DNA of 61,686 bases. Origin: an uncultured Lachnospiraceae bacterium (lineage in GTDB: Bacteria; Bacillota; Clostridia; Lachnospirales; Lachnospiraceae). The position numbers were made by a program, and so were the translations under genes. The number at the start of each line of letters is the position of its first letter. Positions within the stretch are counted from its first letter, which is position 1. The stretch lies in contig CALWET010000039.1 in the NCBI GenBank assembly GCA_944377385.1, positions 1 to 61,686 on the forward strand. Reading direction: 5' to 3'. The notes beneath the pieces were generated by a model. The model was not told the origin of the DNA and did not search any database. It saw only the letters and a program-made list of their open reading frames with translations. Shown here one piece after another: positions 1-61,686 of this stretch.

Positions 1-29
1 TCGATATGACAAGATTGTCAACACGAAAT

Positions 30-46
30 AAAAAAAAAAAAAAAAA
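30..46 (+). repeat. 17-A homopolymer
   Basis: Seventeen consecutive A residues sit near the window edge. They begin inside a TAA (29-31) that closes the frame continuing into the Gp37-like gene. Any upstream coding sequence must change frame here or lie in another frame. It could be a slippage site, a decayed gene start or an assembly artefact, and the sequence does not say which. Confidence 0.9.
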
Positions 47-1018
47 GCTCTTAAAAATGTAACGCTTATTGGAGGTGATGGGGAAGGCCCTGAAAGAAAA
101 TATTATTCTGTAGGCTCTGTATCTGGTATCGATAGAAGAGAAATGTTTACAGATGCTCGTGATATTTCTTCAACTGACGAAAATGGAGAGGTCATCTCCA
201 CAGAAAATTATAATGCCCTTCTTGAGCAAAGAGGAAAAGAAGATCTCGGAGAGAATATTGACATCGCTACTTTTGAGGGAGAAATAGAACCTGGAAGGAC
301 TTACGAATTTGGTGTTGACTATAATCTTGGAGACATTGTTGAAGTTGAAAACGAGTATGGAATATCAGCAGCTCCTCGAATTATCGAGATAGTAGAGTGT
401 ACTGATGCTTCGGGTTATTCGATGGTTCCAACGTTTGATATGGATAACATTGAGATAAGCGGTCCCGATGTAGATGCAGTATTCCTTACTACTGCACAGC
501 AGAAAGTTCTTGCAACTGCCTCGGGGGGGGTATTAGTGATACCTCGTGCTTCCGCAGCAGTTGATCGGGAGATAATCTACTCGAATGAGCTTAGCAAAGT
601 AACTACCGTGTCTGATGATGATTCAGTTATTTTAGGTGTGAGTGGAGATTTTATGTCAATGACGATGGGACAGTTTACCAAATGTTTTCTAAACCGATTA
701 GTATATAAAAGCCAGAAATATTATACTTCACCTTATTTAAGATCTTCAGTTAGTGTTTACAGATATGGAAATGTTGTAACGTTATATTACAACTCCGATT
801 CTCAAAATTTACCTCTTGGGAATGTGACGTTGTTTACTTTAGATGAGGAGTATAGGCCATATATTGGTTATATCATGATGGGATGCAATTATTGTGATGT
901 GCAGATTACAATACAATCTAATGGAAATGTTGATGCCTATAATTATAGCGGTGCTGCTCAACCTAACGCTCGAAACTTTAGATTTGCAGCCACATACATA
1001 GGACAAGATTTATCATAA
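32..1018 (+). CDS. Phage tail protein, Gp37-like family (5' end missing)
   Basis: The reading frame is open from base 32, just after a TAA inside a 17-A run, to a TAA at 1016-1018. The first ATG in frame is at 143, but conserved-looking sequence (GGDGEGPERKYYS, GIDRREMFTDARDIS) is already being read before it, so the true start lies upstream. The order of DRRE..TDARD, LLEQRG, FEGEI and YNLGDIVEV resembles the C-terminal half of siphovirus ReqiPepy6 Gp37-like proteins, which sit at the tail tip between the tail tube and the fibres. The neighbouring tail fibre supports this. The last 130 residues look like a separate beta-rich domain. An in-frame run of eight G lies at 523-530. The family call rests on recalled motif similarity. 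Confidence 0.6.
   Translation, partial: KKKKKALKNVTLIGGDGEGPERKYYSVGSVSGIDRREMFTDARDISSTDENGEVISTENYNALLEQRGKEDLGENIDIATFEGEIEPGRTYEFGVDYNLGDIVEVENEYGISAAPRIIEIVECTDASGYSMVPTFDMDNIEISGPDVDAVFLTTAQQKVLATASGGVLVIPRASAAVDREIIYSNELSKVTTVSDDDSVILGVSGDFMSMTMGQFTKCFLNRLVYKSQKYYTSPYLRSSVSVYRYGNVVTLYYNSDSQNLPLGNVTLFTLDEEYRPYIGYIMMGCNYCDVQITIQSNGNVDAYNYSGAAQPNARNFRFAATYIGQDLS
523..530 (+). repeat. 8-G tract in the Gp37-like gene
   Basis: Eight G residues are read as part of codons TCG GGG GGG GTA within the Gp37-like gene. The frame is open at this length. A gain or loss of one G would shift frame and truncate the last 160 residues. It is the same kind of tract seen in the fibre-tip genes at 2995, 3983, 4497 and 4926. 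Confidence 0.9.
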
Positions 1019-1033
1019 AAGGAGAAATTCAAA

Positions 1034-2635
1034 ATGGCAGTAACAAGCGGGTTCTTTAATGCCCAGAATCAAGACAGACTATATAACGCTGATCAGATGT
1101 CAGAGATATTTAATGGAATAATCAACGATGGAGTATTTGCAAGTATCGGAACTGCTTTTGGAGTAAAGGCTACTACAGGAAATGTTATTAATGTTGGCAT
1201 AGGTAGAGCGTGGTTTAACAGCCGATGGATCTATAACGATTCTATACTTGCGTTAACAGCTGAAGATTCCGAAATGATACTTGATCGTATAGATGCAGTT
1301 GTTATAGAGATAAATAATGATCTTTCTGTAAGAGCTGGCTCTATTAAGGTTATCAAGGGAACCCCAGCTACAGAGCCACAGAATCCTGAAATGGCATCTA
1401 CTGAGTATGTTCATCAGTATCCGCTTTGTTATATTTTAAGGAAAGCAGGTTCTACCTCTATTACTCAGTCAAATATAACAAATATGATAGGAACATCCTC
1501 CTGTCCTTATGTTACTGGTATATTGCAGGTTCAGGACATAGATAACATAGTTGCTCAATGGCAGGCTCAGTGGGTGGATTTCTTTGACGATATAAGCGGA
1601 GATATGACCGATGCTGAGGTTGAATTTAAGCTTTCCTTTGAACAATGGTTTGCAAATCTTCAGGATCAGCTGGACGAAAACCAGGCGGGAAATCTTCAGC
1701 ATCAGATCGATAATATAAAGAAGTTAACTACAGTATACCTTGACAAAGATAATTGGTCTGAAGAATTTCCATATAAGCAAACTGTAGAAGTTGCTGGCTT
1801 TAAGGAAAATGATGCTCCTTCCTTGACGATGGTAATTGAGGATAATGCTACCGAGTCAGAGATAAAAGAGTATCGTAAAGCATTTGGTTCAATATACTAT
1901 GGTAATGTAAATGAGACATCAGCAACCATTTATGCGGTTAAGAAACCAGAAATTAATTTTACCATTGGTCTAAGTGGGGGTAGCGGAGCTGGTGCAGTTA
2001 CATTGTCAGAAACAGGTGAACCCACAGCTCCGGTTGATTTGACAGGTTATCTTTTTGTAAATCCCGATGAAGAGGTAGACCCTCCTACGGCCGAGGACAT
2101 ACCATACCTTAATGCCGATAAGCTTGGCGGGCAGCCGCCTTCGTTTTATTCTAAATCGGATAATGTATCTGATAAGTTTTCCGAGGAAAAAACATATAAA
2201 GTTGGGGATTATTGCATATATCCTGAAGACAGCACTTTGTATAAGTTTACAGACGGTAAGGAACCAGGGGCTTGGGATGAGACAAAGGTTGAAGCAACAA
2301 CTGTAGCTGGAGAACTTAGTGTGTTAAATTCGTCGGTGGCAGTGCCTATATCTTCTGAAGTCGGAAATATGAGCGGTTTTGCTTACCGGATGGGTAAATT
2401 TGTGATATTTAGTATGTATATATATTTAACTCAAAGCATTTCACCGCAAACAAATACGCCTCTTATAACATTCGAGGGCATAACCGCTGCAGAAAGATAT
2501 GATTGTCCTATTGTAGGAACTAATCAAGTATCAATGGCTTCTCTTCCCAAAAATACGAATGCCATAACGAATAATAATAAAATGCTTAATAATGAAGATC
2601 TGTATTTTATGAATGGCGTGTTTGTAGTAAATTAA
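1034..2635 (+). CDS. Phage tail fibre / receptor-binding protein
   Basis: This 533-residue protein has a ribosome site (AAAGGAGA) just upstream and starts 15 bases after the Gp37-like stop. The N-terminal 150 residues (MAVTSGFFNAQNQDRLYNAD..) match the type of baseplate or fibre attachment domain found at the start of Firmicutes phage receptor-binding proteins. Residues 180-235 are helical and probably coiled coil. NADKLGGQPPSFYSK near residue 360 is a tail-fibre motif (A.KLGG..P..F). A short carbohydrate-binding-like stretch follows (TYKVGDYCIYPEDSTLYKF). The last 90 residues (FAYRMGKFVIFS...YFMNGVFVVN) resemble the C-terminus of the first fibre-tip gene (2959-3445), so the tip is a shared module. 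It probably recognises the host surface. Confidence 0.65.
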   Translation: MAVTSGFFNAQNQDRLYNADQMSEIFNGIINDGVFASIGTAFGVKATTGNVINVGIGRAWFNSRWIYNDSILALTAEDSEMILDRIDAVVIEINNDLSVRAGSIKVIKGTPATEPQNPEMASTEYVHQYPLCYILRKAGSTSITQSNITNMIGTSSCPYVTGILQVQDIDNIVAQWQAQWVDFFDDISGDMTDAEVEFKLSFEQWFANLQDQLDENQAGNLQHQIDNIKKLTTVYLDKDNWSEEFPYKQTVEVAGFKENDAPSLTMVIEDNATESEIKEYRKAFGSIYYGNVNETSATIYAVKKPEINFTIGLSGGSGAGAVTLSETGEPTAPVDLTGYLFVNPDEEVDPPTAEDIPYLNADKLGGQPPSFYSKSDNVSDKFSEEKTYKVGDYCIYPEDSTLYKFTDGKEPGAWDETKVEATTVAGELSVLNSSVAVPISSEVGNMSGFAYRMGKFVIFSMYIYLTQSISPQTNTPLITFEGITAAERYDCPIVGTNQVSMASLPKNTNAITNNNKMLNNEDLYFMNGVFVVN

Positions 2636-2654
2636 ATGCAAAAATAACACAATA

Positions 2655-2966
2655 ATGAACAGAAGAGTTTTTGGCAGAAACATTCGATATCTTGCAAAAA
2701 TAAATAATATTTCCGCATTAGAGCTGTCGGAAAAATTGGGAGTTTCTGAAAATGACATCAAAATGGTTATGCAGAATAGAAGAACACTCCCCCGTCAGTC
2801 GATCATAGAAATGGCGTCGATTTTCAATGTTGATCCGATCTCTCTTTACGCTGAGGAATTATATCCTTGCGGAGAGTTTTCAAATGAAATAGACGAAATA
2901 ATGGATATTATAGAGATCTATTGTACAGTGATAGATTGCTTAAACTATGGGAGGGGTCATGGCTAA
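2655..2966 (+). CDS. Small HTH (Xre-like) regulator inside the fibre array
   Basis: A 103-residue protein with a Xre/Cro-type helix-turn-helix at residues 5-60 (IRYLAKINNISALELSEKLG, then a recognition-helix-like VSENDIKMVMQ) and an acidic C-terminal helix. It lacks an obvious ribosome binding site (AACACAATA precedes the ATG), so translation may be weak or depend on the upstream gene. Its 3' end overlaps the start of the first fibre-tip gene at 2959 by eight bases. A DNA-binding protein between structural tail genes is unusual. It could regulate this late operon or be a moron gene with its own role. The HTH call is good, the target unknown. Confidence 0.6.
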   Translation: MNRRVFGRNIRYLAKINNISALELSEKLGVSENDIKMVMQNRRTLPRQSIIEMASIFNVDPISLYAEELYPCGEFSNEIDEIMDIIEIYCTVIDCLNYGRGHG

Positions 2967-3445
2967 TATACCTATAAAACAAGTAAATATTGATGGGGGG
3001 GAGTAATGCGCCAAGTAAAGCATATCCGCTTACCCATTTAAAGGCTGTTTATGATGATGCTGGCAAAAATCTCTATGATATTTTAACAGAGATTCAGTCA
3101 TCCATAACTGACTTGTCAAATAAGCTTACGCCAGTACCGGTAGAAATGCTTTTTGGAGATGGTTTAAATATTGGAACTGGAAACACTTTTGCTTATAGAA
3201 TAGGAAACATAGTTGTATTTAGTTTCTTATTCAATACTACAAAAGAACTTTCAACTCAATCCATTATAGTTACTTTTAAAGACACCATAGCAATCCAAAG
3301 GTATGACTTTGGCGGGTATACAATAAATGATATTATCTATGACTTTTGTATAATCGGAGGAAGAGGTTATATGGACCTTAATGGAGAGACCATTCCTAAA
3401 AGTGACAACTGGGTATTCTGCAACGGCGCATTTGTATGCAATTAA
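2959..3445 (+). CDS. Fibre-tip cassette A (phase OFF, 7 G)
   Basis: A strong ribosome site (GGGAGGGG) precedes the ATG at 2959, which reads MANIPIKQVNIDGG and then meets TAA at 3004 because a G run (2995-3001) has seven residues. With six or nine G the frame would continue into NAPSKAYPLTHLKAVYDDAG and on to the stop at 3443-3445, giving about 161 residues. The first 45 residues form a module shared with cassettes B-E (IPIK..., YPLT, AVYD..G..L..IL). The remainder resembles the last 90 residues of the long fibre at 1034-2635. A weak in-frame TTG at 2990 could give a little product without the module. Confidence 0.65.
2995..3001 (+). repeat. 7-G tract, cassette A
   Basis: Seven G residues lie between GAT (codon 12 from the ATG at 2959) and AGTAATGCG. 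At this length the cassette is out of frame. Multiples of three (six or nine) would open it. Confidence 0.9.
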
Positions 3446-3458
3446 AAAAGGAGGATAT

Positions 3459-3875
3459 ATGTCTGATATAGTAATTAAGCAGATAAATGAGCAAACTACC
3501 TCCCCCCGACCTATATATCCATTAACATCAACAAAAGCAGTATATGACACTAATGGAGAAGTCTTAGAAAACATATTAATTGGAATAAATGCGTCCCTTT
3601 TAAAGTGTGCATTTAAAACCATTGAGGTAAAACCTACAAGCGGTCCTTCGAATAACTATGGGGGATATTATGTTAGTAGTAATATTCCATCACTTGAAAG
3701 TCTTGGAATTGAGGGGGCTCTTATAGGCACTCCTATATTGGCAAGTTACGGTGATACTGTAGACGCTAATGTAGAATGTCTTGTAAGGCTAAATGCTTCG
3801 AGAAAAATGGTTTTTGCCTCGTCCCCATTGGCAGGAAGAACAGTAAGTATAACATTTGTTTATTTATATATTTGA
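3459..3875 (+). CDS. Fibre-tip cassette B (in frame, no G tract)
   Basis: A 138-residue protein with a ribosome site AAGGAGG seven bases before ATG 3459. The N-terminal module (SDIVIKQINEQ..., IYPLTSTKAVYDTNGEVLENIL) matches the other cassettes. The remaining 95 residues are unrelated in sequence to A, C, D or E and look beta-rich. It has six C (3502-3507) in the module, reading TCC CCC CGA, where others have G runs. At that length the frame is open, and slippage there is possible but less likely. Probably an alternative tail-tip or receptor-binding subunit. It is the only cassette without a long G run and could be constitutively made. Confidence 0.6.
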   Translation: MSDIVIKQINEQTTSPRPIYPLTSTKAVYDTNGEVLENILIGINASLLKCAFKTIEVKPTSGPSNNYGGYYVSSNIPSLESLGIEGALIGTPILASYGDTVDANVECLVRLNASRKMVFASSPLAGRTVSITFVYLYI

Positions 3876-3890
3876 AGAAAGAGGTATAAC

Positions 3891-4372
3891 ATGGTAGAAA
3901 TACCTATTAAACACATATACCAAGATGACGGTAACAATGGCTCTAAATGCTACCCTATAACTCACTCGGAGGCAGTTTTCACGGGGGGGGTAAAACACTG
4001 ACAAAAGTTTTAGATGAGATGAGTACATTGATGGCACTTAATACTGCGTCAGGAACAATAGCTTCTGTATATCATCAAGATAGAACAATTTGTAAGGTAT
4101 CGCTTGATCCAGGAAAATATTTGATATTAGCTTCAGTAATTATCGACATAGATATAGAAGGAATAGTTAGCGCTGGCATATATGTTCCTTATGGCAAAAG
4201 TACATTATTTCCAGGCATTCCTTCAAAATCAACGTCAAAAGCCGGTGGTGGTGTAGTCAATTGGGGGATTGTAACAGTCAATGAAACTTCTGAAATAGAA
4301 CTTAGATCCTATGGTTATATAGATAGTTCATATAATCTCAAAGGTTATATGGCCGCATTACGCATTAAATAA
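3891..4372 (+). CDS. Fibre-tip cassette C (phase OFF, 8 G)
   Basis: ATG 3891 follows an AAGAGG site and reads MVEIPIKHIYQDD..., CYPITHSEAVFTGG, then VKH and TGA at 3999-4001. The eight-G run at 3983-3990 puts the rest (GKTLTKVLDEMSTLM..., ending at 4372) in another frame. Nine or six G would restore a protein of about 160 residues with the shared module plus a distinct beta-rich C-terminal domain that contains GYMAALRIK at its end. The downstream frame shows no other disruption, so this is an intact gene in an OFF state rather than a decayed one. Confidence 0.65.
3983..3990 (+). repeat. 8-G tract, cassette C
   Basis: Eight G residues follow AC at codon 31 of the cassette read from ATG 3891. 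At this length the frame runs into TGA ten bases later. Six or nine G would open it. Confidence 0.9.
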
Positions 4373-4398
4373 AATATTTGAGCATATAGGAGACAATA

Positions 4399-4887
4399 AT
4401 GAGTGAAATACCTATAAAATATACATATGAAAATACAGGAGACAATCCTGGCAGTAAAATATACCCCATAACCTCCACGGATGCTGTGTTTGATATGGGG
4501 GGGGTAAAGCTTGCCGATAGGCTGGATGCGATAGATAAATCTTTACAAGCGCCGTCCACGCGGGAAACCATATTGAATAATATAACCGATAAAGAAAGGC
4601 ATACATTTTCTTATTCTGGATATAAATATTTGGTGCTATCGGCAGCATTTCCTAATGCAGGAAAATCAGAACAATTCGTACCTATAGAAGCCCTTAAAGT
4701 GCAAGAGGGGTTCAATATAGTGCTTCATAATGTGATGTTTGACACATCAAATTATCAAGGTGTGATGCAAATAGCACTGAGTACAGAAACCACGAATGAA
4801 GGAATAATAGAAGTATGGATGGTGGACGAAAATCACGGTTCCGGGGTGAATGCAGCTCCATACTACAATATTTATGGACTAAAATAA
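4399..4887 (+). CDS. Fibre-tip cassette D (phase ON, 8 G)
   Basis: A 162-residue protein starting at ATG 4399 after an AGGAG site. The module reads MSEIPIKYTYENTGDN, KIYPITSTDAVFDMGG, VKLADRLDAI. The eight-G run at 4497-4504 lies in the module at the same codons as in cassette C, but here the frame is open. The C-terminal 110 residues (..HTFSYSGYKYLVLSAAF.. to NIYGLK) are not similar to the other tips. Likely an alternative receptor-binding tip. Function is inferred from position and the common module. Confidence 0.65.
   Translation: MSEIPIKYTYENTGDNPGSKIYPITSTDAVFDMGGVKLADRLDAIDKSLQAPSTRETILNNITDKERHTFSYSGYKYLVLSAAFPNAGKSEQFVPIEALKVQEGFNIVLHNVMFDTSNYQGVMQIALSTETTNEGIIEVWMVDENHGSGVNAAPYYNIYGLK
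4497..4504 (+). repeat. 8-G tract, cassette D
   Basis: Eight G residues follow GATAT and are read as ATG GGG GGG GTA. The cassette is in frame at this length and would be truncated after a change of one or two G. Confidence 0.9.
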
Positions 4888-4901
4888 TATAGGAGGTACA
4901 G

Positions 4902-5390
4902 ATGGATAATATTAAACCCCTTTCCGGGGGGGGTAACGTACCTATAAAGTATCTGCAATACAAAGATGCAGACGGCTTAACCAAGACCATGTATGGTATT
5001 ACTATACTGGATGCGGTATTTGATGAAAATGGTCAAAAGCTAAGCGATATATTGCAAAATTATGACTGTGAACTTGGCAGTAATGAGAATGGAAGCTACG
5101 CCAAATTTGGGAATGGGTTGTTGATATGCTGGTATTTCAAGATATTATCAATAGCATTCAGCAATAGTTATGCGAGTATGTATCAAGCAAATATCAATTT
5201 GACATTCCCGCATCCATTTATAGGGGTTCCCGTAGCTGCATGCGGTCAATTTAGATGGTCAAGTTCAGCGTCGTGGGGGCAAGTAGTTTCGACAGATGCC
5301 ACAACAATCTCATTGCGAGGCCTTGATTATATACAAAGGCCCGCTGGTGATACAGACGTTATGTACATAGCAATCGGTAAATGGAAATGA
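4902..5390 (+). CDS. Fibre-tip cassette E (phase ON, 8 G), gp53-like tip
   Basis: A 162-residue protein with site AGGAGG before ATG 4902. Here the G run (4926-4933) is at codons 9-11, before the shared module (VPIKYLQYKDADG, MYGITILDAVFDENG, KLSDIL). This differs in position from C and D. The C-terminal part (NENGSYAKFGNGLLICWYF, LTFPHPFIGVPVAACGQF, MYIAIGKWK) has the look of gp53-like tail-fibre knob domains, in which a YxKFxNGLxIxW strand is followed by a FPxPF strand. A rho-independent terminator follows at 5400. Probable receptor-binding tip, currently expressed. Confidence 0.7.
   Translation: MDNIKPLSGGGNVPIKYLQYKDADGLTKTMYGITILDAVFDENGQKLSDILQNYDCELGSNENGSYAKFGNGLLICWYFKILSIAFSNSYASMYQANINLTFPHPFIGVPVAACGQFRWSSSASWGQVVSTDATTISLRGLDYIQRPAGDTDVMYIAIGKWK
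4926..4933 (+). repeat. 8-G tract, cassette E
   Basis: Eight G residues follow TTTCC and are read as TCC GGG GGG GGT AAC. The frame is open. A change by one or two G would abort the cassette near its start. Confidence 0.9.
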
Positions 5391-5399
5391 TATTTAGAT

Positions 5400-5421
5400 G
5401 AGCCTTTAAGGGCTCTTTTTT
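5400..5421 (+). terminator. Terminator after the fibre-tip array
   Basis: A short GAGCC/GGCTC stem with a six-base loop is followed directly by six T. It would end or reduce transcription between the cassette array and the glycine-rich adhesin gene. Confidence 0.7.
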
Positions 5422-5451
5422 ATTGCGTAAATTTATGGAAGGGAGTTCTTC

Positions 5452-6681
5452 ATGGCTGATGTATTGATTCATGGTGGAGCTGGCGCAGCAGTTAATTCTG
5501 ATGATTTAACAGCTGTAGCGGCTCACGTTCTTGCTGGTGATACTTTTATGGGCGCCGATACAAACGACGAAGCTGGTGTCGGTACTATGGAAGTTCAATC
5601 TGTAGTGTCTTTTAAGACTGCCGTCAGCGGGGCAAATGTAACCTTTACCTGGCAAAATCCATCTAAAGGCCCGTATGGCGGCGTGATCATTAGAGCAAAA
5701 GAAGGGAGTTATCCTACCTCAGTAACAGATGGAACACAAGTTTATAAAGGAACAGGCACTTCTTATCAATTAGAAGCCATGTCTTCTGCGACCTGGGCTG
5801 CTACAAAAGATAACACGACCTGGTATTTCAGCCTTTGGATGTACTGTGAGACCTCGTTAGGCACGATCTATTCACAGCTCGCGCAGGCCACAGCAGTGAT
5901 TTTTGATCTTCAAGGCACACAGGTATTTACTTCGTCAGGGGTATTCACAGTACCAGCAGGAGTATATGAAATTGACGTGTTTCTTGTTGGAGCAGGAGCT
6001 GGGGGCAACGGCCCCTTTACGTGGTCCGGCTATCAAGAAATGGGATGCTATCGTAATGGTCCTGGCGGAGGAAGCGGATATACCGTCACTTATAAAAAAA
6101 TAAAGGTTACGCCAGAGCAACAGTTTAACGTAACAATTGGTGCAGGCGGAAGAGCAGGATCTAACGGAACTGCTGGAGGTAATGGCGGGCAAACCAAGTT
6201 TGGGACATATACTGCAAATGGTGGATATATAGGTCATTTCTCAACATCTAAATCTTATACAAATAGAGAAAAATATGGAGGGAATGGTGGATCTGCCGGT
6301 GGAGCAGGAAGCGAATATGTATACGTGTCAACTGGTGGAGGATCATCCAGGACAAACCCGTCTTGTGATGGGGCGAGTAATGGCGCCAACGCCAAATATT
6401 ATACTACAGCCCCAGCATACTCGCCATCACAAGGTTTGGGTCAGGGAAAATCGACAAGAGCGTTTGAAGAATCCAACCAAGCATTATACGCCGGTGGCGG
6501 TGGTGGTGCAGCAGGTGCAGCAGGAGGGGCTGGCGGAGGTGGCAAAGGTGGAACTGTCAGCTCCAACGGCGTTAGTGGCACAGCAAACACAGGAAGCGGT
6601 GGCGGTGGCGGATATGAATACCGATATACCACGGCCGGAGCCGGAGGATCAGGAATAGTTATTGCTCGTTGGGGATATTAA
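5452..6681 (+). CDS. Glycine-rich phage tail adhesin
   Basis: A 409-residue protein with site AAGGGAG before ATG 5452. The N-terminal 45 residues (MADVLIHGGAGAAVNSDDLT) resemble phage fibre attachment segments. Residues 55-145 look like a fibronectin-III or lectin-like beta domain. From about residue 150 (GTQVFTSSGVFTVPAGV) to the end the sequence is built from glycine-rich loops (GAGAGGNG, GGSGYTV, GAGGRAGSNG, GGGGGAAGAAGG). This composition is typical of glycine-rich adhesin domains in phage tail proteins, where loops between polyglycine-like strands bind host receptors. The variable loops would set specificity. It probably acts with the phase-variable tip proteins. Confidence 0.7.
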   Translation: MADVLIHGGAGAAVNSDDLTAVAAHVLAGDTFMGADTNDEAGVGTMEVQSVVSFKTAVSGANVTFTWQNPSKGPYGGVIIRAKEGSYPTSVTDGTQVYKGTGTSYQLEAMSSATWAATKDNTTWYFSLWMYCETSLGTIYSQLAQATAVIFDLQGTQVFTSSGVFTVPAGVYEIDVFLVGAGAGGNGPFTWSGYQEMGCYRNGPGGGSGYTVTYKKIKVTPEQQFNVTIGAGGRAGSNGTAGGNGGQTKFGTYTANGGYIGHFSTSKSYTNREKYGGNGGSAGGAGSEYVYVSTGGGSSRTNPSCDGASNGANAKYYTTAPAYSPSQGLGQGKSTRAFEESNQALYAGGGGGAAGAAGGAGGGGKGGTVSSNGVSGTANTGSGGGGGYEYRYTTAGAGGSGIVIARWGY

Positions 6682-6691
6682 AGGAGGTATT

Positions 6692-7180
6692 ATGGCTTAT
6701 TTTCAAAGAATATGGGCACAGATAGATTCTCATGGAGTCGTTCAAAATAGGATGGTTTGTGATAATTATGAGGAGGCCAATCGAATAACACGTTGTACTT
6801 TTGGAGACGAGTCTTTGGCCGTTGAAATAAATCAATGGAATGTAGATATAGGGAATAAATATATCGACGGAATTTTTTATAGAACTGATCCAGAAACCGG
6901 AGAAAATATTGAGTGCGAATATATCCCAGACACAGAAGAGATGGCATCTCAAAACTTTAATGATATTACAGACGTACAAGAAGCTATTGCAGAAGTATAC
7001 GAAATGGTTATAGATGACCCAACACCAATTCGTATTATGACAATGTCCGTTAATTCAAGAGCAATGTCGAGTGGAATGGCAAAAATATATTTTGCATTGA
7101 TAGACAAGAAAATAAAGACTATCGACGATGTTCCAGAACAAATAAAGGCGGAAGTAGAAGCACTTCTATCAAATAAATAA
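6692..7180 (+). CDS. Phage tail-associated protein, unknown function
   Basis: A 162-residue protein with an ideal AAGGAGG site before ATG 6692, ten bases after the adhesin stop. The N-terminal 90 residues (YFQRIWAQIDSHGVVQNRMV, DIGNKYIDGIFYR) look like short phage proteins encoded beside tail fibres. The C-terminal 40 residues (RAMSSGMAKIYFALIDKKIK, IDDVPEQIKAEVEALL) are a helical motif found in XkdX/XkdW-like phage proteins. Those are of unknown role but usually lie between the fibres and lysis genes, as here. No catalytic motif is visible. Possibly a fibre assembly chaperone, but that is a guess from position. Confidence 0.45.
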   Translation: MAYFQRIWAQIDSHGVVQNRMVCDNYEEANRITRCTFGDESLAVEINQWNVDIGNKYIDGIFYRTDPETGENIECEYIPDTEEMASQNFNDITDVQEAIAEVYEMVIDDPTPIRIMTMSVNSRAMSSGMAKIYFALIDKKIKTIDDVPEQIKAEVEALLSNK

Positions 7181-7202
7181 AATATTACGGGATAGGAGAG
7201 TG

Positions 7203-7808
7203 ATGCCAATGGGACAGCAAGAGTTTATACAGATATTTGGCAATATAAGTCTTTCTGATGTTTTGGTCTACGCTATAGCTATTGAATGGATATATTCTGG
7301 AGCTAAGCGTCTGTACAACTATTTTAAATCGCAATATAAAGAGACAGAATTAAAAGACGAAGCTTTAACGAATGCTATTAGATTACCCGATTTCAAAGAG
7401 GAATCCATAAAGCGAGAGCATCGTATAGAGGAACGCTTTGATAAGATCGAAAAAGACCATAATAAACGGTTCGATAAGATAGAAAAAACATTAGAGTCTA
7501 TACAAAGTAGGATGGATGAAGCTGACAAAAGGCAGCAGCAAAAAGATCTAAGTGATACTCAGACATCATTACTTCAAGCATTTCAATATTATACCAATCC
7601 AAAGCGTAATCCACTGAAAGCCTGGACATCATTAGAGAAGAAATCATTTATGGATACTTTTGAAATATATAAATCCAAAGGTGGAGACGGCTATATGGAT
7701 GAAAATGTTGCACCAGCAATGGCGACTCTTACGGAAATATCTATGACTGATGTGGAAGCTATAAATGAATTAATGAGATCAAGGAACCAGATTTATGAAA
7801 AACAATAA
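7203..7808 (+). CDS. Phage coiled-coil protein before lysis cassette
   Basis: A 201-residue protein. A GGAG site at 7195 allows ATG 7203 (4-base spacing) or ATG 7209 (10-base spacing). The N-terminus has a moderately hydrophobic helix (SLSDVLVYAIAIEWIYSG). Residues 50-110 form a charged coiled coil with a repeat ERFDKIEKDHNKRFDKIEKT. The C-terminal 70 residues are globular. Small phage proteins with a membrane anchor plus coiled coil often stand next to the holin, as in XhlA-like haemolysins, but the order here (hydrophobic part first) differs. It overlaps the next gene by 14 bases, so the two are translationally linked. Confidence 0.45.
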   Translation: MPMGQQEFIQIFGNISLSDVLVYAIAIEWIYSGAKRLYNYFKSQYKETELKDEALTNAIRLPDFKEESIKREHRIEERFDKIEKDHNKRFDKIEKTLESIQSRMDEADKRQQQKDLSDTQTSLLQAFQYYTNPKRNPLKAWTSLEKKSFMDTFEIYKSKGGDGYMDENVAPAMATLTEISMTDVEAINELMRSRNQIYEKQ

Positions 7809-8157
7809 CAAAACGAATACCGAAACAACAAAAATAGTTCACACCGACGTAGATATTATGGGGACTATTTACGAAATGACAGATGATTATTGCAAAAATG
7901 ATGACTATGGAGGTGAAACTAGGCTATTTACTAAGGAAATACATCTTAGACCTAAGGACGAAATAGTAGAAGTAAAAGATGCAACCCCTATAGAGAAAGA
8001 ATTAGGCTTCAATCAGACTTTTAGACATGAGATAGTGCATGCATTTTTCTTTGAATGTGGAATGACTGAGTATTGTATGGATGAAACATTAGTAGAATTT
8101 CTGGCATCAACGGCTCCTAAGCTGTTTGCAATATTTAAAAAACATAATTTACTTTAA
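7795..8157 (+). CDS. Small HExxH metallopeptidase-like phage protein
   Basis: A 120-residue protein overlapping the preceding gene by 14 bases. It contains HEIVHAFFFECG at residues 79-90, an exact HExxH zinc-peptidase motif followed 26 residues later by a glutamate (VEFLAS). That spacing would suit a third ligand in a minimal gluzincin-like fold. The N-terminal half has short beta strands (KIVHTDVDIMGTIYEM, RLFTKEIHLRP). Small phage proteins of this type are known but poorly characterised. It could act in tail processing, lysis or host interaction. The motif is seen and the activity is inferred. Confidence 0.5.
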   Translation: MKNNNKTNTETTKIVHTDVDIMGTIYEMTDDYCKNDDYGGETRLFTKEIHLRPKDEIVEVKDATPIEKELGFNQTFRHEIVHAFFFECGMTEYCMDETLVEFLASTAPKLFAIFKKHNLL

Positions 8158-8171
8158 GGGAGGTGATAACA

Positions 8172-8402
8172 ATGAAGTTTCTTGATATTTTCAAGATGAA
8201 AAGTGAGACATACGATAAGCTTAAATATGTAGCGTTGGTCTTTTTGCCAATAGCAGCGAGTTTGTATGGTGGATTGGCTGAGGTTTGGGGATGGCCTTAT
8301 GGAACTCAGATTCAAACAAGTATATCTCTAATTAATACTGCGCTTGGTGGCTGGTTGCTTATAAGTACGAACCAGTACAACAAAACAAAGTCATCTACCT
8401 AA
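8172..8402 (+). CDS. Phage holin, Dp-1 type
   Basis: A 76-residue membrane protein starting at ATG 8172 behind GGGAGG. A GTG at 8163 lies inside the ribosome site and is unlikely. The sequence YDKLKYVALVFLPIAASLYG followed by a WGWPYGTQI turn and a second hydrophobic helix (LINTALGGWLLISTNQYNK) is the pattern of the Dp-1/SPP1-like holin family. Holins form membrane lesions that release the endolysin, which is encoded 0.5 kb downstream. Confidence 0.8.
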   Translation: MKFLDIFKMKSETYDKLKYVALVFLPIAASLYGGLAEVWGWPYGTQIQTSISLINTALGGWLLISTNQYNKTKSST

Positions 8403-8475
8403 TACGGAGGTGATCCGACAATCTCCCTTCACAGGGTTAAGTGAAAAAATGATATTTTAGAGGAGGAATAATTAA

Positions 8476-8796
8476 ATGAACGAGAATGATAACATCATAC
8501 TGGATGAGAACGGTGTTGAGAACATGGAAGGACATAAGGGCTCTAAGCCTATTGCTGAAGGTATTCCTTTTTACATTGGAGATGAAATGAGCAAATATCT
8601 TCCATTTAAAGAGGAGTGGCTCCCAAAGATAGCAGCAAAACTTAGTGAAATGAAAGCTATGGGAGATCATGATTTTATTATACTTTCGAACATGCTCGAA
8701 GGGCCTGCCACTGGAGTTGACTATGATGACAAGACTGGAGAAATAAGAATAGCCGATGGCTGGACTGTTAAGGACGGCTATATTGTAAGGGCTTGA
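8476..8796 (+). CDS. Hypothetical phage protein in lysis cassette
   Basis: A 106-residue acidic protein with an AGGAGGAAT site before ATG 8476. It has no signal peptide, membrane helix or recognisable domain. The middle (FYIGDEMSKYLPFKEEWLPK) is probably helical and the end (DYDDKTGEIRIADGWTVKDG) beta. It sits between holin and endolysin and is followed by a terminator. I do not recognise a family. Confidence 0.55.
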   Translation: MNENDNIILDENGVENMEGHKGSKPIAEGIPFYIGDEMSKYLPFKEEWLPKIAAKLSEMKAMGDHDFIILSNMLEGPATGVDYDDKTGEIRIADGWTVKDGYIVRA

Positions 8797-8867
8797 TCCT
8801 CCCTATATTAGGGTTGATCATATATAAGCATCGTCTATGCTCAAAGATGATGCGCTTTTCGTGCTGT

Positions 8868-8899
8868 GGAGAGGGTTTCGCTACGCCCTCTCCATTTTT
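8868..8899 (+). terminator. Terminator before endolysin
   Basis: An 8-bp perfect stem GGAGAGGG/CCCTCTCC with a 10-base loop is followed by A and five T. It separates the holin transcript from the endolysin gene, or attenuates read-through. Confidence 0.7.
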
Positions 8900-8913
8900 A
8901 AAGGAGATTATTT

Positions 8914-9915
8914 ATGAAAATATACGGTTGTAATAATGTATATGATGCTATAAAAGTAGCAGAAAAATGCCTGGGGTATCTTGAAAAGGCCAATATGAGA
9001 GATCTTGGTGACCTAACACCAGAAGGGAAGGTGCGAAATGCTGGATATGGTAATTACACGCTGTACTGGAGTTGGTATGATGAAGTCACTGACGATAATT
9101 ACCAAGGATCAGCTTATTGCGCTGGGTGGCTTTCAGTTGGATATTTCGTGCGAGCTTTTGGTGTAAATCTTGCCAAAAAGCTCTTGTGCGGGGATTTGTT
9201 CATATGGTGCCCTTCCGGATATGAACAGTTCAAGAAGGCTGGACGTATATACGATCGTCCTAAAGTAGGAGATGTTGTCTTCTATTGGAGCGAAAGCCTT
9301 GGACGATGGGGGCATACAGGATTAGTAGTTAAGGAACTCGATGATGGATGGGTTGCTATTGAAGCGAACACCTCATCTGGAAATGATGTTGTTGTACGAA
9401 ACGGTGGAGCAACTGTCAGAAAATCTTATAAGTATGGAGGAAAGAAAGTAGCTTTCGGCAGACCTCCATATGAAGAGAATGGGATATCTACGCAGGATCC
9501 TAATACTATGATTACTACATATAACATTAACACAAACACCATGTTCGGTATTATAATAGATGCTGACACTCTTAATGTAAGAAATCTTCCTACTGTTAAC
9601 GGTTCTAAAGTAATTGGTCAGCTGAAGAAGGGAATGAGTGTCAAACCAACACTAAAATCTTTTGATGAAAAAGGTACACGATGGTATTATGTTCCTGATA
9701 TAAATGGATGGATCAGCGGTAACTATGTTCATGGATGGATCCAGGAAGCTGACGGACGATGGTGGTATGCTTTGTACGGGGGCGGATGGTATACTGGAGA
9801 TGTATATGTCATCAATGAGGTAGCTTACCTGTTTGATGATGCGGGGTACATGGTCGAAGAGCCTACAATTCTTTATCCAGATAAGAATGGTGCTCTACAT
9901 TCAAAGAAGAGATAA
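8914..9915 (+). CDS. Endolysin: CHAP/NlpC-like cysteine peptidase + SH3 + cell-wall repeats
   Basis: A 333-residue protein with AAGGAG before ATG 8914 and no signal peptide, as expected for holin-dependent release. Residues 1-185 are a CHAP/NlpC-P60-type papain-like domain. The probable nucleophile is Cys in YCAGWLS, the His is in GHTGLVV, and AIEAN provides the polar third position. RPKVGDVVFYW is the conserved strand before the His. Residues 210-270 are an SH3-like domain (ADTLNVRNLPTVNG, KKGMSVKP). The end has choline-binding-like repeats (GWIQEADGRWWYALYGGGWY), a type that also occurs in host surface proteins at 10964, 57355 and 58949. It cuts the host peptidoglycan. Confidence 0.85.
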   Translation: MKIYGCNNVYDAIKVAEKCLGYLEKANMRDLGDLTPEGKVRNAGYGNYTLYWSWYDEVTDDNYQGSAYCAGWLSVGYFVRAFGVNLAKKLLCGDLFIWCPSGYEQFKKAGRIYDRPKVGDVVFYWSESLGRWGHTGLVVKELDDGWVAIEANTSSGNDVVVRNGGATVRKSYKYGGKKVAFGRPPYEENGISTQDPNTMITTYNINTNTMFGIIIDADTLNVRNLPTVNGSKVIGQLKKGMSVKPTLKSFDEKGTRWYYVPDINGWISGNYVHGWIQEADGRWWYALYGGGWYTGDVYVINEVAYLFDDAGYMVEEPTILYPDKNGALHSKKR

Positions 9916-10038
9916 ATAGAAGCGATCAAGCTCTCCTTTCTTTGAATGTTCAGTGAATGTTCTAAAAACATTCGTTTTCTTAGCTTTACAAAAACCAGGT
10001 TTTAAGCCATTTGCAGATAGCGCAAACTATCGGTAAAA

Positions 10039-10060
10039 GGTTCGATTCCCGTTGGCGTCA
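10039..10060 (+). other. Attachment site: tRNA 3'-end copy
   Basis: The segment reads as the T-loop (TTCGATT), the 3' T-stem strand (CCCGT), a 7-base acceptor strand (TGGCGTC) and a discriminator A. The 5' T-stem strand does not pair properly (AAAGG against CCCGT) and no tRNA body lies upstream. It is therefore the duplicated 3' end left by integration into a tRNA gene whose 5' end should begin GACGCCA. The tRNA rebuilt by the prophage should lie beyond the left edge of the window. Confidence 0.7.
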
Positions 10061-10068
10061 TCTTGATT

Positions 10069-10112
10069 AAAGTAGCTCAGAGCCTCATATACTTAGCTCT
10101 GAACTACTTTTT
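10069..10112 (+). terminator. Terminator behind the tRNA remnant
   Basis: A 15-base stem (AAAGTAGCTCAGAGC pairing with GCTCTGAACTACTTT, one mismatch) is followed by a short T run. Its place eight bases after the tRNA 3' end suggests that it is the original terminator of the tRNA gene. Confidence 0.7.
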
Positions 10113-10440
10113 ATGTCATAAGAATGACAGCTAAAATTGAATGTTCTTGAATGTTATAAAGCCCGTGGTAATATTTTCAATTTAAACCTTATTCTACGCG
10201 ATTTTTCGCAAGTTTTTCTTTTCTCATTTTTATGCTTTTAAAATCACACTCAGAATCTGAAAATAATTAAAAATTTACCCACGGATTACCCACGTGGATA
10301 AATTTTATGCCAAAATTATGCCAGTTAGCCCAATTTTAGCCTCAATTATGAAAAAGTGATTAGAATTTCCTTTTCTGGAAAGAATAGGATATTCTCTAAT
10401 GATAACAGTTTTTATATTTGTTACTTACTCCGCTTTTTAT

Positions 10441-10469
10441 TTGACACCTATAGCTTGCTTTGATAATAT
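10441..10469 (+). promoter_or_regulatory. Consensus promoter of the toxin mRNA
   Basis: TTGACA (10441-10446), 17-base spacer, TAATAT (10464-10469). A start near 10476 gives a leader of about 120 bases before the 34-residue peptide. The leader is GC-rich and can fold, for example around CCTTCCTTCGGCGGAGTTTAG. Confidence 0.85.
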
Positions 10470-10595
10470 TTATCCCACGAGGTACTACGAGAAACGGTAG
10501 GACGGTTGCCCTTCCTTCGGCGGAGTTTAGAAGCCGTTGTTTACATAGATTTTCACCATCTAAAATGATGGAATATGTAAAAGGAGGGCATTGCA

Positions 10596-10700
10596 ATGGT
10601 TAGTATAGAAGATATTTATTATCTTTTTACTATCATTTCTACTTTATGTACTGCGAGCTTTGCTCTCGGTTATAAGTTAGGAAAGAACGCAAGAAAATAG
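10596..10700 (+). CDS. Type I toxin-like small hydrophobic peptide
   Basis: This 34-residue peptide has a strong AAAGGAGGG site eight bases before its ATG. Residues 5-27 form one hydrophobic helix (EDIYYLFTIISTLCTASFAL), followed by a charged tail GYKLGKNARK. This layout is that of membrane-acting type I toxins (TxpA, BsrG and Fst kinds) and of holin-like toxins. It has its own near-consensus promoter and a long structured leader, and faces a convergent antisense promoter 90-125 bases downstream, with a shared terminator covering its last codons. The peptide itself is not one I can assign to a named family. Confidence 0.7.
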   Translation: MVSIEDIYYLFTIISTLCTASFALGYKLGKNARK

Positions 10701-10787
10701 CCGTCCCCGCCTCAGAAACGGAACGGCTATTTTCTTAGCTAATCAATTTCAAGGGTAAACCGTCTTATCGGTAGTACCTCTTTTTCT
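10690..10787 (-). ncRNA. Candidate antisense antitoxin RNA
   Basis: From the minus-strand promoter at 10794-10822, an RNA of about 100 bases would run left and end at the shared terminator. Its last 45 bases are complementary to the 3' end of the toxin mRNA, including the final codons. Such 3'-3' overlap is the arrangement of TxpA/RatA and BsrG/SR4. Near its 5' end it carries GAGGTACTAC and, 6 bases later, GACGGTTTACCCTT, which is nearly the same text as the toxin mRNA leader. Confidence 0.65.
10691..10736. terminator. Bidirectional terminator shared by toxin and antisense RNA
   Basis: A perfect 14-bp stem: AAGAAAATAGCCGT at 10691-10704 with its complement at 10723-10736. It ends in ATTTTCTT on both strands, so it can stop transcription from either side. 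The left arm overlaps the last codons of the toxin gene. Confidence 0.85.
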
Positions 10788-10793
10788 ATGCTT

Positions 10794-10822
10794 ATTATAA
10801 CGATATTTTGATCTCATGTCTA
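10794..10822 (-). promoter_or_regulatory. Consensus promoter of the antisense RNA
   Basis: Read on the minus strand: TAGACA (10822-10817), 17-base spacer, TATAAT (10799-10794). It is one mismatch from the full sigma-A consensus and stronger than most promoters in the window, as expected for an abundant antitoxin RNA. Confidence 0.8.
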
Positions 10823-10963
10823 TAATTTTATTGCTGCTGAAAAAGGCTAAAAATATAAATGTTTATCTTATGGATGCAGAAAATAAATTTTCCTAAAACC
10901 TTTTTCCTTCCTCCTGTATCTACATAGGTGAAAGATAAAAAAAGCCTATGGAGGAAAGAAATT

Positions 10964-12823
10964 ATGAAGCTTACAAACAGGATAAAAAGAACGGTTCCGG
11001 CGGTCTTGATGATGGGAGCCATGAGCATGACCAGCTTTGCCGGCAGCTGGCAGGCCACAGCTGAGGGCTGGAAGTATCTCAATGATTATGGAACATATAC
11101 TGCAAACACCTGGATGGTGGCAGGAGGCCTCGATTATCACATGAATGCCTTTGGCATCATGGATACGGGTTGGATACAGGACAGTGCGGACGGACGCCTC
11201 TATTATCTGGATCCCATATCTGGGGTCATGGCCGAGGGCTGGAGGCTGATCGACAGCAGATGGTATTTCTTTGATACCAGGATAGGCGGACCCAGGGGAG
11301 CTCTGCTCACGGGCTGGCAGTGGATAGATGGAAAGTGCTATTATCTTGATCCCGCGCAGGGAGGGGCCTGTGCCGTATCCGTAACTACCCCTGACGGCTA
11401 TATTGTGGATGCGACGGGTGCCTGGACGGATGCATCCGGCAATCAGTATTTTGAGGCAGGCAAAGGTATTTCCTCTACCACCAGAGAGAGGATCTATAGC
11501 GAAACAGAGGAGACAGAGGACGATCCATGGTTTGGAGATGAGGACTACTATGGCGGCTCTTATGGCGGCTCCTATCAGGCATCCTATGACAGCCAGTGGG
11601 AGGGCTATGACGACAGCTCTGTCAGTGGCTCTGCGAATAATTTTACGACTGGAAATTATGGAATGATGACTTCGTCTCAAATCTCAGAAATGAAGTCAGT
11701 GATAGCAGATTTCAAGGCTCAGTATATCACTGACGATATGAGTGATTTTGAAAAGGAGCTGGCCATCATCCAATGGATCGTAGAAAACTGTGAATATGAG
11801 GCTTCAGAAAGCAGGTATGATTGGAGCAGATCCACAGCATACAGCGTTATGATAGAAGGAAAGGGGCAATGTGCAGGATATGCTGATGCCTTCCTACAGA
11901 TGGCAAAGGCCTGCGGACTTGAAGCCAGATATGTATATAATACAAGCCATGCCTGGAATCTGGTAAAGCTTGACGGAGACTGGTACCATGTGGATGTGAC
12001 CTGGGAGGATCCCATAGGCTCAAACAGCTATGGCTTTGGAAGTCTCAGGAACAAGTATATCAATCTGACGGACAGCGAGATATCTTCGGAGTTTTCTTCT
12101 CACAAGACCTGGTCGCCAAAGACCATAAAGGCAAATGGGACAAAATATGGACACTATACCGTGGCAGACTATCTTGAGACCGGAGAGGTCGATATTTCTT
12201 CGGAAAACCGGGCAGAGGAGGAATTCAGTAAAGAGATAGAGAGCATAAGAAATGATGAAGTAAATAACATCATTCATTTTGAAAGCGTGGACCAGACAGT
12301 TGAGGAATTGGCGGCTTATATGCGTCATATGCTGGATGACAGGCGAGATGTGATGGAGGCAGCCATAATCTTTGATGAATTCAAGGATCTGAATGTATTT
12401 GACAGCGTGGATATCTATGAGTATTGCGACGAGATAGGAGAAAGACTGTCAGATCTTATGAATGAGGAATACGGAGATGTGCTTAAAAGCTCCTTCGATC
12501 CCCTTATCACCCGCAAGGACATGTATGACAATACCTTCTGTTGGGTCTATGAATCCGTATCCTACAATAAGGGAGAGGGTGCAGAGGTGCCTTATGTCAT
12601 AAATTTCATCGACAAGGATACAGGCGAGGTTGTGGGGACTCAATCCGGCAGTGGAGAGAGGCTGACCGACATAGCCTATGATTTTCCTGAGGGCTATGAC
12701 TGGATATCAAATAGGAGTCATGAGCTGAAGGAGGGCAATGCCTGGAACAATGGAAAGAGCTTCAATATCAGAGGCTATGGCAGAGTGGAGATGGATGTAA
12801 AGGTGCGTAACACAGCTGATTAA
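10964..12823 (+). CDS. Secreted transglutaminase-like protein with cell-wall repeats
   Basis: A 619-residue protein starting at ATG 10964 behind GGAGG. An upstream GTG (10928) would put a charged stretch before the signal peptide. The signal peptide reads MKLTNRIKRTVPAVLMMG to ASFAG-like TSFAG. Residues 27-145 carry choline-binding-like repeats (GWKYLNDYGTYTANTW, DTGWIQDSADGRLYYLD, GWQWIDGKCYYLDP). An acidic linker (180-230) leads to a transglutaminase-core domain at about 255-385, with Cys in GQCAGYADAF, His in NTSHAWNL and Asp in YHVDVTWED. The C-terminal 200 residues are uncharacterised. Probably attached to the wall, where it may cross-link or cleave surface proteins. It is the first typical chromosomal gene after the prophage. 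Confidence 0.8.
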   Translation: MKLTNRIKRTVPAVLMMGAMSMTSFAGSWQATAEGWKYLNDYGTYTANTWMVAGGLDYHMNAFGIMDTGWIQDSADGRLYYLDPISGVMAEGWRLIDSRWYFFDTRIGGPRGALLTGWQWIDGKCYYLDPAQGGACAVSVTTPDGYIVDATGAWTDASGNQYFEAGKGISSTTRERIYSETEETEDDPWFGDEDYYGGSYGGSYQASYDSQWEGYDDSSVSGSANNFTTGNYGMMTSSQISEMKSVIADFKAQYITDDMSDFEKELAIIQWIVENCEYEASESRYDWSRSTAYSVMIEGKGQCAGYADAFLQMAKACGLEARYVYNTSHAWNLVKLDGDWYHVDVTWEDPIGSNSYGFGSLRNKYINLTDSEISSEFSSHKTWSPKTIKANGTKYGHYTVADYLETGEVDISSENRAEEEFSKEIESIRNDEVNNIIHFESVDQTVEELAAYMRHMLDDRRDVMEAAIIFDEFKDLNVFDSVDIYEYCDEIGERLSDLMNEEYGDVLKSSFDPLITRKDMYDNTFCWVYESVSYNKGEGAEVPYVINFIDKDTGEVVGTQSGSGERLTDIAYDFPEGYDWISNRSHELKEGNAWNNGKSFNIRGYGRVEMDVKVRNTAD

Positions 12824-12901
12824 AGTAAAAGGGAGGTTTTAAAAGAAGCGAGGATAAGCTCCTTTTCCATAGTAGATAGTAAAGGATCACAGGAGATGAA
12901 A

Positions 12902-13348
12902 ATGGATAATTCAAAAAATAGGATGCAGCGGTATTTTCACAGAAGCCTTCAAAGCAAATGGCTGTCCATACCAATGAGCTTTATCAATATATATGTACTG
13001 TATCGCTGTATTTCTGATAAAGGCGGAGAGCTTTTGATTACAGATATGGGACTTTTGGCAGTGACGATGCTGTGTACGGCCATACTTTATCAGCTGTCAA
13101 ACTGTGTCAGGGGCATGCAGATGTCACTAAAGACCGGTACGGCTGTCATCAAGACTTTGTCTGATCTGATGGAGCTTTTGGTCGTATGGGCCCTGGGCTT
13201 TGGGAGCATGCCTGTGATGCTTGTCTCAGCAGTCATTGCAGCCGCAGCCATGGCCATAGCCTTGGCCTTGATATATGCCGTACCAATGGTATTCATCCCG
13301 CTGTTTTCCTTCCTTTCCCTGGCCTGGGACCAGGGAGAGGAAGTATAG
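12902..13348 (+). CDS. Small multi-pass membrane protein, unknown
   Basis: A 148-residue protein. The AGGAG at 12891 touches an ATG at 12896, so ATG 12902 fits better. It has three or four hydrophobic helices (SIPMSFINIYVLYRCI, GLLAVTMLCTAILYQL, VMLVSAVIAAAAMAIALALI, FIPLFSFLSLAW) and a basic N-terminus. There is no recognised domain or motif. It lies between the transglutaminase-like gene and hppA and has no clear promoter of its own, so it may be read from upstream. Confidence 0.6.
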   Translation: MDNSKNRMQRYFHRSLQSKWLSIPMSFINIYVLYRCISDKGGELLITDMGLLAVTMLCTAILYQLSNCVRGMQMSLKTGTAVIKTLSDLMELLVVWALGFGSMPVMLVSAVIAAAAMAIALALIYAVPMVFIPLFSFLSLAWDQGEEV

Positions 13349-13391
13349 GAGATGACATGAAATAAAGCTGCCGAATCAGACGCATGAGAGC

Positions 13392-13421
13392 TTGACTTTT
13401 TAGTGCAAAATATAATATAAT
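13392..13421 (+). promoter_or_regulatory. hppA promoter
   Basis: TTGACT (13392-13397), 18-base spacer, TATAAT (13416-13421), about 60 bases before the hppA start codon. Confidence 0.75.
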
Positions 13422-13479
13422 AATTCTGATTTCGGATTTTTTACTGGCGTTATTGCACAAAAAGAAGGAGAAGGTTTTT

Positions 13480-15576
13480 ATGAATGCGTCAAGTATGGAG
13501 ATCGTAGCAATCATTATTTCCATGGTGGCATTTTTATATGCTGCATGGCTCTTTTCCTGGGTTAAAAAACAGCCCATGGATAACGACAAGATCGGAAGGG
13601 TCGGAGTGCTGATACGCGATGGAGCAAGGACATTCCTGAAACGGGAGTTCCTGGTGCTTACAAGATTTTGCGTATGCGCTGCGATCCTTATTTTTATCTT
13701 CCTTCCTGAGCCCGTTTGGACAGGCAGCATCATCCCCAATCTCAAGATGGTGATAGCATATGCGGCAGGAACGATCTTTTCAGGCTTTGCAGGCAAGATA
13801 GGCATAGAGGTGGCGACCATGGCCAACTCAAAATGCGCCGTGGCTGCTAAAAAGGGTATTTCTCCCGCCTTCATGACCGGCTTTAGGGGTGGAGCAGTCA
13901 TGGGCATGGCAGTAGTGGGCGCCAGCCTTATAGGCGTGGCTCTTGTATATCTGCTGACAGGAGATTCCACGGTATGTCTCGGATTTTCCTTTGGTGCAAG
14001 CTCCATGGCTTTGTTTGCAAAGGCCGGCGGCGGCATATTTACAAAGACGGCAGATATCAGTGCTGACCTGACGGGAAAGGTAGAGCTTGGGATTCCCGAG
14101 GACGATCCCAGGAACCCTGCGGTCATAGCCGACAATGTTGGCGACAATGTTGGCGATGTAGCCGGCATGGGAGCAGATCTTTTTGACTCAAATGTGGCAT
14201 CCATGGCAGCAGCCCTTATCATGGCAGCAGCCCTTGACAAGATAGAGGGCGGCAGCAAATATGTGGGCATGGTATTCTGCTTTACGGCATTGGGATTGCT
14301 TGCCTCGGTCATAGGCATCATGTGTGCCCGAATAGGCAGGGAAGGAAGTCCCACCAGGGCACTCAATTCAGGGACCTATATAACTACGGCCATCTATGTC
14401 GTGCTGACGGCAGGAGCCACACTGATGCTTGGCTATGATCTCAGGATATGGGGTGCCTGCATAGTAGGACTGCTGGTAGGCGTTGTAATAGGCATAGCCA
14501 CTGATTATTTTACGGATGATACAAAGCCTCCAGTGCACAATGTGGCAAAGGCTTCCTCGTCAGGGCCTGCTTTTACGATACTTTCCGGAGTGTCCTACGG
14601 TTTTATCAGTGCACTTCCGGCAATGGTAGGCATAGGCATTTCAGCCCTGTCTGCATACAAGCTTTGTGAGGGCCTGGATCCGACGGGCATGCACACGGTG
14701 GAATATGCCATGTTTGGTATAGCCATGGCGGCTGTAGGCATGCTGTCCATAGTAGGAATGATAGTTTCAAATGACGCTTACGGCCCCATAGTTGACAATG
14801 CCAGAGGGTTGGCCGAGATGGGAGAGCTGGGAGACGATGTGCTTGCCATCACGGACGAGCTTGATTCGGCAGGAAATACGGTAAAGGCCGTTACAAAGGG
14901 CTTTTCAGTAGCAGCAGCCGGACTTACAGTCATCTCTCTGCTGGGAGCCTTCATGAGTGAGGTCAATGAAGCAGCGGCAGCAGCCGGGCTTGAAGGCATT
15001 ACTGGCTTTGACATACTGGATCCTCTGGTATTCTTTGGAATGCTTATAGGAGCAGCAGTCCCGGCAGTATTTTCTGCAATGCTTATCCTTGGAGTGGACC
15101 GCAATGCTCAGAGGATGGTGGCTGAGATACACAGACAGTTCAGGGAGATAGTGGGACTTAGAGAAGGCACTGCGGCTCCTGAATATGACAAGTGTATAAA
15201 TATAGCCACTGACGGTGCTATCAGGGAATTGATACCGGCGGGACTTATGGCCATAGTTTCAACACTGCTGGTAGGCTTTATAGGAGGCGTAGAGGCCGTA
15301 GGAGGCTTCCTTGCCGGAAATATCGTGAGCGGTCTTTTGCTTGCACTGTTTATGTCAAATGCCGGAGGCCTCTGGGATAATTCAAAGAAATATGTTGAAT
15401 CCGGACACGAGGGTGGCAAGGGCTCTGAAGCTCATAAATCAGCCGTGGTGGGAGATACCGTAGGAGATCCCTTCAAAGATACGGCCGGGCCTTCAATAAA
15501 TACCCAGATCACGGTAGTATCGCTGATAGCTTCATTGATGTCATCGCTGTTCCTTACGATGTCCATATTTGGGTGA
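13480..15576 (+). CDS. hppA: Membrane-bound proton-translocating pyrophosphatase
   Basis: A 698-residue protein starting at ATG 13480 with AGAAGGAG nine bases upstream (the TTG at 13453 is a poor alternative). About 15-16 membrane helices are visible. The active-site loops are clear: DNVGDNVGDVAGMGADLFDS near residue 215, and GDTVGDPFKDTAGPSIN near the end. It hydrolyses pyrophosphate to pump ions outwards. GNTVKAVTKG has Lys where K+-dependent members have Ala (GNTTAA), followed by Thr. This marks it as a K+-independent enzyme, a group expected to pump H+ rather than Na+. Length is normal for the family. Confidence 0.95.
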   Translation: MNASSMEIVAIIISMVAFLYAAWLFSWVKKQPMDNDKIGRVGVLIRDGARTFLKREFLVLTRFCVCAAILIFIFLPEPVWTGSIIPNLKMVIAYAAGTIFSGFAGKIGIEVATMANSKCAVAAKKGISPAFMTGFRGGAVMGMAVVGASLIGVALVYLLTGDSTVCLGFSFGASSMALFAKAGGGIFTKTADISADLTGKVELGIPEDDPRNPAVIADNVGDNVGDVAGMGADLFDSNVASMAAALIMAAALDKIEGGSKYVGMVFCFTALGLLASVIGIMCARIGREGSPTRALNSGTYITTAIYVVLTAGATLMLGYDLRIWGACIVGLLVGVVIGIATDYFTDDTKPPVHNVAKASSSGPAFTILSGVSYGFISALPAMVGIGISALSAYKLCEGLDPTGMHTVEYAMFGIAMAAVGMLSIVGMIVSNDAYGPIVDNARGLAEMGELGDDVLAITDELDSAGNTVKAVTKGFSVAAAGLTVISLLGAFMSEVNEAAAAAGLEGITGFDILDPLVFFGMLIGAAVPAVFSAMLILGVDRNAQRMVAEIHRQFREIVGLREGTAAPEYDKCINIATDGAIRELIPAGLMAIVSTLLVGFIGGVEAVGGFLAGNIVSGLLLALFMSNAGGLWDNSKKYVESGHEGGKGSEAHKSAVVGDTVGDPFKDTAGPSINTQITVVSLIASLMSSLFLTMSIFG

Positions 15577-15671
15577 TACAGAAACAGGGCGCCGACCACC
15601 AGGCAGGGGATATTGACTGCCGGACATAAGGGGATTATCATAATGAAAGATCACCAAGGAGGAAACGGACG

Positions 15672-17024
15672 ATGGATCATATAGAAAAAAAGATATGTGA
15701 TATTATCGAAAGCAGGAAAGACGAGATCATGGAATTTGGCAGGGACATATTCTGCCATGCGGAGCTCGGATATAAGGAAAACCGCACCAGTGCGCGTTTT
15801 GTAGAGGAGATGAAAAAGCTTGGCATGGAACCGGAAACGGGCCTTGCTATCACCGGCGTAAAAAGCTATCTCCGGGAAAAAGGCAGCAAGCCCGGGCCTA
15901 CCCTTGCGGTCATAGGCGAGCTGGATGCGCTGCCTATCCCCAACCATCCGGATTCCTGGGCTGAAACAGGAGCTTCTCATTGCTGCGGACACAATGCCCA
16001 GCTTACAGGCGTGGTAGGGGCTGCCATGGCTCTGGCAGATCCTGAGGTCGCCGAGGCCATGGGAGGCAATATATGCTTCATGGCTGCACCTGCTGAGGAA
16101 TTTGTAGACATAGAATATAAGGGAAGGCTCATGAAGGAGGGAAAACTCGGATATGGCGGAGGAAAGTGTGAGCTCATCCGTATAGGAGCCTTCGATGATG
16201 TGGATATAGCCCTTGGACACCATATCATGCCTGGAGCAGACTATGGCCTTTATAACGGCAGCAGCAATGGCTTTGTGAACAAGACCGTTACCTTTAAGGG
16301 AAGGGCTGCCCATGCTGCCGATGCTCCTCACAAGGGCATAGACGCCCTTAATGCGGCCACTGCTGCAATGGTCAATATAGCCCTTCAGCAGGAGAGCTTC
16401 AGGGACCAGGATACGGTCAGGGTCCATGGATTTATATCTGATGGAGGAACCGCAGTAAATGTCATAGCAGATGATGTAAAGATGCAGTATTCGGTAAGGG
16501 GCAAGACTCCCGAGGCTTACAGGGATGCAGCCCTCAAGGTGGATCGTTCCCTCAGGGCAGCGGCCATGGCCACAGGCTGCGGAGTGACAATAGAGACCAT
16601 GGCAGGATATATGTCCTGCGTACCAAACCCCTGTACTGATGTTCTGGAAAGCGTATTTGCAGATATAGCTGCTGAGGGAAAGTATACAAAGCGCAGAGAT
16701 CTTTGCGGACATACTACGGGCAGTGATGACTTCGGAGATGTAGCGACCCTCATGCCTCTTGTACATTTTTGTACCGGTGGTTATACAGGACAGCTCCATA
16801 ACCCCGATATCAGAGTAGAGGACCCCTATCTGGCTTATGTGGTGACTGCAAAGATATTTGCTCTCTCTGCCTACAGGCTTATGAAGAACGGGGCTGAAAA
16901 AGCCCTGGAAAACATAAAGGCTTATAAGCCTCTTATGACAAAGGAGGAATACCTTGCCTTTATGGACAGCATGCAGACTACAGAGGTCATTGAGCCGGAG
17001 CCTCTGCCCATAGTGGAAGGCTGA
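15672..17024 (+). CDS. M20 family amidohydrolase (AbgB/peptidase M20D-like)
   Basis: A 450-residue cytoplasmic protein with AAGGAGG before ATG 15672. The N-terminal catalytic domain has GELDALPIP (metal-binding Asp region), HCCGHNAQL (the HxCGHN metal motif) and APAEEFVD (catalytic Glu pair). The dimerisation domain begins near VTFKGRAAHAA, and TGSDDFGDV plus LHNPDIRVED complete the C-terminal ligands. The family includes p-aminobenzoyl-glutamate and N-acyl-amino-acid hydrolases. Similarity in the HCCGHN and AEEF stretches is closest in memory to AbgB-like proteins. The substrate cannot be decided from sequence. Confidence 0.8.
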   Translation: MDHIEKKICDIIESRKDEIMEFGRDIFCHAELGYKENRTSARFVEEMKKLGMEPETGLAITGVKSYLREKGSKPGPTLAVIGELDALPIPNHPDSWAETGASHCCGHNAQLTGVVGAAMALADPEVAEAMGGNICFMAAPAEEFVDIEYKGRLMKEGKLGYGGGKCELIRIGAFDDVDIALGHHIMPGADYGLYNGSSNGFVNKTVTFKGRAAHAADAPHKGIDALNAATAAMVNIALQQESFRDQDTVRVHGFISDGGTAVNVIADDVKMQYSVRGKTPEAYRDAALKVDRSLRAAAMATGCGVTIETMAGYMSCVPNPCTDVLESVFADIAAEGKYTKRRDLCGHTTGSDDFGDVATLMPLVHFCTGGYTGQLHNPDIRVEDPYLAYVVTAKIFALSAYRLMKNGAEKALENIKAYKPLMTKEEYLAFMDSMQTTEVIEPEPLPIVEG

Positions 17025-17101
17025 AGCCGTTTTTAATGCGGCAGGACATACAGGCTGTCAGCTGCTTAGCCTCACCGCTCAGAAAAGCCTGGTCCAGCTG
17101 C

Positions 17102-18013
17102 TCAGGTGATATTTTGAAGGAAAGAAAGCACGTCTCTATAGACCTGCTTTCTTTCTCTTTCGTTCAGGAGCTCATGACGCATGCATTCATAAAGCTTTGA
17201 GCGCACATCGGAATAGCCGAGCCTTTTTAAAAACTCCGAAAGCTCGTAAAATCTGTCCCTGCTTTGAATCACAGGATCCTCGGCCCCTGCCATCAGGAAT
17301 ATGGGGAGTCGGGGATTTTTGACCTCATAGCCTTCCCTTTTATAGGCTTCGATCATAAGGCTGAAAAGATTTATAAATCCGTTGTTTGTAAAGGTAAACC
17401 CACAAAGGGGATCCTGATTATAGAGCTCGACGGAAACAGGATCACTGGACAGCCAGCCGTTTTTCTGCTCATGTCCCTTGTTGAACAGACTAAAGGTAAG
17501 TCTGTCTATATATCTGCTTTTGTAGCGGCCTCCGTGGATCAATGCAGAGAGCCGGGCCAGGAAAAGCCCAAGGCCTGCGGCAGGATTCCTGGTGGGAGGC
17601 CCACAGAGTACAAGACCTGAAAGCTCCGTGTCATGAGCCTTTATATAGCTTCGGGCAACAAGTGTGCCCATGCTGTGTGAAAACATATATATAGGGAGCC
17701 CGGGAAACTTGTCCTTTATATATTTCGTGACCATATATAGGTCATCAGATATGGCAGAGGCGTCCTCAGTATAGAAAAAACCCAGGTCAGCCTCGTCTCG
17801 TACGCTTTTTCCATGGCCCCTGTGGTCGTGGATGACACAGGCGTAACCGTTTTCGGAAAGAAAGCCCATGAAATCCTCATATCTTTCCTTATGCTCAGTC
17901 ATGCCGTGAGAGAATTGCACCACGGCTTTGGGAGCTTTGCTTGGGCAGATCATTTCTATTTCCAGCGAAAGACCATCGTAACCGGAGCTTATAAGCTCTT
18001 TTTTCAATATCAT
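17102..18013 (-). CDS. Alpha/beta hydrolase, monoacylglycerol-lipase-like (S33)
   Basis: A 303-residue protein with AAGGAGG before its ATG at 18013. FSHGMTEHKERYEDF is the oxyanion region. The nucleophile is in FSHSMGTLVA, where the usual first Gly of GxSxG is Ser. DHRGHGKS is the conserved turn after strand 4. The acid is in AGAEDPVI and the His in MRHELLNE. No signal peptide, so cytoplasmic. Likely acts on lysophospholipids or monoacylglycerols. It is divergent from the TrpF-like gene, separated by 120 bases that must hold both promoters. Confidence 0.8.
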   Translation of the reverse strand: MILKKELISSGYDGLSLEIEMICPSKAPKAVVQFSHGMTEHKERYEDFMGFLSENGYACVIHDHRGHGKSVRDEADLGFFYTEDASAISDDLYMVTKYIKDKFPGLPIYMFSHSMGTLVARSYIKAHDTELSGLVLCGPPTRNPAAGLGLFLARLSALIHGGRYKSRYIDRLTFSLFNKGHEQKNGWLSSDPVSVELYNQDPLCGFTFTNNGFINLFSLMIEAYKREGYEVKNPRLPIFLMAGAEDPVIQSRDRFYELSEFLKRLGYSDVRSKLYECMRHELLNERERKQVYRDVLSFLQNIT

Positions 18014-18135
18014 AACAGTCCTCCTTTTTGCCTAAATATTGGTTTTATTGTATTATGATTATAATATGAGCACTGGATATTTTAAATGGGATCTTCTGCT
18101 GATCCCGCAGCTTTTATAAATGACAGGAGGTTAGG

Positions 18136-18807
18136 ATGTTTACTCAGATCTATTCGATTCAGACAGTTGATGAGGCTTTGGCCTGTGTTGAGGCAGGAGC
18201 AGATCGTATTGGAGTGCTGGTGGGAGTTCCGGGAGGCAAGTTTCCCTGTGCCATACATGAGGACGAGGCAGGAAGGATATTTGATGCTCTCAAGGGCCGG
18301 GCAGTCAGGGTCCTGATCTCAGTGGCGGAAAACGAAAAGGATATACTTGATCAGACGGAAAGGCTCATGCCCGATGTGCTGCATTTATGCGCAAACTTTG
18401 AGGGCAGTCCTGAGTTCAGGGAAAGGCTGAGGCTCAGGCTTCCGGAGGTAAAGCTTATGGAGGCAGTAGGAGTCGTGGATGAAAGTGCCCTGGAGGATGC
18501 CATCAAAAAGGCTGCCTATGCAGACCTTCTTATACTCGATAGCGTATCAAAGACAGTTCCCGGAGTTGGAGCTGCAGGAGTGACTCATGACTGGAGTATT
18601 GACCGTGCCATAGTTGAAGCCGTGGATGTTCCGGTAATACTGGCCGGAGGCCTTGGGCCGGAAAATGTGGCCGATGCCATCAAAGCCGTACATCCTGACG
18701 GAGTTGATTCTCTGACCAGGACAAGTGTGGTGGAAAATGGAGTGATACTCAGAAAGGATATGGAAAAAGTCAGAGAATTCTGCCGTATAGCAAAGGAAGC
18801 CATATGA
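18136..18807 (+). CDS. TrpF-like (beta/alpha)8-barrel protein
   Basis: A 223-residue protein with AGGAGG before ATG 18136. The fold signs are EAGADRIGVLVG at residues 18-29, VLHLCANFEG, LLILDSVSK and VPVILAGGLGPENVADA, as in phosphoribosylanthranilate isomerase. The catalytic Cys of TrpF (KICG near the N-terminus) is replaced by QIYS, while an Asp at the general-acid position (LILDS) remains. No other trp genes are nearby. Its stop overlaps the ATG of a PfkB-type kinase, so it probably isomerises or cleaves a sugar-linked compound in a small pathway with that kinase rather than making tryptophan. Confidence 0.65.
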   Translation: MFTQIYSIQTVDEALACVEAGADRIGVLVGVPGGKFPCAIHEDEAGRIFDALKGRAVRVLISVAENEKDILDQTERLMPDVLHLCANFEGSPEFRERLRLRLPEVKLMEAVGVVDESALEDAIKKAAYADLLILDSVSKTVPGVGAAGVTHDWSIDRAIVEAVDVPVILAGGLGPENVADAIKAVHPDGVDSLTRTSVVENGVILRKDMEKVREFCRIAKEAI

Positions 18808-19745
18808 AAAGGATAGTGTGCATAGGAGATCTGTGTGCTGATCTTATCATAAACTATGGGGCCGCAAGAGAAAGCATATCAGCCATCAAAAGAGGAGATA
18901 TCAGAAGCCAGAGCGTGGAGCTGCGTTCAGGAGGGACTATGGGAAATGCTTCCATAGTCCTTGGCAGGCTGGGAGCAGAGCCAATATTCATCACGGATCT
19001 GTGCGAGGACAGGCTGGGACTTTTTCTCAGGGCCGAGATGGAGAAAAATGGTGTGGATATGTCCTTTTCTCCTTCCGGTGACTATGGGGCCATGGTGTGC
19101 ATCGCCGTACTTGATGAAAAGGGTGAACGGACCATGTTTTCATGGGTGCCTCCTGGATCCAGGTATCCTACCTTTTCCAGGGACAGCTTTTCTGAAAGGC
19201 TCTATTCCATGGACTGCCTGCTGTTTACCGGCGGTATGACCCTGAACAATGACGTTTCCAGCATGGATTCTGTATACAGCTTTATAAAGTCAATGAAGGA
19301 GAGGACGGATTCGATCTTTGTATTTGATCTTAATACAAGGATAGAAAGCTATGGCTTGAATGATGACCGCAGACATTATTATGAGCTTTATACTGACCTT
19401 GCTGATGTGATACTTGGATCGGGGATTGAGGAATTCGGCCCTATATGTGATGAAAAGGAGCTAAGTGACTGTGCCGCAGTACTCAGCAGGCGGGGAAAGC
19501 TTGTGATAGCAAGGGACGGGGCTGGCCCGGTGATATGGGCAAGGAACGGACAGCTTCAAGGCGAGGTGCCTGTTTGTCCTGTAAAGGTCGTAAATACGGT
19601 GGGAGCCGGAGACAGCTTTGACGCAGCCTTTATCCATGCATATAACAGAGGGCTGGACATAAGGACCTGCATAGAGCTTGGCAACAGGACGGCAGCAAGC
19701 GTAATAAGCCATGAGGGACATCTTGTGATATTGGAGGATCACTGA
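18804..19745 (+). CDS. PfkB-family carbohydrate kinase
   Basis: A 313-residue protein translationally coupled (ATGA) to the TrpF-like gene. It has the ribokinase-fold features: VCIGDLCADLI at the N-terminus, SGGTMGNASIVLGRLGAEP (substrate-binding GG motif), and VNTVGAGDSFDAAFIHAY (anion hole and catalytic Asp). It phosphorylates a sugar or nucleoside, and the substrate is presumably shared with the barrel enzyme upstream. It ends convergent to, and overlaps by seven bases, the secreted nuclease gene. Confidence 0.8.
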   Translation: MKRIVCIGDLCADLIINYGAARESISAIKRGDIRSQSVELRSGGTMGNASIVLGRLGAEPIFITDLCEDRLGLFLRAEMEKNGVDMSFSPSGDYGAMVCIAVLDEKGERTMFSWVPPGSRYPTFSRDSFSERLYSMDCLLFTGGMTLNNDVSSMDSVYSFIKSMKERTDSIFVFDLNTRIESYGLNDDRRHYYELYTDLADVILGSGIEEFGPICDEKELSDCAAVLSRRGKLVIARDGAGPVIWARNGQLQGEVPVCPVKVVNTVGAGDSFDAAFIHAYNRGLDIRTCIELGNRTAASVISHEGHLVILEDH

Positions 19746-20482
19746 TCCTCCTCAGGAAGCAGCCAGTTATCGCCGGTGGAATAGTCTATGCCTATACCGG
19801 GCTGGACATTATAGCAGTATACGCAGAAGCTGATCTCGTCGCTGCCAAGGGATCTGGCCTCCATCAGGACTCCGGATGCCAGCAGATCATCACCATCAAA
19901 TATGGGAGTCACCCTGTACAGGACCTGATCATTGCTGTAACGCAGGTATTCTGCCACCTCTTCCTCATAGGGCAGCATGCCTTCGGTATTCATGTATCTT
20001 GTGCCTGTGATCAGATTGAGAGGATTTGCGCCTTGGCCGGTAAACATAAAGGCTATCAGATGGCAGCGATTGTAGAGCAGTTCTCCGTCGATGAAATCAT
20101 AGCTGTCTCGATGCCAGCCTGTGGGCTTTATCTCAGATATGCGCTCTCTTTCCCAGTCGGGCATCATGGATCTGTGCAGCAGCGCCTGCGCACTTCCGCA
20201 GCGACCAAGGGAATCAAGCTCGCTGAAGCTTTCATAGCCTTCATCCTGGATATCATCAGAGGTAAAAAAGGGCTCGTCATCATTAACGATATATATTGGG
20301 CTGCCGCTGTAGGGAGGCACCTGGCTCAGGGAAAAGCCTGAACCCTCGGGAAGCTCCTCCTGCAGCACGGCGCTTTCCTGGATGGCATTTGAGCCTCCAA
20401 AATGTGAGGAAAGGGCCGATACTGCCGCCATGGCCATGAGGATCAGCAGTGAGAGGATATATTTCTTTTGTTTTCTATTCAT
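19739..20482 (-). CDS. Secreted or membrane-anchored DNA/RNA non-specific endonuclease
   Basis: A 247-residue protein, ATG at 20482 behind GGAGG. The N-terminus is a signal anchor (basic KQKKY then ILSLLILMAMAAVSAL). The nuclease domain includes RDSYDF, YNRCHLIAFMFTGQGAN and NLITGTRYMN, as in streptococcal DNA-entry nuclease (EndA/NucA type). The usual S/GH motif (DRGH or NRSH) here is NRCH, keeping the catalytic His. The Asn in TGTRYMN is the metal ligand. It acts outside the cell on DNA. It shares a short divergent region with the HIT gene. Confidence 0.8.
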   Translation of the reverse strand: MNRKQKKYILSLLILMAMAAVSALSSHFGGSNAIQESAVLQEELPEGSGFSLSQVPPYSGSPIYIVNDDEPFFTSDDIQDEGYESFSELDSLGRCGSAQALLHRSMMPDWERERISEIKPTGWHRDSYDFIDGELLYNRCHLIAFMFTGQGANPLNLITGTRYMNTEGMLPYEEEVAEYLRYSNDQVLYRVTPIFDGDDLLASGVLMEARSLGSDEISFCVYCYNVQPGIGIDYSTGDNWLLPEEDQ

Positions 20483-20510
20483 TTAAACCTCCGCAGGTGT
20501 ATGATATAAT
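20482..20510 (+). promoter_or_regulatory. Promoter for the HIT gene
   Basis: TTTAAA (20482-20487), 17-base spacer, TGA-TATAAT (20505-20510, extended -10), 38 bases before the start codon. Confidence 0.65.
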
Positions 20511-20548
20511 TATCTAAAGAAATATACCATATAACGAGGAGTAAAGCC

Positions 20549-20971
20549 ATGAAAAAAGATGATTGTATTTTTTGCAGGATCGCTGCAGGAGAGATAAGCT
20601 CTGATACAGTATACGAGGATGATGATTTCAGAGTCATACTTGATCTCAATCCAGGCTCAAGAGGGCATATGCTCATCATACCAAAGGAGCATTACCAGGA
20701 TATATATGAGCTGTCAGATGAATGCGGCATGAAGCTTATGGCTGTTGCAAAGAAAATGGCAGTGGCAGCAAAGAAGGCTCTGAAGGCTGACGGCATAAAT
20801 CTGGTACAGAACAATGAAGAGGCTGCTGGGCAGTCTGTGCCTCATTTTCATATGCATGTCATACCCAGATATAAAGATGAGGCCGAGCGCATCGTATGCT
20901 GGAATCCCAAGAGCTCAGACCCGGATGAACAGGCGGCTATAGCAGAGGCTATCAGGTCAGAGCTCGGATAA
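20549..20971 (+). CDS. hinT: HIT family nucleotide hydrolase
   Basis: A 140-residue protein. CIFCRIAAGE at the N-terminus is the usual zinc or CxxC-type start of HinT proteins. HFHMHVIPRY near residue 98 is the histidine triad. It hydrolyses nucleoside phosphoramidates and related AMP-linked compounds in the cytoplasm. Length is slightly more than the usual 115-140 because of the C-terminal acidic extension. It stands as its own transcription unit. Confidence 0.9.
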   Translation: MKKDDCIFCRIAAGEISSDTVYEDDDFRVILDLNPGSRGHMLIIPKEHYQDIYELSDECGMKLMAVAKKMAVAAKKALKADGINLVQNNEEAAGQSVPHFHMHVIPRYKDEAERIVCWNPKSSDPDEQAAIAEAIRSELG

Positions 20972-20995
20972 AGCTTGAAATCGTTTATTACAAGC

Positions 20996-21024
20996 TTTAA
21001 AAATCACGCATCTGAATGTATAAT
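20996..21024 (+). promoter_or_regulatory. Promoter for the degV gene
   Basis: TTTAAA, 17-base spacer, TATAAT (21019-21024). A hairpin at 21030-21060 (AATAGGCCGG/CCGGCTTATT) would then lie at the very 5' end of the transcript and could affect translation or stability. Confidence 0.55.
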
Positions 21025-21083
21025 CATGTAATAGGCCGGGATATAAAGCTCCGGCTTATTAAAAACGAAAGACTGGCTTACAT

Positions 21084-21986
21084 ATGCAGAACAGAAAATT
21101 TCAGGTCATTTGTGACAGCTGCTGTGACCTTCCAAAAGAGGACGTGGCAGCACTTGATATAGGTATAGTCCCTTTGTATGTTTCCTTTGATGGAAAGGAT
21201 TATAAAAGAGACTACTATGATTTTACCTATCATGATTTTTATCAGCACATGGCAGATGAAAAAGATGTCTATCCAAAGACCTCGCTGCCTGGCTTCGAGG
21301 ATTACCAGAGGGCATGGGAGCCTTATCTTGAAAAAGGCATCCCTGTGCTGAACATAAGCATGACCTCCCGCATGAGCGGCTCATACAATGCTGCCGTAAA
21401 TGCTGCTTCCATCATGAGGGAGAAATATCCTGACATCCCTATAAAGGTGGTGGATTCCCAGGCCCTCACATTGTATGAGGGGATGCTGGTCAGGGAGGCC
21501 TGTCGGATGAGAGACCAGGGCTATGAGCTTTTGCAGGCGGAAAACAGACTCTTGGATATCAGGAAGGATGGCAGGGCTTATTTTACGGTGGGCGATCTGA
21601 GCTATCTGATGAAGGGCGGCCGTATCGGCAGTCTGATGAGGCTTGCATCGGTGGGACTTGGATTAAAGCCCATCATAATCTTTTCAGGAGGGGGCATAAG
21701 CCTGTGTACCATAACCAGGAGCAGACAAAAGTCTCTTTCTGAGCTGGTAAAGCAGGCAGCCAAATATTTTTCGGATATAAAAGAAGATCCTCGGGATTAT
21801 TATCTCGAAGTTGGCTATGGACTCAAAAAAGATGATGGAGAAGAGCTTTTAGAGCTATTCCGGGAGGAACTGGGAAAGAGAGGCCTCAGTCAGGAAGCCA
21901 GGCTTTCTCAGATAGGTACCATGGTTGGAGCCCACAACGGGCCCTATCTCATGGGGATAGCCATGCAGAAAAAAATGAAGCTGTGA
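21084..21986 (+). CDS. DegV family fatty-acid-binding protein
   Basis: A 300-residue protein. It has the DegV signature: ICDSCCDLP at the N-terminus, NISMTSRMSGSYNAAVNA (fatty-acid head-group binding around TSxxSGT/SY), VVDSQALTLYEGMLV, and DLSYLMKGGRIG followed by LGLKPII. DegV/FakB proteins bind an acyl chain so that FakA can phosphorylate it. No fakA is in the window. The ATG at 21084 lacks a clear ribosome binding site, which is unusual for this DNA. Confidence 0.9.
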   Translation: MQNRKFQVICDSCCDLPKEDVAALDIGIVPLYVSFDGKDYKRDYYDFTYHDFYQHMADEKDVYPKTSLPGFEDYQRAWEPYLEKGIPVLNISMTSRMSGSYNAAVNAASIMREKYPDIPIKVVDSQALTLYEGMLVREACRMRDQGYELLQAENRLLDIRKDGRAYFTVGDLSYLMKGGRIGSLMRLASVGLGLKPIIIFSGGGISLCTITRSRQKSLSELVKQAAKYFSDIKEDPRDYYLEVGYGLKKDDGEELLELFREELGKRGLSQEARLSQIGTMVGAHNGPYLMGIAMQKKMKL

Positions 21987-22019
21987 TCACTTTACAGCTG
22001 AAGTATTAAGGAGGCCCTT

Positions 22020-23111
22020 ATGAGCGATCCCAAAAGCGCACCTGCCGATTTTTTAAAGGAGGCCGCAGAGGTCCTTGGCAGGCGTGATGCTGACCGTCTG
22101 GAGCTCAGACGGCTGAAGGATGAAAACAGCAGACAGGAGAAAGAGCTTTCTCATCTGCGTTCTGCCATAGAAAAGGAGAAAAAGCAGATCGTAGATGACA
22201 GGAGGAACACGCTGTCATCGGAGTATGACCGGCAGCTCAAGCTTATAGCTTCCAATATCAGATCCATAAACGACAAGCGTAAAAAAGCCAGGAGCAAGGG
22301 CGTAAAGAACCGCATAAAGGAGGAGACCGCAGATCTTACAAAGGAAAGGGATGTTCGGCGTAAGGAGCTGAAGAAAACCGTTTCCGATGCAAAGCTTCCG
22401 GCCTACAGCCGCTCCAGGCTTTATTATATCCTGTTTATGCCAAGGGGGATAAAGGAGATAAGCCTGGCAGTCCTGTGCTTTATCGTTGTTTTCATAGTGC
22501 TGCCCTTCCTTCTCATGTTTTTTATACCTGGACAGAGCATATGGAAAAATCTGCTGATATTCGCAGTCATAGTTTTTGGCTTTGGAGGCCTTTATATGTA
22601 TGTACTGCACAGGACCAAATTCCGGTCTCCTGACGGGATAAAGGCAGCCAGGAAGCTGATGTCAGATATAAATGACGATGAATTGAAGATCAGGCGCATG
22701 AAAAGCCAGATCAGACGGGACAAGGATGACGGAGCCTATGACCTTGGAGCCTTTGATGATGAGCTCACTGATCTTGAGGAAAAGAGGACGGTTCTGGAAC
22801 GCAAAAAGGAAGAAGCCCTTTCAGACTTTGAAGCAGTCACCAGAGATATACTCATGGATGAGGTAAACGAAAAGTATCGTTCTCGCCTCGAAGAGCTTGG
22901 CAATGAGGTAAAAAGCAGGATAGAGCATATAAACTCAGTAGAAAAGAAGCTTTCTGAGGAGGAGCTCAGCCTTCAGTCATATACTCAATACATAGGCAGT
23001 GAAAATATGGATCAGGAAAAGCTTCAGAGGCTTGAGGCAATGCTCAGGAGCAATGAGGCTGCCAGCATAACGGAGGCCATAAACAGGCTAAAGGAAGCAA
23101 AGCCTGCATGA
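22020..23111 (+). CDS. Membrane protein with flanking coiled coils, unknown
   Basis: A 363-residue protein with AAGGAGG before ATG 22020. Residues 20-130 are a highly charged coiled coil (LKDENSRQEKELSHLRSAIE). Two transmembrane helices follow (ISLAVLCFIVVFIVLPFLLM and WKNLLIFAVIVFGFGGLYMY, about 145-200), then a second long coiled coil to the end. It has no signal peptide or known domain. Both coiled-coil arms would face the cytoplasm. Function unknown; perhaps a scaffold or envelope-linked protein. It lies 33 bases after degV and may be cotranscribed. Confidence 0.65.
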   Translation: MSDPKSAPADFLKEAAEVLGRRDADRLELRRLKDENSRQEKELSHLRSAIEKEKKQIVDDRRNTLSSEYDRQLKLIASNIRSINDKRKKARSKGVKNRIKEETADLTKERDVRRKELKKTVSDAKLPAYSRSRLYYILFMPRGIKEISLAVLCFIVVFIVLPFLLMFFIPGQSIWKNLLIFAVIVFGFGGLYMYVLHRTKFRSPDGIKAARKLMSDINDDELKIRRMKSQIRRDKDDGAYDLGAFDDELTDLEEKRTVLERKKEEALSDFEAVTRDILMDEVNEKYRSRLEELGNEVKSRIEHINSVEKKLSEEELSLQSYTQYIGSENMDQEKLQRLEAMLRSNEAASITEAINRLKEAKPA

Positions 23112-23180
23112 TAAAGTTTTCTATCCATCATGATGAATGATATACAGATACAGAAAATAAACTGAAAGGAATTTTTGTAA

Positions 23181-24569
23181 ATGGAAAAGCTTACGACAGT
23201 CAGGGAGATATTTAAGGAGAGAGACAGATTTATAGACAAGGAGATAAGCGTCGGAGGCTGGGTGCGCTCTGTCAGGGATCAGAAAAGCTTTGGCTTTATA
23301 GTCCTTCACGATGGATCCTATTTTGAGACCCTTCAGATCGTGTACCATAGTGACCTGGAGAATGCAGCTGAGATCTCAAAGTTGAATGTGGGTGCGGCCA
23401 TCATAGTAAAGGGAAAGCTTGTGGCTACCCCCGAGGCAAAGCAGCCCTTCGAGATACAGGCAGAGAGCATAGCAGTGGAGGGGGCATCCACTCCGGATTA
23501 TCCTCTGCAGAAGAAGCGCCATACCATGGAATATCTCCGTACCATGCCTCATCTGCGTCCCAGGACAAATACCTTCCAGGCAGTGTTCAGAGTCAGGTCC
23601 GTGCTGGCCTATGCCATACACAAGTTTTTCCAGGACAGGGGATATGTATATGTTCATACGCCCATCATAACTGCATCTGACTGCGAGGGGGCCGGCGAGA
23701 TGTTCCAGGTGACCACTCTGGATCCTGAGCGCATAGCACAGAGCGGCAAGGTGGATTATACCAGGGATTTCTTTGGCAAGCAGACCTTTATGACGGTTTC
23801 AGGACAGCTGAATGTCGAGGCCTTCTGCATGGCCTTCAGAAAGGTATATACCTTTGGACCTACCTTCAGGGCTGAAAACTCAAATACTACCAGGCATGCG
23901 GCAGAGTTTTGGATGATAGAGCCGGAAATCGCCTTTGCCGATATAGACGATGTAATGGACATAGAGGAGGAGATGCTCAAATATATCATAGATTACGTGA
24001 TCAGGGAGCTTCCCGAGGAAATGAGCTTTTTCGACAGCTTCGTGGAAAAGGGTCTGCTGGACAGGCTGCATAACATACTTGAGCATGATTTTGTAAGGCT
24101 CAGCTATACCGATGCAGTTGACATACTTAAAAAGCATAATGACATATTTGAGAACAAGGTAGAATGGGGCTGCGATCTTCAGACAGAGCACGAGCGCTTC
24201 CTTACGGAAAAGGAGTATGGAAGGCCTGTTTTCGTCACAGATTATCCCAAGGAGATAAAGTCCTTCTATATGAAGCAGAGCACTGACGGCAGGACAGTGG
24301 CAGGAGTGGATTGTCTGGTGCCGGGAGTAGGCGAGATCATGGGAGGCTCCGAGAGGGAGGCTGACTATGAGCTTTTGCTCAAGCGGATGAAGGAGCTTGG
24401 CATGAATCTTGAGCCCTACGATTTTTACCTGGATCTCAGAAAGTATGGCTCAGTCAGACATTCAGGCTTTGGCCTTGGATTTGAGAGGGCAGTCATGTAT
24501 CTGACCGGTATGCAGAATATCAGAGACGTTCTTCCTTTCCCCAGGACAGTGGGAAACTGTGAGCTTTGA
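23181..24569 (+). CDS. asnS: Asparaginyl-tRNA synthetase
   Basis: A 462-residue class II synthetase. An OB-fold anticodon-binding domain fills residues 1-105 ([20 protein letters not shown]). Motif 2 is [21 protein letters not shown] and motif 3 is [15 protein letters not shown]. The GE.FQVTTL segment and the SNT in motif 2 point to asparagine rather than aspartate. It charges tRNA-Asn with asparagine. Length is normal. A weak AAAGGAA site precedes the ATG at 23181. Confidence 0.95.
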
Positions 24570-24628
24570 TACACTGCTTTTCAAAGATCCAGGGCATAAG
24601 ACTGCCCTGAATATATAAGGGGGAAGGC

Positions 24629-25714
24629 ATGAGATTTATCCATTTCAGTGACCTGAGGCTGGGATACAATGCAGAGAGCGGAAGGCGCTGGGAGCAGGAA
24701 AGGTCCCAGGAGATATCCGGGACCTTAAAAAAGATCATAAAAAGGGCTGAGGAGACATCCTGTGAGCTTATCCTTATTTCCGGAGAGCTGTTTTCTCATC
24801 AGCCCGTCACAGCAGAGCTTGAAGAGGTCAACAGGCTGTTTCTTTCTGTGCCCGGGACTGAGATAGTCATCGTGTCTGGGCGAAGTGATCGTATCAGGAG
24901 GAACAGTCCCGTAAGGAGCTTTTCCTGGGCGCCAAATGTACATTTTGAGATCAGTGACGGGCCTGTCAAGTATCGCTTTCCAAGACTTGGAGCTGTAGTC
25001 TATGGCATGTCGATGTATGAGCATTCCGGGAAGGGTACGGATGAGCTGGCTGACTTCATAAAGGAGGACGGAGACGAGCTTTTGATAAAGCTGGCCACGA
25101 TATGGGAGCCGTCAAGAGAAAAGGCAAAAGAGGCGTTTTCCGGCATGGACATATCCTATGCAGCCCTTGGAGGCGTGAATTCAAGGTTGGATGTGGTGCC
25201 GCAAAGGATCTGCTACCCTGGAGGCGCAGAGCCTGTATCCATGAGCGATGGAGGCCCTCACGGTATCATTGAGGGCGAGATCTCTGCTGCAAGCGGAAGG
25301 GTCATAAGGCTTGAATTCGTTCCAATGGCCTCTGTTACTTACATGCCTCTTGCGGTAAACATAAATAAATGTACGACAGAATCGGAACTGAGGGAGCTCA
25401 TATGTGCTGAGATAGAAAAGAGAGGCACCTCAAATATCTACAGACTGAGGCTTTTCGGCGCCAGGAATCCTGATGTGAGCTTTGAGCTTTCAGCAGTGAC
25501 CGAAAAATACCGCATAGCGGAGATCATAGACGAGACGGAGCCTCAGTATGACTTTGGGGCCTTGTATGAAGAGCACCCCTATGATCTGCTCGGATATTAC
25601 ATAAGCCGTCTCAGAAAGCAGAAGCGGGAGCTGTCAGAGCTGGATAAAAAGGCCATGTACTATGGTATAGACGCCTTGCTCAGGACCTCCGGAAGGGAGG
25701 AGCAGAGGGCATGA
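24629..25714 (+). CDS. YhaO/SbcD-like protein lacking the phosphoesterase metal ligands
   Basis: A 361-residue protein with GGGGGAAGG before ATG 24629. Overall order and length match the YhaO/SbcD-type exonuclease subunit paired with an SMC-like ATPase, which is the next gene (four-base ATGA overlap). The metal-binding motifs are altered throughout: DxH is DLRLG, GDLFD/H is GELFSH, GNHD is SGRSD, and the GHIH motif is ALGGVNSR. The surrounding text remains well kept (LILISGELF, SWAPNVHFE, GPHGIIEGEI). So the fold seems maintained under selection while the nuclease centre is lost. It may be a structural or DNA-binding partner. Confidence 0.7.
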   Translation: MRFIHFSDLRLGYNAESGRRWEQERSQEISGTLKKIIKRAEETSCELILISGELFSHQPVTAELEEVNRLFLSVPGTEIVIVSGRSDRIRRNSPVRSFSWAPNVHFEISDGPVKYRFPRLGAVVYGMSMYEHSGKGTDELADFIKEDGDELLIKLATIWEPSREKAKEAFSGMDISYAALGGVNSRLDVVPQRICYPGGAEPVSMSDGGPHGIIEGEISAASGRVIRLEFVPMASVTYMPLAVNINKCTTESELRELICAEIEKRGTSNIYRLRLFGARNPDVSFELSAVTEKYRIAEIIDETEPQYDFGALYEEHPYDLLGYYISRLRKQKRELSELDKKAMYYGIDALLRTSGREEQRA

Positions 25715-27540
25715 GGATAGACAGGATACACATAGATGGCTTTGGCAGGCTCAGGGGACTTGATCTTAAACTTTCTGAGGGGATGAACATAATATATGGA
25801 AGGAATGAGGCGGGAAAATCCACGCTTCACGCCTTTCTTTTGGCCATGCTCTTTGGTATTGAGGAAAAGCCCGGAAGGCTGGGCCAGGAAGCTGTCCTTG
25901 AAAGGTACAGAAACTGGTATGAACCGGAGGTATATGGAGGCGAGCTTTGGCTCAGTCATGAAGGAAGGATCTACAGACTGTGCAGGAATTTCAATAAGGG
26001 CGGCAAGGACCTCAGGATACTGGACGAAGCGGATACGGAGATAAGAGATCCGGAAAAACTGCTCTCTGAGCTCCTGCTTTCTCTGAGCTCATCTGTCTAC
26101 AGCAGCACAGCCAGCATAGGACAGCTTAAATCTGCCACAGGCAGGAATATGGCAAGAGAGCTCAAAAAGTACATAATAGGGCTGAACACCACAGGCAGCT
26201 TTGATATGGATGCGGAAGCTGCCGTCAGGTATCTCAGCTTGAAAAAGGAAAGCCTTGAAAAGCGGTATGAAACTGAGGCGACCAGGGAGTATGCCTCGGT
26301 GATAGGCCGTATCAAAAATCTTGAATCGGAGCTTGAACAGCCTGAAAATGAAAACAGATTGGGTTATCTCCATGACAGGCAAAGCGATACTGATCAGAAG
26401 CTAAGGGAGGCCGAACAAAGACATAAGGAGCTCAAAGAAAGGGAGGAAAATGCCGGGGAGATTCTGAAAGAGCAGGGCTTTGCTGACAGGACCTCCATAG
26501 ACAGGGCCGAGGAGGATATAATTAAGGCTCACGAGGATCATGTACGCAGGCACAGACAGGCCAAAAGTCTTGTACCCTCCGTCATATCGGGCATACTGCT
26601 GGTTGGAGCGCTCCTGCTTTCGGCAGCTGCCTTTTATTTCAACAAGCTTCCATCTGCCGTGTTTTTTGCGCTTATAGGGGCCTCGGTGCTTCTTCTTGCG
26701 GGAGCCATAGCAGCGGCTGCGGTGAAAAGGAGCAGGCAGAAGAGAGCAGAGGCTGTGGAGAAGGAGCTGGGAGAGAGGATACTTCCTTATCTTGGCTCAT
26801 CAGAGATAAGTGAAAATCTGCTTTTGGATATCCATGAACGGATGGAAGGCTACAGGAGGCTTTACCAGACCAGGATGGATGCGCTTGAGGAAGGAAAAAG
26901 GACGGCGGAGGAGATCATAGAGCTGAGCCGTGAGCAGGCAGAGGGACGTGACGACATAGAAAAGCAGCAGGCTGTGAACCGTGAGGTGGAGGAGAAGCTG
27001 CTGCTGCTCAATTCACTGCGCAACAGGGCCTCGGAGCTCAGGATGATCATATCTGACAACAAGCGCATCAAAAATGATATGGACGCCATAGACATGGCGG
27101 TGGAAAATATTGAAGAGCTGAGCCATGAGGTGAGATCTTCCCTTGGGGCCTATATCAATGAGGAGGCCGGAAGGATACTGTCCAAGGTGACGGCAGGGGC
27201 CTACAGAAGGCTCAGCGTTTCAGATGATATGCAGATATCAGTGGAGACAAGGGAAAGGAGCATACCTATCGAGGATCTGAGCATGGGCACCATGGATCAG
27301 GTCTATCTTGCCCTCAGGCTCTCAGCCCTCAGGCTGGTGGAGGGAGGCAGGGACGGAGAGCTGCCGGTGCTCTTTGATGACAGCTTTACTCTGTATGATG
27401 ATGAAAGGCTCAGGGGAGCCCTTTCATTTATAAGCGGATATTACAAAGGCCAGATACTGATATTCACCTGTCAGAAACGGGAAGAGACAGTGCTCAGAGA
27501 GCTTGGCGCAGCCTTTAGCAGCGTGGATATGTCTGCATGA
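25711..27540 (+). CDS. YhaN/SbcC-like AAA ATPase with membrane helices
   Basis: A 609-residue SMC-like ATPase. Walker A is GRNEAGKST near residue 32. A Q-loop region and two coiled-coil arms (residues 180-260 and 330-460) are separated by two hydrophobic helices (SVISGILLVGALLLSAAAFY and FFALIGASVLLLAGAIAAAA) in place of the zinc hook. The ABC signature is DLSMGTMDQVYLALRLS and Walker B is LPVLFDDSF. This architecture is that of Bacillus YhaN. It is membrane-associated and probably acts in DNA repair or end processing. Its nuclease partner upstream looks inactive. Confidence 0.8.
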   Translation: MRIDRIHIDGFGRLRGLDLKLSEGMNIIYGRNEAGKSTLHAFLLAMLFGIEEKPGRLGQEAVLERYRNWYEPEVYGGELWLSHEGRIYRLCRNFNKGGKDLRILDEADTEIRDPEKLLSELLLSLSSSVYSSTASIGQLKSATGRNMARELKKYIIGLNTTGSFDMDAEAAVRYLSLKKESLEKRYETEATREYASVIGRIKNLESELEQPENENRLGYLHDRQSDTDQKLREAEQRHKELKEREENAGEILKEQGFADRTSIDRAEEDIIKAHEDHVRRHRQAKSLVPSVISGILLVGALLLSAAAFYFNKLPSAVFFALIGASVLLLAGAIAAAAVKRSRQKRAEAVEKELGERILPYLGSSEISENLLLDIHERMEGYRRLYQTRMDALEEGKRTAEEIIELSREQAEGRDDIEKQQAVNREVEEKLLLLNSLRNRASELRMIISDNKRIKNDMDAIDMAVENIEELSHEVRSSLGAYINEEAGRILSKVTAGAYRRLSVSDDMQISVETRERSIPIEDLSMGTMDQVYLALRLSALRLVEGGRDGELPVLFDDSFTLYDDERLRGALSFISGYYKGQILIFTCQKREETVLRELGAAFSSVDMSA

Positions 27541-27613
27541 TAAAGGAAGCTTGATCGCGTGAAACGACCGACATAAAGTGCACAAAAATATTGAAACATT
27601 AATTGAATTTTTA

Positions 27614-27642
27614 TTCACATTAAACAATGATTATGGTATAAT
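27614..27642 (+). promoter_or_regulatory. glgC promoter
   Basis: TTCACA (27614-27619), 17-base spacer, TATAAT (27637-27642) preceded by TGG, an extended -10. The start codon is 34 bases after it. Confidence 0.8.
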
Positions 27643-27675
27643 GTTTTATACTATTACTGACGGTGAGGTGGTAAC

Positions 27676-28950
27676 GTGATTAAAAAAGAAATGATCGCCA
27701 TGCTGTTGGCTGGCGGGCAGGGAAGCCGACTTGGCGTGCTTACGAAAAATGTAGCCAAGCCTGCGGTAGCCTTTGGCGGAAAATACAGTATCATAGATTT
27801 TCCGCTGTCTAACTGCATCAATTCCGGCGTGGATACGGTCGGAATACTTACTCAGTATCAGCCCCTGCGACTGAATGCCCACATAGGCATAGGCATACCC
27901 TGGGATCTGGACCGGAACTATGGAGGAGTGGCCATGCTTTCTCCCCATGAGACCAGCCTTGGATCAGACTGGTATTCAGGGACTGCCAATGCCATATATC
28001 AGAATATAGAATATATCGAGAGCTATAATCCCGATTATGTCCTCATCCTGTCGGGCGATCATATCTACAAGATGGACTATGAGGTCATGCTTGATTATCA
28101 TAAGGCACAGAATGCAGACCTGACCATAGCCACCATGCCAGTGCCCTGGGAGGAGGCAAGCAGGTTTGGGCTTGCTGTTACGGATGAAACAGGCAGGATC
28201 ACGGAATTTGAGGAGAAGCCAAAGAACCCCAGCTCCAACCTGGCCTCTATGGGTATATACATATTCAGCTGGCCGGTGCTCAGGGAGGCCTTGATCAAGC
28301 TTAAAAATGAACCGGGCTGTGATTTCGGAAAGCATATCATACCCTATGTCAAGGAAAAGGGAGACCGTATATTTGCCTATGAGTTCAACGAGTACTGGAA
28401 GGATGTAGGGACCCTTGGCTCCTATTGGCAGGCCAATATGGAGCTTGTGGATATCATTCCCGAATTCAACCTTTACGAGGAATACTGGAAGATATACACA
28501 AAAAGCGACAACATAAAGCCCCAGTACCTGGGTCCTGAGGCCGAGGTGAACAGATCTCTCATATCTGAGGGCTGTGAGATATACGGCAAGGTAGAAAATT
28601 CAGTCCTTGGCGCCGGAGTGACAGTGGATGAGGGAGCAGTAGTAAGGGATTCCATCATCATGGCCAATGTCACCATAGGAAAGGGCAGTGTCCTTGACAA
28701 GTGCATCATAGCAGAAAACACTGTCATAGGAGCCGGCTGTGAGCTTGGGACAGGCGAGTATGCAGAATCCATGCTGGATACAAAGGTATATCAGTTCGAC
28801 CTTGTGACGATCGGTGAAAACAGTGTCATTCCCGATGGAGTCAGGATAGGAAAGAATACAGCCATAAAGGGAGTTACCGTACCGGAGGATTATCCTGCGG
28901 GAGCTTTGCCCAGCGGCGGATATATCATAAAGGAAGGTGAGGAATTATGA
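27676..28950 (+). CDS. glgC: Glucose-1-phosphate adenylyltransferase, catalytic subunit
   Basis: A 424-residue protein. The start is GTG 27676 with GAGGTGG upstream. The nucleotidyltransferase domain has [16 protein letters not shown] (ATP-binding), [29 protein letters not shown] and EFEEKP, YWKDVGT. The C-terminal third is a left-handed beta-helix with hexapeptide repeats ([19 protein letters not shown]). It makes ADP-glucose for glycogen synthesis. It overlaps glgD by four bases, so the two are produced together, as in Bacillus and other Firmicutes. Confidence 0.95.
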
Positions 28951-30065
28951 GAGCTGTTGGTGTGATACTTGCGGGCGGCAATTCCAAAAGGATGAGAGAG
29001 CTCAGCAATAAGCGTGCTATAGCGGCCATGCCCGTAGCCGGAAGCTTCAGGAGCATAGATTTTACGCTGAGCAATATGACGAATTCACGCATACAGACAG
29101 TGGCTGTGCTTACACAGTACAATTCGAGATCGCTCAATCTCCATCTTAACTCCTCAAAGTGGTGGGATTTCGGACGAAAGCAGGGCGGACTGTTCGTATT
29201 CAATCCGACGATCACTGCGGAATCCAGCGACTGGTACAGAGGAACGGCAGATGCACTTTATCAAAACCTTACCTTTTTGAAAAACAGTCATGAGCCCTAT
29301 GCAGTCATAGCTTCAGGAGATGGCATTTACAAGCTGGATTACAACAATGTCCTGGAATACCATATTGAGAAAAAGGCGGATATAACCGTTGTTTGCAAAA
29401 AGGTGGATGAGGGAGTTGACGTAACCAGGTTTGGCTGCGTAAAGGTCAATGACGAGGGCCGTATCGTAGATTTCGAGGAAAAACCCATGGTATCGGATTC
29501 CAATACCATCAGCTGCGGCATATATGTCATAAGGCGCCGCCACCTCATAGAGCTTTTGGAAAAGTGCAACGAAGAGGACAGATACGATTTCGTTCAGGAT
29601 ATCCTGGTCAGATACAAAAACATGAAGCGTATCTACGCCTACAAGATGGATGGTTACTGGTCCAATATAGCGAGCGTGGATTCCTATTACAGGACAAATA
29701 TGGATTTCCTTGACAGGGATGTGAGGGCATATTTTGCAGCAGATCCCCAGATATATACAAAGGCGGAGGATCTGCCTCCGGCAAAGTACAATCCGGGCTC
29801 CAATGTAAAGAATTCCCTGATCTCCAGCGGATGCATACTGAACGGCACGGTTGAGAATTCACTCCTGTTCAAGGACGTGTATGTAGGAAACAACTGCGTC
29901 ATAAAGAATTCCATAGTCCTTAACAATGTTTATATCGGGGATAATACGGTACTTGAAAATTGTATAGTAGAATCAAGGGATGTCATTCGTGCAAATTCTA
30001 CCTATATCGGATCACCGGATGCGGTAAAGATAGTAGTGGAAAAGAATGACAGGTATGCTATTTAA
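28947..30065 (+). CDS. glgD: Glucose-1-phosphate adenylyltransferase, GlgD subunit
   Basis: A 372-residue GlgC paralogue, coupled to glgC by ATGA. It keeps [11 protein letters not shown] and SIDFTLSNM but has [12 protein letters not shown] where GlgC has GDHIYKMDY, and YWSNIAS where GlgC has YWKDVGT. Such changes are usual for the GlgD subunit, which modulates activity of the GlgC/GlgD complex. Hexapeptide repeats fill the C-terminus ([20 protein letters not shown]). No glycogen synthase or branching enzyme is in the window, but a GH13 enzyme lies 6 kb downstream. Confidence 0.95.
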
Positions 30066-30106
30066 GGTACATTCATTACCTCTTGATTAGCCTTTCGGAG
30101 GGTATT

Positions 30107-30403
30107 ATGCAGATAACAGATGTCAGAGTCAGAAAGCTGGATAAAGAAGGCAAACTGAAGGGCATGGCATCCGTTACGTTTGAAGACCTCTTTGTAGTAC
30201 ATGATATTAAAATCGTTGACGGAGATCATGGACTTTTCATAGCAATGCCAAGCCGCCGCTCAAAGGAGGGCGGATTCAGAGATATAGCTCATCCCATCAA
30301 TCCTGAGATGAGACAGATGCTCCAGGATGCAATACTTACAGAGTATTTTAAGCTTCTGGAGGAGGGTGGAGAAAGCGATCCTGATGCGGATGATTTTGTC
30401 TGA
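30107..30403 (+). CDS. spoVG: SpoVG, septation regulator
   Basis: A 98-residue protein starting at ATG 30107 with GGAGGG upstream. An in-frame TTG at 30083 would make a longer, less typical form. ITDVRVRKL at the N-terminus, DLFVVHDIKIVDG and FIAMPSRRSKEGGFRDIAHP are the SpoVG signature. It is a small DNA/RNA-binding regulator of sporulation septation and virulence-type genes in Firmicutes. Its presence fits a Clostridia host but does not prove that the organism sporulates. Confidence 0.95.
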   Translation: MQITDVRVRKLDKEGKLKGMASVTFEDLFVVHDIKIVDGDHGLFIAMPSRRSKEGGFRDIAHPINPEMRQMLQDAILTEYFKLLEEGGESDPDADDFV

Positions 30404-30448
30404 ATGATCGTATAGTTTAGCCATATCTTATCAAAGCCAGATACAAAC

Positions 30449-30486
30449 AAGACCGGGACGGCTTTTGCCGCTCCGGTCTTTATCTT
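30449..30486 (+). terminator. Terminator after spoVG
   Basis: AAGACCGG..GGC with GCC..CCGGTCTT forms an interrupted stem, followed by a T-rich tail. It ends the glgC-glgD-spoVG unit. Confidence 0.75.
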
Positions 30487-30571
30487 TTATGCTGCCAGTA
30501 TCAATGCCTATATGATCAATGCCTGTTGGAACAATGTCTGTATTTTAAGGCCATACAGGATAAAGGGCCTG

Positions 30572-32071
30572 TCAAAGTATGTGCTTGTCCTTGAGCATTA
30601 CATCGTGGGCACCGCCCTCGACTATGCTTGTGGAGGATACCAGCGTGAGCTTGGCATTTTTCTGAAGCTCGGGTATGGTCAGGCAGCCGCAGTTGCACAT
30701 GGTGGATCTGACCTTGCTGAGAGTAAGGGCTACATTGTCCTTGAGGCTTCCGGCATAGGGTACCAGGGAATCCACACCCTCTTCAAAGCTGAGGTGGGTG
30801 CTGCCTCCCAGATCATAGCGCTGCCAGTTGCGGGCTCTTGAGCTTCCTTCGCCCCAATACTCCTTCATATAGCTGCCATTGACATTTATCCTCTTTGTAG
30901 GGCTTTCATCAAAGCGGGCAAAATAACGTCCGAGCATGACAAAATCAGCGCCCATAGCCAGGGCCAGGGTGATGTGATAGTCATGGACTATGCCTCCGTC
31001 TGAACATATAGGGATATATACGCCCTTTTCTTCAAAATATTCATCTCTGGCCTTGGATACTTCCATAAGGGAGGTGGCCTGTCCTCTGCCTATACCCTTT
31101 TGCTCTCTGGTGATGCATATGGCTCCGCCGCCTACTCCCACCTTTATGAAATCAGCTCCGGCATCAGCCAGGAACCTGAAGCCCTCGCGATCCACGACAT
31201 TTCCGGCGCCTACCTTTACACTGTCTCCATACTCGCTGCGGACATATTCAAGGACTCTCTTCTGCCATTCTGTGTAGCCGTCAGAGCTGTCTATGCAGAG
31301 CACGTCTGCTCCTGCCTTGATGAGAGCAGGTATACGCTCCATATGGTCTCTGGTATTGATGCCGGCACCTACCATATAGCGCTTGGAGGTGTCTATCAGC
31401 TCGTTTTCATTTTCCTTATGAGAATCATAGTCCTTGCGGAATACCATGGATACCAGATGACGATCCTTGTCGATTATGGGCAGCGAATTGAGCTTGTGCT
31501 CCCATATGATGTCATTTGCAGTCTTGAGGGTAGTGTTTTCATCGGCATATATGACATCCTCAAACTTAGTCATGAACTCGCTCACCTTTGTTGAGGGGTC
31601 CATACGGCTTACACGATAATCCCTGCTGGTAACTATGCCTATCAGCCTGCCATGAGCGCTTCCGTCCTCCGTGACAGCCATGGTGGAATGACCGGTACGG
31701 CTTTTCAGCTCCAGTACCTCAGCCAGGGTATTGTCGGGGCGAAGATTGGAATCGCTGACCACAAAGCCTGCGCGATAAGCCTTTACACGTGCCACCATCT
31801 CAGCCTCAGCCTCTATGGACTGTGAGCCATATATAAAGGAAAGTCCTCCTTCCTTTGCAAGTGCTATGGCAAGCTTGTCATCGGATACGGACTGCATGAT
31901 GGCTGAGGTCATGGGTATGTTCAGGGAAAGCGGTGCCTTTTCCCCCTTACGGAATTTTACAAGAGGTGTGCGAAGGCTTACATTGGATGGTATGCATTCT
32001 GCCGAGGTATAGCCCGGTATTAGCAGATATTCTCCAAAGGTGCGGGAGGGTTCATTGATGTAGATGGCCAT
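30572..32071 (-). CDS. guaB: IMP dehydrogenase
   Basis: A 499-residue protein with a barrel and two inserted CBS domains ([16 protein letters not shown] and [20 protein letters not shown]). The catalytic loop [20 protein letters not shown] holds the nucleophilic Cys. [14 protein letters not shown] and the [20 protein letters not shown] phosphate-binding stretch are present. The flap contains [14 protein letters not shown] with an Arg-Tyr pair. It converts IMP to XMP, the committed step to GTP. It is transcribed against its neighbours from a divergent region shared with tilS. Confidence 0.92.
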
Positions 32072-32233
32072 ATTTTACTCCTTGTCGATGAAAGAATTGG
32101 GTTTAAATGACAAATTTCAAATATCCTATCACTGCCTTATGAAAAATGCAAGCATAAAAGTGACAGGAAAAAGCTCATAAAGCTTTATTATATGTTATTA
32201 TAATGCATATGTTTTCTATAAGGAAGATATTTT

Positions 32234-33220
32234 ATGGACAGATTGGAAAATGAGATCATAAATACGATAAGGTGCTATAGCATGATACCGGAGGGCTCGG
32301 ATGTGGCCGTGGGCTTTTCCGGAGGAGCGGATTCCCTGTGTCTGCTTTATGTGCTGCACAGGCTCAGGCGTCTGCTCAGGATAAACAGGCTGCTTGCGGT
32401 ACATGTAAATCACAACCTCAGAGGCATGGAGGCAGAACGGGATGAGAGCTTTTCAAGAGAATTCTGCCTTGACCAGGGCATAGAATTCAAGGCAGTAAGC
32501 GTGGATGTTGCAGGGCTTTCAGAAAGCTCTGGCATGAGTACCGAGGAGGCCGGCAGGAAACTCAGGTATGAAGCTCTCAGAAGCAGTATAGGCAGTGAGG
32601 GGATCATAGCAGTTGCTCATCATGCCGATGACAGTGCTGAGACGATACTCCTGAACCTTGCAAGGGGCACGGGCTTCAGGGGCGCCGCAGGCATCCTGCC
32701 TGCAAGGGCCGGCATCATAAGACCTCTTATACGGACCTCAAGAGGTGATATACTGGCATATCTCGACAGAAGAGGTCTTTCTTATGTAACTGATTCCACG
32801 AATCTGCAAAATGACTATACAAGGAATGTAATTAGGAACAGCATACTTCCTTTGTTCAGAGAGCATGTAAATAGCCGTGTCTCCGAGCATCTTCTTGATT
32901 TTGGCTCTTACTGCAGGGAGGCAGACGATTTCTTCAGGTCAGAGGCAAAAGACTTTCTTGAAGAGTGTTCAGAGCTTGAGGGACATATCCTCAGGCTCAA
33001 AAAAAAGGAGATGAAAGAAAAACCACAAATCATAAGAAGGTATGTTATAATTGAAGCGTTCCGCAGACTGGATATCCCCCTGAAGGATCTGACCAGCGCA
33101 CATTTTGAGGCAGTGGATGGTGCCGTTTTTGCAGGACGGGGCTACCACGTGGATCTGCCGGGAGGGGTTTGTGTGGAGGATACCTACAAGGAAACATGCA
33201 TTTTCAAGAGGGAGGGCTGA
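32234..33220 (+). CDS. tilS: tRNA(Ile)-lysidine synthase
   Basis: A 328-residue protein with the PP-loop SGGADSLCLLYVLHR at residue 30 and conserved HVNHNLRG, AHHADDSAETILLNLARGTG. It adds lysine to C34 of the tRNA-Ile that reads AUA, a codon used very often in this DNA. It is shorter than Bacillus TilS (about 470): the C-terminal TilS-C domain seems reduced to about 40 residues. It begins the tilS-hpt-ftsH operon, an order conserved in Firmicutes. A TATAAT at 32199-32204 is the likely -10. Confidence 0.92.
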   Translation: MDRLENEIINTIRCYSMIPEGSDVAVGFSGGADSLCLLYVLHRLRRLLRINRLLAVHVNHNLRGMEAERDESFSREFCLDQGIEFKAVSVDVAGLSESSGMSTEEAGRKLRYEALRSSIGSEGIIAVAHHADDSAETILLNLARGTGFRGAAGILPARAGIIRPLIRTSRGDILAYLDRRGLSYVTDSTNLQNDYTRNVIRNSILPLFREHVNSRVSEHLLDFGSYCREADDFFRSEAKDFLEECSELEGHILRLKKKEMKEKPQIIRRYVIIEAFRRLDIPLKDLTSAHFEAVDGAVFAGRGYHVDLPGGVCVEDTYKETCIFKREG

Positions 33221-33221
33221 T

Positions 33222-33749
33222 ATGTCTTACAGGATCGAGACACTTATCACAAGGGATGAGCTTGCAGAAGGCATCAAAAGAGTAGCGGATGAGATCAACA
33301 GGGATTACAAAGGTCGCTCAGTGCATCTGATATGCATAATAAAGGGCGGAGTATTTTTCATGACAGAGCTGTCAAAGTATCTGGACATGGATGTGACCAT
33401 GGACTTTATGGCTGTATCCAGCTATGGATCCGACACTGTTTCTTCAGGGGTCGTAAAGATCATCAAGGATCTGGATGAGCCCATAGAAGGCAGGGATGTG
33501 ATCATAGTGGAGGATATCATAGATACGGGCTATACCATGGAATATCTCATGGAGCTGCTGAGGGACAGAAAGCCCGCATCCCTGAAGCTCTGTGCCATGC
33601 TTGACAAGCCGAGCCGCAGAGTTACGGACATAAAGCCTGATTATCTTGGATTTACGATAGAGGACAAATTTGTAGTTGGCTTTGGCCTGGACTATGATCA
33701 GAAATACAGAAATCTGAATTATATAGGAGCAGTAATATTTGATGAATAA
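33222..33749 (+). CDS. hpt: Hypoxanthine phosphoribosyltransferase
   Basis: A 175-residue protein starting at ATG 33222, one base after the tilS stop, with GGGAGGG upstream. IIVEDIIDTGYTMEYL is the PRPP-binding motif, LICIIKGGVFFMTEL the loop I motif. GFGLDYDQKYRNLNYIG at the end is the conserved purine-binding C-terminus. It salvages hypoxanthine and guanine. Confidence 0.95.
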   Translation: MSYRIETLITRDELAEGIKRVADEINRDYKGRSVHLICIIKGGVFFMTELSKYLDMDVTMDFMAVSSYGSDTVSSGVVKIIKDLDEPIEGRDVIIVEDIIDTGYTMEYLMELLRDRKPASLKLCAMLDKPSRRVTDIKPDYLGFTIEDKFVVGFGLDYDQKYRNLNYIGAVIFDE

Positions 33750-35583
33750 TAAGAGGCCCCAGAACATAAAGATACCCTGGTTTTTTATCATATTGCTGGC
33801 GGGCATGATCATACTCCTTTTGGTCCCCTTCAGGGTCATGTCCGAAAGACTCACTGCAAATGAGCTCAGACAGGTGCTTGACAGACCGGAGGAGATAAGT
33901 CAGGCTGCAATAGAGCTTAGTCAGGAGGGTATGGCGGCAGAGCTGATACTGGAGCTTTCAGATGGAAGGTCAGTAAAGGCCACCGTCCCTGATGCCATGG
34001 AGGTCATGGACAGGCTGGATCAGACCGGTGTCGATTATATGATCAGCGGTATGGCAGAGACCTCCTTCTTTGACAGCTTTCCCATGGTACTGATGGCCAT
34101 AATCACGTTTTTCTTCATCTTCATGCTGATGGGGGCCCGCAGCGGTGCCGGTGGCATGAACCAGCGGATGGCCAATTTCGGTAAAAGCCGGGCCAGACTC
34201 AGCACCGAAGGGAATGTCAAGTTTTCAGATGTGGCAGGCATGGAGGAGGAAAAAAAAGAGCTGAAGGAGGTAGTGGAATTCCTTCGGCATCCTCTCAGAT
34301 TCAGCACCATGGGAGCCAGGATACCCAAGGGCATTATATTGGTGGGATCCCCGGGAACGGGAAAAACACTGCTTGCCAAGGCTGTGGCAGGAGAGGCAGG
34401 AGTTCCCTTTTACAGCATTTCTGGCTCGGATTTCGTGGAGATGTATGTGGGAGTGGGCGCTGCCAGAGTCAGGGATCTTTTTGAAGAGGCAAAAAGGACC
34501 AGCCCATGTATAGTATTCATTGATGAGATAGATGCCGTGGCACGGCGCAGGGGTACAGGACTTGGAGGCTCACATGATGAAAGGGAGCAGACCCTGAATC
34601 AGCTTTTAGTGGAGATGGACGGCTTTGCCCAGAACCAGGGGATCATAGTCATGGCAGCCACAAACAGGGTAGACATACTTGATCCTGCCATCATGAGGCC
34701 GGGGAGGTTTGACCGCAAGGTGACCGTAGGCAGGCCGGATGTCAGAGCCAGAAAGCAGATACTTGAGCTTCATGCCAGAAACAAGAGGCTTTCAGAGGAT
34801 GTGGATCTGGAGCGCCTTTCCAGGACCACTGCAGGATTTACCGGAGCTGACCTTGAAAACCTGCTCAACGAAGCTGCCATAGAAGCGACGATAGACGGAC
34901 GCGAGGCCATCAGCAGCAATGATATCGAGGAGGCCTTCATAAAGACGGGTATCGGCACAGAAAAGAGATCCCGGGTCATATCAGAAAGGGACAGGCGTAT
35001 CACCGCCTATCATGAGACCGGACATGCCATACTTTTCCATGAGCTTGAGGATGTAGGGCCCGTACACATAATAAGCATAATCCCTACAGGGGAGGGTGCT
35101 GCCGGCTATACCATGCCCGTGCCTGAAAAGGACGACATGCATGTCACAAGGACGCAGCTGATACATATGATGATGGCGGCCCTGGGCGGCCGTATAGCTG
35201 AGGAGCTTGTGTTCAATGATATAACTACTGGTGCCTCCCAGGATATAAAGCAGGTCACAAAGATAGCCAGGGCCATGGTCATGCAGTATGGAATGAGTGA
35301 CAAGGTGGGAATGATCAATTACGAGGAAAATGGGGATGATGTATTCCTTGGCTATGACATAGCCCACAACAAGACCTACAGTGACAAGATGCTCAGCATA
35401 ATCGACGACGAGGTCCGTTCTCTGGTGGACAGCTGCTATGCCGACGCAAAGGCTATCATAATCAGACACAGGGATGTGTTGGAAAAAAGCTGTGCTCTCC
35501 TCATGGAAAAGGAAAAGCTTACCGGAGAGGAATTTGATGCGCTTTTCATTTCAGCATGCTCAGGGGAAAATGCGTCAGAATAA
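33742..35583 (+). CDS. ftsH: ATP-dependent zinc metalloprotease FtsH
   Basis: A 613-residue membrane protease whose ATG (33742) overlaps hpt by eight bases. Two transmembrane helices ([20 protein letters not shown] and [17 protein letters not shown]) flank a small outside domain. The AAA module has Walker A GSPGTGKT (the usual second residue is Pro), Walker [11 protein letters not shown], and the pore loop [17 protein letters not shown]. The protease site is [12 protein letters not shown] (HExxH with Thr instead of the usual Ala), with a downstream Asp in the TTGASQDI region. It degrades membrane and some cytosolic proteins. Confidence 0.95.
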
Positions 35584-35691
35584 GCTATGTATGGCTCAAA
35601 GGCCTTTTTGTTGGGATTGCATAAAAGCAAAATAAAGTTAAAAAAAATTCTGTTAAGTTTGTAAGATGACATAAAAAAGGCTCTTTGCTAT

Positions 35692-35805
35692 TATAATAGA
35701 CGTAACCCCCAATACATTATATATAGTTTTGCTACACCCCATAAAAAACGAAATACCTTCTCCTGAAAGCTCCGACTACCCCGTCGGAGCTTTCTACTTT
35801 TTATG
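35692..35805 (+). ncRNA. Possible small RNA between ftsH and the GH13 gene
   Basis: A TATAAT at 35692-35697, with a poor -35 (TGACAT, 19-base spacer), is followed about 65 bases later by a strong terminator at 35765. No open frame with a ribosome site lies between. Either a short RNA of about 100 bases is made, or the stem just ends the ftsH transcript. Confidence 0.3.
35765..35800 (+). terminator. Strong terminator
   Basis: A perfect 12-bp stem, GAAAGCTCCGAC with GTCGGAGCTTTC, and a six-base loop, followed by a T-rich run. It closes the tilS-hpt-ftsH unit or a short RNA. Confidence 0.85.
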
Positions 35806-35810
35806 GTATA

Positions 35811-35819
35811 TGATATAAT
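35811..35819 (+). promoter_or_regulatory. Extended -10 for the GH13 gene
   Basis: TGATATAAT (35811-35819) is an extended -10 box. The matching -35 (TTTCTA) is weak and lies within the terminator arm. The start codon is 32 bases downstream. Confidence 0.55.
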
Positions 35820-35851
35820 TTTACCATATTGATCTAAAAGGACAGGAGTAT

Positions 35852-37906
35852 ATGGAGCACAGCGGAATAATTAAAGAGGCCTTGTTTTCAGACGGAACTG
35901 AAAGCTATGTACAGCCTCCGGAATTTGACGCAGGAGACATAGTGCGTGTAAGATTCCGTACTCTGAAGGACAATGTGGACAGTGTACTGTTTATCACTGT
36001 AGAAGGAGAAGCTGACCGGGAGGCGGAAATGCAGAAGGTCGCTTCGGATAAGCTGTTTGATTATTATGAGATAGAGATAAAGACAAGGGATGATCCGATC
36101 CAGTATTATTTTGAGATACTAAAGGGTGAGGATAAATGCCTTTATACAAGGCTTGGAGCTGACGGTGCAGTGGGAAGCAGGTTTTATTTTAAGCTCGTGC
36201 CCGGCTTTCATGTGCCTAAATGGCTGAAAGGCTGCGTCATATATCAGATATTTGTGGACCGTTTTTATAACGGAGATTTCGATAATGATGTCAGGAACGG
36301 TGAATACAGATACCTTGACAGCCAGTCGGAGCAGGTAAAGGACTGGGATGCACCTCTTGAGGAGCTGGATGTGGGACGGTTTTACGGCGGCGATCTGATC
36401 GGAGTTGAGTACAAGCTGCCCTATCTGAAGGAGCTGGGAGTAGAGGCCATTTATTTCAATCCCCTGTTTGTAAGTCCCTCAAATCATAAATATGATACCC
36501 AGGACTATGAACATATCGATCCGCATTATGCTGCCATGGCAAAGGATGGAGATTACAGGAAAAGATCTGCTGATCCCGATAATCTGAGCTCGGCGGATGC
36601 CTATTTTTCGACCTTTGTGAAAAAATGCCATGATATGGGCATCAGGGTCATAATGGATGGAGTCTTCAATCACTGCGGCTCCTTCAATAAAATGATGGAT
36701 GCCGAGGGCATATATAAAGATATGCCCGGCTACGAGATCGGAGCCTTTCATTCAAGGGACAGCATATATCATGACTATTTCAGCTTTGAGGATGACAGTC
36801 CCAAGGCCTGGCCTGGAAACAGGACCTATGAGAAATGGTGGAAGAATGACACTCTGCCAAAGCTGAATTATGAGGGCTCTGAGGAGCTTATGCGCTACAT
36901 CCTTGGCATAGCGGAAAAATGGGTCAGCCCTCCTTATGATACAGATGGCTGGAGGCTTGATGTGGCTGCGGATCTTGGACACAGCGAGGAGTTCAATCAC
37001 AGCTTCTGGAAGCTGTTCAGGAGCAGAGTCAAAGCCGTAAAGCCTGAGGCAGTTATATTTGCAGAGCATTATGGGGATCCTTCGGCATGGCTTAAAGGAG
37101 ACGAGTGGGATACGGTCATGAACTATGAAGCCTTTATGGAGCCCGTGACCTGGTTCCTTACCGGCATGGAAAAGCACAGTGACTGGAAAAAACCTGAGCT
37201 GTGCGGAGACGGCAAGGCCTTTTTCAACACCATGAGATATGCCTGGTGCAATATGCAGTATCCTTCCATCATGGCGGCCATGAATGAGCTCAGCAATCAT
37301 GACCATTCCCGCTTTCTGACCAGGACGAACAAGACCATAGGCAGACTTGCGCAAAGCGGAGCAAGCGCTGCTGAGGAAGGTCTGAATTTTGGCATATTCA
37401 GTGCTGCTGTAGTCATACAGATGACCTGGCCTGGAGCTCCTACCATATATTATGGAGACGAGGCCGGGGTATGCGGATGGACGGACCCGGATTCCAGAAG
37501 GCCCTATCCCTGGGGCAGGGAAAATCATCATGTGCTGGATTTTCATACCTATATGATCTCCATACATAAGCATGACGTGTTCAGATACGGTTCCTTCAAG
37601 GAGCTGTATGCCGAGGGGCCTTTCATAGCCTATGGACGTATGTATAAGGAGCATATAGCCGTCATAACCGTAAATGCAGGAGATGGATATATGGAGGCAG
37701 ACATACCCGTGTGGGAGCTTGGAGTTACTGACGATATGACTCTGACCAGGGTGGCTGCCACAAATCAGGAAAAGTATAATGTGGGCTATCATCACAGAGG
37801 CTCTAAAAACGGATATCTTCATTGCCGTATGATGCCCTACTCTTCCAAAATATATATAAACTGGGCTGTGGATGAGCATAATGTGACTTGGGTGGACAGG
37901 TACTAA
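35852..37906 (+). CDS. GH13 alpha-glucan hydrolase (neopullulanase/maltogenic amylase type)
   Basis: A 684-residue cytoplasmic enzyme. An N-terminal beta domain (1-125) precedes the catalytic barrel, as in the GH13_20 group. Conserved regions: IMDGVFNHCG (region I), GWRLDVAADL with the nucleophile Asp (II), IFAEHYGD with the acid Glu (III), LSNHDHSRF (IV). WLKGCVIYQIFVDRFYNGD opens the barrel. It cuts alpha-1,4 and possibly alpha-1,6 links in maltodextrins, which suits use of the glycogen made through GlgC/GlgD. It has no signal peptide. Confidence 0.9.
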   Translation: MEHSGIIKEALFSDGTESYVQPPEFDAGDIVRVRFRTLKDNVDSVLFITVEGEADREAEMQKVASDKLFDYYEIEIKTRDDPIQYYFEILKGEDKCLYTRLGADGAVGSRFYFKLVPGFHVPKWLKGCVIYQIFVDRFYNGDFDNDVRNGEYRYLDSQSEQVKDWDAPLEELDVGRFYGGDLIGVEYKLPYLKELGVEAIYFNPLFVSPSNHKYDTQDYEHIDPHYAAMAKDGDYRKRSADPDNLSSADAYFSTFVKKCHDMGIRVIMDGVFNHCGSFNKMMDAEGIYKDMPGYEIGAFHSRDSIYHDYFSFEDDSPKAWPGNRTYEKWWKNDTLPKLNYEGSEELMRYILGIAEKWVSPPYDTDGWRLDVAADLGHSEEFNHSFWKLFRSRVKAVKPEAVIFAEHYGDPSAWLKGDEWDTVMNYEAFMEPVTWFLTGMEKHSDWKKPELCGDGKAFFNTMRYAWCNMQYPSIMAAMNELSNHDHSRFLTRTNKTIGRLAQSGASAAEEGLNFGIFSAAVVIQMTWPGAPTIYYGDEAGVCGWTDPDSRRPYPWGRENHHVLDFHTYMISIHKHDVFRYGSFKELYAEGPFIAYGRMYKEHIAVITVNAGDGYMEADIPVWELGVTDDMTLTRVAATNQEKYNVGYHHRGSKNGYLHCRMMPYSSKIYINWAVDEHNVTWVDRY

Positions 37907-37987
37907 AAATTAGTTAAACAATGTTTTGGGGCCAGGAGCCCTGTGCGATTTTAAGAAAAGGAGAAACTTGGAAAAGTAAGATATAAA

Positions 37988-38605
37988 ATGAAATTGAATA
38001 AGGATATCATCAGAAGGATCTTTTTTATGCTGCTGGGAGCGGCCATCTGTACCTTTGGTATACATAACATACACCAGAGGGTAGGCATAACCGAAGGAGG
38101 AGCCATTGGACTTGTGCTCCTGATGAACAAATGGTTTTCCATATCCCCGGCATATATGACACCGCTTGTGGATTTTCTTTGCTATGCCATGGCATTTAAG
38201 TTCCTTGGCGGATCATTTATAATCTGGTCAGTGATATCTACCCTCAGTGTTTCTTTCTTCTATAAGGTATGGGAGTTTTTCCCTTACATGCTTCCGGATC
38301 TTTCCGGTGCTCCCCTGCTGGCAGCTATTTTCGGCGGAATGTTCGTGGGTATTGGAGTAGGGATCATAGTGAGGATGGGAGGCTCCAGCGGAGGAGATGA
38401 TGCTTTGGCACTTACCATCTCACATGTATCCGGATGGAGGCTTTCAAGATCATACCTTGTGACAGACATAACGGTACTGTTGTTGTCTTTGAGCTACATC
38501 CCGGTGAAAAGGATAGTATTTTCGCTGGTGACGGTATGCATATCCTCCTTCCTTATTGAGAGATTTCAGTACGGAAGCAAGGCTTTACCGGAAAATATTC
38601 AATAA
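37988..38605 (+). CDS. YitT family membrane protein
   Basis: A 205-residue protein with five to six membrane helices. RIFFMLLGAAICTFGIHNI, GITEGGAIGLVLLMNKWF and VRMGGSSGGDDALALTIS fit the YitT (DUF161) repeat. The usual C-terminal DUF2179 domain is missing, so it is a short form. The family is widespread in Firmicutes without an agreed function. The ATG lacks a good ribosome site at the right distance; AAAGGAG lies 25 bases upstream. Confidence 0.75.
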   Translation: MKLNKDIIRRIFFMLLGAAICTFGIHNIHQRVGITEGGAIGLVLLMNKWFSISPAYMTPLVDFLCYAMAFKFLGGSFIIWSVISTLSVSFFYKVWEFFPYMLPDLSGAPLLAAIFGGMFVGIGVGIIVRMGGSSGGDDALALTISHVSGWRLSRSYLVTDITVLLLSLSYIPVKRIVFSLVTVCISSFLIERFQYGSKALPENIQ

Positions 38606-38612
38606 AAATATG

Positions 38613-38651
38613 GGCTTATTTTCTACATGTAGAAAATAAGCCTGTTTTTTT
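38613..38651 (+). terminator. Terminator after the YitT gene
   Basis: A perfect 15-bp palindrome (GGCTTATTTTCTACA and its complement) is followed by TG and seven T. The next 210 bases before the Tad cluster are AT-rich with no recognised promoter or gene. Confidence 0.85.
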
Positions 38652-38863
38652 GGCAAAAATCACGAATAGTTTTGACTTGACTAATCCCTTATAAGCCCTT
38701 AAAATTCTAAACACGACACAAAAAACATCTGTCGCTTCAAAAAACATTTCTATAAAATTCAAGGATTTTCCATAATATCATATCGGAAAAGTCGCATCAT
38801 AATATCAAACGATTTCAAACACCGTCCATGTATTTTTCGATCCATTCAATTCGAGGAGTCCCT

Positions 38864-39370
38864 ATGAGTGATGTATTTATTTTTTTTAGAAAGATCGTAT
38901 TGTGTACCTGTCTTTTTTGCGGAGGGATCAGTGACATGTACAGGCTCAGGGTGGGAAATAGTTGCATAGCCTGCTCCTTCCTGGCTATCAGCCTTGGCAT
39001 GATCATTTTTCATGAAGACCTGCTTTTGTCCATGGCAGGGGCAGCGCTGCTGATACTTTTTTTGTTTCCGACATATAAAAATGGCCTGCTTGGTGCAGCT
39101 GATATAAAGCTGTTTGCTCTTGTTATATTTGCTTTTCCATCATTTTATGGACTTGAGATACTGTTTTTATCACTGCTTTATGGACTGATATTTATTATTT
39201 CGCTACGCCTGTCTTTTTATATACAGGGCTTTAGGGAACGTTACACAGGATCTGATCTGCGGGCCCGGGGAGGCCTGTGGAAGCGTTGGGTAAACGGTCC
39301 GCTGCTTAAAAGCAGGATACCCCTGGCTCCGTTTTTACTTTTTGGCTCATTGACAAGATTTATTTTTTAA
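38864..39370 (+). CDS. tadV: Prepilin peptidase (A24A, TadV/CpaA), first copy
   Basis: A 168-residue membrane protein starting at ATG 38864 behind GAGGAG. The two catalytic aspartates are in GGISDMYRLRV and LGAADIKLFAL, matching the A24 pattern (D..., GxxD). It has six hydrophobic helices and no N-methylation domain, as in TadV/CpaA. It would process the Flp prepilin encoded at 43662. It opens the Tad cluster. Confidence 0.8.
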   Translation: MSDVFIFFRKIVLCTCLFCGGISDMYRLRVGNSCIACSFLAISLGMIIFHEDLLLSMAGAALLILFLFPTYKNGLLGAADIKLFALVIFAFPSFYGLEILFLSLLYGLIFIISLRLSFYIQGFRERYTGSDLRARGGLWKRWVNGPLLKSRIPLAPFLLFGSLTRFIF

Positions 39371-39384
39371 AGGGAGGGTGTCCT

Positions 39385-40428
39385 ATGGAAAAGATCATGG
39401 CCGTGCTTACAGGAGAGAGGGCCTATGGAGAACGACTTTGCGCATACGCAAATTATAAGAGAGGCATGCCGTTTACGGCCGTATCCTTTGATTCGGGACA
39501 TGCCTATGAAAATTTTGCAAGCAAGCATCGTATAGGTGTGCTGCTGACGGACGGACATGTAGAGAAAAAGTATTCTGGCTTCAGGGAAAAGCTGCAGGAC
39601 AGAGAGGATATGATCATAGGGCTTCTCGACGAGACGGATGAGGACAGTATTTTCAACTACAGCGAGGCGCCTGCCTTTGATACCTATGCGTTGATACCAA
39701 AGTACCAGTCTGCCGAAAAGATCATGCGCAGCGTCATGAGCTGCTGCAGCAGCTTTGGAGTGCATATCTGCAGAGAAACTGCGGGCAGCGGATGCTATGT
39801 TGCAGGAGTATATTCTCCCTCCGGCAGGAGCCTGAAGGCGGCATATTCGATGGCGCTTGCCAAGGCGCTTGGATCCATGAAGCGCACCCTTTTTATCAGC
39901 TTTGAGGAGTTTTCCGGGTTTTCAAGGATCACTGGAGAATGCTATGGCGGAGGATTGTCAGATGCCATGCTGGCCCATAAAAAGGGATGTCTGGACAGTG
40001 AGCGCATAGGATCCCTTATATATACCTACTGCGGTATAGAGTACATCCCGCCCATCCAGTATGCCGAGGATATGAAGGGAATAAGCGGAGAGGAGCTTGC
40101 TCAGATGATAGGAGATATCTTGGAGCATGGCTCCTATGAGGCCATAGTGCTCGATCTTCCAGACAGCTTCAACATGGCTGAGGATATGATGGACATCTGC
40201 GATGAGATCTTCATGCCGGAAAATGATGATCAGGTATCGGCTGCCAGAACTGATGAATTCCTTGATTATCTTGCTGCATGTAAAAAGCTTCGCCTCAGAT
40301 CCAAGCTTTGCAGGTTCAAGATGAGGCCATATATGGACAGGATGCTTTCGGCCTCATATGTTGAGGACCTGATATTTGGCGAGCTGGGAGATCTGGCAAG
40401 GGAGCATGTAAGACATCTGAGGCAGTAA
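39385..40428 (+). CDS. tadZ: TadZ/CpaE-like ParA-type protein with degenerate P-loop
   Basis: A 347-residue protein with GGGAGGG before ATG 39385. An N-terminal receiver-like domain (1-125) leads to a ParA/MinD-like domain. The P-loop position reads VYSPSGRSLKAAYSMALAKAL, lacking the GKGG..KT residues, so ATP binding is doubtful. IVLDLPDSF is the deviant Walker B. TadZ localises the Tad machinery at the cell pole or assembly site. Position directly before tadA supports the call. Confidence 0.7.
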   Translation: MEKIMAVLTGERAYGERLCAYANYKRGMPFTAVSFDSGHAYENFASKHRIGVLLTDGHVEKKYSGFREKLQDREDMIIGLLDETDEDSIFNYSEAPAFDTYALIPKYQSAEKIMRSVMSCCSSFGVHICRETAGSGCYVAGVYSPSGRSLKAAYSMALAKALGSMKRTLFISFEEFSGFSRITGECYGGGLSDAMLAHKKGCLDSERIGSLIYTYCGIEYIPPIQYAEDMKGISGEELAQMIGDILEHGSYEAIVLDLPDSFNMAEDMMDICDEIFMPENDDQVSAARTDEFLDYLAACKKLRLRSKLCRFKMRPYMDRMLSASYVEDLIFGELGDLAREHVRHLRQ

Positions 40429-40430
40429 AA

Positions 40431-41657
40431 ATGACAGTATTTGAAAGAGCAGAAACCGAGATCAGAAGGCGGATAGCATCAAGGATAGACGGAGATGAGA
40501 TCATATCGGATCAAAAGCTTTACGAGCTGATAGATGAAGAGCTTTCAGGCTTATCGTCAGAGAGCTATATACCGCTTCAGAATAAAATAAGGCTTCGTGA
40601 GGGGCTTTTCAACGCCTTCAGAAGACTTGACATACTTCAGGAGCTCCTGGATGACAACAGTATCACGGAGATAATGATAAATGGCCCAAATGATATTTTT
40701 ATAGAAAGGAAAAACAGGATACAGCGTCTTGAAAGGGGCTTCCAGAGCAGAGAAAGACTTGAGGACATCATCCAGCATATAGTGAGCCGCATCAACAGGA
40801 CGGTAAATACATCCACTCCCATAGTGGATGCCATGCTCAGAGAGGATGGATCAAGAGTGCATATAGTTCTGCCTCCCATAGCCATCAACGGCCCCATAGT
40901 CACTATAAGAAAATTTCCAGAGCATATAGGCATGGAAAAGCTTATAAAAGGCGGGACCATATCTGCGGAGGCAGCACAGCTGCTTCACATGCTCGTGGCC
41001 TCAGGCTATAACATTTTTATATCCGGAGGCACATCCTCAGGCAAATCCACCTTTTTGAATGCCCTTTGTGAGTACATACCCAGGGAGGAAAGGGTCATCA
41101 CAATAGAGGATTCTGCCGAGCTTCAAATAAACGACATACCGAACCTGGTCAGGCTTGAGACCCGCAATAAAAACAGTGAAGGAGAAGGGGAGATCAGCAT
41201 GTCCATGCTTATAAAGGCGGCTCTTAGGATGAGGCCGGACAGGATTCTGATAGGTGAAGTCAGGGGAGCTGAGGCAGCAGACTTGCTTACCGCCGGGAAT
41301 ACGGGCCATGATGGTTTGCTCAGTACAGGACATGCCAATTCCACGGAGGATATGCTGAACAGGTTTGAGGCCATGGTACTTATGGGGATAGAGATCCCCA
41401 TAGATTCCATAAAAAGCCGCATAGCCTCAGCAATAGATGTATTTGTACATTTACAGCGTCTTCCTGACGGGAGGAGGATAGTCACAGAGATAACAGAGCT
41501 TGAGGGATTCAGAGAAGGGAGGATAAGGCTTAACAGTCTGTATCAGTATGATAAAGGAGAGGGCCGCCTTATTAAAAAAGGCAATATCAAAAGAACGGAA
41601 AAGCTCAGGATCCGCAGTCCAGGAGGGACTTACGGATTACAGCATCTACAGGCTTGA
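40431..41657 (+). CDS. tadA: TadA/CpaF secretion ATPase
   Basis: A 408-residue traffic ATPase two bases after tadZ. SITEIMINGPNDIFIERKN is the typical N-domain stretch, Walker A is GGTSSGKSTFLNAL, the Asp box lies in ITIEDSAELQI, Walker B is RPDRILIGEVRG, and the His box is GLLSTGHANS. It powers pilus assembly. The 3' end overlaps tadB by up to 110 bases depending on the tadB start. Confidence 0.92.
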   Translation: MTVFERAETEIRRRIASRIDGDEIISDQKLYELIDEELSGLSSESYIPLQNKIRLREGLFNAFRRLDILQELLDDNSITEIMINGPNDIFIERKNRIQRLERGFQSRERLEDIIQHIVSRINRTVNTSTPIVDAMLREDGSRVHIVLPPIAINGPIVTIRKFPEHIGMEKLIKGGTISAEAAQLLHMLVASGYNIFISGGTSSGKSTFLNALCEYIPREERVITIEDSAELQINDIPNLVRLETRNKNSEGEGEISMSMLIKAALRMRPDRILIGEVRGAEAADLLTAGNTGHDGLLSTGHANSTEDMLNRFEAMVLMGIEIPIDSIKSRIASAIDVFVHLQRLPDGRRIVTEITELEGFREGRIRLNSLYQYDKGEGRLIKKGNIKRTEKLRIRSPGGTYGLQHLQA

Positions 41658-42372
41658 TCTAAAAGAGAGATTCCTTTATGGACTTGAAGGGATACTGATA
41701 TCGGCAGTCGTAGCATACCTGTTTTACAGGAGCTTTTTGATCTTTTTGTTCCTGGCTGTCATACTTTCAATCCTTTTGCCGATGTATATGAAAAGGGAGC
41801 TGAAGAAAAAGAGGGATGAAAGGCTCAGCAGTGAATTTAAGGATGCCATAACGGCTCTTTCTGGATATATAAGTGCAGGCTTTTCCATAGAAAATGCCTT
41901 TATTGAGATCTACAGGGATGAGCTTAAAAACGATCATAGAAACCAGCTTATGCATAAGGAGCTGTCTGTCATAGTCAGCGGTCTCAGGATGAATATAAAC
42001 ATAGAAAGCCTGCTTATGGATCTTGCGAAAAGGAGCGGAAATGGAGACATAATAAGCTTTGCCCAGATAATGTCCATTGCAAAGAGGAGCGGAGGAGATA
42101 TGAAGGAGATAATAGATCGAACGGTCAATATCATCCGGGACAAAACTCAGGTCTCGGAGGAGATAAATACTCTTACCCGGGGCATCAGGCTGGAGCAGAA
42201 CGTGATGCTCGTGGTCCCATTTTTTATCATCTTTTATATTGATCTGAGCTCTCACAGCTTTCTTGCACCGCTCTATACAGGATATGCTGGACGTTGTGTC
42301 ATGACTGCAGCTCTGATAATGATCGCAGCTTCATGCTTTATTTCCAGAAGGATAACGGATATCGAGGTTTAA
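41548..42372 (+). CDS. tadB: TadB, inner-membrane platform protein
   Basis: An open frame from ATG 41548 encodes 274 residues, but that ATG has no ribosome site and lies 110 bases inside tadA. A strong AGGAGG at 41621-41626 stands five bases before an in-frame ACG (41632), from which a 246-residue protein TDYSIYRLDLKERF would start where TadB proteins usually begin. The body has two N-terminal membrane helices, a T2SF-F-like cytoplasmic domain (FSIENAFIEIYRDEL, FAQIMSIAKRSGGDMKEIID), and C-terminal helices. It anchors the pilus motor. Start is unsettled. Confidence 0.85.
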   Translation: MIKERAALLKKAISKERKSSGSAVQEGLTDYSIYRLDLKERFLYGLEGILISAVVAYLFYRSFLIFLFLAVILSILLPMYMKRELKKKRDERLSSEFKDAITALSGYISAGFSIENAFIEIYRDELKNDHRNQLMHKELSVIVSGLRMNINIESLLMDLAKRSGNGDIISFAQIMSIAKRSGGDMKEIIDRTVNIIRDKTQVSEEINTLTRGIRLEQNVMLVVPFFIIFYIDLSSHSFLAPLYTGYAGRCVMTAALIMIAASCFISRRITDIEV

Positions 42373-42377
42373 GAACA

Positions 42378-43640
42378 GTGAAGATAGGCAGAGTGTATTC
42401 CAGATTTTACGGAGGCATAAAAAATGGCAGCAGCCTGCTCAAGACGCAGCTTTTAGCCATATTCATATCAATTTTGCTTGCTCTCTTGTATATATATACA
42501 AACAAAGGAATACTTGAGGATGGAAGATATATAAGCAGGAATGATTATGGCCAGGGCAGCAGTGAGTATACCGTGTTTGCCGAGGGAGGCAGCTTTGGAA
42601 AAGCTGAGCTCAGTCTGACAGTATCTGAAAAGGCCTATACGCAGGAGGAGCTTACAAAAAGCTTTGAAAGCCTTGCCGGAGAACTGCCGGCTGTCATATG
42701 TACTGATGACAAAAGCCTTGATGCTGTCAGTTCTGATCTTTATCTTCCCAAGAGCATTGAGGGATATGAGGGCATAAGACTGAACTGGTATCCTGATGAC
42801 CCGGATATCATAAGCTATAAGGGAGAGGTTATGAATGACGAGCTCACCTTTCCTGTTGAAACGGGACTGAACCTTGTGATGAAGTATGGTGATATATCGG
42901 AGGAATATTTCTATAAGCTTTGCATAGTGCCTCCAGCCTATACAGAGGCTGAAGCTGAGCTTATTCAGCTTAGGGAAATGATCGAAGATGCAGATAAAAG
43001 GGATCCATACTCTGACGATATAGAGCTTCCGTTATCCCTGGATGGAAAAGAGATAATTTACAGCACCAAGATAGACATGACTCCGATCCTTATAGTCCTT
43101 CTTGGAGTCCTTGCGGCATGGCTCTTTTATATGAAGCCGATAGAAGAAAGGAAGATATCAGAAAAGAATCGCAAAGATCGTCTGTTAAGAGATTATTCGG
43201 AGATGGTATCAGGGATGCTACTTTATATAGGTGCTGGACTTACTGCCAAAAACGCCTGGATAAGGATATGCAGGGATCATGAGTCGGTCTATGGAAAGGA
43301 TTCTTTTTCTGAAAGTCCGATGATGGAAGAAATGTTCAGGACGATGAATGAAATGGAAGGAGGCATAGGAGAGGGCAAGGCATATTCAGATTTTGCAAAA
43401 AGATGCGACCTGAGATGCTATCAGCGTTTTTCCTCTCTGCTTGAACAAAACAGGAAAAATGGTGACAGGAATCTTAGAAACATATTGAAGCTTGAGATGG
43501 AGGAAGCCTTTGATCAGAGAAAAAATCGGGCTTTAAGATGCGGACATGAGGCGTCCGTCAAGCTTATGCTTCCGCTGTTCCTGTCCTTTGGAGCCGTGAT
43601 ACTTATAGTTATTGCGCCTGCAGTTATGTCTGTAGGCTGA
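42378..43640 (+). CDS. tadC: TadC-like platform protein with extracellular insert
   Basis: A 420-residue protein, GTG 42378 being the likely start five bases after tadB. A TTG at 42294 would overlap tadB. Helix 1 is TQLLAIFISILLALLYIYTN. About 190 residues (50-240, acidic, TVFAEGGSFGKAELSLTVSE) then lie outside before helix 2 (ILIVLLGVLAAWLFY). The rest is a T2SF-F domain (YSEMVSGMLLYIGAGLTAKN, FSSLLEQNRKNGDRNLRNIL) with a final helix. TadC proteins elsewhere lack so large an outside part. Confidence 0.8.
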   Translation: MKIGRVYSRFYGGIKNGSSLLKTQLLAIFISILLALLYIYTNKGILEDGRYISRNDYGQGSSEYTVFAEGGSFGKAELSLTVSEKAYTQEELTKSFESLAGELPAVICTDDKSLDAVSSDLYLPKSIEGYEGIRLNWYPDDPDIISYKGEVMNDELTFPVETGLNLVMKYGDISEEYFYKLCIVPPAYTEAEAELIQLREMIEDADKRDPYSDDIELPLSLDGKEIIYSTKIDMTPILIVLLGVLAAWLFYMKPIEERKISEKNRKDRLLRDYSEMVSGMLLYIGAGLTAKNAWIRICRDHESVYGKDSFSESPMMEEMFRTMNEMEGGIGEGKAYSDFAKRCDLRCYQRFSSLLEQNRKNGDRNLRNILKLEMEEAFDQRKNRALRCGHEASVKLMLPLFLSFGAVILIVIAPAVMSVG

Positions 43641-43661
43641 ACATTTTTGAAAGGAGAAAAT

Positions 43662-43859
43662 ATGATCGGGGAGTATATTTTATTTTTCAAAAGAGAATTA
43701 GAGGCTTTCATCAGAGATGAGAGCGGTGTGGGAGTTATAGAGGTGGTGCTGATACTTGTGGTGCTTATAGGCCTCGTGATCGTTTTCAAGGATAGTATCA
43801 ACTCCTTGTTGACGGATATTTTCAAAGAGATAAACACTCTTTCAGAAGATGTGTACTGA
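43662..43859 (+). CDS. flp: Flp-type pilin
   Basis: A 65-residue prepilin behind AAGGAG. DESGVGVIEVVLILVVLIGL is a class IV pilin-type processing and assembly region: short leader, Gly-x-Glu type junction, then a hydrophobic helix. It is somewhat unusual in having 19 residues of hydrophilic leader and a short C-terminus (KDSINSLLTDIFKEINTLSE). It is the main structural subunit candidate of the Tad pilus. Confidence 0.85.
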   Translation: MIGEYILFFKRELEAFIRDESGVGVIEVVLILVVLIGLVIVFKDSINSLLTDIFKEINTLSEDVY

Positions 43860-45840
43860 GCATAGCAGACAGGAGATCTGCAAAGCTTATAAAGGCAGCA
43901 GCTCAAATCTCAAGGGATCCATCACGGTATTTTTATCTTTATCTCTTGCTCTTACAGCGGCACTTTTCCTTTCCCTTCTTGAGAGTGTCAGAACTCAGGG
44001 TGCCAGGCTGTATCTGACGTCAGTATGCAATTCGGCAATAGATTCTCTTTTCTCCCAATATCACCTGGGACTGTGGGCGGATTACAGGCTTCTGGGCCTT
44101 GAACATTACAGTGATGAACAGCTCTCTGAGGAGTTCAGAGACTTTGCTGATCCATATTTTGAGGCAAAGAATTTTTATGGCTCAGAGATCAAGGAAGTAA
44201 GCATTATTGAGAAAAAACTTATCACCGATGATGAGGGAGAGGTTTTTGAGGATCAGGTCCTCAAATATATGAAGTATGGGATAGTAGCCACCGTTATGGA
44301 ATCTGATCTTGTGCAGAAGCTTACCGGTAATATCAGCGACGGATTGAGCCTTTTTGAATTTCAGGACAGCTACGGTGATCACACAAAGGCAGCAGTCAGG
44401 CTTGAGGAAAGGCTTGAAGATATATCTGCTTCCATTGACAGGCAGAAGGAGCATCTGGATGAAGTCGTTGCTGCAGGAAATGAATATGACAGTATCAGGG
44501 CGCGCAGGGGACTTTCAAAGCTGAGAGCTGAGGTAAAAAAGATACCTGAGCTTGTGGACGCTTACAAAAAGGATGCTGACAAACTCAGGTCTGAGCTTGA
44601 GGAATCGAGGAAAGAGTATGTAAAAAACTGTAATGAAGGTAAGCTGAGTGAGACCGCAAGGAAGCAGCTGGAGGCAGAACTTGAAAAATACGATTCCTAT
44701 GTGGCTGCTGACGGTGAAAGACGGCAGGAGATTGAAAAGCTGAGCGGACAGGCTGCTGATAATATTTTGTTTATAGATGAGCTTGTCATGGAGATAGAGC
44801 ATATAGAGGAACAGGAGGCCATACAGGATGAGGAAGAGGACATAGAGGTAAATAGAGCTGAGCTTTGGGAAGGCTTCAATTCCAGGATCTCTGCTTATAA
44901 TGCATTGGAGCTTGGATTACGTAAAGGGATTGAGGACAAGGAAAAGGAAAAGAAGCTTGAGGATGTGGAAGGACTTTTAGAGCTTGATCTTTTAAAGCTG
45001 CTGCTTCCAGAGGGGATGGTGCCTGACAAAACCAAGCTTGAGCTGGAGAATGCCCCGTCCAGAACTGAGTTTTCAGGAGTCGATGAAAGCAGGAGAGGCA
45101 TATTGGACAGGATATTTATGGCAGAATATATGGCAGCTGTGCTGAACCATTATGGGAGAGGAGATTTTGATGATGGCAGGACTCAAAAGGGCAGCGGAGG
45201 ACTTGAGCTTGAATATGTGCTTTATGGAAGCGATTCGGACTATGCTTCTCTGTCTCAGGCCATCAGTGACCTGGTGGCATTAAGGAGTGGTCTCAATCTT
45301 TTGCATATCCTTTCTGACAGTGAAAAAAGGGCTCAGGCACAAAACCTCGCTTTTATGATATCCGGTGCCCTGGGCTTTACCCCAATAGTAGGCATCATGA
45401 CCTTCTTTATCATGAGCGTCTGGGCTCTGGGGCAGGCATTATGTGATGTAAAGGCTTTGCTTGCAGGGAAAAAGGTAAGCTTCATGCACACGAGGGAGAG
45501 CTTTGCGCTGAGTCTGGACGGACTTTTGGATATGGCCTCGGGAAAGGTCGTTGAAAATAAAGACGATGACAAAGGCTTTTCATATCTGGATTATATGAAG
45601 CTGTTCCTGGTCATGAAGCAGGGGTCGGAGCAGGATTACAGATGTATGGATATGATACAGCTTGCTTTGTCAAAAGGACAGTCTGATTTTCTTATAAACA
45701 GGTGTGCCGCATCTGCAAGTATCAGCTCAAGCTACGATACCAGGCATATATTCACTTCTCTTGGCTTGGTAAAGTATTTTTCAGGTAACGATTTAACAGA
45801 AGAATATGACATATCAGTCCAGACTGCTTTCGGATATTAA
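43849..45840 (+). CDS. DUF5702-like membrane protein in Tad cluster
   Basis: A 663-residue protein overlapping flp by 11 bases. A TadE-like N-terminal anchor (GSITVFLSLSLALTAALFLS, LLESVRTQGARLYLTS) precedes a long region with charged coiled coil (residues 175-380). Two hydrophobic helices near FMISGALGFTPIVGIMTFFI and VWALGQALC follow, with LGLVKYFSGNDLTEEYDIS at the end. Such proteins recur in Tad loci of Lachnospiraceae-type bacteria. It is thought to be a pilus-assembly or pseudopilin-like component, role unproven. Confidence 0.7.
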   Translation: MCTEHSRQEICKAYKGSSSNLKGSITVFLSLSLALTAALFLSLLESVRTQGARLYLTSVCNSAIDSLFSQYHLGLWADYRLLGLEHYSDEQLSEEFRDFADPYFEAKNFYGSEIKEVSIIEKKLITDDEGEVFEDQVLKYMKYGIVATVMESDLVQKLTGNISDGLSLFEFQDSYGDHTKAAVRLEERLEDISASIDRQKEHLDEVVAAGNEYDSIRARRGLSKLRAEVKKIPELVDAYKKDADKLRSELEESRKEYVKNCNEGKLSETARKQLEAELEKYDSYVAADGERRQEIEKLSGQAADNILFIDELVMEIEHIEEQEAIQDEEEDIEVNRAELWEGFNSRISAYNALELGLRKGIEDKEKEKKLEDVEGLLELDLLKLLLPEGMVPDKTKLELENAPSRTEFSGVDESRRGILDRIFMAEYMAAVLNHYGRGDFDDGRTQKGSGGLELEYVLYGSDSDYASLSQAISDLVALRSGLNLLHILSDSEKRAQAQNLAFMISGALGFTPIVGIMTFFIMSVWALGQALCDVKALLAGKKVSFMHTRESFALSLDGLLDMASGKVVENKDDDKGFSYLDYMKLFLVMKQGSEQDYRCMDMIQLALSKGQSDFLINRCAASASISSSYDTRHIFTSLGLVKYFSGNDLTEEYDISVQTAFGY

Positions 45841-45928
45841 GGCAGTTTAAGTCTTTATCCTGGGCTTTCGTGCGCAAATAAAGGGAGGCGTACCTGATCT
45901 GTTTATTTAACATAGGATACTCGATCGC

Positions 45929-46954
45929 ATGCTAAATATATCAAATAAAAAATCCGGACAGGAAAATCTACACGCCTTTTCTTCTTCAGTGACCATGTGC
46001 TGGGGTATATCTGGGGCCCTGCACTCATTTTTCAGGGTACGCCGCTCTTTATTTGTGCATGGAAGCCTGACTATAGAAGCAGCTTTGGGGCTGCCTCTGC
46101 TGATATTTTTTATGATGGTGCTGTTCACACCTATTCATGTGATGAATGAGCAAAGGCGTCTGCAAAATGCCATGGAATCTGCAGCAAAGGATATAGCCAT
46201 TAGAGCATATATAGAGGGGCTTTCAGAAGAGATGGTCTCTGATGGCGAACTGAAAAAGGACCTGGTGGATTCCCTGTTTATGGGCTGGGAGATGTTGGAG
46301 CTGATCAGCATTGCACAAAGACTTGAGCTTGGCCATCTGAAGGATGTGAGGATAGGCGATAATTATATTTTGGGAACGGGTGATCCTGTCAGTGATACAG
46401 GGACAGGAGCTTCAACAGAAGCAACTTCTGATGTAGATGCAGAAGCTGGATCATCAGGTGAACTTGTGTTTTTTGAATTTGAATATGAGATCAAATGGCC
46501 GATCGAGCTGTTTACACTCGGAGCATATGAGCTTTCTTCCGTAGTAAACAGGAGGAAATGGGTCGGATCGGAGGGCGGAAGGGGCCGGGATAAATTTGGA
46601 GAGGGCCTGAAGGAGGATGGATATGATATTGATGATGAGGGAGATCCCATAGTATATGTAGGCAAAACCGGAACGAGATACCATGTGGATAAACACTGTC
46701 ATTATATAGACAATGTAATGACTGCCGTAGCAGGAGAGGACATAGACGAGCTTAGGAACAGCTCGGGAAGCAGATATCACGCCTGTCCATCCTGTGATGC
46801 AAGTCCTGAAGGAACAGTCTATATATTTGAGAGCGGTACATCATACCACAGCAGTGAGGACTGCAAGGCCGTTGGATCTTATGCAAGGATCTGCAAGCTT
46901 TCGGAAGTGGAGCACCTCGGAGCCTGCAGCTACTGCGGGGCGGCACAGGAATAA
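45929..46954 (+). CDS. TadE-like protein with two YHxxxC...CxxC domains
   Basis: A 341-residue protein. The pilin-like segment is GSLTIEAALGLPLLIFFMMV (near residue 47). About 46 unusual residues lie before it, and the ATG at 45929 has no good ribosome site. The middle is acidic and variable. The C-terminal 100 residues contain two copies of a short domain: TGTRYHVDKHCHYI..CPSC and SGTSYHSSEDCKAV..CSYC. The spacing (YH, C, then CxxC) is like that seen in the tail of some ComEC-type proteins and suits a small metal site. The function on a pseudopilin is unknown. Confidence 0.65.
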   Translation: MLNISNKKSGQENLHAFSSSVTMCWGISGALHSFFRVRRSLFVHGSLTIEAALGLPLLIFFMMVLFTPIHVMNEQRRLQNAMESAAKDIAIRAYIEGLSEEMVSDGELKKDLVDSLFMGWEMLELISIAQRLELGHLKDVRIGDNYILGTGDPVSDTGTGASTEATSDVDAEAGSSGELVFFEFEYEIKWPIELFTLGAYELSSVVNRRKWVGSEGGRGRDKFGEGLKEDGYDIDDEGDPIVYVGKTGTRYHVDKHCHYIDNVMTAVAGEDIDELRNSSGSRYHACPSCDASPEGTVYIFESGTSYHSSEDCKAVGSYARICKLSEVEHLGACSYCGAAQE

Positions 46955-47014
46955 ATATATTTGAGGAATAAAATATATTCGTGAAATGAGAAGATGACTT
47001 GAAGGGATGAGAAG

Positions 47015-47446
47015 ATGAAGTTTGAAAGCTTTTTCCTGTTGTTTTTGTTCAGCCTGACGAGTGCTGTTCAGGATATAAGAAAAAGATATATAAGCCTGGC
47101 CATATTTGTGGTATTCGGGATCATAGGCTTACTTATGAGCTATATGGATCTTAGGCATATAGGAGATATTATGGTCGCCTTGTTGCCGGGGGCTCTGCTT
47201 TTACTCTTGTCTTTTGTTACTAGAGGGAGCATAGGAATAGGAGATGCATTGTGGTTCATCGTAGCAGCAACATTTTGTGGGCTCAGACATATCCTGTTTA
47301 TACTGTCATTGTCCTGGATAATGTGCATGCTATGGGCATTGATGCTGGTCATGCTCAATTACAGGGATATGAGAAGGTTAAGAGGGAAAAAACTGCCATA
47401 TCTTGCCTTTGTTCCGCTGCCGGTCATACTGGGTGCATTTATCTGA
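47015..47446 (+). CDS. Prepilin peptidase (A24A), second copy
   Basis: A 143-residue membrane protein. Catalytic aspartates are in AVQDIRKRYISL and GSIGIGDALWFI. Five hydrophobic helices. It is shorter and distinct from the copy at 38864. The two may process different substrates (Flp pilin and the TadE/F-like pseudopilins), but this is inferred. It lacks a strong ribosome site; GAAGGGATGAGAAG precedes the ATG. Confidence 0.75.
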   Translation: MKFESFFLLFLFSLTSAVQDIRKRYISLAIFVVFGIIGLLMSYMDLRHIGDIMVALLPGALLLLLSFVTRGSIGIGDALWFIVAATFCGLRHILFILSLSWIMCMLWALMLVMLNYRDMRRLRGKKLPYLAFVPLPVILGAFI

Positions 47447-47466
47447 TTTATATACGGAGGATGGAT

Positions 47467-47859
47467 ATGTCAAACAGCTGTATGAAAGAGCTTTCAGGAA
47501 GTCTGACGATAGAGGCAGCGTATGTGATGGTCACAGTCCTGTTGGCCCTTGCATTGATCATTGGGAGGGCTTTTTACATACACGACAGGACCATGGCCTC
47601 GTTTGTACTGAATGAAGCCCTGGAGCTGGGCGGGCATATGCCGGAAGCATCCCTTGAGGAACAGGCCGGGCTGTCAGAGGGCCGTTTGTCGGAGCTTTTG
47701 TCAGGACAGAGCTTTGAGCTTGAGCTGGAAAGCTATAAGGATGGTGCAGAAGGGCAGGCGATTTCGGGAGAGCTGGTGATCAGGATGAGGAACAAAGGCT
47801 TTAAGCCATATAAGCTTATGCGTCAGCTGACGATATTGGATGGGATCGATGATGAATGA
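47467..47859 (+). CDS. TadE/TadF-like pseudopilin
   Basis: A 130-residue protein. CGGAGG abuts an ATG at 47461, so ATG 47467 is better spaced. LSGSLTIEAAYVMVTVLLAL is the pseudopilin segment, with the Glu five residues into the helix after a short leader. The rest is a small outside domain. It is probably a minor subunit of the Tad pilus. Its end overlaps the next gene. Confidence 0.75.
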   Translation: MSNSCMKELSGSLTIEAAYVMVTVLLALALIIGRAFYIHDRTMASFVLNEALELGGHMPEASLEEQAGLSEGRLSELLSGQSFELELESYKDGAEGQAISGELVIRMRNKGFKPYKLMRQLTILDGIDDE

Positions 47860-48892
47860 TTTTTTAGAACTGTATGAAGGAGGCAGACGGTACATTGCCA
47901 TAGTTTTACCTGAAACTGTTTCAAGGATGGAAAGAGAAATGCTGTTGACCTCAGAGGGGCCATTTCTGATACCGCCAGCGGAGACCGTGCTGGAAGGTGA
48001 AAAGGCATTTTTCTATAACGTGGGCAGATATACGGATCTAAGGACATATGTAAAAGAGCATGAGATCACGGAGGAACTGATCTGTACGGTATTCAGGTCC
48101 ATTAATGAGGCTGTGCTGGAGATGGATAAATTCATGCTTTGTGAAAAAAACATATGTCTTGACATGGATCATATATACATTACGGATGATGGACGGGAGG
48201 TCAAATTTCTGCCAGTGCCTGAAATAGCTCATAAGACTGACAAAGAGCCAGCTCATGAAGTGATCTCAAACTTTATGGTGTCCTGTGGAACTGGAGATGA
48301 AAAAGCCGGGGAGGCTTTGAAAAGGAGCTCTCATATAAAGCAGGGGGTGGAAAGGATGGTGGAATATATGCTTAAAAACATATCGCCTGAATCCACAAGG
48401 GAGCTTTCACTCTTATGCAGGCTGTACAAAACGGCAGATGAGCTTGTGATATGTGCGGACAGGCTCAATGAGATACTTCCATACCATATAAGCCACAGAG
48501 CCGAATTAGATATCAAGGACGCCAAATTGAGTTATAAAGAATCCGAAGATGCCACGGCAGAGAGGATGGATGCAGATATAAACGATATTCCCTATACCTA
48601 TGCTGATATCGAAGCAGAGCCTGTGAGAAGTGAAGGAAAAAAAGAAGAGGAAAAGATAGGGCTTGATCATGCTGCAATGCCAGATACCGATATGATCGGA
48701 GCCAGGAAGGGATACATCATAAAGCTTTTTATGGCCATGGGTATCATGGGCACTGCAGCTGTCATGGTGATATTACTTAGGGGTATCGAAGCATTTTTAA
48801 GATTGCTTCCTGTTTTTATCGTACTTTGTCTGACCATAGCAGTATTGATTTTTATAGGACAGCTGGAAAAAAGATCATCAAAATCTAAATAA
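47849..48892 (+). CDS. DUF6382-like membrane protein, no FHA domain
   Basis: A 347-residue protein whose start (ATG 47840, 47849 or 47852) lies within the 3' end of the pseudopilin gene, so translation is coupled. The N-terminal 190 residues (YIAIVLPE, RTYVKEHEITEELICTVFRS, MDHIYITDDGREVKFLPVPE) resemble DUF6382. In relatives this is followed by an FHA domain. Here the C-terminus is instead two membrane helices (KLFMAMGIMGTAAVMVILLR and LLPVFIVLCLTIAVLIF) and a short basic tail. Possibly a regulator of pilus assembly. Confidence 0.65.
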   Translation: MMNDFLELYEGGRRYIAIVLPETVSRMEREMLLTSEGPFLIPPAETVLEGEKAFFYNVGRYTDLRTYVKEHEITEELICTVFRSINEAVLEMDKFMLCEKNICLDMDHIYITDDGREVKFLPVPEIAHKTDKEPAHEVISNFMVSCGTGDEKAGEALKRSSHIKQGVERMVEYMLKNISPESTRELSLLCRLYKTADELVICADRLNEILPYHISHRAELDIKDAKLSYKESEDATAERMDADINDIPYTYADIEAEPVRSEGKKEEEKIGLDHAAMPDTDMIGARKGYIIKLFMAMGIMGTAAVMVILLRGIEAFLRLLPVFIVLCLTIAVLIFIGQLEKRSSKSK

Positions 48893-48901
48893 ATCACAGG
48901 G

Positions 48902-49069
48902 CTGTGGTATAATATCCGCACAAAGTGCGGATAAGGCTGCTTTGCAGCCTTCAGCGGCTCTGCCGCTGGTTATACTATTCGCAATCGGAGATTTCTCATA
49001 CCACAGTCGGTCGAAGTAAATACTCGCTGTGCTCGTGCTTCCTTCGCTTGCGACTGTGGTATAATATCC
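48902..49069 (+). repeat. Hairpin-array intergenic repeat with promoter-like ends
   Basis: A 16-base repeat CTGTGGTATAATATCC is found at 48902-48917 and again at 49054-49069. Between them are three perfect short hairpins that abut without spacers: 48914-48932 (8-bp stem, AAA loop), 48933-48951 (8-bp stem, TTT loop) and 48952-48968 (7-bp stem, TCT loop). A 12-base inverted copy of the repeat end (ATACCACAGTCG, 48998-49009) pairs with 49051-49062. The layout suggests a small non-coding mobile or repetitive element. No coding content is believable. Confidence 0.7.
49057..49065 (+). promoter_or_regulatory. Extended -10 box, possibly giving a leaderless mRNA
   Basis: TGGTATAAT at 49057-49065 is a perfect extended -10 (TGnTATAAT). 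Transcription would start six or seven bases later, at the ATG of the next gene (49072), which has no ribosome binding site. A leaderless transcript is the simplest reading. Confidence 0.55.
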
Positions 49070-49071
49070 TC

Positions 49072-50100
49072 ATGTGTGCAGAGCTTAGGAGAGTTTATCA
49101 CGAATTGCCTCCGGTATGGACTGAAGACAGTGAGATCCTGATATTGGGATCCCTTCCTTCTCCAAGATCCAGGGAGACAGGCTTTTATTACGGGCATCCA
49201 AGGAACAGATTCTGGAAGGTGATGGCCGGTGTATTTGGAGAAGCCATACCCGAGACGGTTTGTGAGAAAAAAGATATGCTGAACAGGCACAGGATAGCCC
49301 TGTGGGATGTGATCGAAAGCTGCCTGATAAGGGGTGCTGCCGATACCAGCATAAAGAATCCGATCCCAAATGACATAGGAGGATTGATAGAGCGTACACA
49401 TATCAGCCGCGTCATAACTACAGGATCGAAGGCTTACAGTCTTTATATGAAGCTTGTATATCCACACACGGGGATACAGGCTGAGGCCTTGCCCTCAACC
49501 TCTCCGGCAAACTGCGCAGTCAGTGATCAGGAGCTTATAGCCATGTATAAAAGAAAACTGAGGCTTTGCCATGGCAGGCCGGAAAATACAGAAGGACGCT
49601 GTAAAGAAGAGATACGGGCATATGATCTGCTGGATGAGCTTGGAATAGATTATCTGCGGGTAGACCATGAAGCAGCCTTTACCATAGATGCCTGCGAGGA
49701 AGTGGATGAGATACTCGGAGTGGAAATGTGTAAAAATCTTTTCCTGTGCAACAGTCAGAAAACAGATTTTTATCTGCTGATGATGCCGGGGAAAAAGGCA
49801 TTTAAGACAAAGTATCTGTCAAAGCAGATAAATTCCTCGAGACTTTCCTTTGCCGATGAGGAACACATGAAAAGCCTTTTGGGCCTTGCGCCGGGGTCCG
49901 TTACAGTGCTGGGACTGATGAATGACACTGAACATAAAGTAAGGCTCCTGATAGATAAGGAGCTTCTTGCAAGTGAGTTTACAGGCTGCCATCCCTGTAT
50001 AAATACCTCAAGTCTCAGGATACGTACCTCTGATATACTGGAGGTGTTTCTGCCCTTTACGGGTCATGAGCCCGTGGTGGTAGAGCTGCCCTGGGATTGA
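49072..50100 (+). CDS. Fusion: TDG/Mug-like DNA-deoxyinosine glycosylase + YbaK/ProX deacylase
   Basis: A 342-residue protein. Residues 10-165 are a uracil/hypoxanthine-DNA glycosylase-like domain of the TDG group: SEILILGSLPS, YYGHPRNRFW, LWDVIESCLIRGAADTSI, VITTGSKAY and LPSTSPANC. Residues 180-340 are a YbaK/prolyl-tRNA editing-like domain: LGIDYLRVDHEAAFTID, EMCKNLFLCN, AFKTKYL and SVTVLGLMND. The first excises deaminated bases from DNA, the second removes wrong amino acids from tRNA. The junction is one continuous frame with no stop or shift. No ribosome site precedes the ATG; the frame remains open upstream through the hairpin repeat, but that part has no protein-like features. Confidence 0.75.
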   Translation: MCAELRRVYHELPPVWTEDSEILILGSLPSPRSRETGFYYGHPRNRFWKVMAGVFGEAIPETVCEKKDMLNRHRIALWDVIESCLIRGAADTSIKNPIPNDIGGLIERTHISRVITTGSKAYSLYMKLVYPHTGIQAEALPSTSPANCAVSDQELIAMYKRKLRLCHGRPENTEGRCKEEIRAYDLLDELGIDYLRVDHEAAFTIDACEEVDEILGVEMCKNLFLCNSQKTDFYLLMMPGKKAFKTKYLSKQINSSRLSFADEEHMKSLLGLAPGSVTVLGLMNDTEHKVRLLIDKELLASEFTGCHPCINTSSLRIRTSDILEVFLPFTGHEPVVVELPWD

Positions 50101-51290
50101 GAAAGCAGTGTCCGTACACCATGATACATAAGCCTTGCAACGGAAGTGATGATATAAGAGAAAAAGGCAGTTATGATAAAGATAATGACAGTATAGATCA
50201 ATGAACACAGGGACACACTCATATGAGCGTAGAGCTGTAGGAAGCTATAGATCTGGTCCCTGAAGCCACAGGTGATCAGCTTTGTTATCAGGGGGAAATG
50301 TATCAGATATATGGCATAGCTCAGGGAGGATAAAAAGCAGATCGTACCACAGACAGCCTCAGGCCTGATATCAAGGCAGAGTATGAATATCATCAGCAGG
50401 CAGGAAGCAATGAAGGAGATCGAGGAGTCCCAGGTTAAAAAATAGGGTACATTTGCACTGACTGCATCCAGTTCTCCGAAGCTGAGCTCAGAATGATATA
50501 GCTTGAGCTGAAGGTAATAAGAGGATATCAGACAAAGCACAAGGACTGCGCCTGAAATAAGGCACAGCCTTTTTTTGTACGGTTTTTTAATAGCCTTTAG
50601 AGCCCGATAGATAAGGTAGCCTGTACTGAAATAAAGTATCCCATATAAAAAATATTCAAGATACATGGGCAGTGTAAGGCTCGGAATAAAAGAAACCGAA
50701 GGGGAAACAGCCGGCATGATCAGGGACAGGACTTTTTTGATATACGGGATAGCCAGAAAAATAAAAAGAGCAAGTAAAAGCACAGCTGTCAAGCCGCCTG
50801 AAAGCTTTTTAAGAAAGGGCCTCAGCAGGGGCAGGACAAGGATGATGTGTGTATAAGTTATGACATACCAAAGATGCCCTGTATAGCCTCCAAAGTAATT
50901 TGCGTCAGGAAGCAGCACTGCCTTGAGTATATTGTGCGGCAGCATTGGGAGATAGCAGCTCCTGATGCTTTCCAATATATTCATTTGACCGCTGATCCAC
51001 CCATGGAGCAGATTTGCAGCCAGTATGAGCAGCAATGCCGGAAGTATGATATGAAGGAGGCATCTTTTCCAGGCTTTCAGTATTGAGCTTGTATCAGGAA
51101 GGAAGGCTCCTGAGATCATAAAAAAGGAGCCTACTGCCGTGGATGACAGGGCAAGCATAGCCAGAGTAGGCTTGAGTATGACAGAGTCTGAAACTGGTAC
51201 AGGCCGTACATGGAGGTATATGACCAGTAAGCAGGCAAAAAGCCTGAGCAGTTCGATGTTTACGTTTTTTCGGGATGAAAAAGCTGCCAT
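50064..51290 (-). CDS. Acyltransferase 3 family membrane protein
   Basis: A 408-residue protein with about ten membrane helices. The ATG at 51290 follows AAGGA; a TTG at 51317 is possible. NVNIELLRLFACLLVIYLHV is the opening of the acyltransferase_3 family (R near the start of helix 1, His at its end). GHLWYVITYTHIILVLPLL and SYAIYLIHFPLIT match later motifs. Members O-acetylate surface polysaccharides, peptidoglycan or lipids. It is convergent with the glycosylase/YbaK gene and overlaps its end by 37 bases. Confidence 0.8.
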   Translation of the reverse strand: MAAFSSRKNVNIELLRLFACLLVIYLHVRPVPVSDSVILKPTLAMLALSSTAVGSFFMISGAFLPDTSSILKAWKRCLLHIILPALLLILAANLLHGWISGQMNILESIRSCYLPMLPHNILKAVLLPDANYFGGYTGHLWYVITYTHIILVLPLLRPFLKKLSGGLTAVLLLALFIFLAIPYIKKVLSLIMPAVSPSVSFIPSLTLPMYLEYFLYGILYFSTGYLIYRALKAIKKPYKKRLCLISGAVLVLCLISSYYLQLKLYHSELSFGELDAVSANVPYFLTWDSSISFIASCLLMIFILCLDIRPEAVCGTICFLSSLSYAIYLIHFPLITKLITCGFRDQIYSFLQLYAHMSVSLCSLIYTVIIFIITAFFSYIITSVARLMYHGVRTLLSQSQGSSTTTGS

Positions 51291-51430
51291 ATCATAAATT
51301 TCCTTTTTAGATAGCACAAACTTATTTTATCATTATATACAAAAGTGTTGCTTTTACAAAATATTTTCTGTATGCTTTTTATATATAAAAAACAGCCTTA
51401 GGATATGATCCGGGGAGAAATGGAGTTTCT

Positions 51431-52330
51431 ATGAAGGTCCTCAATATAGGTTCACTTAATATCGACAAGGTCTACAAGGTAGAGCATTTTGTCCAGGCCA
51501 AGGAAACGATAAAGGCCTTGGATCATGATGTCCACAGCGGAGGAAAGGGGCTGAATCAGTCGGTGGCCCTTGGCAAGGCCGGTGCAGAGGTCTACCATGC
51601 CGGCAGTATAGGAGATGATGGCCGTATGCTTACGGACATACTTGTGGGAGCAGGCGTGAATGTCGATTTTATAAAAAACAGTCACTACCCCACAGGACAT
51701 GCCATCATTCAGGTAGAGGAAAACGGCCAGAACTGTATCATGATCTGCGGAGGAGCAAATGACGATGTGACCTGTGAGGATATAGACAAGGTGCTGACAT
51801 CCTTTGAAAAAGGAGATATACTCCTGCTTCAAAATGAGATATCAAATCTCGGGCATGCCATAGAGATGGGGCATGCAAAGGGCATGACTGTCATACTTAA
51901 TCCTTCCCCTATATCAGATGGCCTCAAGGAATGCAGACTTGATCTGGTGGACATGTTTATATTGAATGAGGTAGAGGGAGAAGCGCTTACCGGGATCTCG
52001 GCCGAGGATCCGGACGGTGTGCTTGAGGCGCTGAAGGATATATTTCCAAATGCTTCCTTCGTGCTGACGCTGGGAGAGCATGGAGCAGTATTTTACAGGG
52101 ACGGTGAAAAAGCATCCCATGGCATATTCAAGGTAAAGGCAGTAGATACGACCGCAGCCGGAGACACCTTCTGCGGATATTTTATAGCAGGGCTCACAAA
52201 GGGCTGGGAAAGCAGCAGGCTGCTGGAGTATGCCAGTGCTGCAAGTGCCATAGCAGTATCCAGAGAGGGTGCTGCGCCCAGTGTACCTTCCATGGAAGAG
52301 GTAGAAAGGTTCCTTGACGAAAGAAAATGA
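51431..52330 (+). CDS. rbsK: Ribokinase
   Basis: A 299-residue PfkB protein. LNIGSLNIDKVYKVEHFV, HSGGKGLNQSVALGKAGAEV (ribokinase GG motif with the GKGLNQ typical of ribose kinases) and VDTTAAGDTFCGYFIAGL (anion hole, catalytic Asp) are present. ILNEVEGEALTG is the conserved inner motif. It phosphorylates ribose or a related sugar. No ribose transporter or rbsD lies adjacent, so the exact substrate is unproven. Confidence 0.85.
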   Translation: MKVLNIGSLNIDKVYKVEHFVQAKETIKALDHDVHSGGKGLNQSVALGKAGAEVYHAGSIGDDGRMLTDILVGAGVNVDFIKNSHYPTGHAIIQVEENGQNCIMICGGANDDVTCEDIDKVLTSFEKGDILLLQNEISNLGHAIEMGHAKGMTVILNPSPISDGLKECRLDLVDMFILNEVEGEALTGISAEDPDGVLEALKDIFPNASFVLTLGEHGAVFYRDGEKASHGIFKVKAVDTTAAGDTFCGYFIAGLTKGWESSRLLEYASAASAIAVSREGAAPSVPSMEEVERFLDERK

Positions 52331-52376
52331 GTCAGAGAATATATGCAAGTTTAAGCGCATAGGGCAATAAGGCTGA

Positions 52377-53321
52377 TCATTTATTGGGATGGAAACGATT
52401 TTCAGATATATTTGATTTATCATATGACAGGCTGATACCTATGATTCCGATCAGAATGATAGCCACGCCGACAGCCTCCACAGGCTGGAAGGCCTCGCCA
52501 AGGATGAATACACCTGAAACAATGCCCACCACAGTACTGAGAGTACAGGTAGAGGAATATACGGCAAAGGGAAGGTTTGCCGAGGCATAGGTCATCAGAA
52601 GGAAGGCGCATACACAGGAGCCTATACCCATATAAAGCACCGAAGCTATAAAGCTCGGCCCCATGAGTCCATACAGATAAGTGCTCAGGGGTGCCGAGCT
52701 TAAATGATGCCCTATAGAGATAAAATTAAATGCAATGGCACCCATGGCCGTCGTGATATAAATGATCTCAAAGGATGAGAAATAAGCAGAGGCCCTTCTG
52801 ACAAGGACACGATTAAGCGAGACTGAGATCATGGTACCTATGATCAGTATAAGTCCAAGGCTGGTCATTCCAGCTTCGGCTTTGTCGGCAAGCGTAGTAA
52901 TGAATACGCCTGCAACACACAGAGAAACAAAAGCAAGCTGACGCCTTGAGGGATATTCATGATTAATGATCGCAGAAAAAAACAGCATGATCACAGGCAT
53001 AAGACTGTTATACATGGCTATCTGTGAAGTAGGAGCATAGGTCGTAGAGCTGGTCTCCAATATCTGGCTGATCAATGGATTGAAGAAACCGCACAAAAGG
53101 ATCAGAAAAAGAGGCTTGTTTTTATATGATACCCGTTTCATCCCCAGGATCAGCAGTAGAGACATTGCAACAAAACCCAGGCCAAATCGAAAGGACAGAA
53201 ACTTGATCGCATCCTGATCTACCACTTCCATGCCAAGCTTTATAAAGATGTAAGCGAGGCCGAACAGAATCTGAGCTATAAGGTTTGCAAAAAGAGGAGC
53301 ATATTTCTTAATGTTCTGCAA
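52377..53321 (-). CDS. EamA/DMT family transporter
   Basis: A 314-residue protein with ten hydrophobic helices in two EamA repeats. FANLIAQILFGLAYIFIKLG opens the first. The second includes SFIASVLYMGIGSCVCAFLL and ends with VEAVGVAIILIGIIGISLS. The family exports amino acids, metabolites or drugs. The start appears to be TTG at 53321 with AGGAGG 12 bases upstream, a rather long spacing. Confidence 0.85.
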   Translation of the reverse strand: MQNIKKYAPLFANLIAQILFGLAYIFIKLGMEVVDQDAIKFLSFRFGLGFVAMSLLLILGMKRVSYKNKPLFLILLCGFFNPLISQILETSSTTYAPTSQIAMYNSLMPVIMLFFSAIINHEYPSRRQLAFVSLCVAGVFITTLADKAEAGMTSLGLILIIGTMISVSLNRVLVRRASAYFSSFEIIYITTAMGAIAFNFISIGHHLSSAPLSTYLYGLMGPSFIASVLYMGIGSCVCAFLLMTYASANLPFAVYSSTCTLSTVVGIVSGVFILGEAFQPVEAVGVAIILIGIIGISLSYDKSNISENRFHPNK

Positions 53322-53491
53322 GGCTGGTATTTTCCTCCTGTCAATTTAAGAATGATTATATTCCATAAAGTGACGGTTCTCAATATTTTTGATTATGTAT
53401 GATAATTAAAAAGTCCATACTATAGAATAATATTTCTGGGTCATATATAATAAGTATAGTGATTTCAAGATGAATATACGAGGAAAAACAA

Positions 53492-55114
53492 ATGGAAAAT
53501 CAGGAATTCAAATTCTGCACTCAATGCGGAGCAAAAATGAAAAAGGAGGCCAGATTCTGCACTGCCTGCGGTGCTCCCTTTAAGGACACAGAGGAATCAA
53601 AAGAAGGAACGAAAAAGGTTCTTCAAGATCCTCAGCAGACTCCGCCTCTGGATCGTGAGAGCGGGGCTGTAAAAGAACAGAAAACGAAGCCCTATGTACA
53701 GAACAAGAAAAAAAGCAGGGCTATGATATTTATAGCTCTGGGGGCAGTTTTAGTCATTGTAGCCGCAGTGGCCCTTTTCTTGTTTCATTTTTCATCAAAG
53801 GGATATGACAATGATCTTGTAGGGACCGGAGAACTCATAAGATCTGTGGAGGGCCTTTCAAAGCTTGACGAGACTGATACGGACGGAATCGTAGAAGCTA
53901 TAAACGAAAAATATGGAAAGGTAGAAATAAAAACATTAGATCTATCTATGGATGGAGAGCTTGCTGCCAACATATCAGACAGCGCTTCAGGCATATCCAT
54001 GGACATGGGAGGAAGTGCTCAGGGGCAGATAAAGATCGATCTTGATGAGGATCTTTTTGAGCTTATGCTTTCGGGAAATGCAAATCTTTTTGGCATAAAT
54101 ATGCCAATAGATATAGCTGTTTATCAAAATGAAGGCAGGCTGTATAGTAATACCAACATCCTCGGAGAAGAGAGCGGATGGATAGTAGAAGAGACCGGCT
54201 ATAGTGACGAAGATAAGCTGTTTATAGAGATAGACAGAAAACATGTAATGGCAGCATATCAGAATGAAGAAACTGGAGACTATGTCTTAGAGCTGGACTT
54301 TTTAGTTGCTGATCTGGTGGAGGATGCAGCATCAGGACTTGCAGGTATTGACGATAGTTCTATGTATTATAGTAATGCAAAGACATATGTTACCTTGGAT
54401 GAGGGCCTGGGGATCATAGGAGCTTTTATTGACATGAGGGATTGCCTGCTTCCGGAGGAGGGCTTCAGTATCGATTCCTTCTATCTCATGGGAGTTTTCA
54501 ATTCCATGAATGAAGATGTAGCTATATCCATACCCTACGAAAGCATAGAAGCCGATGCGGCACAGAGTGGATCCAATGAAGCTTCAGGAGATGATATGGA
54601 GGAGAGCTTTGCAGAGCTCGAGACCGAAACAGAAATGGCGCCAGCCTTTGAAACACAGGCAGCCGTACAGGAGAGCTCTGAAAGTGTGGATTCCGGATAT
54701 ACCACCATGTTTGTAGTAAACTGCAACGAGAGCATCACCCTCAGGACCAGCCCTTCGACTGATGCCTCTGCCATCAGACAGATACCTCTTGGGGAACCTG
54801 TCTCTTTCATAGAGCCTGCTGCAAACGGCTTTTATATGATCAGCTATATGGGAGATACGGGCTATGCCCTGGCATCCTATCTTTCAACGGGAGATGGCTC
54901 CTTTGTGGAGGGAGGATATCGGACCCTCAGGGTAGTAAACTGCAATGAAAGCATAACTCTCAGGACAGAGCCCTCTACATCAGCAGCTGAGATAAGGCAG
55001 ATACCCCTTGGAGCGACACTTTCTTATATCGAGACTGCCGAAAATGGTTTTTATAAGGTCACATATTTAAGTGATACCGGCTATGCCCTGGCATCATATT
55101 TAGAGTTTGTTTGA
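53492..55114 (+). CDS. Zinc-ribbon membrane protein with two SH3 repeats
   Basis: A 540-residue protein. The N-terminus is a double-CxxC zinc ribbon (FCTQCGAKM, FCTACGAPF) on the cytoplasmic side. A basic linker and one transmembrane helix at about 80-105 (MIFIALGAVLVIVAAVALFL) lead to an outside domain of about 270 residues of unknown fold. After an acidic linker come two bacterial SH3 repeats (VVNCNESITLRTSPSTDASA and VVNCNESITLRTEPSTSAAE) that are close duplicates. SH3 repeats usually bind peptidoglycan. It lies directly before an M14 carboxypeptidase gene. Confidence 0.75.
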   Translation: MENQEFKFCTQCGAKMKKEARFCTACGAPFKDTEESKEGTKKVLQDPQQTPPLDRESGAVKEQKTKPYVQNKKKSRAMIFIALGAVLVIVAAVALFLFHFSSKGYDNDLVGTGELIRSVEGLSKLDETDTDGIVEAINEKYGKVEIKTLDLSMDGELAANISDSASGISMDMGGSAQGQIKIDLDEDLFELMLSGNANLFGINMPIDIAVYQNEGRLYSNTNILGEESGWIVEETGYSDEDKLFIEIDRKHVMAAYQNEETGDYVLELDFLVADLVEDAASGLAGIDDSSMYYSNAKTYVTLDEGLGIIGAFIDMRDCLLPEEGFSIDSFYLMGVFNSMNEDVAISIPYESIEADAAQSGSNEASGDDMEESFAELETETEMAPAFETQAAVQESSESVDSGYTTMFVVNCNESITLRTSPSTDASAIRQIPLGEPVSFIEPAANGFYMISYMGDTGYALASYLSTGDGSFVEGGYRTLRVVNCNESITLRTEPSTSAAEIRQIPLGATLSYIETAENGFYKVTYLSDTGYALASYLEFV

Positions 55115-55116
55115 TA

Positions 55117-56160
55117 ATGGACGCTTTAAGATACTTCAGGATGGGCTGCCTTGCCTACTCTATATCCGTGCTTTGGTGCTTTGCAGGTTTTGCGTCAAAT
55201 ACATCAGAAGGGGACGCATACTTTTTTGAGTCCAGCAAAATGTACTCATATGACGAGATGACGGATGACATAAAAGGTCTTGATGCCGCATATGGTGACA
55301 GCATAAAGGTAAGTTCCTTGGCCTCGACCTATGACGGAAGGGAGGTCATAGCCGTTTCTGTGGGAAATGAGGCGGCCTCTGACAAGGTACTCATTACAGG
55401 AGCCATACATGCAAGGGAGTATATCACTAGCCAGCTTGTGATGATGCAGCTTCATGAGCTCCTTGAGATGGAAGCAAAGGGGCAAAGCTATAAGGATGTG
55501 CCAGTAGCCGATATGCTGGACGATACAGAGATATATTTCATACCCATGCTTAATCCTGACGGAGTGGCACTTTGCCAGTTCGGTCTGGATGGAGCAAATA
55601 ATAAAAGCACAAGACAGATGATCTATACCATATATGAGATGGATGGGGCCGTAGAAATTTCGGATTATTTAGAAAAATGGAAAGCAAACGCGAGAGGGGT
55701 AGACTTAAATCGAAATTTTAATGCAGATTGGGAGGAATATAATGATGGCATACATCACCCTTCTGCCGATCATTTCAAAGGTGTAAAGCCGGAGTCTGAA
55801 GCGGAATCAAAGGCAGTGGCTGATCTGACCAGGGAAAAAGGATTTTCAAGGACCATAAGCTATCATACCCAGGGAGAGGTCATTTACTGGTATTATAAGC
55901 AGGAAGGCGAGCTTTACGAGGTATCAAAAAGCTTTGCGGATATGGCATCAAAAGAAACCGGATATTGGCTTGATGCAAATTATCAGGGACTGGACAGCGG
56001 AGGCTACAAGGACTGGGCTATACAGGCCATGGGCATTCCAAGTCTGACCATAGAAGTGGGAAATGGCAGCTCACCGGTTGATCCGTCACAGCTTGAAACC
56101 ATATGGGAGGAAAATAAGGATATCTGTCTGGCAACATTATATGACATCTATACGGAATAA
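55117..56160 (+). CDS. Secreted M14 zinc carboxypeptidase
   Basis: A 347-residue protein with ATG 55117 two bases after the upstream stop. A signal peptide (MGCLAYSISVLWCFAGFAS) is followed by the peptidase domain. Zinc ligands are His and Glu in GAIHAREYI and His in SYHTQGE. The substrate Arg pair lies near GVDLNRNFNADW, and the catalytic Glu is in SLTIEVG. HSAD-type loop DGIHHPSADHFKG is typical of bacterial gamma-D-glutamyl or wall-active M14 enzymes. With the SH3 protein next to it, a cell-wall role is likely. Confidence 0.85.
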   Translation: MDALRYFRMGCLAYSISVLWCFAGFASNTSEGDAYFFESSKMYSYDEMTDDIKGLDAAYGDSIKVSSLASTYDGREVIAVSVGNEAASDKVLITGAIHAREYITSQLVMMQLHELLEMEAKGQSYKDVPVADMLDDTEIYFIPMLNPDGVALCQFGLDGANNKSTRQMIYTIYEMDGAVEISDYLEKWKANARGVDLNRNFNADWEEYNDGIHHPSADHFKGVKPESEAESKAVADLTREKGFSRTISYHTQGEVIYWYYKQEGELYEVSKSFADMASKETGYWLDANYQGLDSGGYKDWAIQAMGIPSLTIEVGNGSSPVDPSQLETIWEENKDICLATLYDIYTE

Positions 56161-56179
56161 GTTTTTACAGATAAAAGAG

Positions 56180-56220
56180 AAAAGGCCTTCTGTGCATTAT
56201 TTGCCGCAGGAGGCCTTTTT
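56180..56220. terminator. Bidirectional terminator
   Basis: AAAAGGCCT...AGGCCTTTTT forms an interrupted stem with T runs on both strands. It lies between the convergent carboxypeptidase and esterase genes and could serve both. Confidence 0.8.
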
Positions 56221-56239
56221 GGATTCATGCTTTAAGGGC

Positions 56240-57199
56240 TTAGACATATCTGTCAAGGAATTCAAATACCTTGTTCAGATTTTCTTCTGTTTCAAACCAT
56301 ACTGAGGAATGTATGGCACCCGGTATGAGATCTAATCTTACTCTTTCCTCGCCGCATACCTCATTTGCCTTTCTTGCAAAGCGTATGGACTGCTGCATGG
56401 GCACGATCTCGTCGCCGCTTCCGTGCTGTATGAACATGGGCGGCATGTCCTTATGTATGTAATTCATGACATTGGCCTTATCTACGATGGGGTCGCCGCT
56501 TGCGGGGCCGGTGCCGAGAAAAAGGGCTCCTACGCTGTCATCAAGATCATGGAAGGGAAATTCGCTGTCGTCCAAAACAGGCACGGCAGGAGTATATTCG
56601 ACTTCATTGACATCTTCAGGTATGTCACAGAGGGGCTTCAGGAAATGCTTTATGACGCTGTTTGTATAAAGCTCCTCGTCTGCTGATTTGAAATCAGCAA
56701 GGGGATACCAGACGACGCAGGCAGAGAGGCTTGTATCTATGGATGTGTTGCTGCCCTCCATGTCAAAATAGGCTTCATCTGCAAAGAGAGCTGCCATAAG
56801 GGTCATATAGCCTCCGGCACTGCCTCCCCAGGCTGCAAGACGATCGGGATCTATATCCCAGTCTGAGGCGTGAGATCTGATAAATCGTATGGCCTCCTTT
56901 ACATCTCTGACAGGCTCAGGAAAGCGAGCCTCATCGGTAAGCCTGTAATTCACCCCTATCACGGCATAGCCTTTCTTGAGCCCTTCAAGCATGGGGAGTA
57001 TCATATCTCCGCGGCGCTTGTCGCCTCCTACAAAGCCTCCTCCATGTATGCTGATGATGGCAGGGAAGGGGCCATCCCCCTCAGGCAAAAATACGTCTAT
57101 CTTTTGATAGGGAGAGCTCCCATAGGGAATGTCAAAATATCCCTTCATACCATCTACGGATATCCTGGGGCAGTCTATCCTCCACATCCTTATACTCAT
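56240..57199 (-). CDS. Alpha/beta hydrolase, HSL/BD-FAE-type esterase
   Basis: A 319-residue protein, ATG at 57199 with AAGGAGG upstream (an earlier ATG at 57220 lies before that site). SIHGGGFVGGDKRRGD is the oxyanion motif HGGG. The nucleophile lies in GGSAGGYMTLMAALF, the acid in HGSGDEIVP, and the His in PGAIHSSVWF. No signal peptide. It probably deacylates small esters or sugar acetates. Confidence 0.85.
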   Translation of the reverse strand: MSIRMWRIDCPRISVDGMKGYFDIPYGSSPYQKIDVFLPEGDGPFPAIISIHGGGFVGGDKRRGDMILPMLEGLKKGYAVIGVNYRLTDEARFPEPVRDVKEAIRFIRSHASDWDIDPDRLAAWGGSAGGYMTLMAALFADEAYFDMEGSNTSIDTSLSACVVWYPLADFKSADEELYTNSVIKHFLKPLCDIPEDVNEVEYTPAVPVLDDSEFPFHDLDDSVGALFLGTGPASGDPIVDKANVMNYIHKDMPPMFIQHGSGDEIVPMQQSIRFARKANEVCGEERVRLDLIPGAIHSSVWFETEENLNKVFEFLDRYV

Positions 57200-57354
57200 G
57201 ACACCTACCTCCTTGTACATTATATAGCTTGCTTACATATTTAAAGCATAGCTGTTTTTAAGCAAAAAAGCCAGCTGATTTATACATTGACTTCCCTCAG
57301 GCACTATAATAAGATTATCATATATGCTACAAATCCTGAAAGGAAGGTATTGAT

Positions 57355-58920
57355 ATGAGCAAGGCTATAACAAGGGGTATCATAGCAGTGCTTATTTGCA
57401 CTGCCAGCTTTTCATGTCTTGGAGCGACAGATGCCATGGCAGCTTCTCGTGATGAAGAATGCATATGTGATGTGGCATGTCTGTATGATCCTGATCCAGA
57501 TTGTCCGGTATGCAGTGAAGGCATACATACTTCTTTATCTGATTGTAAGGGAGAGATAGTAAAGCATACTGTATATTTTGATGTGCAGGGAGCAGAATGC
57601 GGAAACTTCACCGAGGAGATATCTGAAAATTATTACGTCATTAGTGCCAAAACAAAGATAATGAAAAAAGAGGGATATCTGTTTGGAGGCTGGTACAGAG
57701 ATCCTGAGTATAGCGATCCATGGGATGTAGAGCATGATTTGGTAAAGGGAGATATGACGCTCTACGCAAAATGGATCAAAAAAGATGGAATAGGCTTTGA
57801 TGATGATGTTCCAGACAGCAGCAATACCGAGGTCTGGTCAGTTACTGTTTACAATACTACAGCCAGACCAAATGGAAATAATGAGATAAACATAATACTT
57901 GATGAAGAGCCTGCTTATCCCGAAGCATCTGACATAGACATAATGCTGGCAGATGATGAAAGGTATTGGATGAAGGATAACTGGGGGAATGTATCCAGTG
58001 AAAAATACTTTGCTACGGTAGAAGATCTCACTTCAAATGACGGAGGCAGGACCTGGACCTTTACCGTTCGTGCCGCTGACGGGACTACTACTGAAGAGTA
58101 TACGATAAATGTAGATATAACCTTAGTAGCAGAATATTGCGGACATGATTCCTATGAATGGGAGATCACAGTTGATGACCATATACAGAGATGCACTGTA
58201 TGTGGAAAGTATAACCCTGACACCTGTTATTATTCAGCATATAATTCAAAGCCATCACCTGAGGGACATGATTTTGAGGTGATACGGGGACATCTGATTC
58301 CGGATTTTTCCGATGAGGATGGAAGAAATACGCTAAAGATATGCAAGGAATGCGGAGCTCATGTGATCGAGCAAATGTATGATAGACTTGGAGATGATAT
58401 ACTCGTCACTGAAGGCATGGATGAGGAAGAGCTTTTAAGGATCCCCCGGGATATATTTGACAGAAATTCTTCATCGTATGATCATTACGATGATCAGGCA
58501 ATTAACGGCTCAACTCAAAACACCTCGGGACCTAATGGCTTATGGTTCCAGGATGCCATAGGCTGGTGGTTTGAAAAATATGAAGGCGGATATCCTGCAA
58601 ACAGCTGGTATGAATGCAGGACCTCTGCAGGCGGGAACTGGTATCACTTTGATGCCTCAGGCTATATGCAGACAGGCTGGTTTACGGATGTGGATGGAAA
58701 TGTCTACTATCTCAGCACCAATCAGGGAAGCGACCTTGGACGTATGTATACCGGATGGAACTGGATAGACGGCAAGTGCTATTATTTCAATATGAATTCC
58801 GGCTATGCAGGCTATCCTGCCGGAGCTCTGATGCGAAACATGGTCACTCCGGACGGCTTTACCGTAGACGAAACTGGTGCATGGACGGTCAATGGGGTCG
58901 TTCAGCTCCAGGTGCAGTAA
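57355..58920 (+). CDS. Secreted cell-wall-binding protein with InlB-type repeat
   Basis: A 521-residue protein behind AAAGGAAGG. The signal peptide ends near DAMAAS. Residues 70-135 form a Listeria/Bacteroides-type B repeat (YLFGGWYRDPEYSDPW...LYAKWI). A Cys-rich part follows (EYCGHDSYEWEI, CTVCGKYNPDTC, CKECGAH), and choline-binding-like repeats from about 400 (GWWFEKYEGGYPANSWYE, MQTGWFTDVDGNVYYLS, GWNWIDGKCYYFN). The ending ETGAWTVNGVVQ resembles that of the next gene. Attached to the wall, perhaps an adhesin. A TATAAT at about 57307 is the likely -10. Confidence 0.75.
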   Translation: MSKAITRGIIAVLICTASFSCLGATDAMAASRDEECICDVACLYDPDPDCPVCSEGIHTSLSDCKGEIVKHTVYFDVQGAECGNFTEEISENYYVISAKTKIMKKEGYLFGGWYRDPEYSDPWDVEHDLVKGDMTLYAKWIKKDGIGFDDDVPDSSNTEVWSVTVYNTTARPNGNNEINIILDEEPAYPEASDIDIMLADDERYWMKDNWGNVSSEKYFATVEDLTSNDGGRTWTFTVRAADGTTTEEYTINVDITLVAEYCGHDSYEWEITVDDHIQRCTVCGKYNPDTCYYSAYNSKPSPEGHDFEVIRGHLIPDFSDEDGRNTLKICKECGAHVIEQMYDRLGDDILVTEGMDEEELLRIPRDIFDRNSSSYDHYDDQAINGSTQNTSGPNGLWFQDAIGWWFEKYEGGYPANSWYECRTSAGGNWYHFDASGYMQTGWFTDVDGNVYYLSTNQGSDLGRMYTGWNWIDGKCYYFNMNSGYAGYPAGALMRNMVTPDGFTVDETGAWTVNGVVQLQVQ

Positions 58921-58948
58921 ATCTATGCGGAAAAGGAGGCTCTGTAAA

Positions 58949-60346
58949 ATGTATAGAACAAAGCTTATGCATTACTTTATAACAGCAGCGCTTGCAGCAA
59001 CATTGTCATTTGCCATGTTTGGAGCGGTTCAGGCAGAAGAGCTGAATGAAGAAACAGTGACTGAAGAGACCGAGGAAAATGAAGAGACTCTTACCCTAAA
59101 AGTGAGATGTTATGCAAATGCCCGGTACGATGCAAATTATGTGGGACGTATAACCTCTGATACATTGCTGGATACTGAAATAGTAGTTAAAGGAAAGCCA
59201 GGAGACACATACACGTTTACAGAGGAGGATATAGAAGCGGAAATGCCGGATGGAATGATACTGGTAGATCGAATGGAGCCGGCAACTCTGACATTTGGCG
59301 AGTATCCAGACTGGGAATATGTACATTTAAGAGCTACTTACCCAATGACAGTAACATTCAGCTATGTAGCCGATGGCGAGATCGTAGGACGACAGTATAT
59401 AGAAGAGACTCGAGAAGAGGCTATTGAAAGAGCTTCTAAAGACTATCCTATGCAAATAATACTTGAAGATCTTGATTTGCCTGAAGGATATGAAACAGAA
59501 TATTCAGATGGACAGCAGGTAGTCTATACAATATTTGATCCCGGTTCTGCAGTTGAACTATACCATAGTGATCTTGACTTACAGGTTAAAAAGATAAGCG
59601 CTGATGATGCTTCTGATGATGCTGGAGATGAGGTGATAGAGGACGATTCGGATATACAGGAATCAGAAGCAACATATGAGGATGCAGTTTTAATTATCGT
59701 ATACAAGTTTTCTGACATTGAAATAAGCAGACAGGAGGTAAGGGCAAGCGGCAAAGTTGGTGAGTCATATACTTTTACAGCCCTGAATACAGATCTGGAA
59801 ATTCCTGATGGCTATGAGCAGATAGAGAGGATGCGAACGGTCAATGTTGAGTATGGTGGACATGATTACATTACTGTACATTTGGGAAGGGAAAATAAAG
59901 CAGATACATCTTCCGCGCTTCCGTCTTATGTCGTAAAAGGAAATTGGACCCAGACTGCAGATGGACAGTGGAGATTTACTGATAACTATGGAGAAGTGTA
60001 TAAAGAGCGCTGGGCTGCCGTAGAAAACCCTTATGCAAATGTAGCTCAAGGGCAGTCTGCATTTGACTGGTTTAGGTTTGATGCTGAAGGGAACATGATG
60101 ACCGGATGGTTCCAGGACGTAGATCAAAATTGGTATTATTTGAATCCCGCCTCTGATGGTACCAGAGGGAAGATGATGACAGGCTGGGCTTGGATCACGG
60201 ATCCTGACGGTATTACACGTTGCTATTATTTTAATCCAAATTCTGATGGAGTCAGGGGCAAGATGATAACAAATACAGTGATTGACGGAAATACTTTGGA
60301 TATGAATGGACATTGGACGGTCAATGGTATCGTACAGACCAGATAG
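58949..60346 (+). CDS. Secreted cell-wall-binding protein, MucBP-like part
   Basis: A 465-residue protein with AAAAGGAGG before ATG 58949, 29 bases after the previous gene. The signal peptide reads KLMHYFITAALAATLSFAMFG. Two similar modules (residues about 30-115 and 235-320, with DTYTFTEEDIEAEMPDGM.. and ESYTFTALNTDLEIPDGY..) resemble MucBP or similar beta domains. The C-terminal 140 residues have choline-binding-like repeats (GNWTQTADGQWRFTDNYG, MMTGWFQDVDQNWYYLN, GWAWITDPDGITRCYYFN) and the ending MNGHWTVNGIVQ, shared with its upstream neighbour. Probably the pair is co-expressed. Confidence 0.75.
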   Translation: MYRTKLMHYFITAALAATLSFAMFGAVQAEELNEETVTEETEENEETLTLKVRCYANARYDANYVGRITSDTLLDTEIVVKGKPGDTYTFTEEDIEAEMPDGMILVDRMEPATLTFGEYPDWEYVHLRATYPMTVTFSYVADGEIVGRQYIEETREEAIERASKDYPMQIILEDLDLPEGYETEYSDGQQVVYTIFDPGSAVELYHSDLDLQVKKISADDASDDAGDEVIEDDSDIQESEATYEDAVLIIVYKFSDIEISRQEVRASGKVGESYTFTALNTDLEIPDGYEQIERMRTVNVEYGGHDYITVHLGRENKADTSSALPSYVVKGNWTQTADGQWRFTDNYGEVYKERWAAVENPYANVAQGQSAFDWFRFDAEGNMMTGWFQDVDQNWYYLNPASDGTRGKMMTGWAWITDPDGITRCYYFNPNSDGVRGKMITNTVIDGNTLDMNGHWTVNGIVQTR

Positions 60347-60360
60347 ATCTTTAAGGTTTT

Positions 60361-60457
60361 CCTGCGAACAGGTTTTTTGAAATTCTGACTACTAAAAAGG
60401 GAGCTGTTGCAAAATAGATGAGAAACATCTATGGAGCAACAGTTCACTTGTTTTTTT
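60361..60457 (+). terminator. Two successive hairpins after the surface-protein pair
   Basis: The first is CCTG-CGAA-CAGG followed by six T (60361-60378), a compact terminator. The second is a larger broken stem (CTGTTGC..ATAGATG with CATCTAT..GCAACAG, 60404-60442) followed by seven T at 60451-60457. Confidence 0.75.
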
Positions 60458-60551
60458 GATTATATGATCTCTTAAATAAGTTGTCATAGGTTTATTGATC
60501 GGGTGACTATGCTAACCTGATGTTTATATTGTATACTTTGTTAGGGTATGG

Positions 60552-60580
60552 TTTACTTTTTGCTATAGTTCTTATATAAT
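60552..60580 (+). promoter_or_regulatory. Promoter of the AbrB/PIN pair
   Basis: TTTACT (60552-60557), 17-base spacer, TATAAT (60575-60580), 51 bases before the antitoxin start codon. Confidence 0.7.
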
Positions 60581-60631
60581 AATGCTATCTAAAGAAATCT
60601 TTATTTCTAAGGAAAAGAAAGGAGATATGGT

Positions 60632-60889
60632 ATGAACTTGGCAAAGGTTTCCTCTAACGGGCAGATCACAGTACCTGTAGAGATTAGGCAGGAACTTGGA
60701 CTTAAATCCGGCGATAAGATACTATTCTTCAAAAATAAAGATGGAGAGGTGGTTATCAGCAATGCTTCCACAGCAGCTATAAGAAAGGCACAGGCTGCTT
60801 TTGCCGGAGTAGCTGAACAAATAGGAGTTTTTAATGAGGACGATGTGCAGGCTCTTGTAGATGAGGTGAGATACAAAGGAGCACAGTGA
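60632..60889 (+). CDS. AbrB/SpoVT-type antitoxin
   Basis: An 85-residue protein with AAAGGAG before ATG 60632. The AbrB swapped-hairpin DNA-binding domain fills residues 1-45 (AKVSSNGQITVPVEIRQELG, LKSGDKILFF, EVVISNAS). The C-terminal 40 residues would wrap and neutralise the PIN toxin encoded one base after its stop codon. It likely represses its own promoter. Confidence 0.85.
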   Translation: MNLAKVSSNGQITVPVEIRQELGLKSGDKILFFKNKDGEVVISNASTAAIRKAQAAFAGVAEQIGVFNEDDVQALVDEVRYKGAQ

Positions 60890-60890
60890 T

Positions 60891-61301
60891 ATGAGAGTAT
60901 TGGTAGACACAAACATCCTTTTCTCAGCACTTTTATTTCCAAATTCTAAACCGGCAAGAGCATTACTGCATGTATCAGATAATCATGAGATGGTTCTGTG
61001 TGACAGGAATATTACGGAATTGCGGGATATTATCAGAAGGAAAGCTCCTCAGATCCTGCCAGATGCAGAAGCTTTGCTTGCAGAAATGTCATATGAGCTG
61101 ATACCGGCTATCTACCGTGCTGACAAGCTTATACGAGATGAAAAGGATCAGCCTATCCTTAATGCGGCTATATTGTCAGATGTGGATGTGATCCTTACTG
61201 GCGATAAAGATTTTCTTAGTTTGGATATGGAGCATCCAAGGTGTATGACAGCTTCACAGTTTCTTGATATCGAAGGTAAAGAGGGTCAATCCTTCACGTG
61301 A
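60891..61301 (+). CDS. PIN-domain ribonuclease toxin
   Basis: A 136-residue protein whose ATG is one base after the antitoxin stop. The acidic residues of the PIN active site are present: VLVDTNILFSALL (Asp), ITELRDIIRR (Glu), DQPILNAAILSDVDVILTGD (Asp) and DKDFLSL (Asp). It would cleave RNA, perhaps tRNA, when free of the AbrB-type partner. The operon lies close to a tRNA integration scar, consistent with a mobile origin. Confidence 0.85.
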   Translation: MRVLVDTNILFSALLFPNSKPARALLHVSDNHEMVLCDRNITELRDIIRRKAPQILPDAEALLAEMSYELIPAIYRADKLIRDEKDQPILNAAILSDVDVILTGDKDFLSLDMEHPRCMTASQFLDIEGKEGQSFT

Positions 61302-61499
61302 TATGGAGGTCAATAGTTGATATTCAGATAAAATGAGGCGCTGTCCAATTTCCAAATAATATTCTGTCTGATCATACACTTGAACGAGGAGATATCTGAC
61401 ATCAACTTTGACAGCAAACTACGGGATACGAGAAGAAACTGTACGCTCAGAATGGCTTAAAATAAGGTGCCTTTGACACCTGAGATATGGTTGGTCTAG
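61302..61499. other. Non-coding stretch before the tRNA remnant
   Basis: About 200 bases with no gene that I can support. A short stem (AGGTG...CACCT at about 61466-61480) is present. One frame reads LTANYGIREETVRSEWLK, but there is no start or context. It is probably the terminal non-coding end of an integrated element. Confidence 0.45.
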
Positions 61500-61552
61500 T
61501 TCAGGTTCTTGTGCTCTTCCCAAGCGTGTGAGTTCAAGTCTCATCTTCCGCA
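61500..61552 (+). other. 3' remnant of a tRNA-Leu(CAG), integration scar
   Basis: The segment reads as the anticodon loop TTCAGGT (CAG), 3' anticodon stem TCTTG, a long leucine-type variable arm (TGCTCTTCCCAAGCGT), T-arm GTGAG-TTCAAGT-CTCAT, acceptor strand CTTCCGC and discriminator A. The 5' half is absent: bases before 61500 do not pair with the anticodon or acceptor stems (GCGGAAG is missing). CCA is not encoded. It is therefore an attachment-site copy, not a working tRNA. The element lies or lay to its left. Confidence 0.75.
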
Positions 61553-61601
61553 TCACATCAAGACGTCGTCTATGGATATCGCATAGCGACGCACAATCCA
61601 T

Positions 61602-61640
61602 GGGTCACCCCTGTTAATCGCGGGGGTGGCCCACTTTTTT
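61602..61640 (+). terminator. Terminator behind the tRNA-Leu remnant
   Basis: GGGTCACCCC and GGGGGTGGCCC form a strong stem with a loop of about ten bases, and ACTTTTTT follows. It is likely the original terminator of the tRNA gene. Confidence 0.8.
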
Positions 61641-61686
61641 GTGTCCTTTTTCAATCGTTTGGGCTCTCGTCAAGGAACAGGATGCA

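What the first reader, a model, noticed from the sequence alone, without database searches (positions are those of the whole stretch)
2959..5390. Phase-variable array of five alternative phage fibre-tip genes with G-tract switches
Five short genes in a row each have their own ribosome site, a common N-terminal module of about 40 residues (IPIK.., YPIT, AVFD..G..L..IL) and unrelated C-terminal domains. Four contain an in-frame run of 7-8 G within the module. The common module probably docks on one site of the tail and the different ends bind different host receptors. Slippage in the runs would switch each tip on or off by itself, giving a phage population with mixed host range. Poly-G switching of receptor-binding genes is known in Campylobacter Fletchervirus phages. 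A tandem cassette array of this kind in a Firmicutes prophage I have not seen described.
Basis: partly seen in the sequence, partly recalled or inferred. Interest (0 to 1): 0.93.

Follow-up and report, generated by a model that had tools for sequence, protein, structure and literature searches.

The report
Switchable set of virus tail tips
A virus tail region in a bacterial genome holds five neighbouring genes with one shared front part and five different ends, and runs of seven or eight G in four of them likely let copying slips switch each predicted host-binding tip on or off, which would give one virus a changing choice of hosts.

Summary
The five genes, their shared N-terminal module and the G runs are real. 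All five G>=7 runs of the 61.7 kb window lie in this tail region, which holds 4 of the 8 G>=8 runs of the 1.58 Mb assembly. The runs lie at three different places relative to the module, so they arose more than once. The neighbouring fixed fibre is an N-terminal relative of an antibody-proven lactococcal receptor-binding protein. A different phage type in another genome of the genus shows the same design with another module: three tandem tips, two with homologous runs (G10 and G7, both out of frame as assembled), one tract-free and in frame. Best reading: a phase-variable bank of tail tips, one tract-free, four likely switched by G-run slippage. The precedent is the poly-G receptor-binding genes of Campylobacter Fletchervirus phages. 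Length variation within a population was not observed; protein records of relatives only hint at it. New variant of a known kind.

The parts
143..1018 (+). C-terminal part of a Gp37-like tail protein, with its own G8 run
   Evidence: PF14594, E 1.2e-19; phrog_538 minor tail protein
523..530 (+). G8 run in the Gp37-like gene, in frame as assembled
   Evidence: the other two frames stop 1 and 10 codons after the run
1034..2635 (+). Fixed fibre: N-terminal relative of LC3/r1t receptor-binding proteins, C-terminal head like that of g1
   Evidence: phiLC3 orf343 29.1%, residues 8-228, E 8e-14; head 28% to g1 over 106 residues, E 4e-9
2655..2966 (+). Small helix-turn-helix gene overlapping the start of g1; no Shine-Dalgarno seen; role unknown
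   Evidence: phrog_8, E 2e-9
2959..3445 (+). Tip gene g1, out of frame as assembled: short frame 2959-3006, head frame to 3445 (an ATG at 2993 overlaps the run)
   Evidence: P0004
2995..3001 (+). G7 run of g1, in the middle of the module
3459..3875 (+). Tip gene g2, no G run, open from start to end
   Evidence: C6 at 3502-3507
3891..4372 (+). Tip gene g3, out of frame as assembled: module frame 3891-4001, head frame to 4372
3983..3990 (+). G8 run of g3, near the end of the module
4399..4887 (+). Tip gene g4, in frame as assembled
   Evidence: relative P0002 81%
4497..4504 (+). G8 run of g4, near the end of the module
   Evidence: other frames stop 0 and 4 codons after it
4902..5390 (+). Tip gene g5, in frame as assembled; head is a known tail-fibre tip
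   Evidence: phrog_2712 tail fiber protein, E 5e-13; Pseudomonas phage tips
4926..4933 (+). G8 run of g5, before the module
   Evidence: other frames stop 0 and 3 codons after it
5400..5415 (+). Terminator-like hairpin with T run after g5
   Evidence: 7 such sites found against 4.2 in shuffles, so weak alone
5452..6681 (+). Glycine-rich fibre-like gene; none of its 28 Gly-Gly pairs is written GGG-GGG
   Evidence: PF21722, E 6.7e-22

Best explanation
Five tandem phage genes share an N-terminal module and bear different heads, and the runs of seven or eight G in four of them likely act as slippage switches that would turn single predicted receptor-binding tips on or off. Shown here: gene order, shared module, separate ribosome-site-like stretches, the runs, the in-frame state of g2, g4 and g5 and the out-of-frame state of g1 and g3 in the assembly, and quick stops in the other frames after the runs of g4 and g5. 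Inferred: the module docks the tips on the tail beside the fixed fibre; the heads bind different surface glycans; replication slippage changes each gene's state independently; the tract-free g2 and the fixed fibre stay on, so that the particle always has some tip. The phage population would then carry a mixture of tip sets against hosts whose surface varies.
Confidence: 0.7

Rival explanations
1. Static or decaying cassettes: g1 and g3 are dead by single frameshifts or by assembly error at the G runs, and nothing switches.
For: Two of four tract genes are out of frame in the one assembly held; no read data; run lengths of relatives not seen.
Against: The head frames behind the runs of g1 and g3 are free of stops, and g3's head is kept at 97% and 81% in two other records. 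Runs at several non-homologous places and a second array with runs of G10 and G7 at one homologous site are not expected from decay.
Confidence: 0.14
2. Slippage in translation or transcription: the G runs make ribosomes or polymerase slip, so both product forms are made all the time and the DNA does not switch.
For: Runs of one base are slippery sites in general (recalled).
Against: The frame offset differs among the four genes (none in g4 and g5, and not the same in g1 and g3), so no single programmed shift fits all.
Confidence: 0.07
3. Recombination store: the near-repeat module starts let heads be exchanged between cassettes and with the fixed fibre, and the G runs are incidental.
For: Repeats of about 20-40 nt at 71-83% identity at the module starts; g1's head resembles the fixed fibre's head.
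Against: Does not explain the excess of G runs nor the out-of-frame states; every cassette has its own ribosome-site-like stretch, so it looks built for expression in place. Can act together with switching.
Confidence: 0.06
4. A retroelement (DGR) or an invertible segment varies the tips.
For: Butyrivibrio phage Arawn, a relative in the fixed fibre, has an annotated reverse transcriptase two genes downstream.
Against: No reverse transcriptase (PF00078) in the assembly; no inverted repeat pair in 2600-5500; the one resolvase match is on another contig. The assembly is only 84% complete.
Confidence: 0.03

Closest known systems
Poly-G phase-variable receptor-binding genes of Campylobacter Fletchervirus phages (Sorensen et al. 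2021, Cell Rep 35:109214; not held, seen only as cited in passages of PMC10877375, PMC11959909, PMC11868660)
   Same: Homopolymeric G runs in phage receptor-binding genes; several such genes in one phage (up to four there); host genus with G runs in surface-glycan genes
   Different: Other phage and host; short tips on a common N-terminal module in tandem, one of them tract-free; temperate-phage setting; no DNA match to any phage record; switching shown there, inferred here
BppL-type receptor-binding proteins of lactococcal TP901-1-like phages
   Same: Size near 160 residues (160-175 in the table of PMC5301393), N-terminal attachment part and C-terminal head (recalled)
   Different: One kind of tip per phage there; no sequence match here; fold comparison inconclusive
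LC3/r1t receptor-binding protein (P335 sub-group III)
   Same: N-terminal ~220 residues related to the fixed fibre
   Different: There the protein is the listed receptor-binding protein, with no BppU, BppA or separate tip (table); here five tip genes follow
Tail-fibre switching by DNA inversion (Mu, P1; recalled) and by diversity-generating retroelements (Bordetella phage; cited in PMC10579305)
   Same: A phage keeps or makes alternative tips
   Different: Needs a recombinase with inverted repeats, or a reverse transcriptase; neither found

Membership tests
Poly-G phase-variable phage receptor-binding genes (Fletchervirus type) | G run inside the reading frame of receptor-binding or tail-tip genes | tested here: met
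   four tip genes and the Gp37-like gene; receptor binding itself predicted
Poly-G phase-variable phage receptor-binding genes (Fletchervirus type) | Run length varies within a phage population and changes expression | not testable with these tools
   no reads; relatives' DNA not available; protein records P0002, P0003, P0005, P0006 only hint
Poly-G phase-variable phage receptor-binding genes (Fletchervirus type) | Sequence kinship with Fletchervirus | tested here: not met
   megablast of 1-9000 against 50,697 phage records: no match; tblastn of g4, g2, g3 head, g1 head: no match; g5: 35 records, 32 of them Pseudomonas phages
BppL-type receptor-binding protein | Short protein with N-terminal docking part and receptor-binding head | tested here: inconclusive
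   size and two-part layout fit; docking and binding untested
BppL-type receptor-binding protein | Sequence or fold kinship with TP901-1/p2 receptor-binding proteins | tested here: inconclusive
LC3/r1t-type receptor-binding protein (fixed fibre 1034-2635) | N-terminal domain shared | tested here: met
   29-30% over residues 8-228, E about 1e-13 to 1e-14
Diversity-generating retroelement | Reverse transcriptase near a variable tail gene | tested here: not met
   PF00078: 0 matches in the assembly, which is 84% complete and holds only an end of the phage on this contig
Invertible tail-fibre segment | Inverted repeats around alternative tips and an adjacent recombinase | tested here: not met
   0 inverted repeat pairs of 14 nt or more in 2600-5500; the single PF00239 match is on contig C44

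The most novel reading that the evidence does not exclude
Prophages of this bacterial genus carry combinatorial tail-tip banks: tandem tip cassettes on a common docking module, most with their own poly-G switch, next to a tract-free tip that is always on. Two phages of different type (siphovirus-like here, contractile-type baseplate in L067) reached the design independently, as the counterpart of hosts whose surface-glycan and DNA-methylase genes carry the same kind of run. With four independent runs one lysogen could release up to 16 tip sets.
Probability: 0.55. Interest if true: 0.87.

Novelty: new variant of a known kind. Interest (0 to 1): 0.76.

Why it matters
[quoted passage not shown] If these arrays switch, phage-encoded poly-G switching has arisen in another host branch and in a richer form: ready-made alternative tips in combination. 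It would make testable why some phages keep many tips, how a temperate phage follows a host that varies its surface, and why the host range of a prophage cannot be read from one consensus sequence. Records such as P0003 and P0005 suggest that gene calling shortens such genes, so more cases may be hidden.

Tried and rejected
DGR and inversion: set aside. Relatives of the array: the search for related loci with g5 gave one locus (L007); with the fixed fibre and with g4 none was confirmed; with the module alignment none in viral contigs, and none in genome contigs with two alignments. The module was in none of the 24 other genus genomes at E <= 0.01 (best 0.047) and weakly (E 0.003) in 1 of 298 other family genomes. 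DNA patterns for run flanks in viral contigs: 0 and 0. PDB by sequence: nothing for the fixed fibre, g5 or alignment A3 at E <= 1. Structures: both models weak; TP901-1 BppL is not among the rows shown for g4, and nothing useful came for g5. I first took the TA right after many runs for a selected stop; TAA or TAG make up 21 of 37 TA cases, no more than half by chance, so I dropped that. Pfam on tract-bearing genes of the genus: 10 ORFs that I picked because they looked like clusters, out of 92 unique runs read: 4 acyltransferases, 2 glycosyltransferases, 1 UbiA, 2 DNA methylases, 1 without a match; a biased choice. Fetched but not analysed further: L091, L094, L095. No call named the organism; 'Firmicutes, Lachnospiraceae-like' is my inference from gene content and phage relatives.

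Full report
What is there. The window is contig C39 of an unnamed 1.58 Mb assembly in 116 contigs, 84% complete. Bases 1 to about 9.9 kb hold late genes of a phage: a Gp37-like tail protein (PF14594), a fibre (1034-2635), a small HTH gene, the five tip genes, a glycine-rich fibre-like gene (PF21722) and further small late genes. Chromosomal genes follow from about 10.9 kb (by eye beyond the families named). I read it as a prophage end; the rest of the phage is not on this contig.

The observation. Genes g1 to g5 start at 2959, 3459, 3891, 4399 and 4902, each after a Shine-Dalgarno-like stretch. They share a module (IPIK, then YPIT, AVFD, G, L) and differ in their heads: blastp among the heads finds nothing better than E 0.05. 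G runs of 7, 8, 8 and 8 lie in g1, g3, g4 and g5; g2 has none. As assembled g2, g4 and g5 are open from start to end. g1 and g3 meet a stop soon after the run, while a long frame goes on behind it. A further G8 lies in the Gp37-like gene at 523-530.

Is it more than chance? The window has five G runs of 7 or more in 61,686 bases, all on the + strand and all within 523-4933. The assembly has eight runs of G8 or more on both strands, four of them here. Synonymous shuffling of 15 tail and lysis frames (for g1 and g3 their downstream open frames) gives a mean of 0.55 runs of G>=7; 1 of 3000 shuffles reached the observed 5. From the rest of the assembly 0.011 runs of G>=8 are expected in the 4.4 kb stretch and 4 are seen (Poisson P 6.5e-10), but the stretch was picked after seeing the runs. 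Glycine content does not demand them: of 51 Gly-Gly pairs in these frames, 5 are written GGG-GGG, all at the runs.

Repeated origin. Relative to the module the runs sit in its middle (g1), near its end (g3, g4) and before it (g5), and one sits in another gene (523-530). Shared descent cannot explain the set. I take this as the strongest sequence sign of selection for switchability.

What the genes are. The fixed fibre 1034-2635 matches 159 phage records, none over 80% of its length; the 20 rows listed match within residues 1-309, among them lactococcal LC3 orf343 and r1t and Butyrivibrio phages. For LC3 this protein was identified as the receptor-binding protein by antibody neutralisation (PMC5301393, passages). 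The end of the fibre resembles the g1 head (28% over 106 residues, E 4e-9). The g5 head is a known tail-fibre tip (phrog_2712; 44% to the end of a 379-residue protein next to a tail component of a Pseudomonas phage; also the end of a 480-residue protein in L007). For the g4 head a weak model (mean pLDDT 52) has as best structural neighbours the side fibre of monocin and the C-terminal domains of phage K gp144; Z-values of 7.8 to 8.0 are only middling, and most rows below are unrelated immunoglobulin-like folds. For g5 (mean pLDDT 53), 19 of Foldseek's 50 rows are lactococcal receptor-binding or baseplate chains, all at E above 0.02; the second look did not bear this out. So: tail tips, supported by sequence for g5 and by place and module for the others; receptor binding and docking are inferred.

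A second array. Following G8 runs through 25 genomes of the genus (91 rows in 21 genomes) led to L067, in another genome of the genus. It is another phage type (baseplate wedge protein, phrog_6). Behind a small fibre-like gene stand three tip genes that share a different module (66-69% identity over 68-136 residues) and have different ends. Tips 1 and 3 have nearly the same flanks around a G10 and a G7, and both are out of frame from their first ATG; tip 2 carries mixed glycine codons in place of a run and is in frame. In both phages one tip is tract-free and open and others carry runs. In 26 viral contigs that encode relatives of this second module none has a G run of 7 or more at the start of the module gene; 4 have one elsewhere. 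A third prophage of the genus (L190) has an in-frame G8 in a single fibre gene. The first module was found nowhere else with confidence.

Hints of switching. g4's relative P0002 (81%) is full length. P0003, whose longest contig has 2557 bases, equals the g4 head from an internal TTG on, 103 of 104 residues with the start residue as the difference. g3's relatives P0005 (97%; longest contig 8148 bases, as for P0002) and P0006 (81%) begin behind the run. Alleles with other run lengths would look like this to a gene caller, but contig ends or start choice could do the same. No DNA of these contigs was available here.

Mechanism. Slippage in the runs during replication (established for such runs in Campylobacter; inferred here) would move each tip gene in or out of frame on its own. 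The tract-free g2 and the fixed fibre would keep the particle able to attach. In g4 and g5 a wrong frame meets a stop within four codons behind the run, so an off state makes a short peptide. In g1 an ATG overlaps the run and is in frame with the head (P0004), so a shortened g1 may still be made.

Host side. In genomes of the genus G>=8 runs occur in or at acyltransferase, glycosyltransferase and DNA-methylase genes (10 ORFs chosen by me for Pfam). Of 92 unique runs read, 48 lie in a sense open stretch of 100 or more codons; many others are intergenic. A host that varies its surface with the same kind of run would be a fitting opponent. This is inference, and I did not show such genes in the window's own assembly, whose four other G8 runs I did not classify.

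Known or new. Poly-G switching of receptor-binding genes is known from Fletchervirus, which have up to four such proteins (PMC10877375, passages); the primary paper is not held. Ten library searches, seen as listings, with passages from six papers, showed no tandem tip array with poly-G switches in a Firmicutes phage; most subscription journals are not in that library. It works like the Fletchervirus system; by sequence it is not a member of it. I file it as a new variant of a known kind.

Noticed in passing
genus genomes: G>=8 runs are followed by TA in 37 of 92 unique runs against 11 of 201 for G5 and 73 of 1081 for G4 in the same loci. Exact G7 runs number 92 in 25 genomes, no more than G8-and-longer runs (91 rows under a narrower pattern), so long runs are in excess. 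The TA bias is unexplained.
   Followed up: partly
window 29-46: In the Gp37-like gene an in-frame TAA followed by a run of 17 A lies at the contig edge, although the family match goes on across it: another variable run, or an assembly-edge error.
   Followed up: partly
window 2655-2966: A small helix-turn-helix gene without a clear ribosome site stands between fixed fibre and tip array and overlaps the start of g1; a possible regulator of the array.
   Followed up: no
L117:2574 and L118:4901: Two near-identical viral contigs differ in a G run (G7 and G9) just before the ATG of a gene behind a module-2-type tail gene: a natural example of run-length difference between close phages.
   Followed up: no
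L190 (G019:C7), 7196-7203: Third prophage of the genus with an in-frame G8 inside a fibre gene.
   Followed up: partly
L060, L061, L064, L075: G8-G9 runs in or at acyltransferase, glycosyltransferase, UbiA and DNA-methylase genes, several in one stretch: probable phase-variable surface and methylation genes of the host genus.
   Followed up: partly
L092 (Butyrivibrio phage Arawn), 10910-12055: A phage that shares the fixed fibre's N-terminal domain has an annotated reverse transcriptase two genes downstream: perhaps another way to vary tips at the same place.
   Followed up: no
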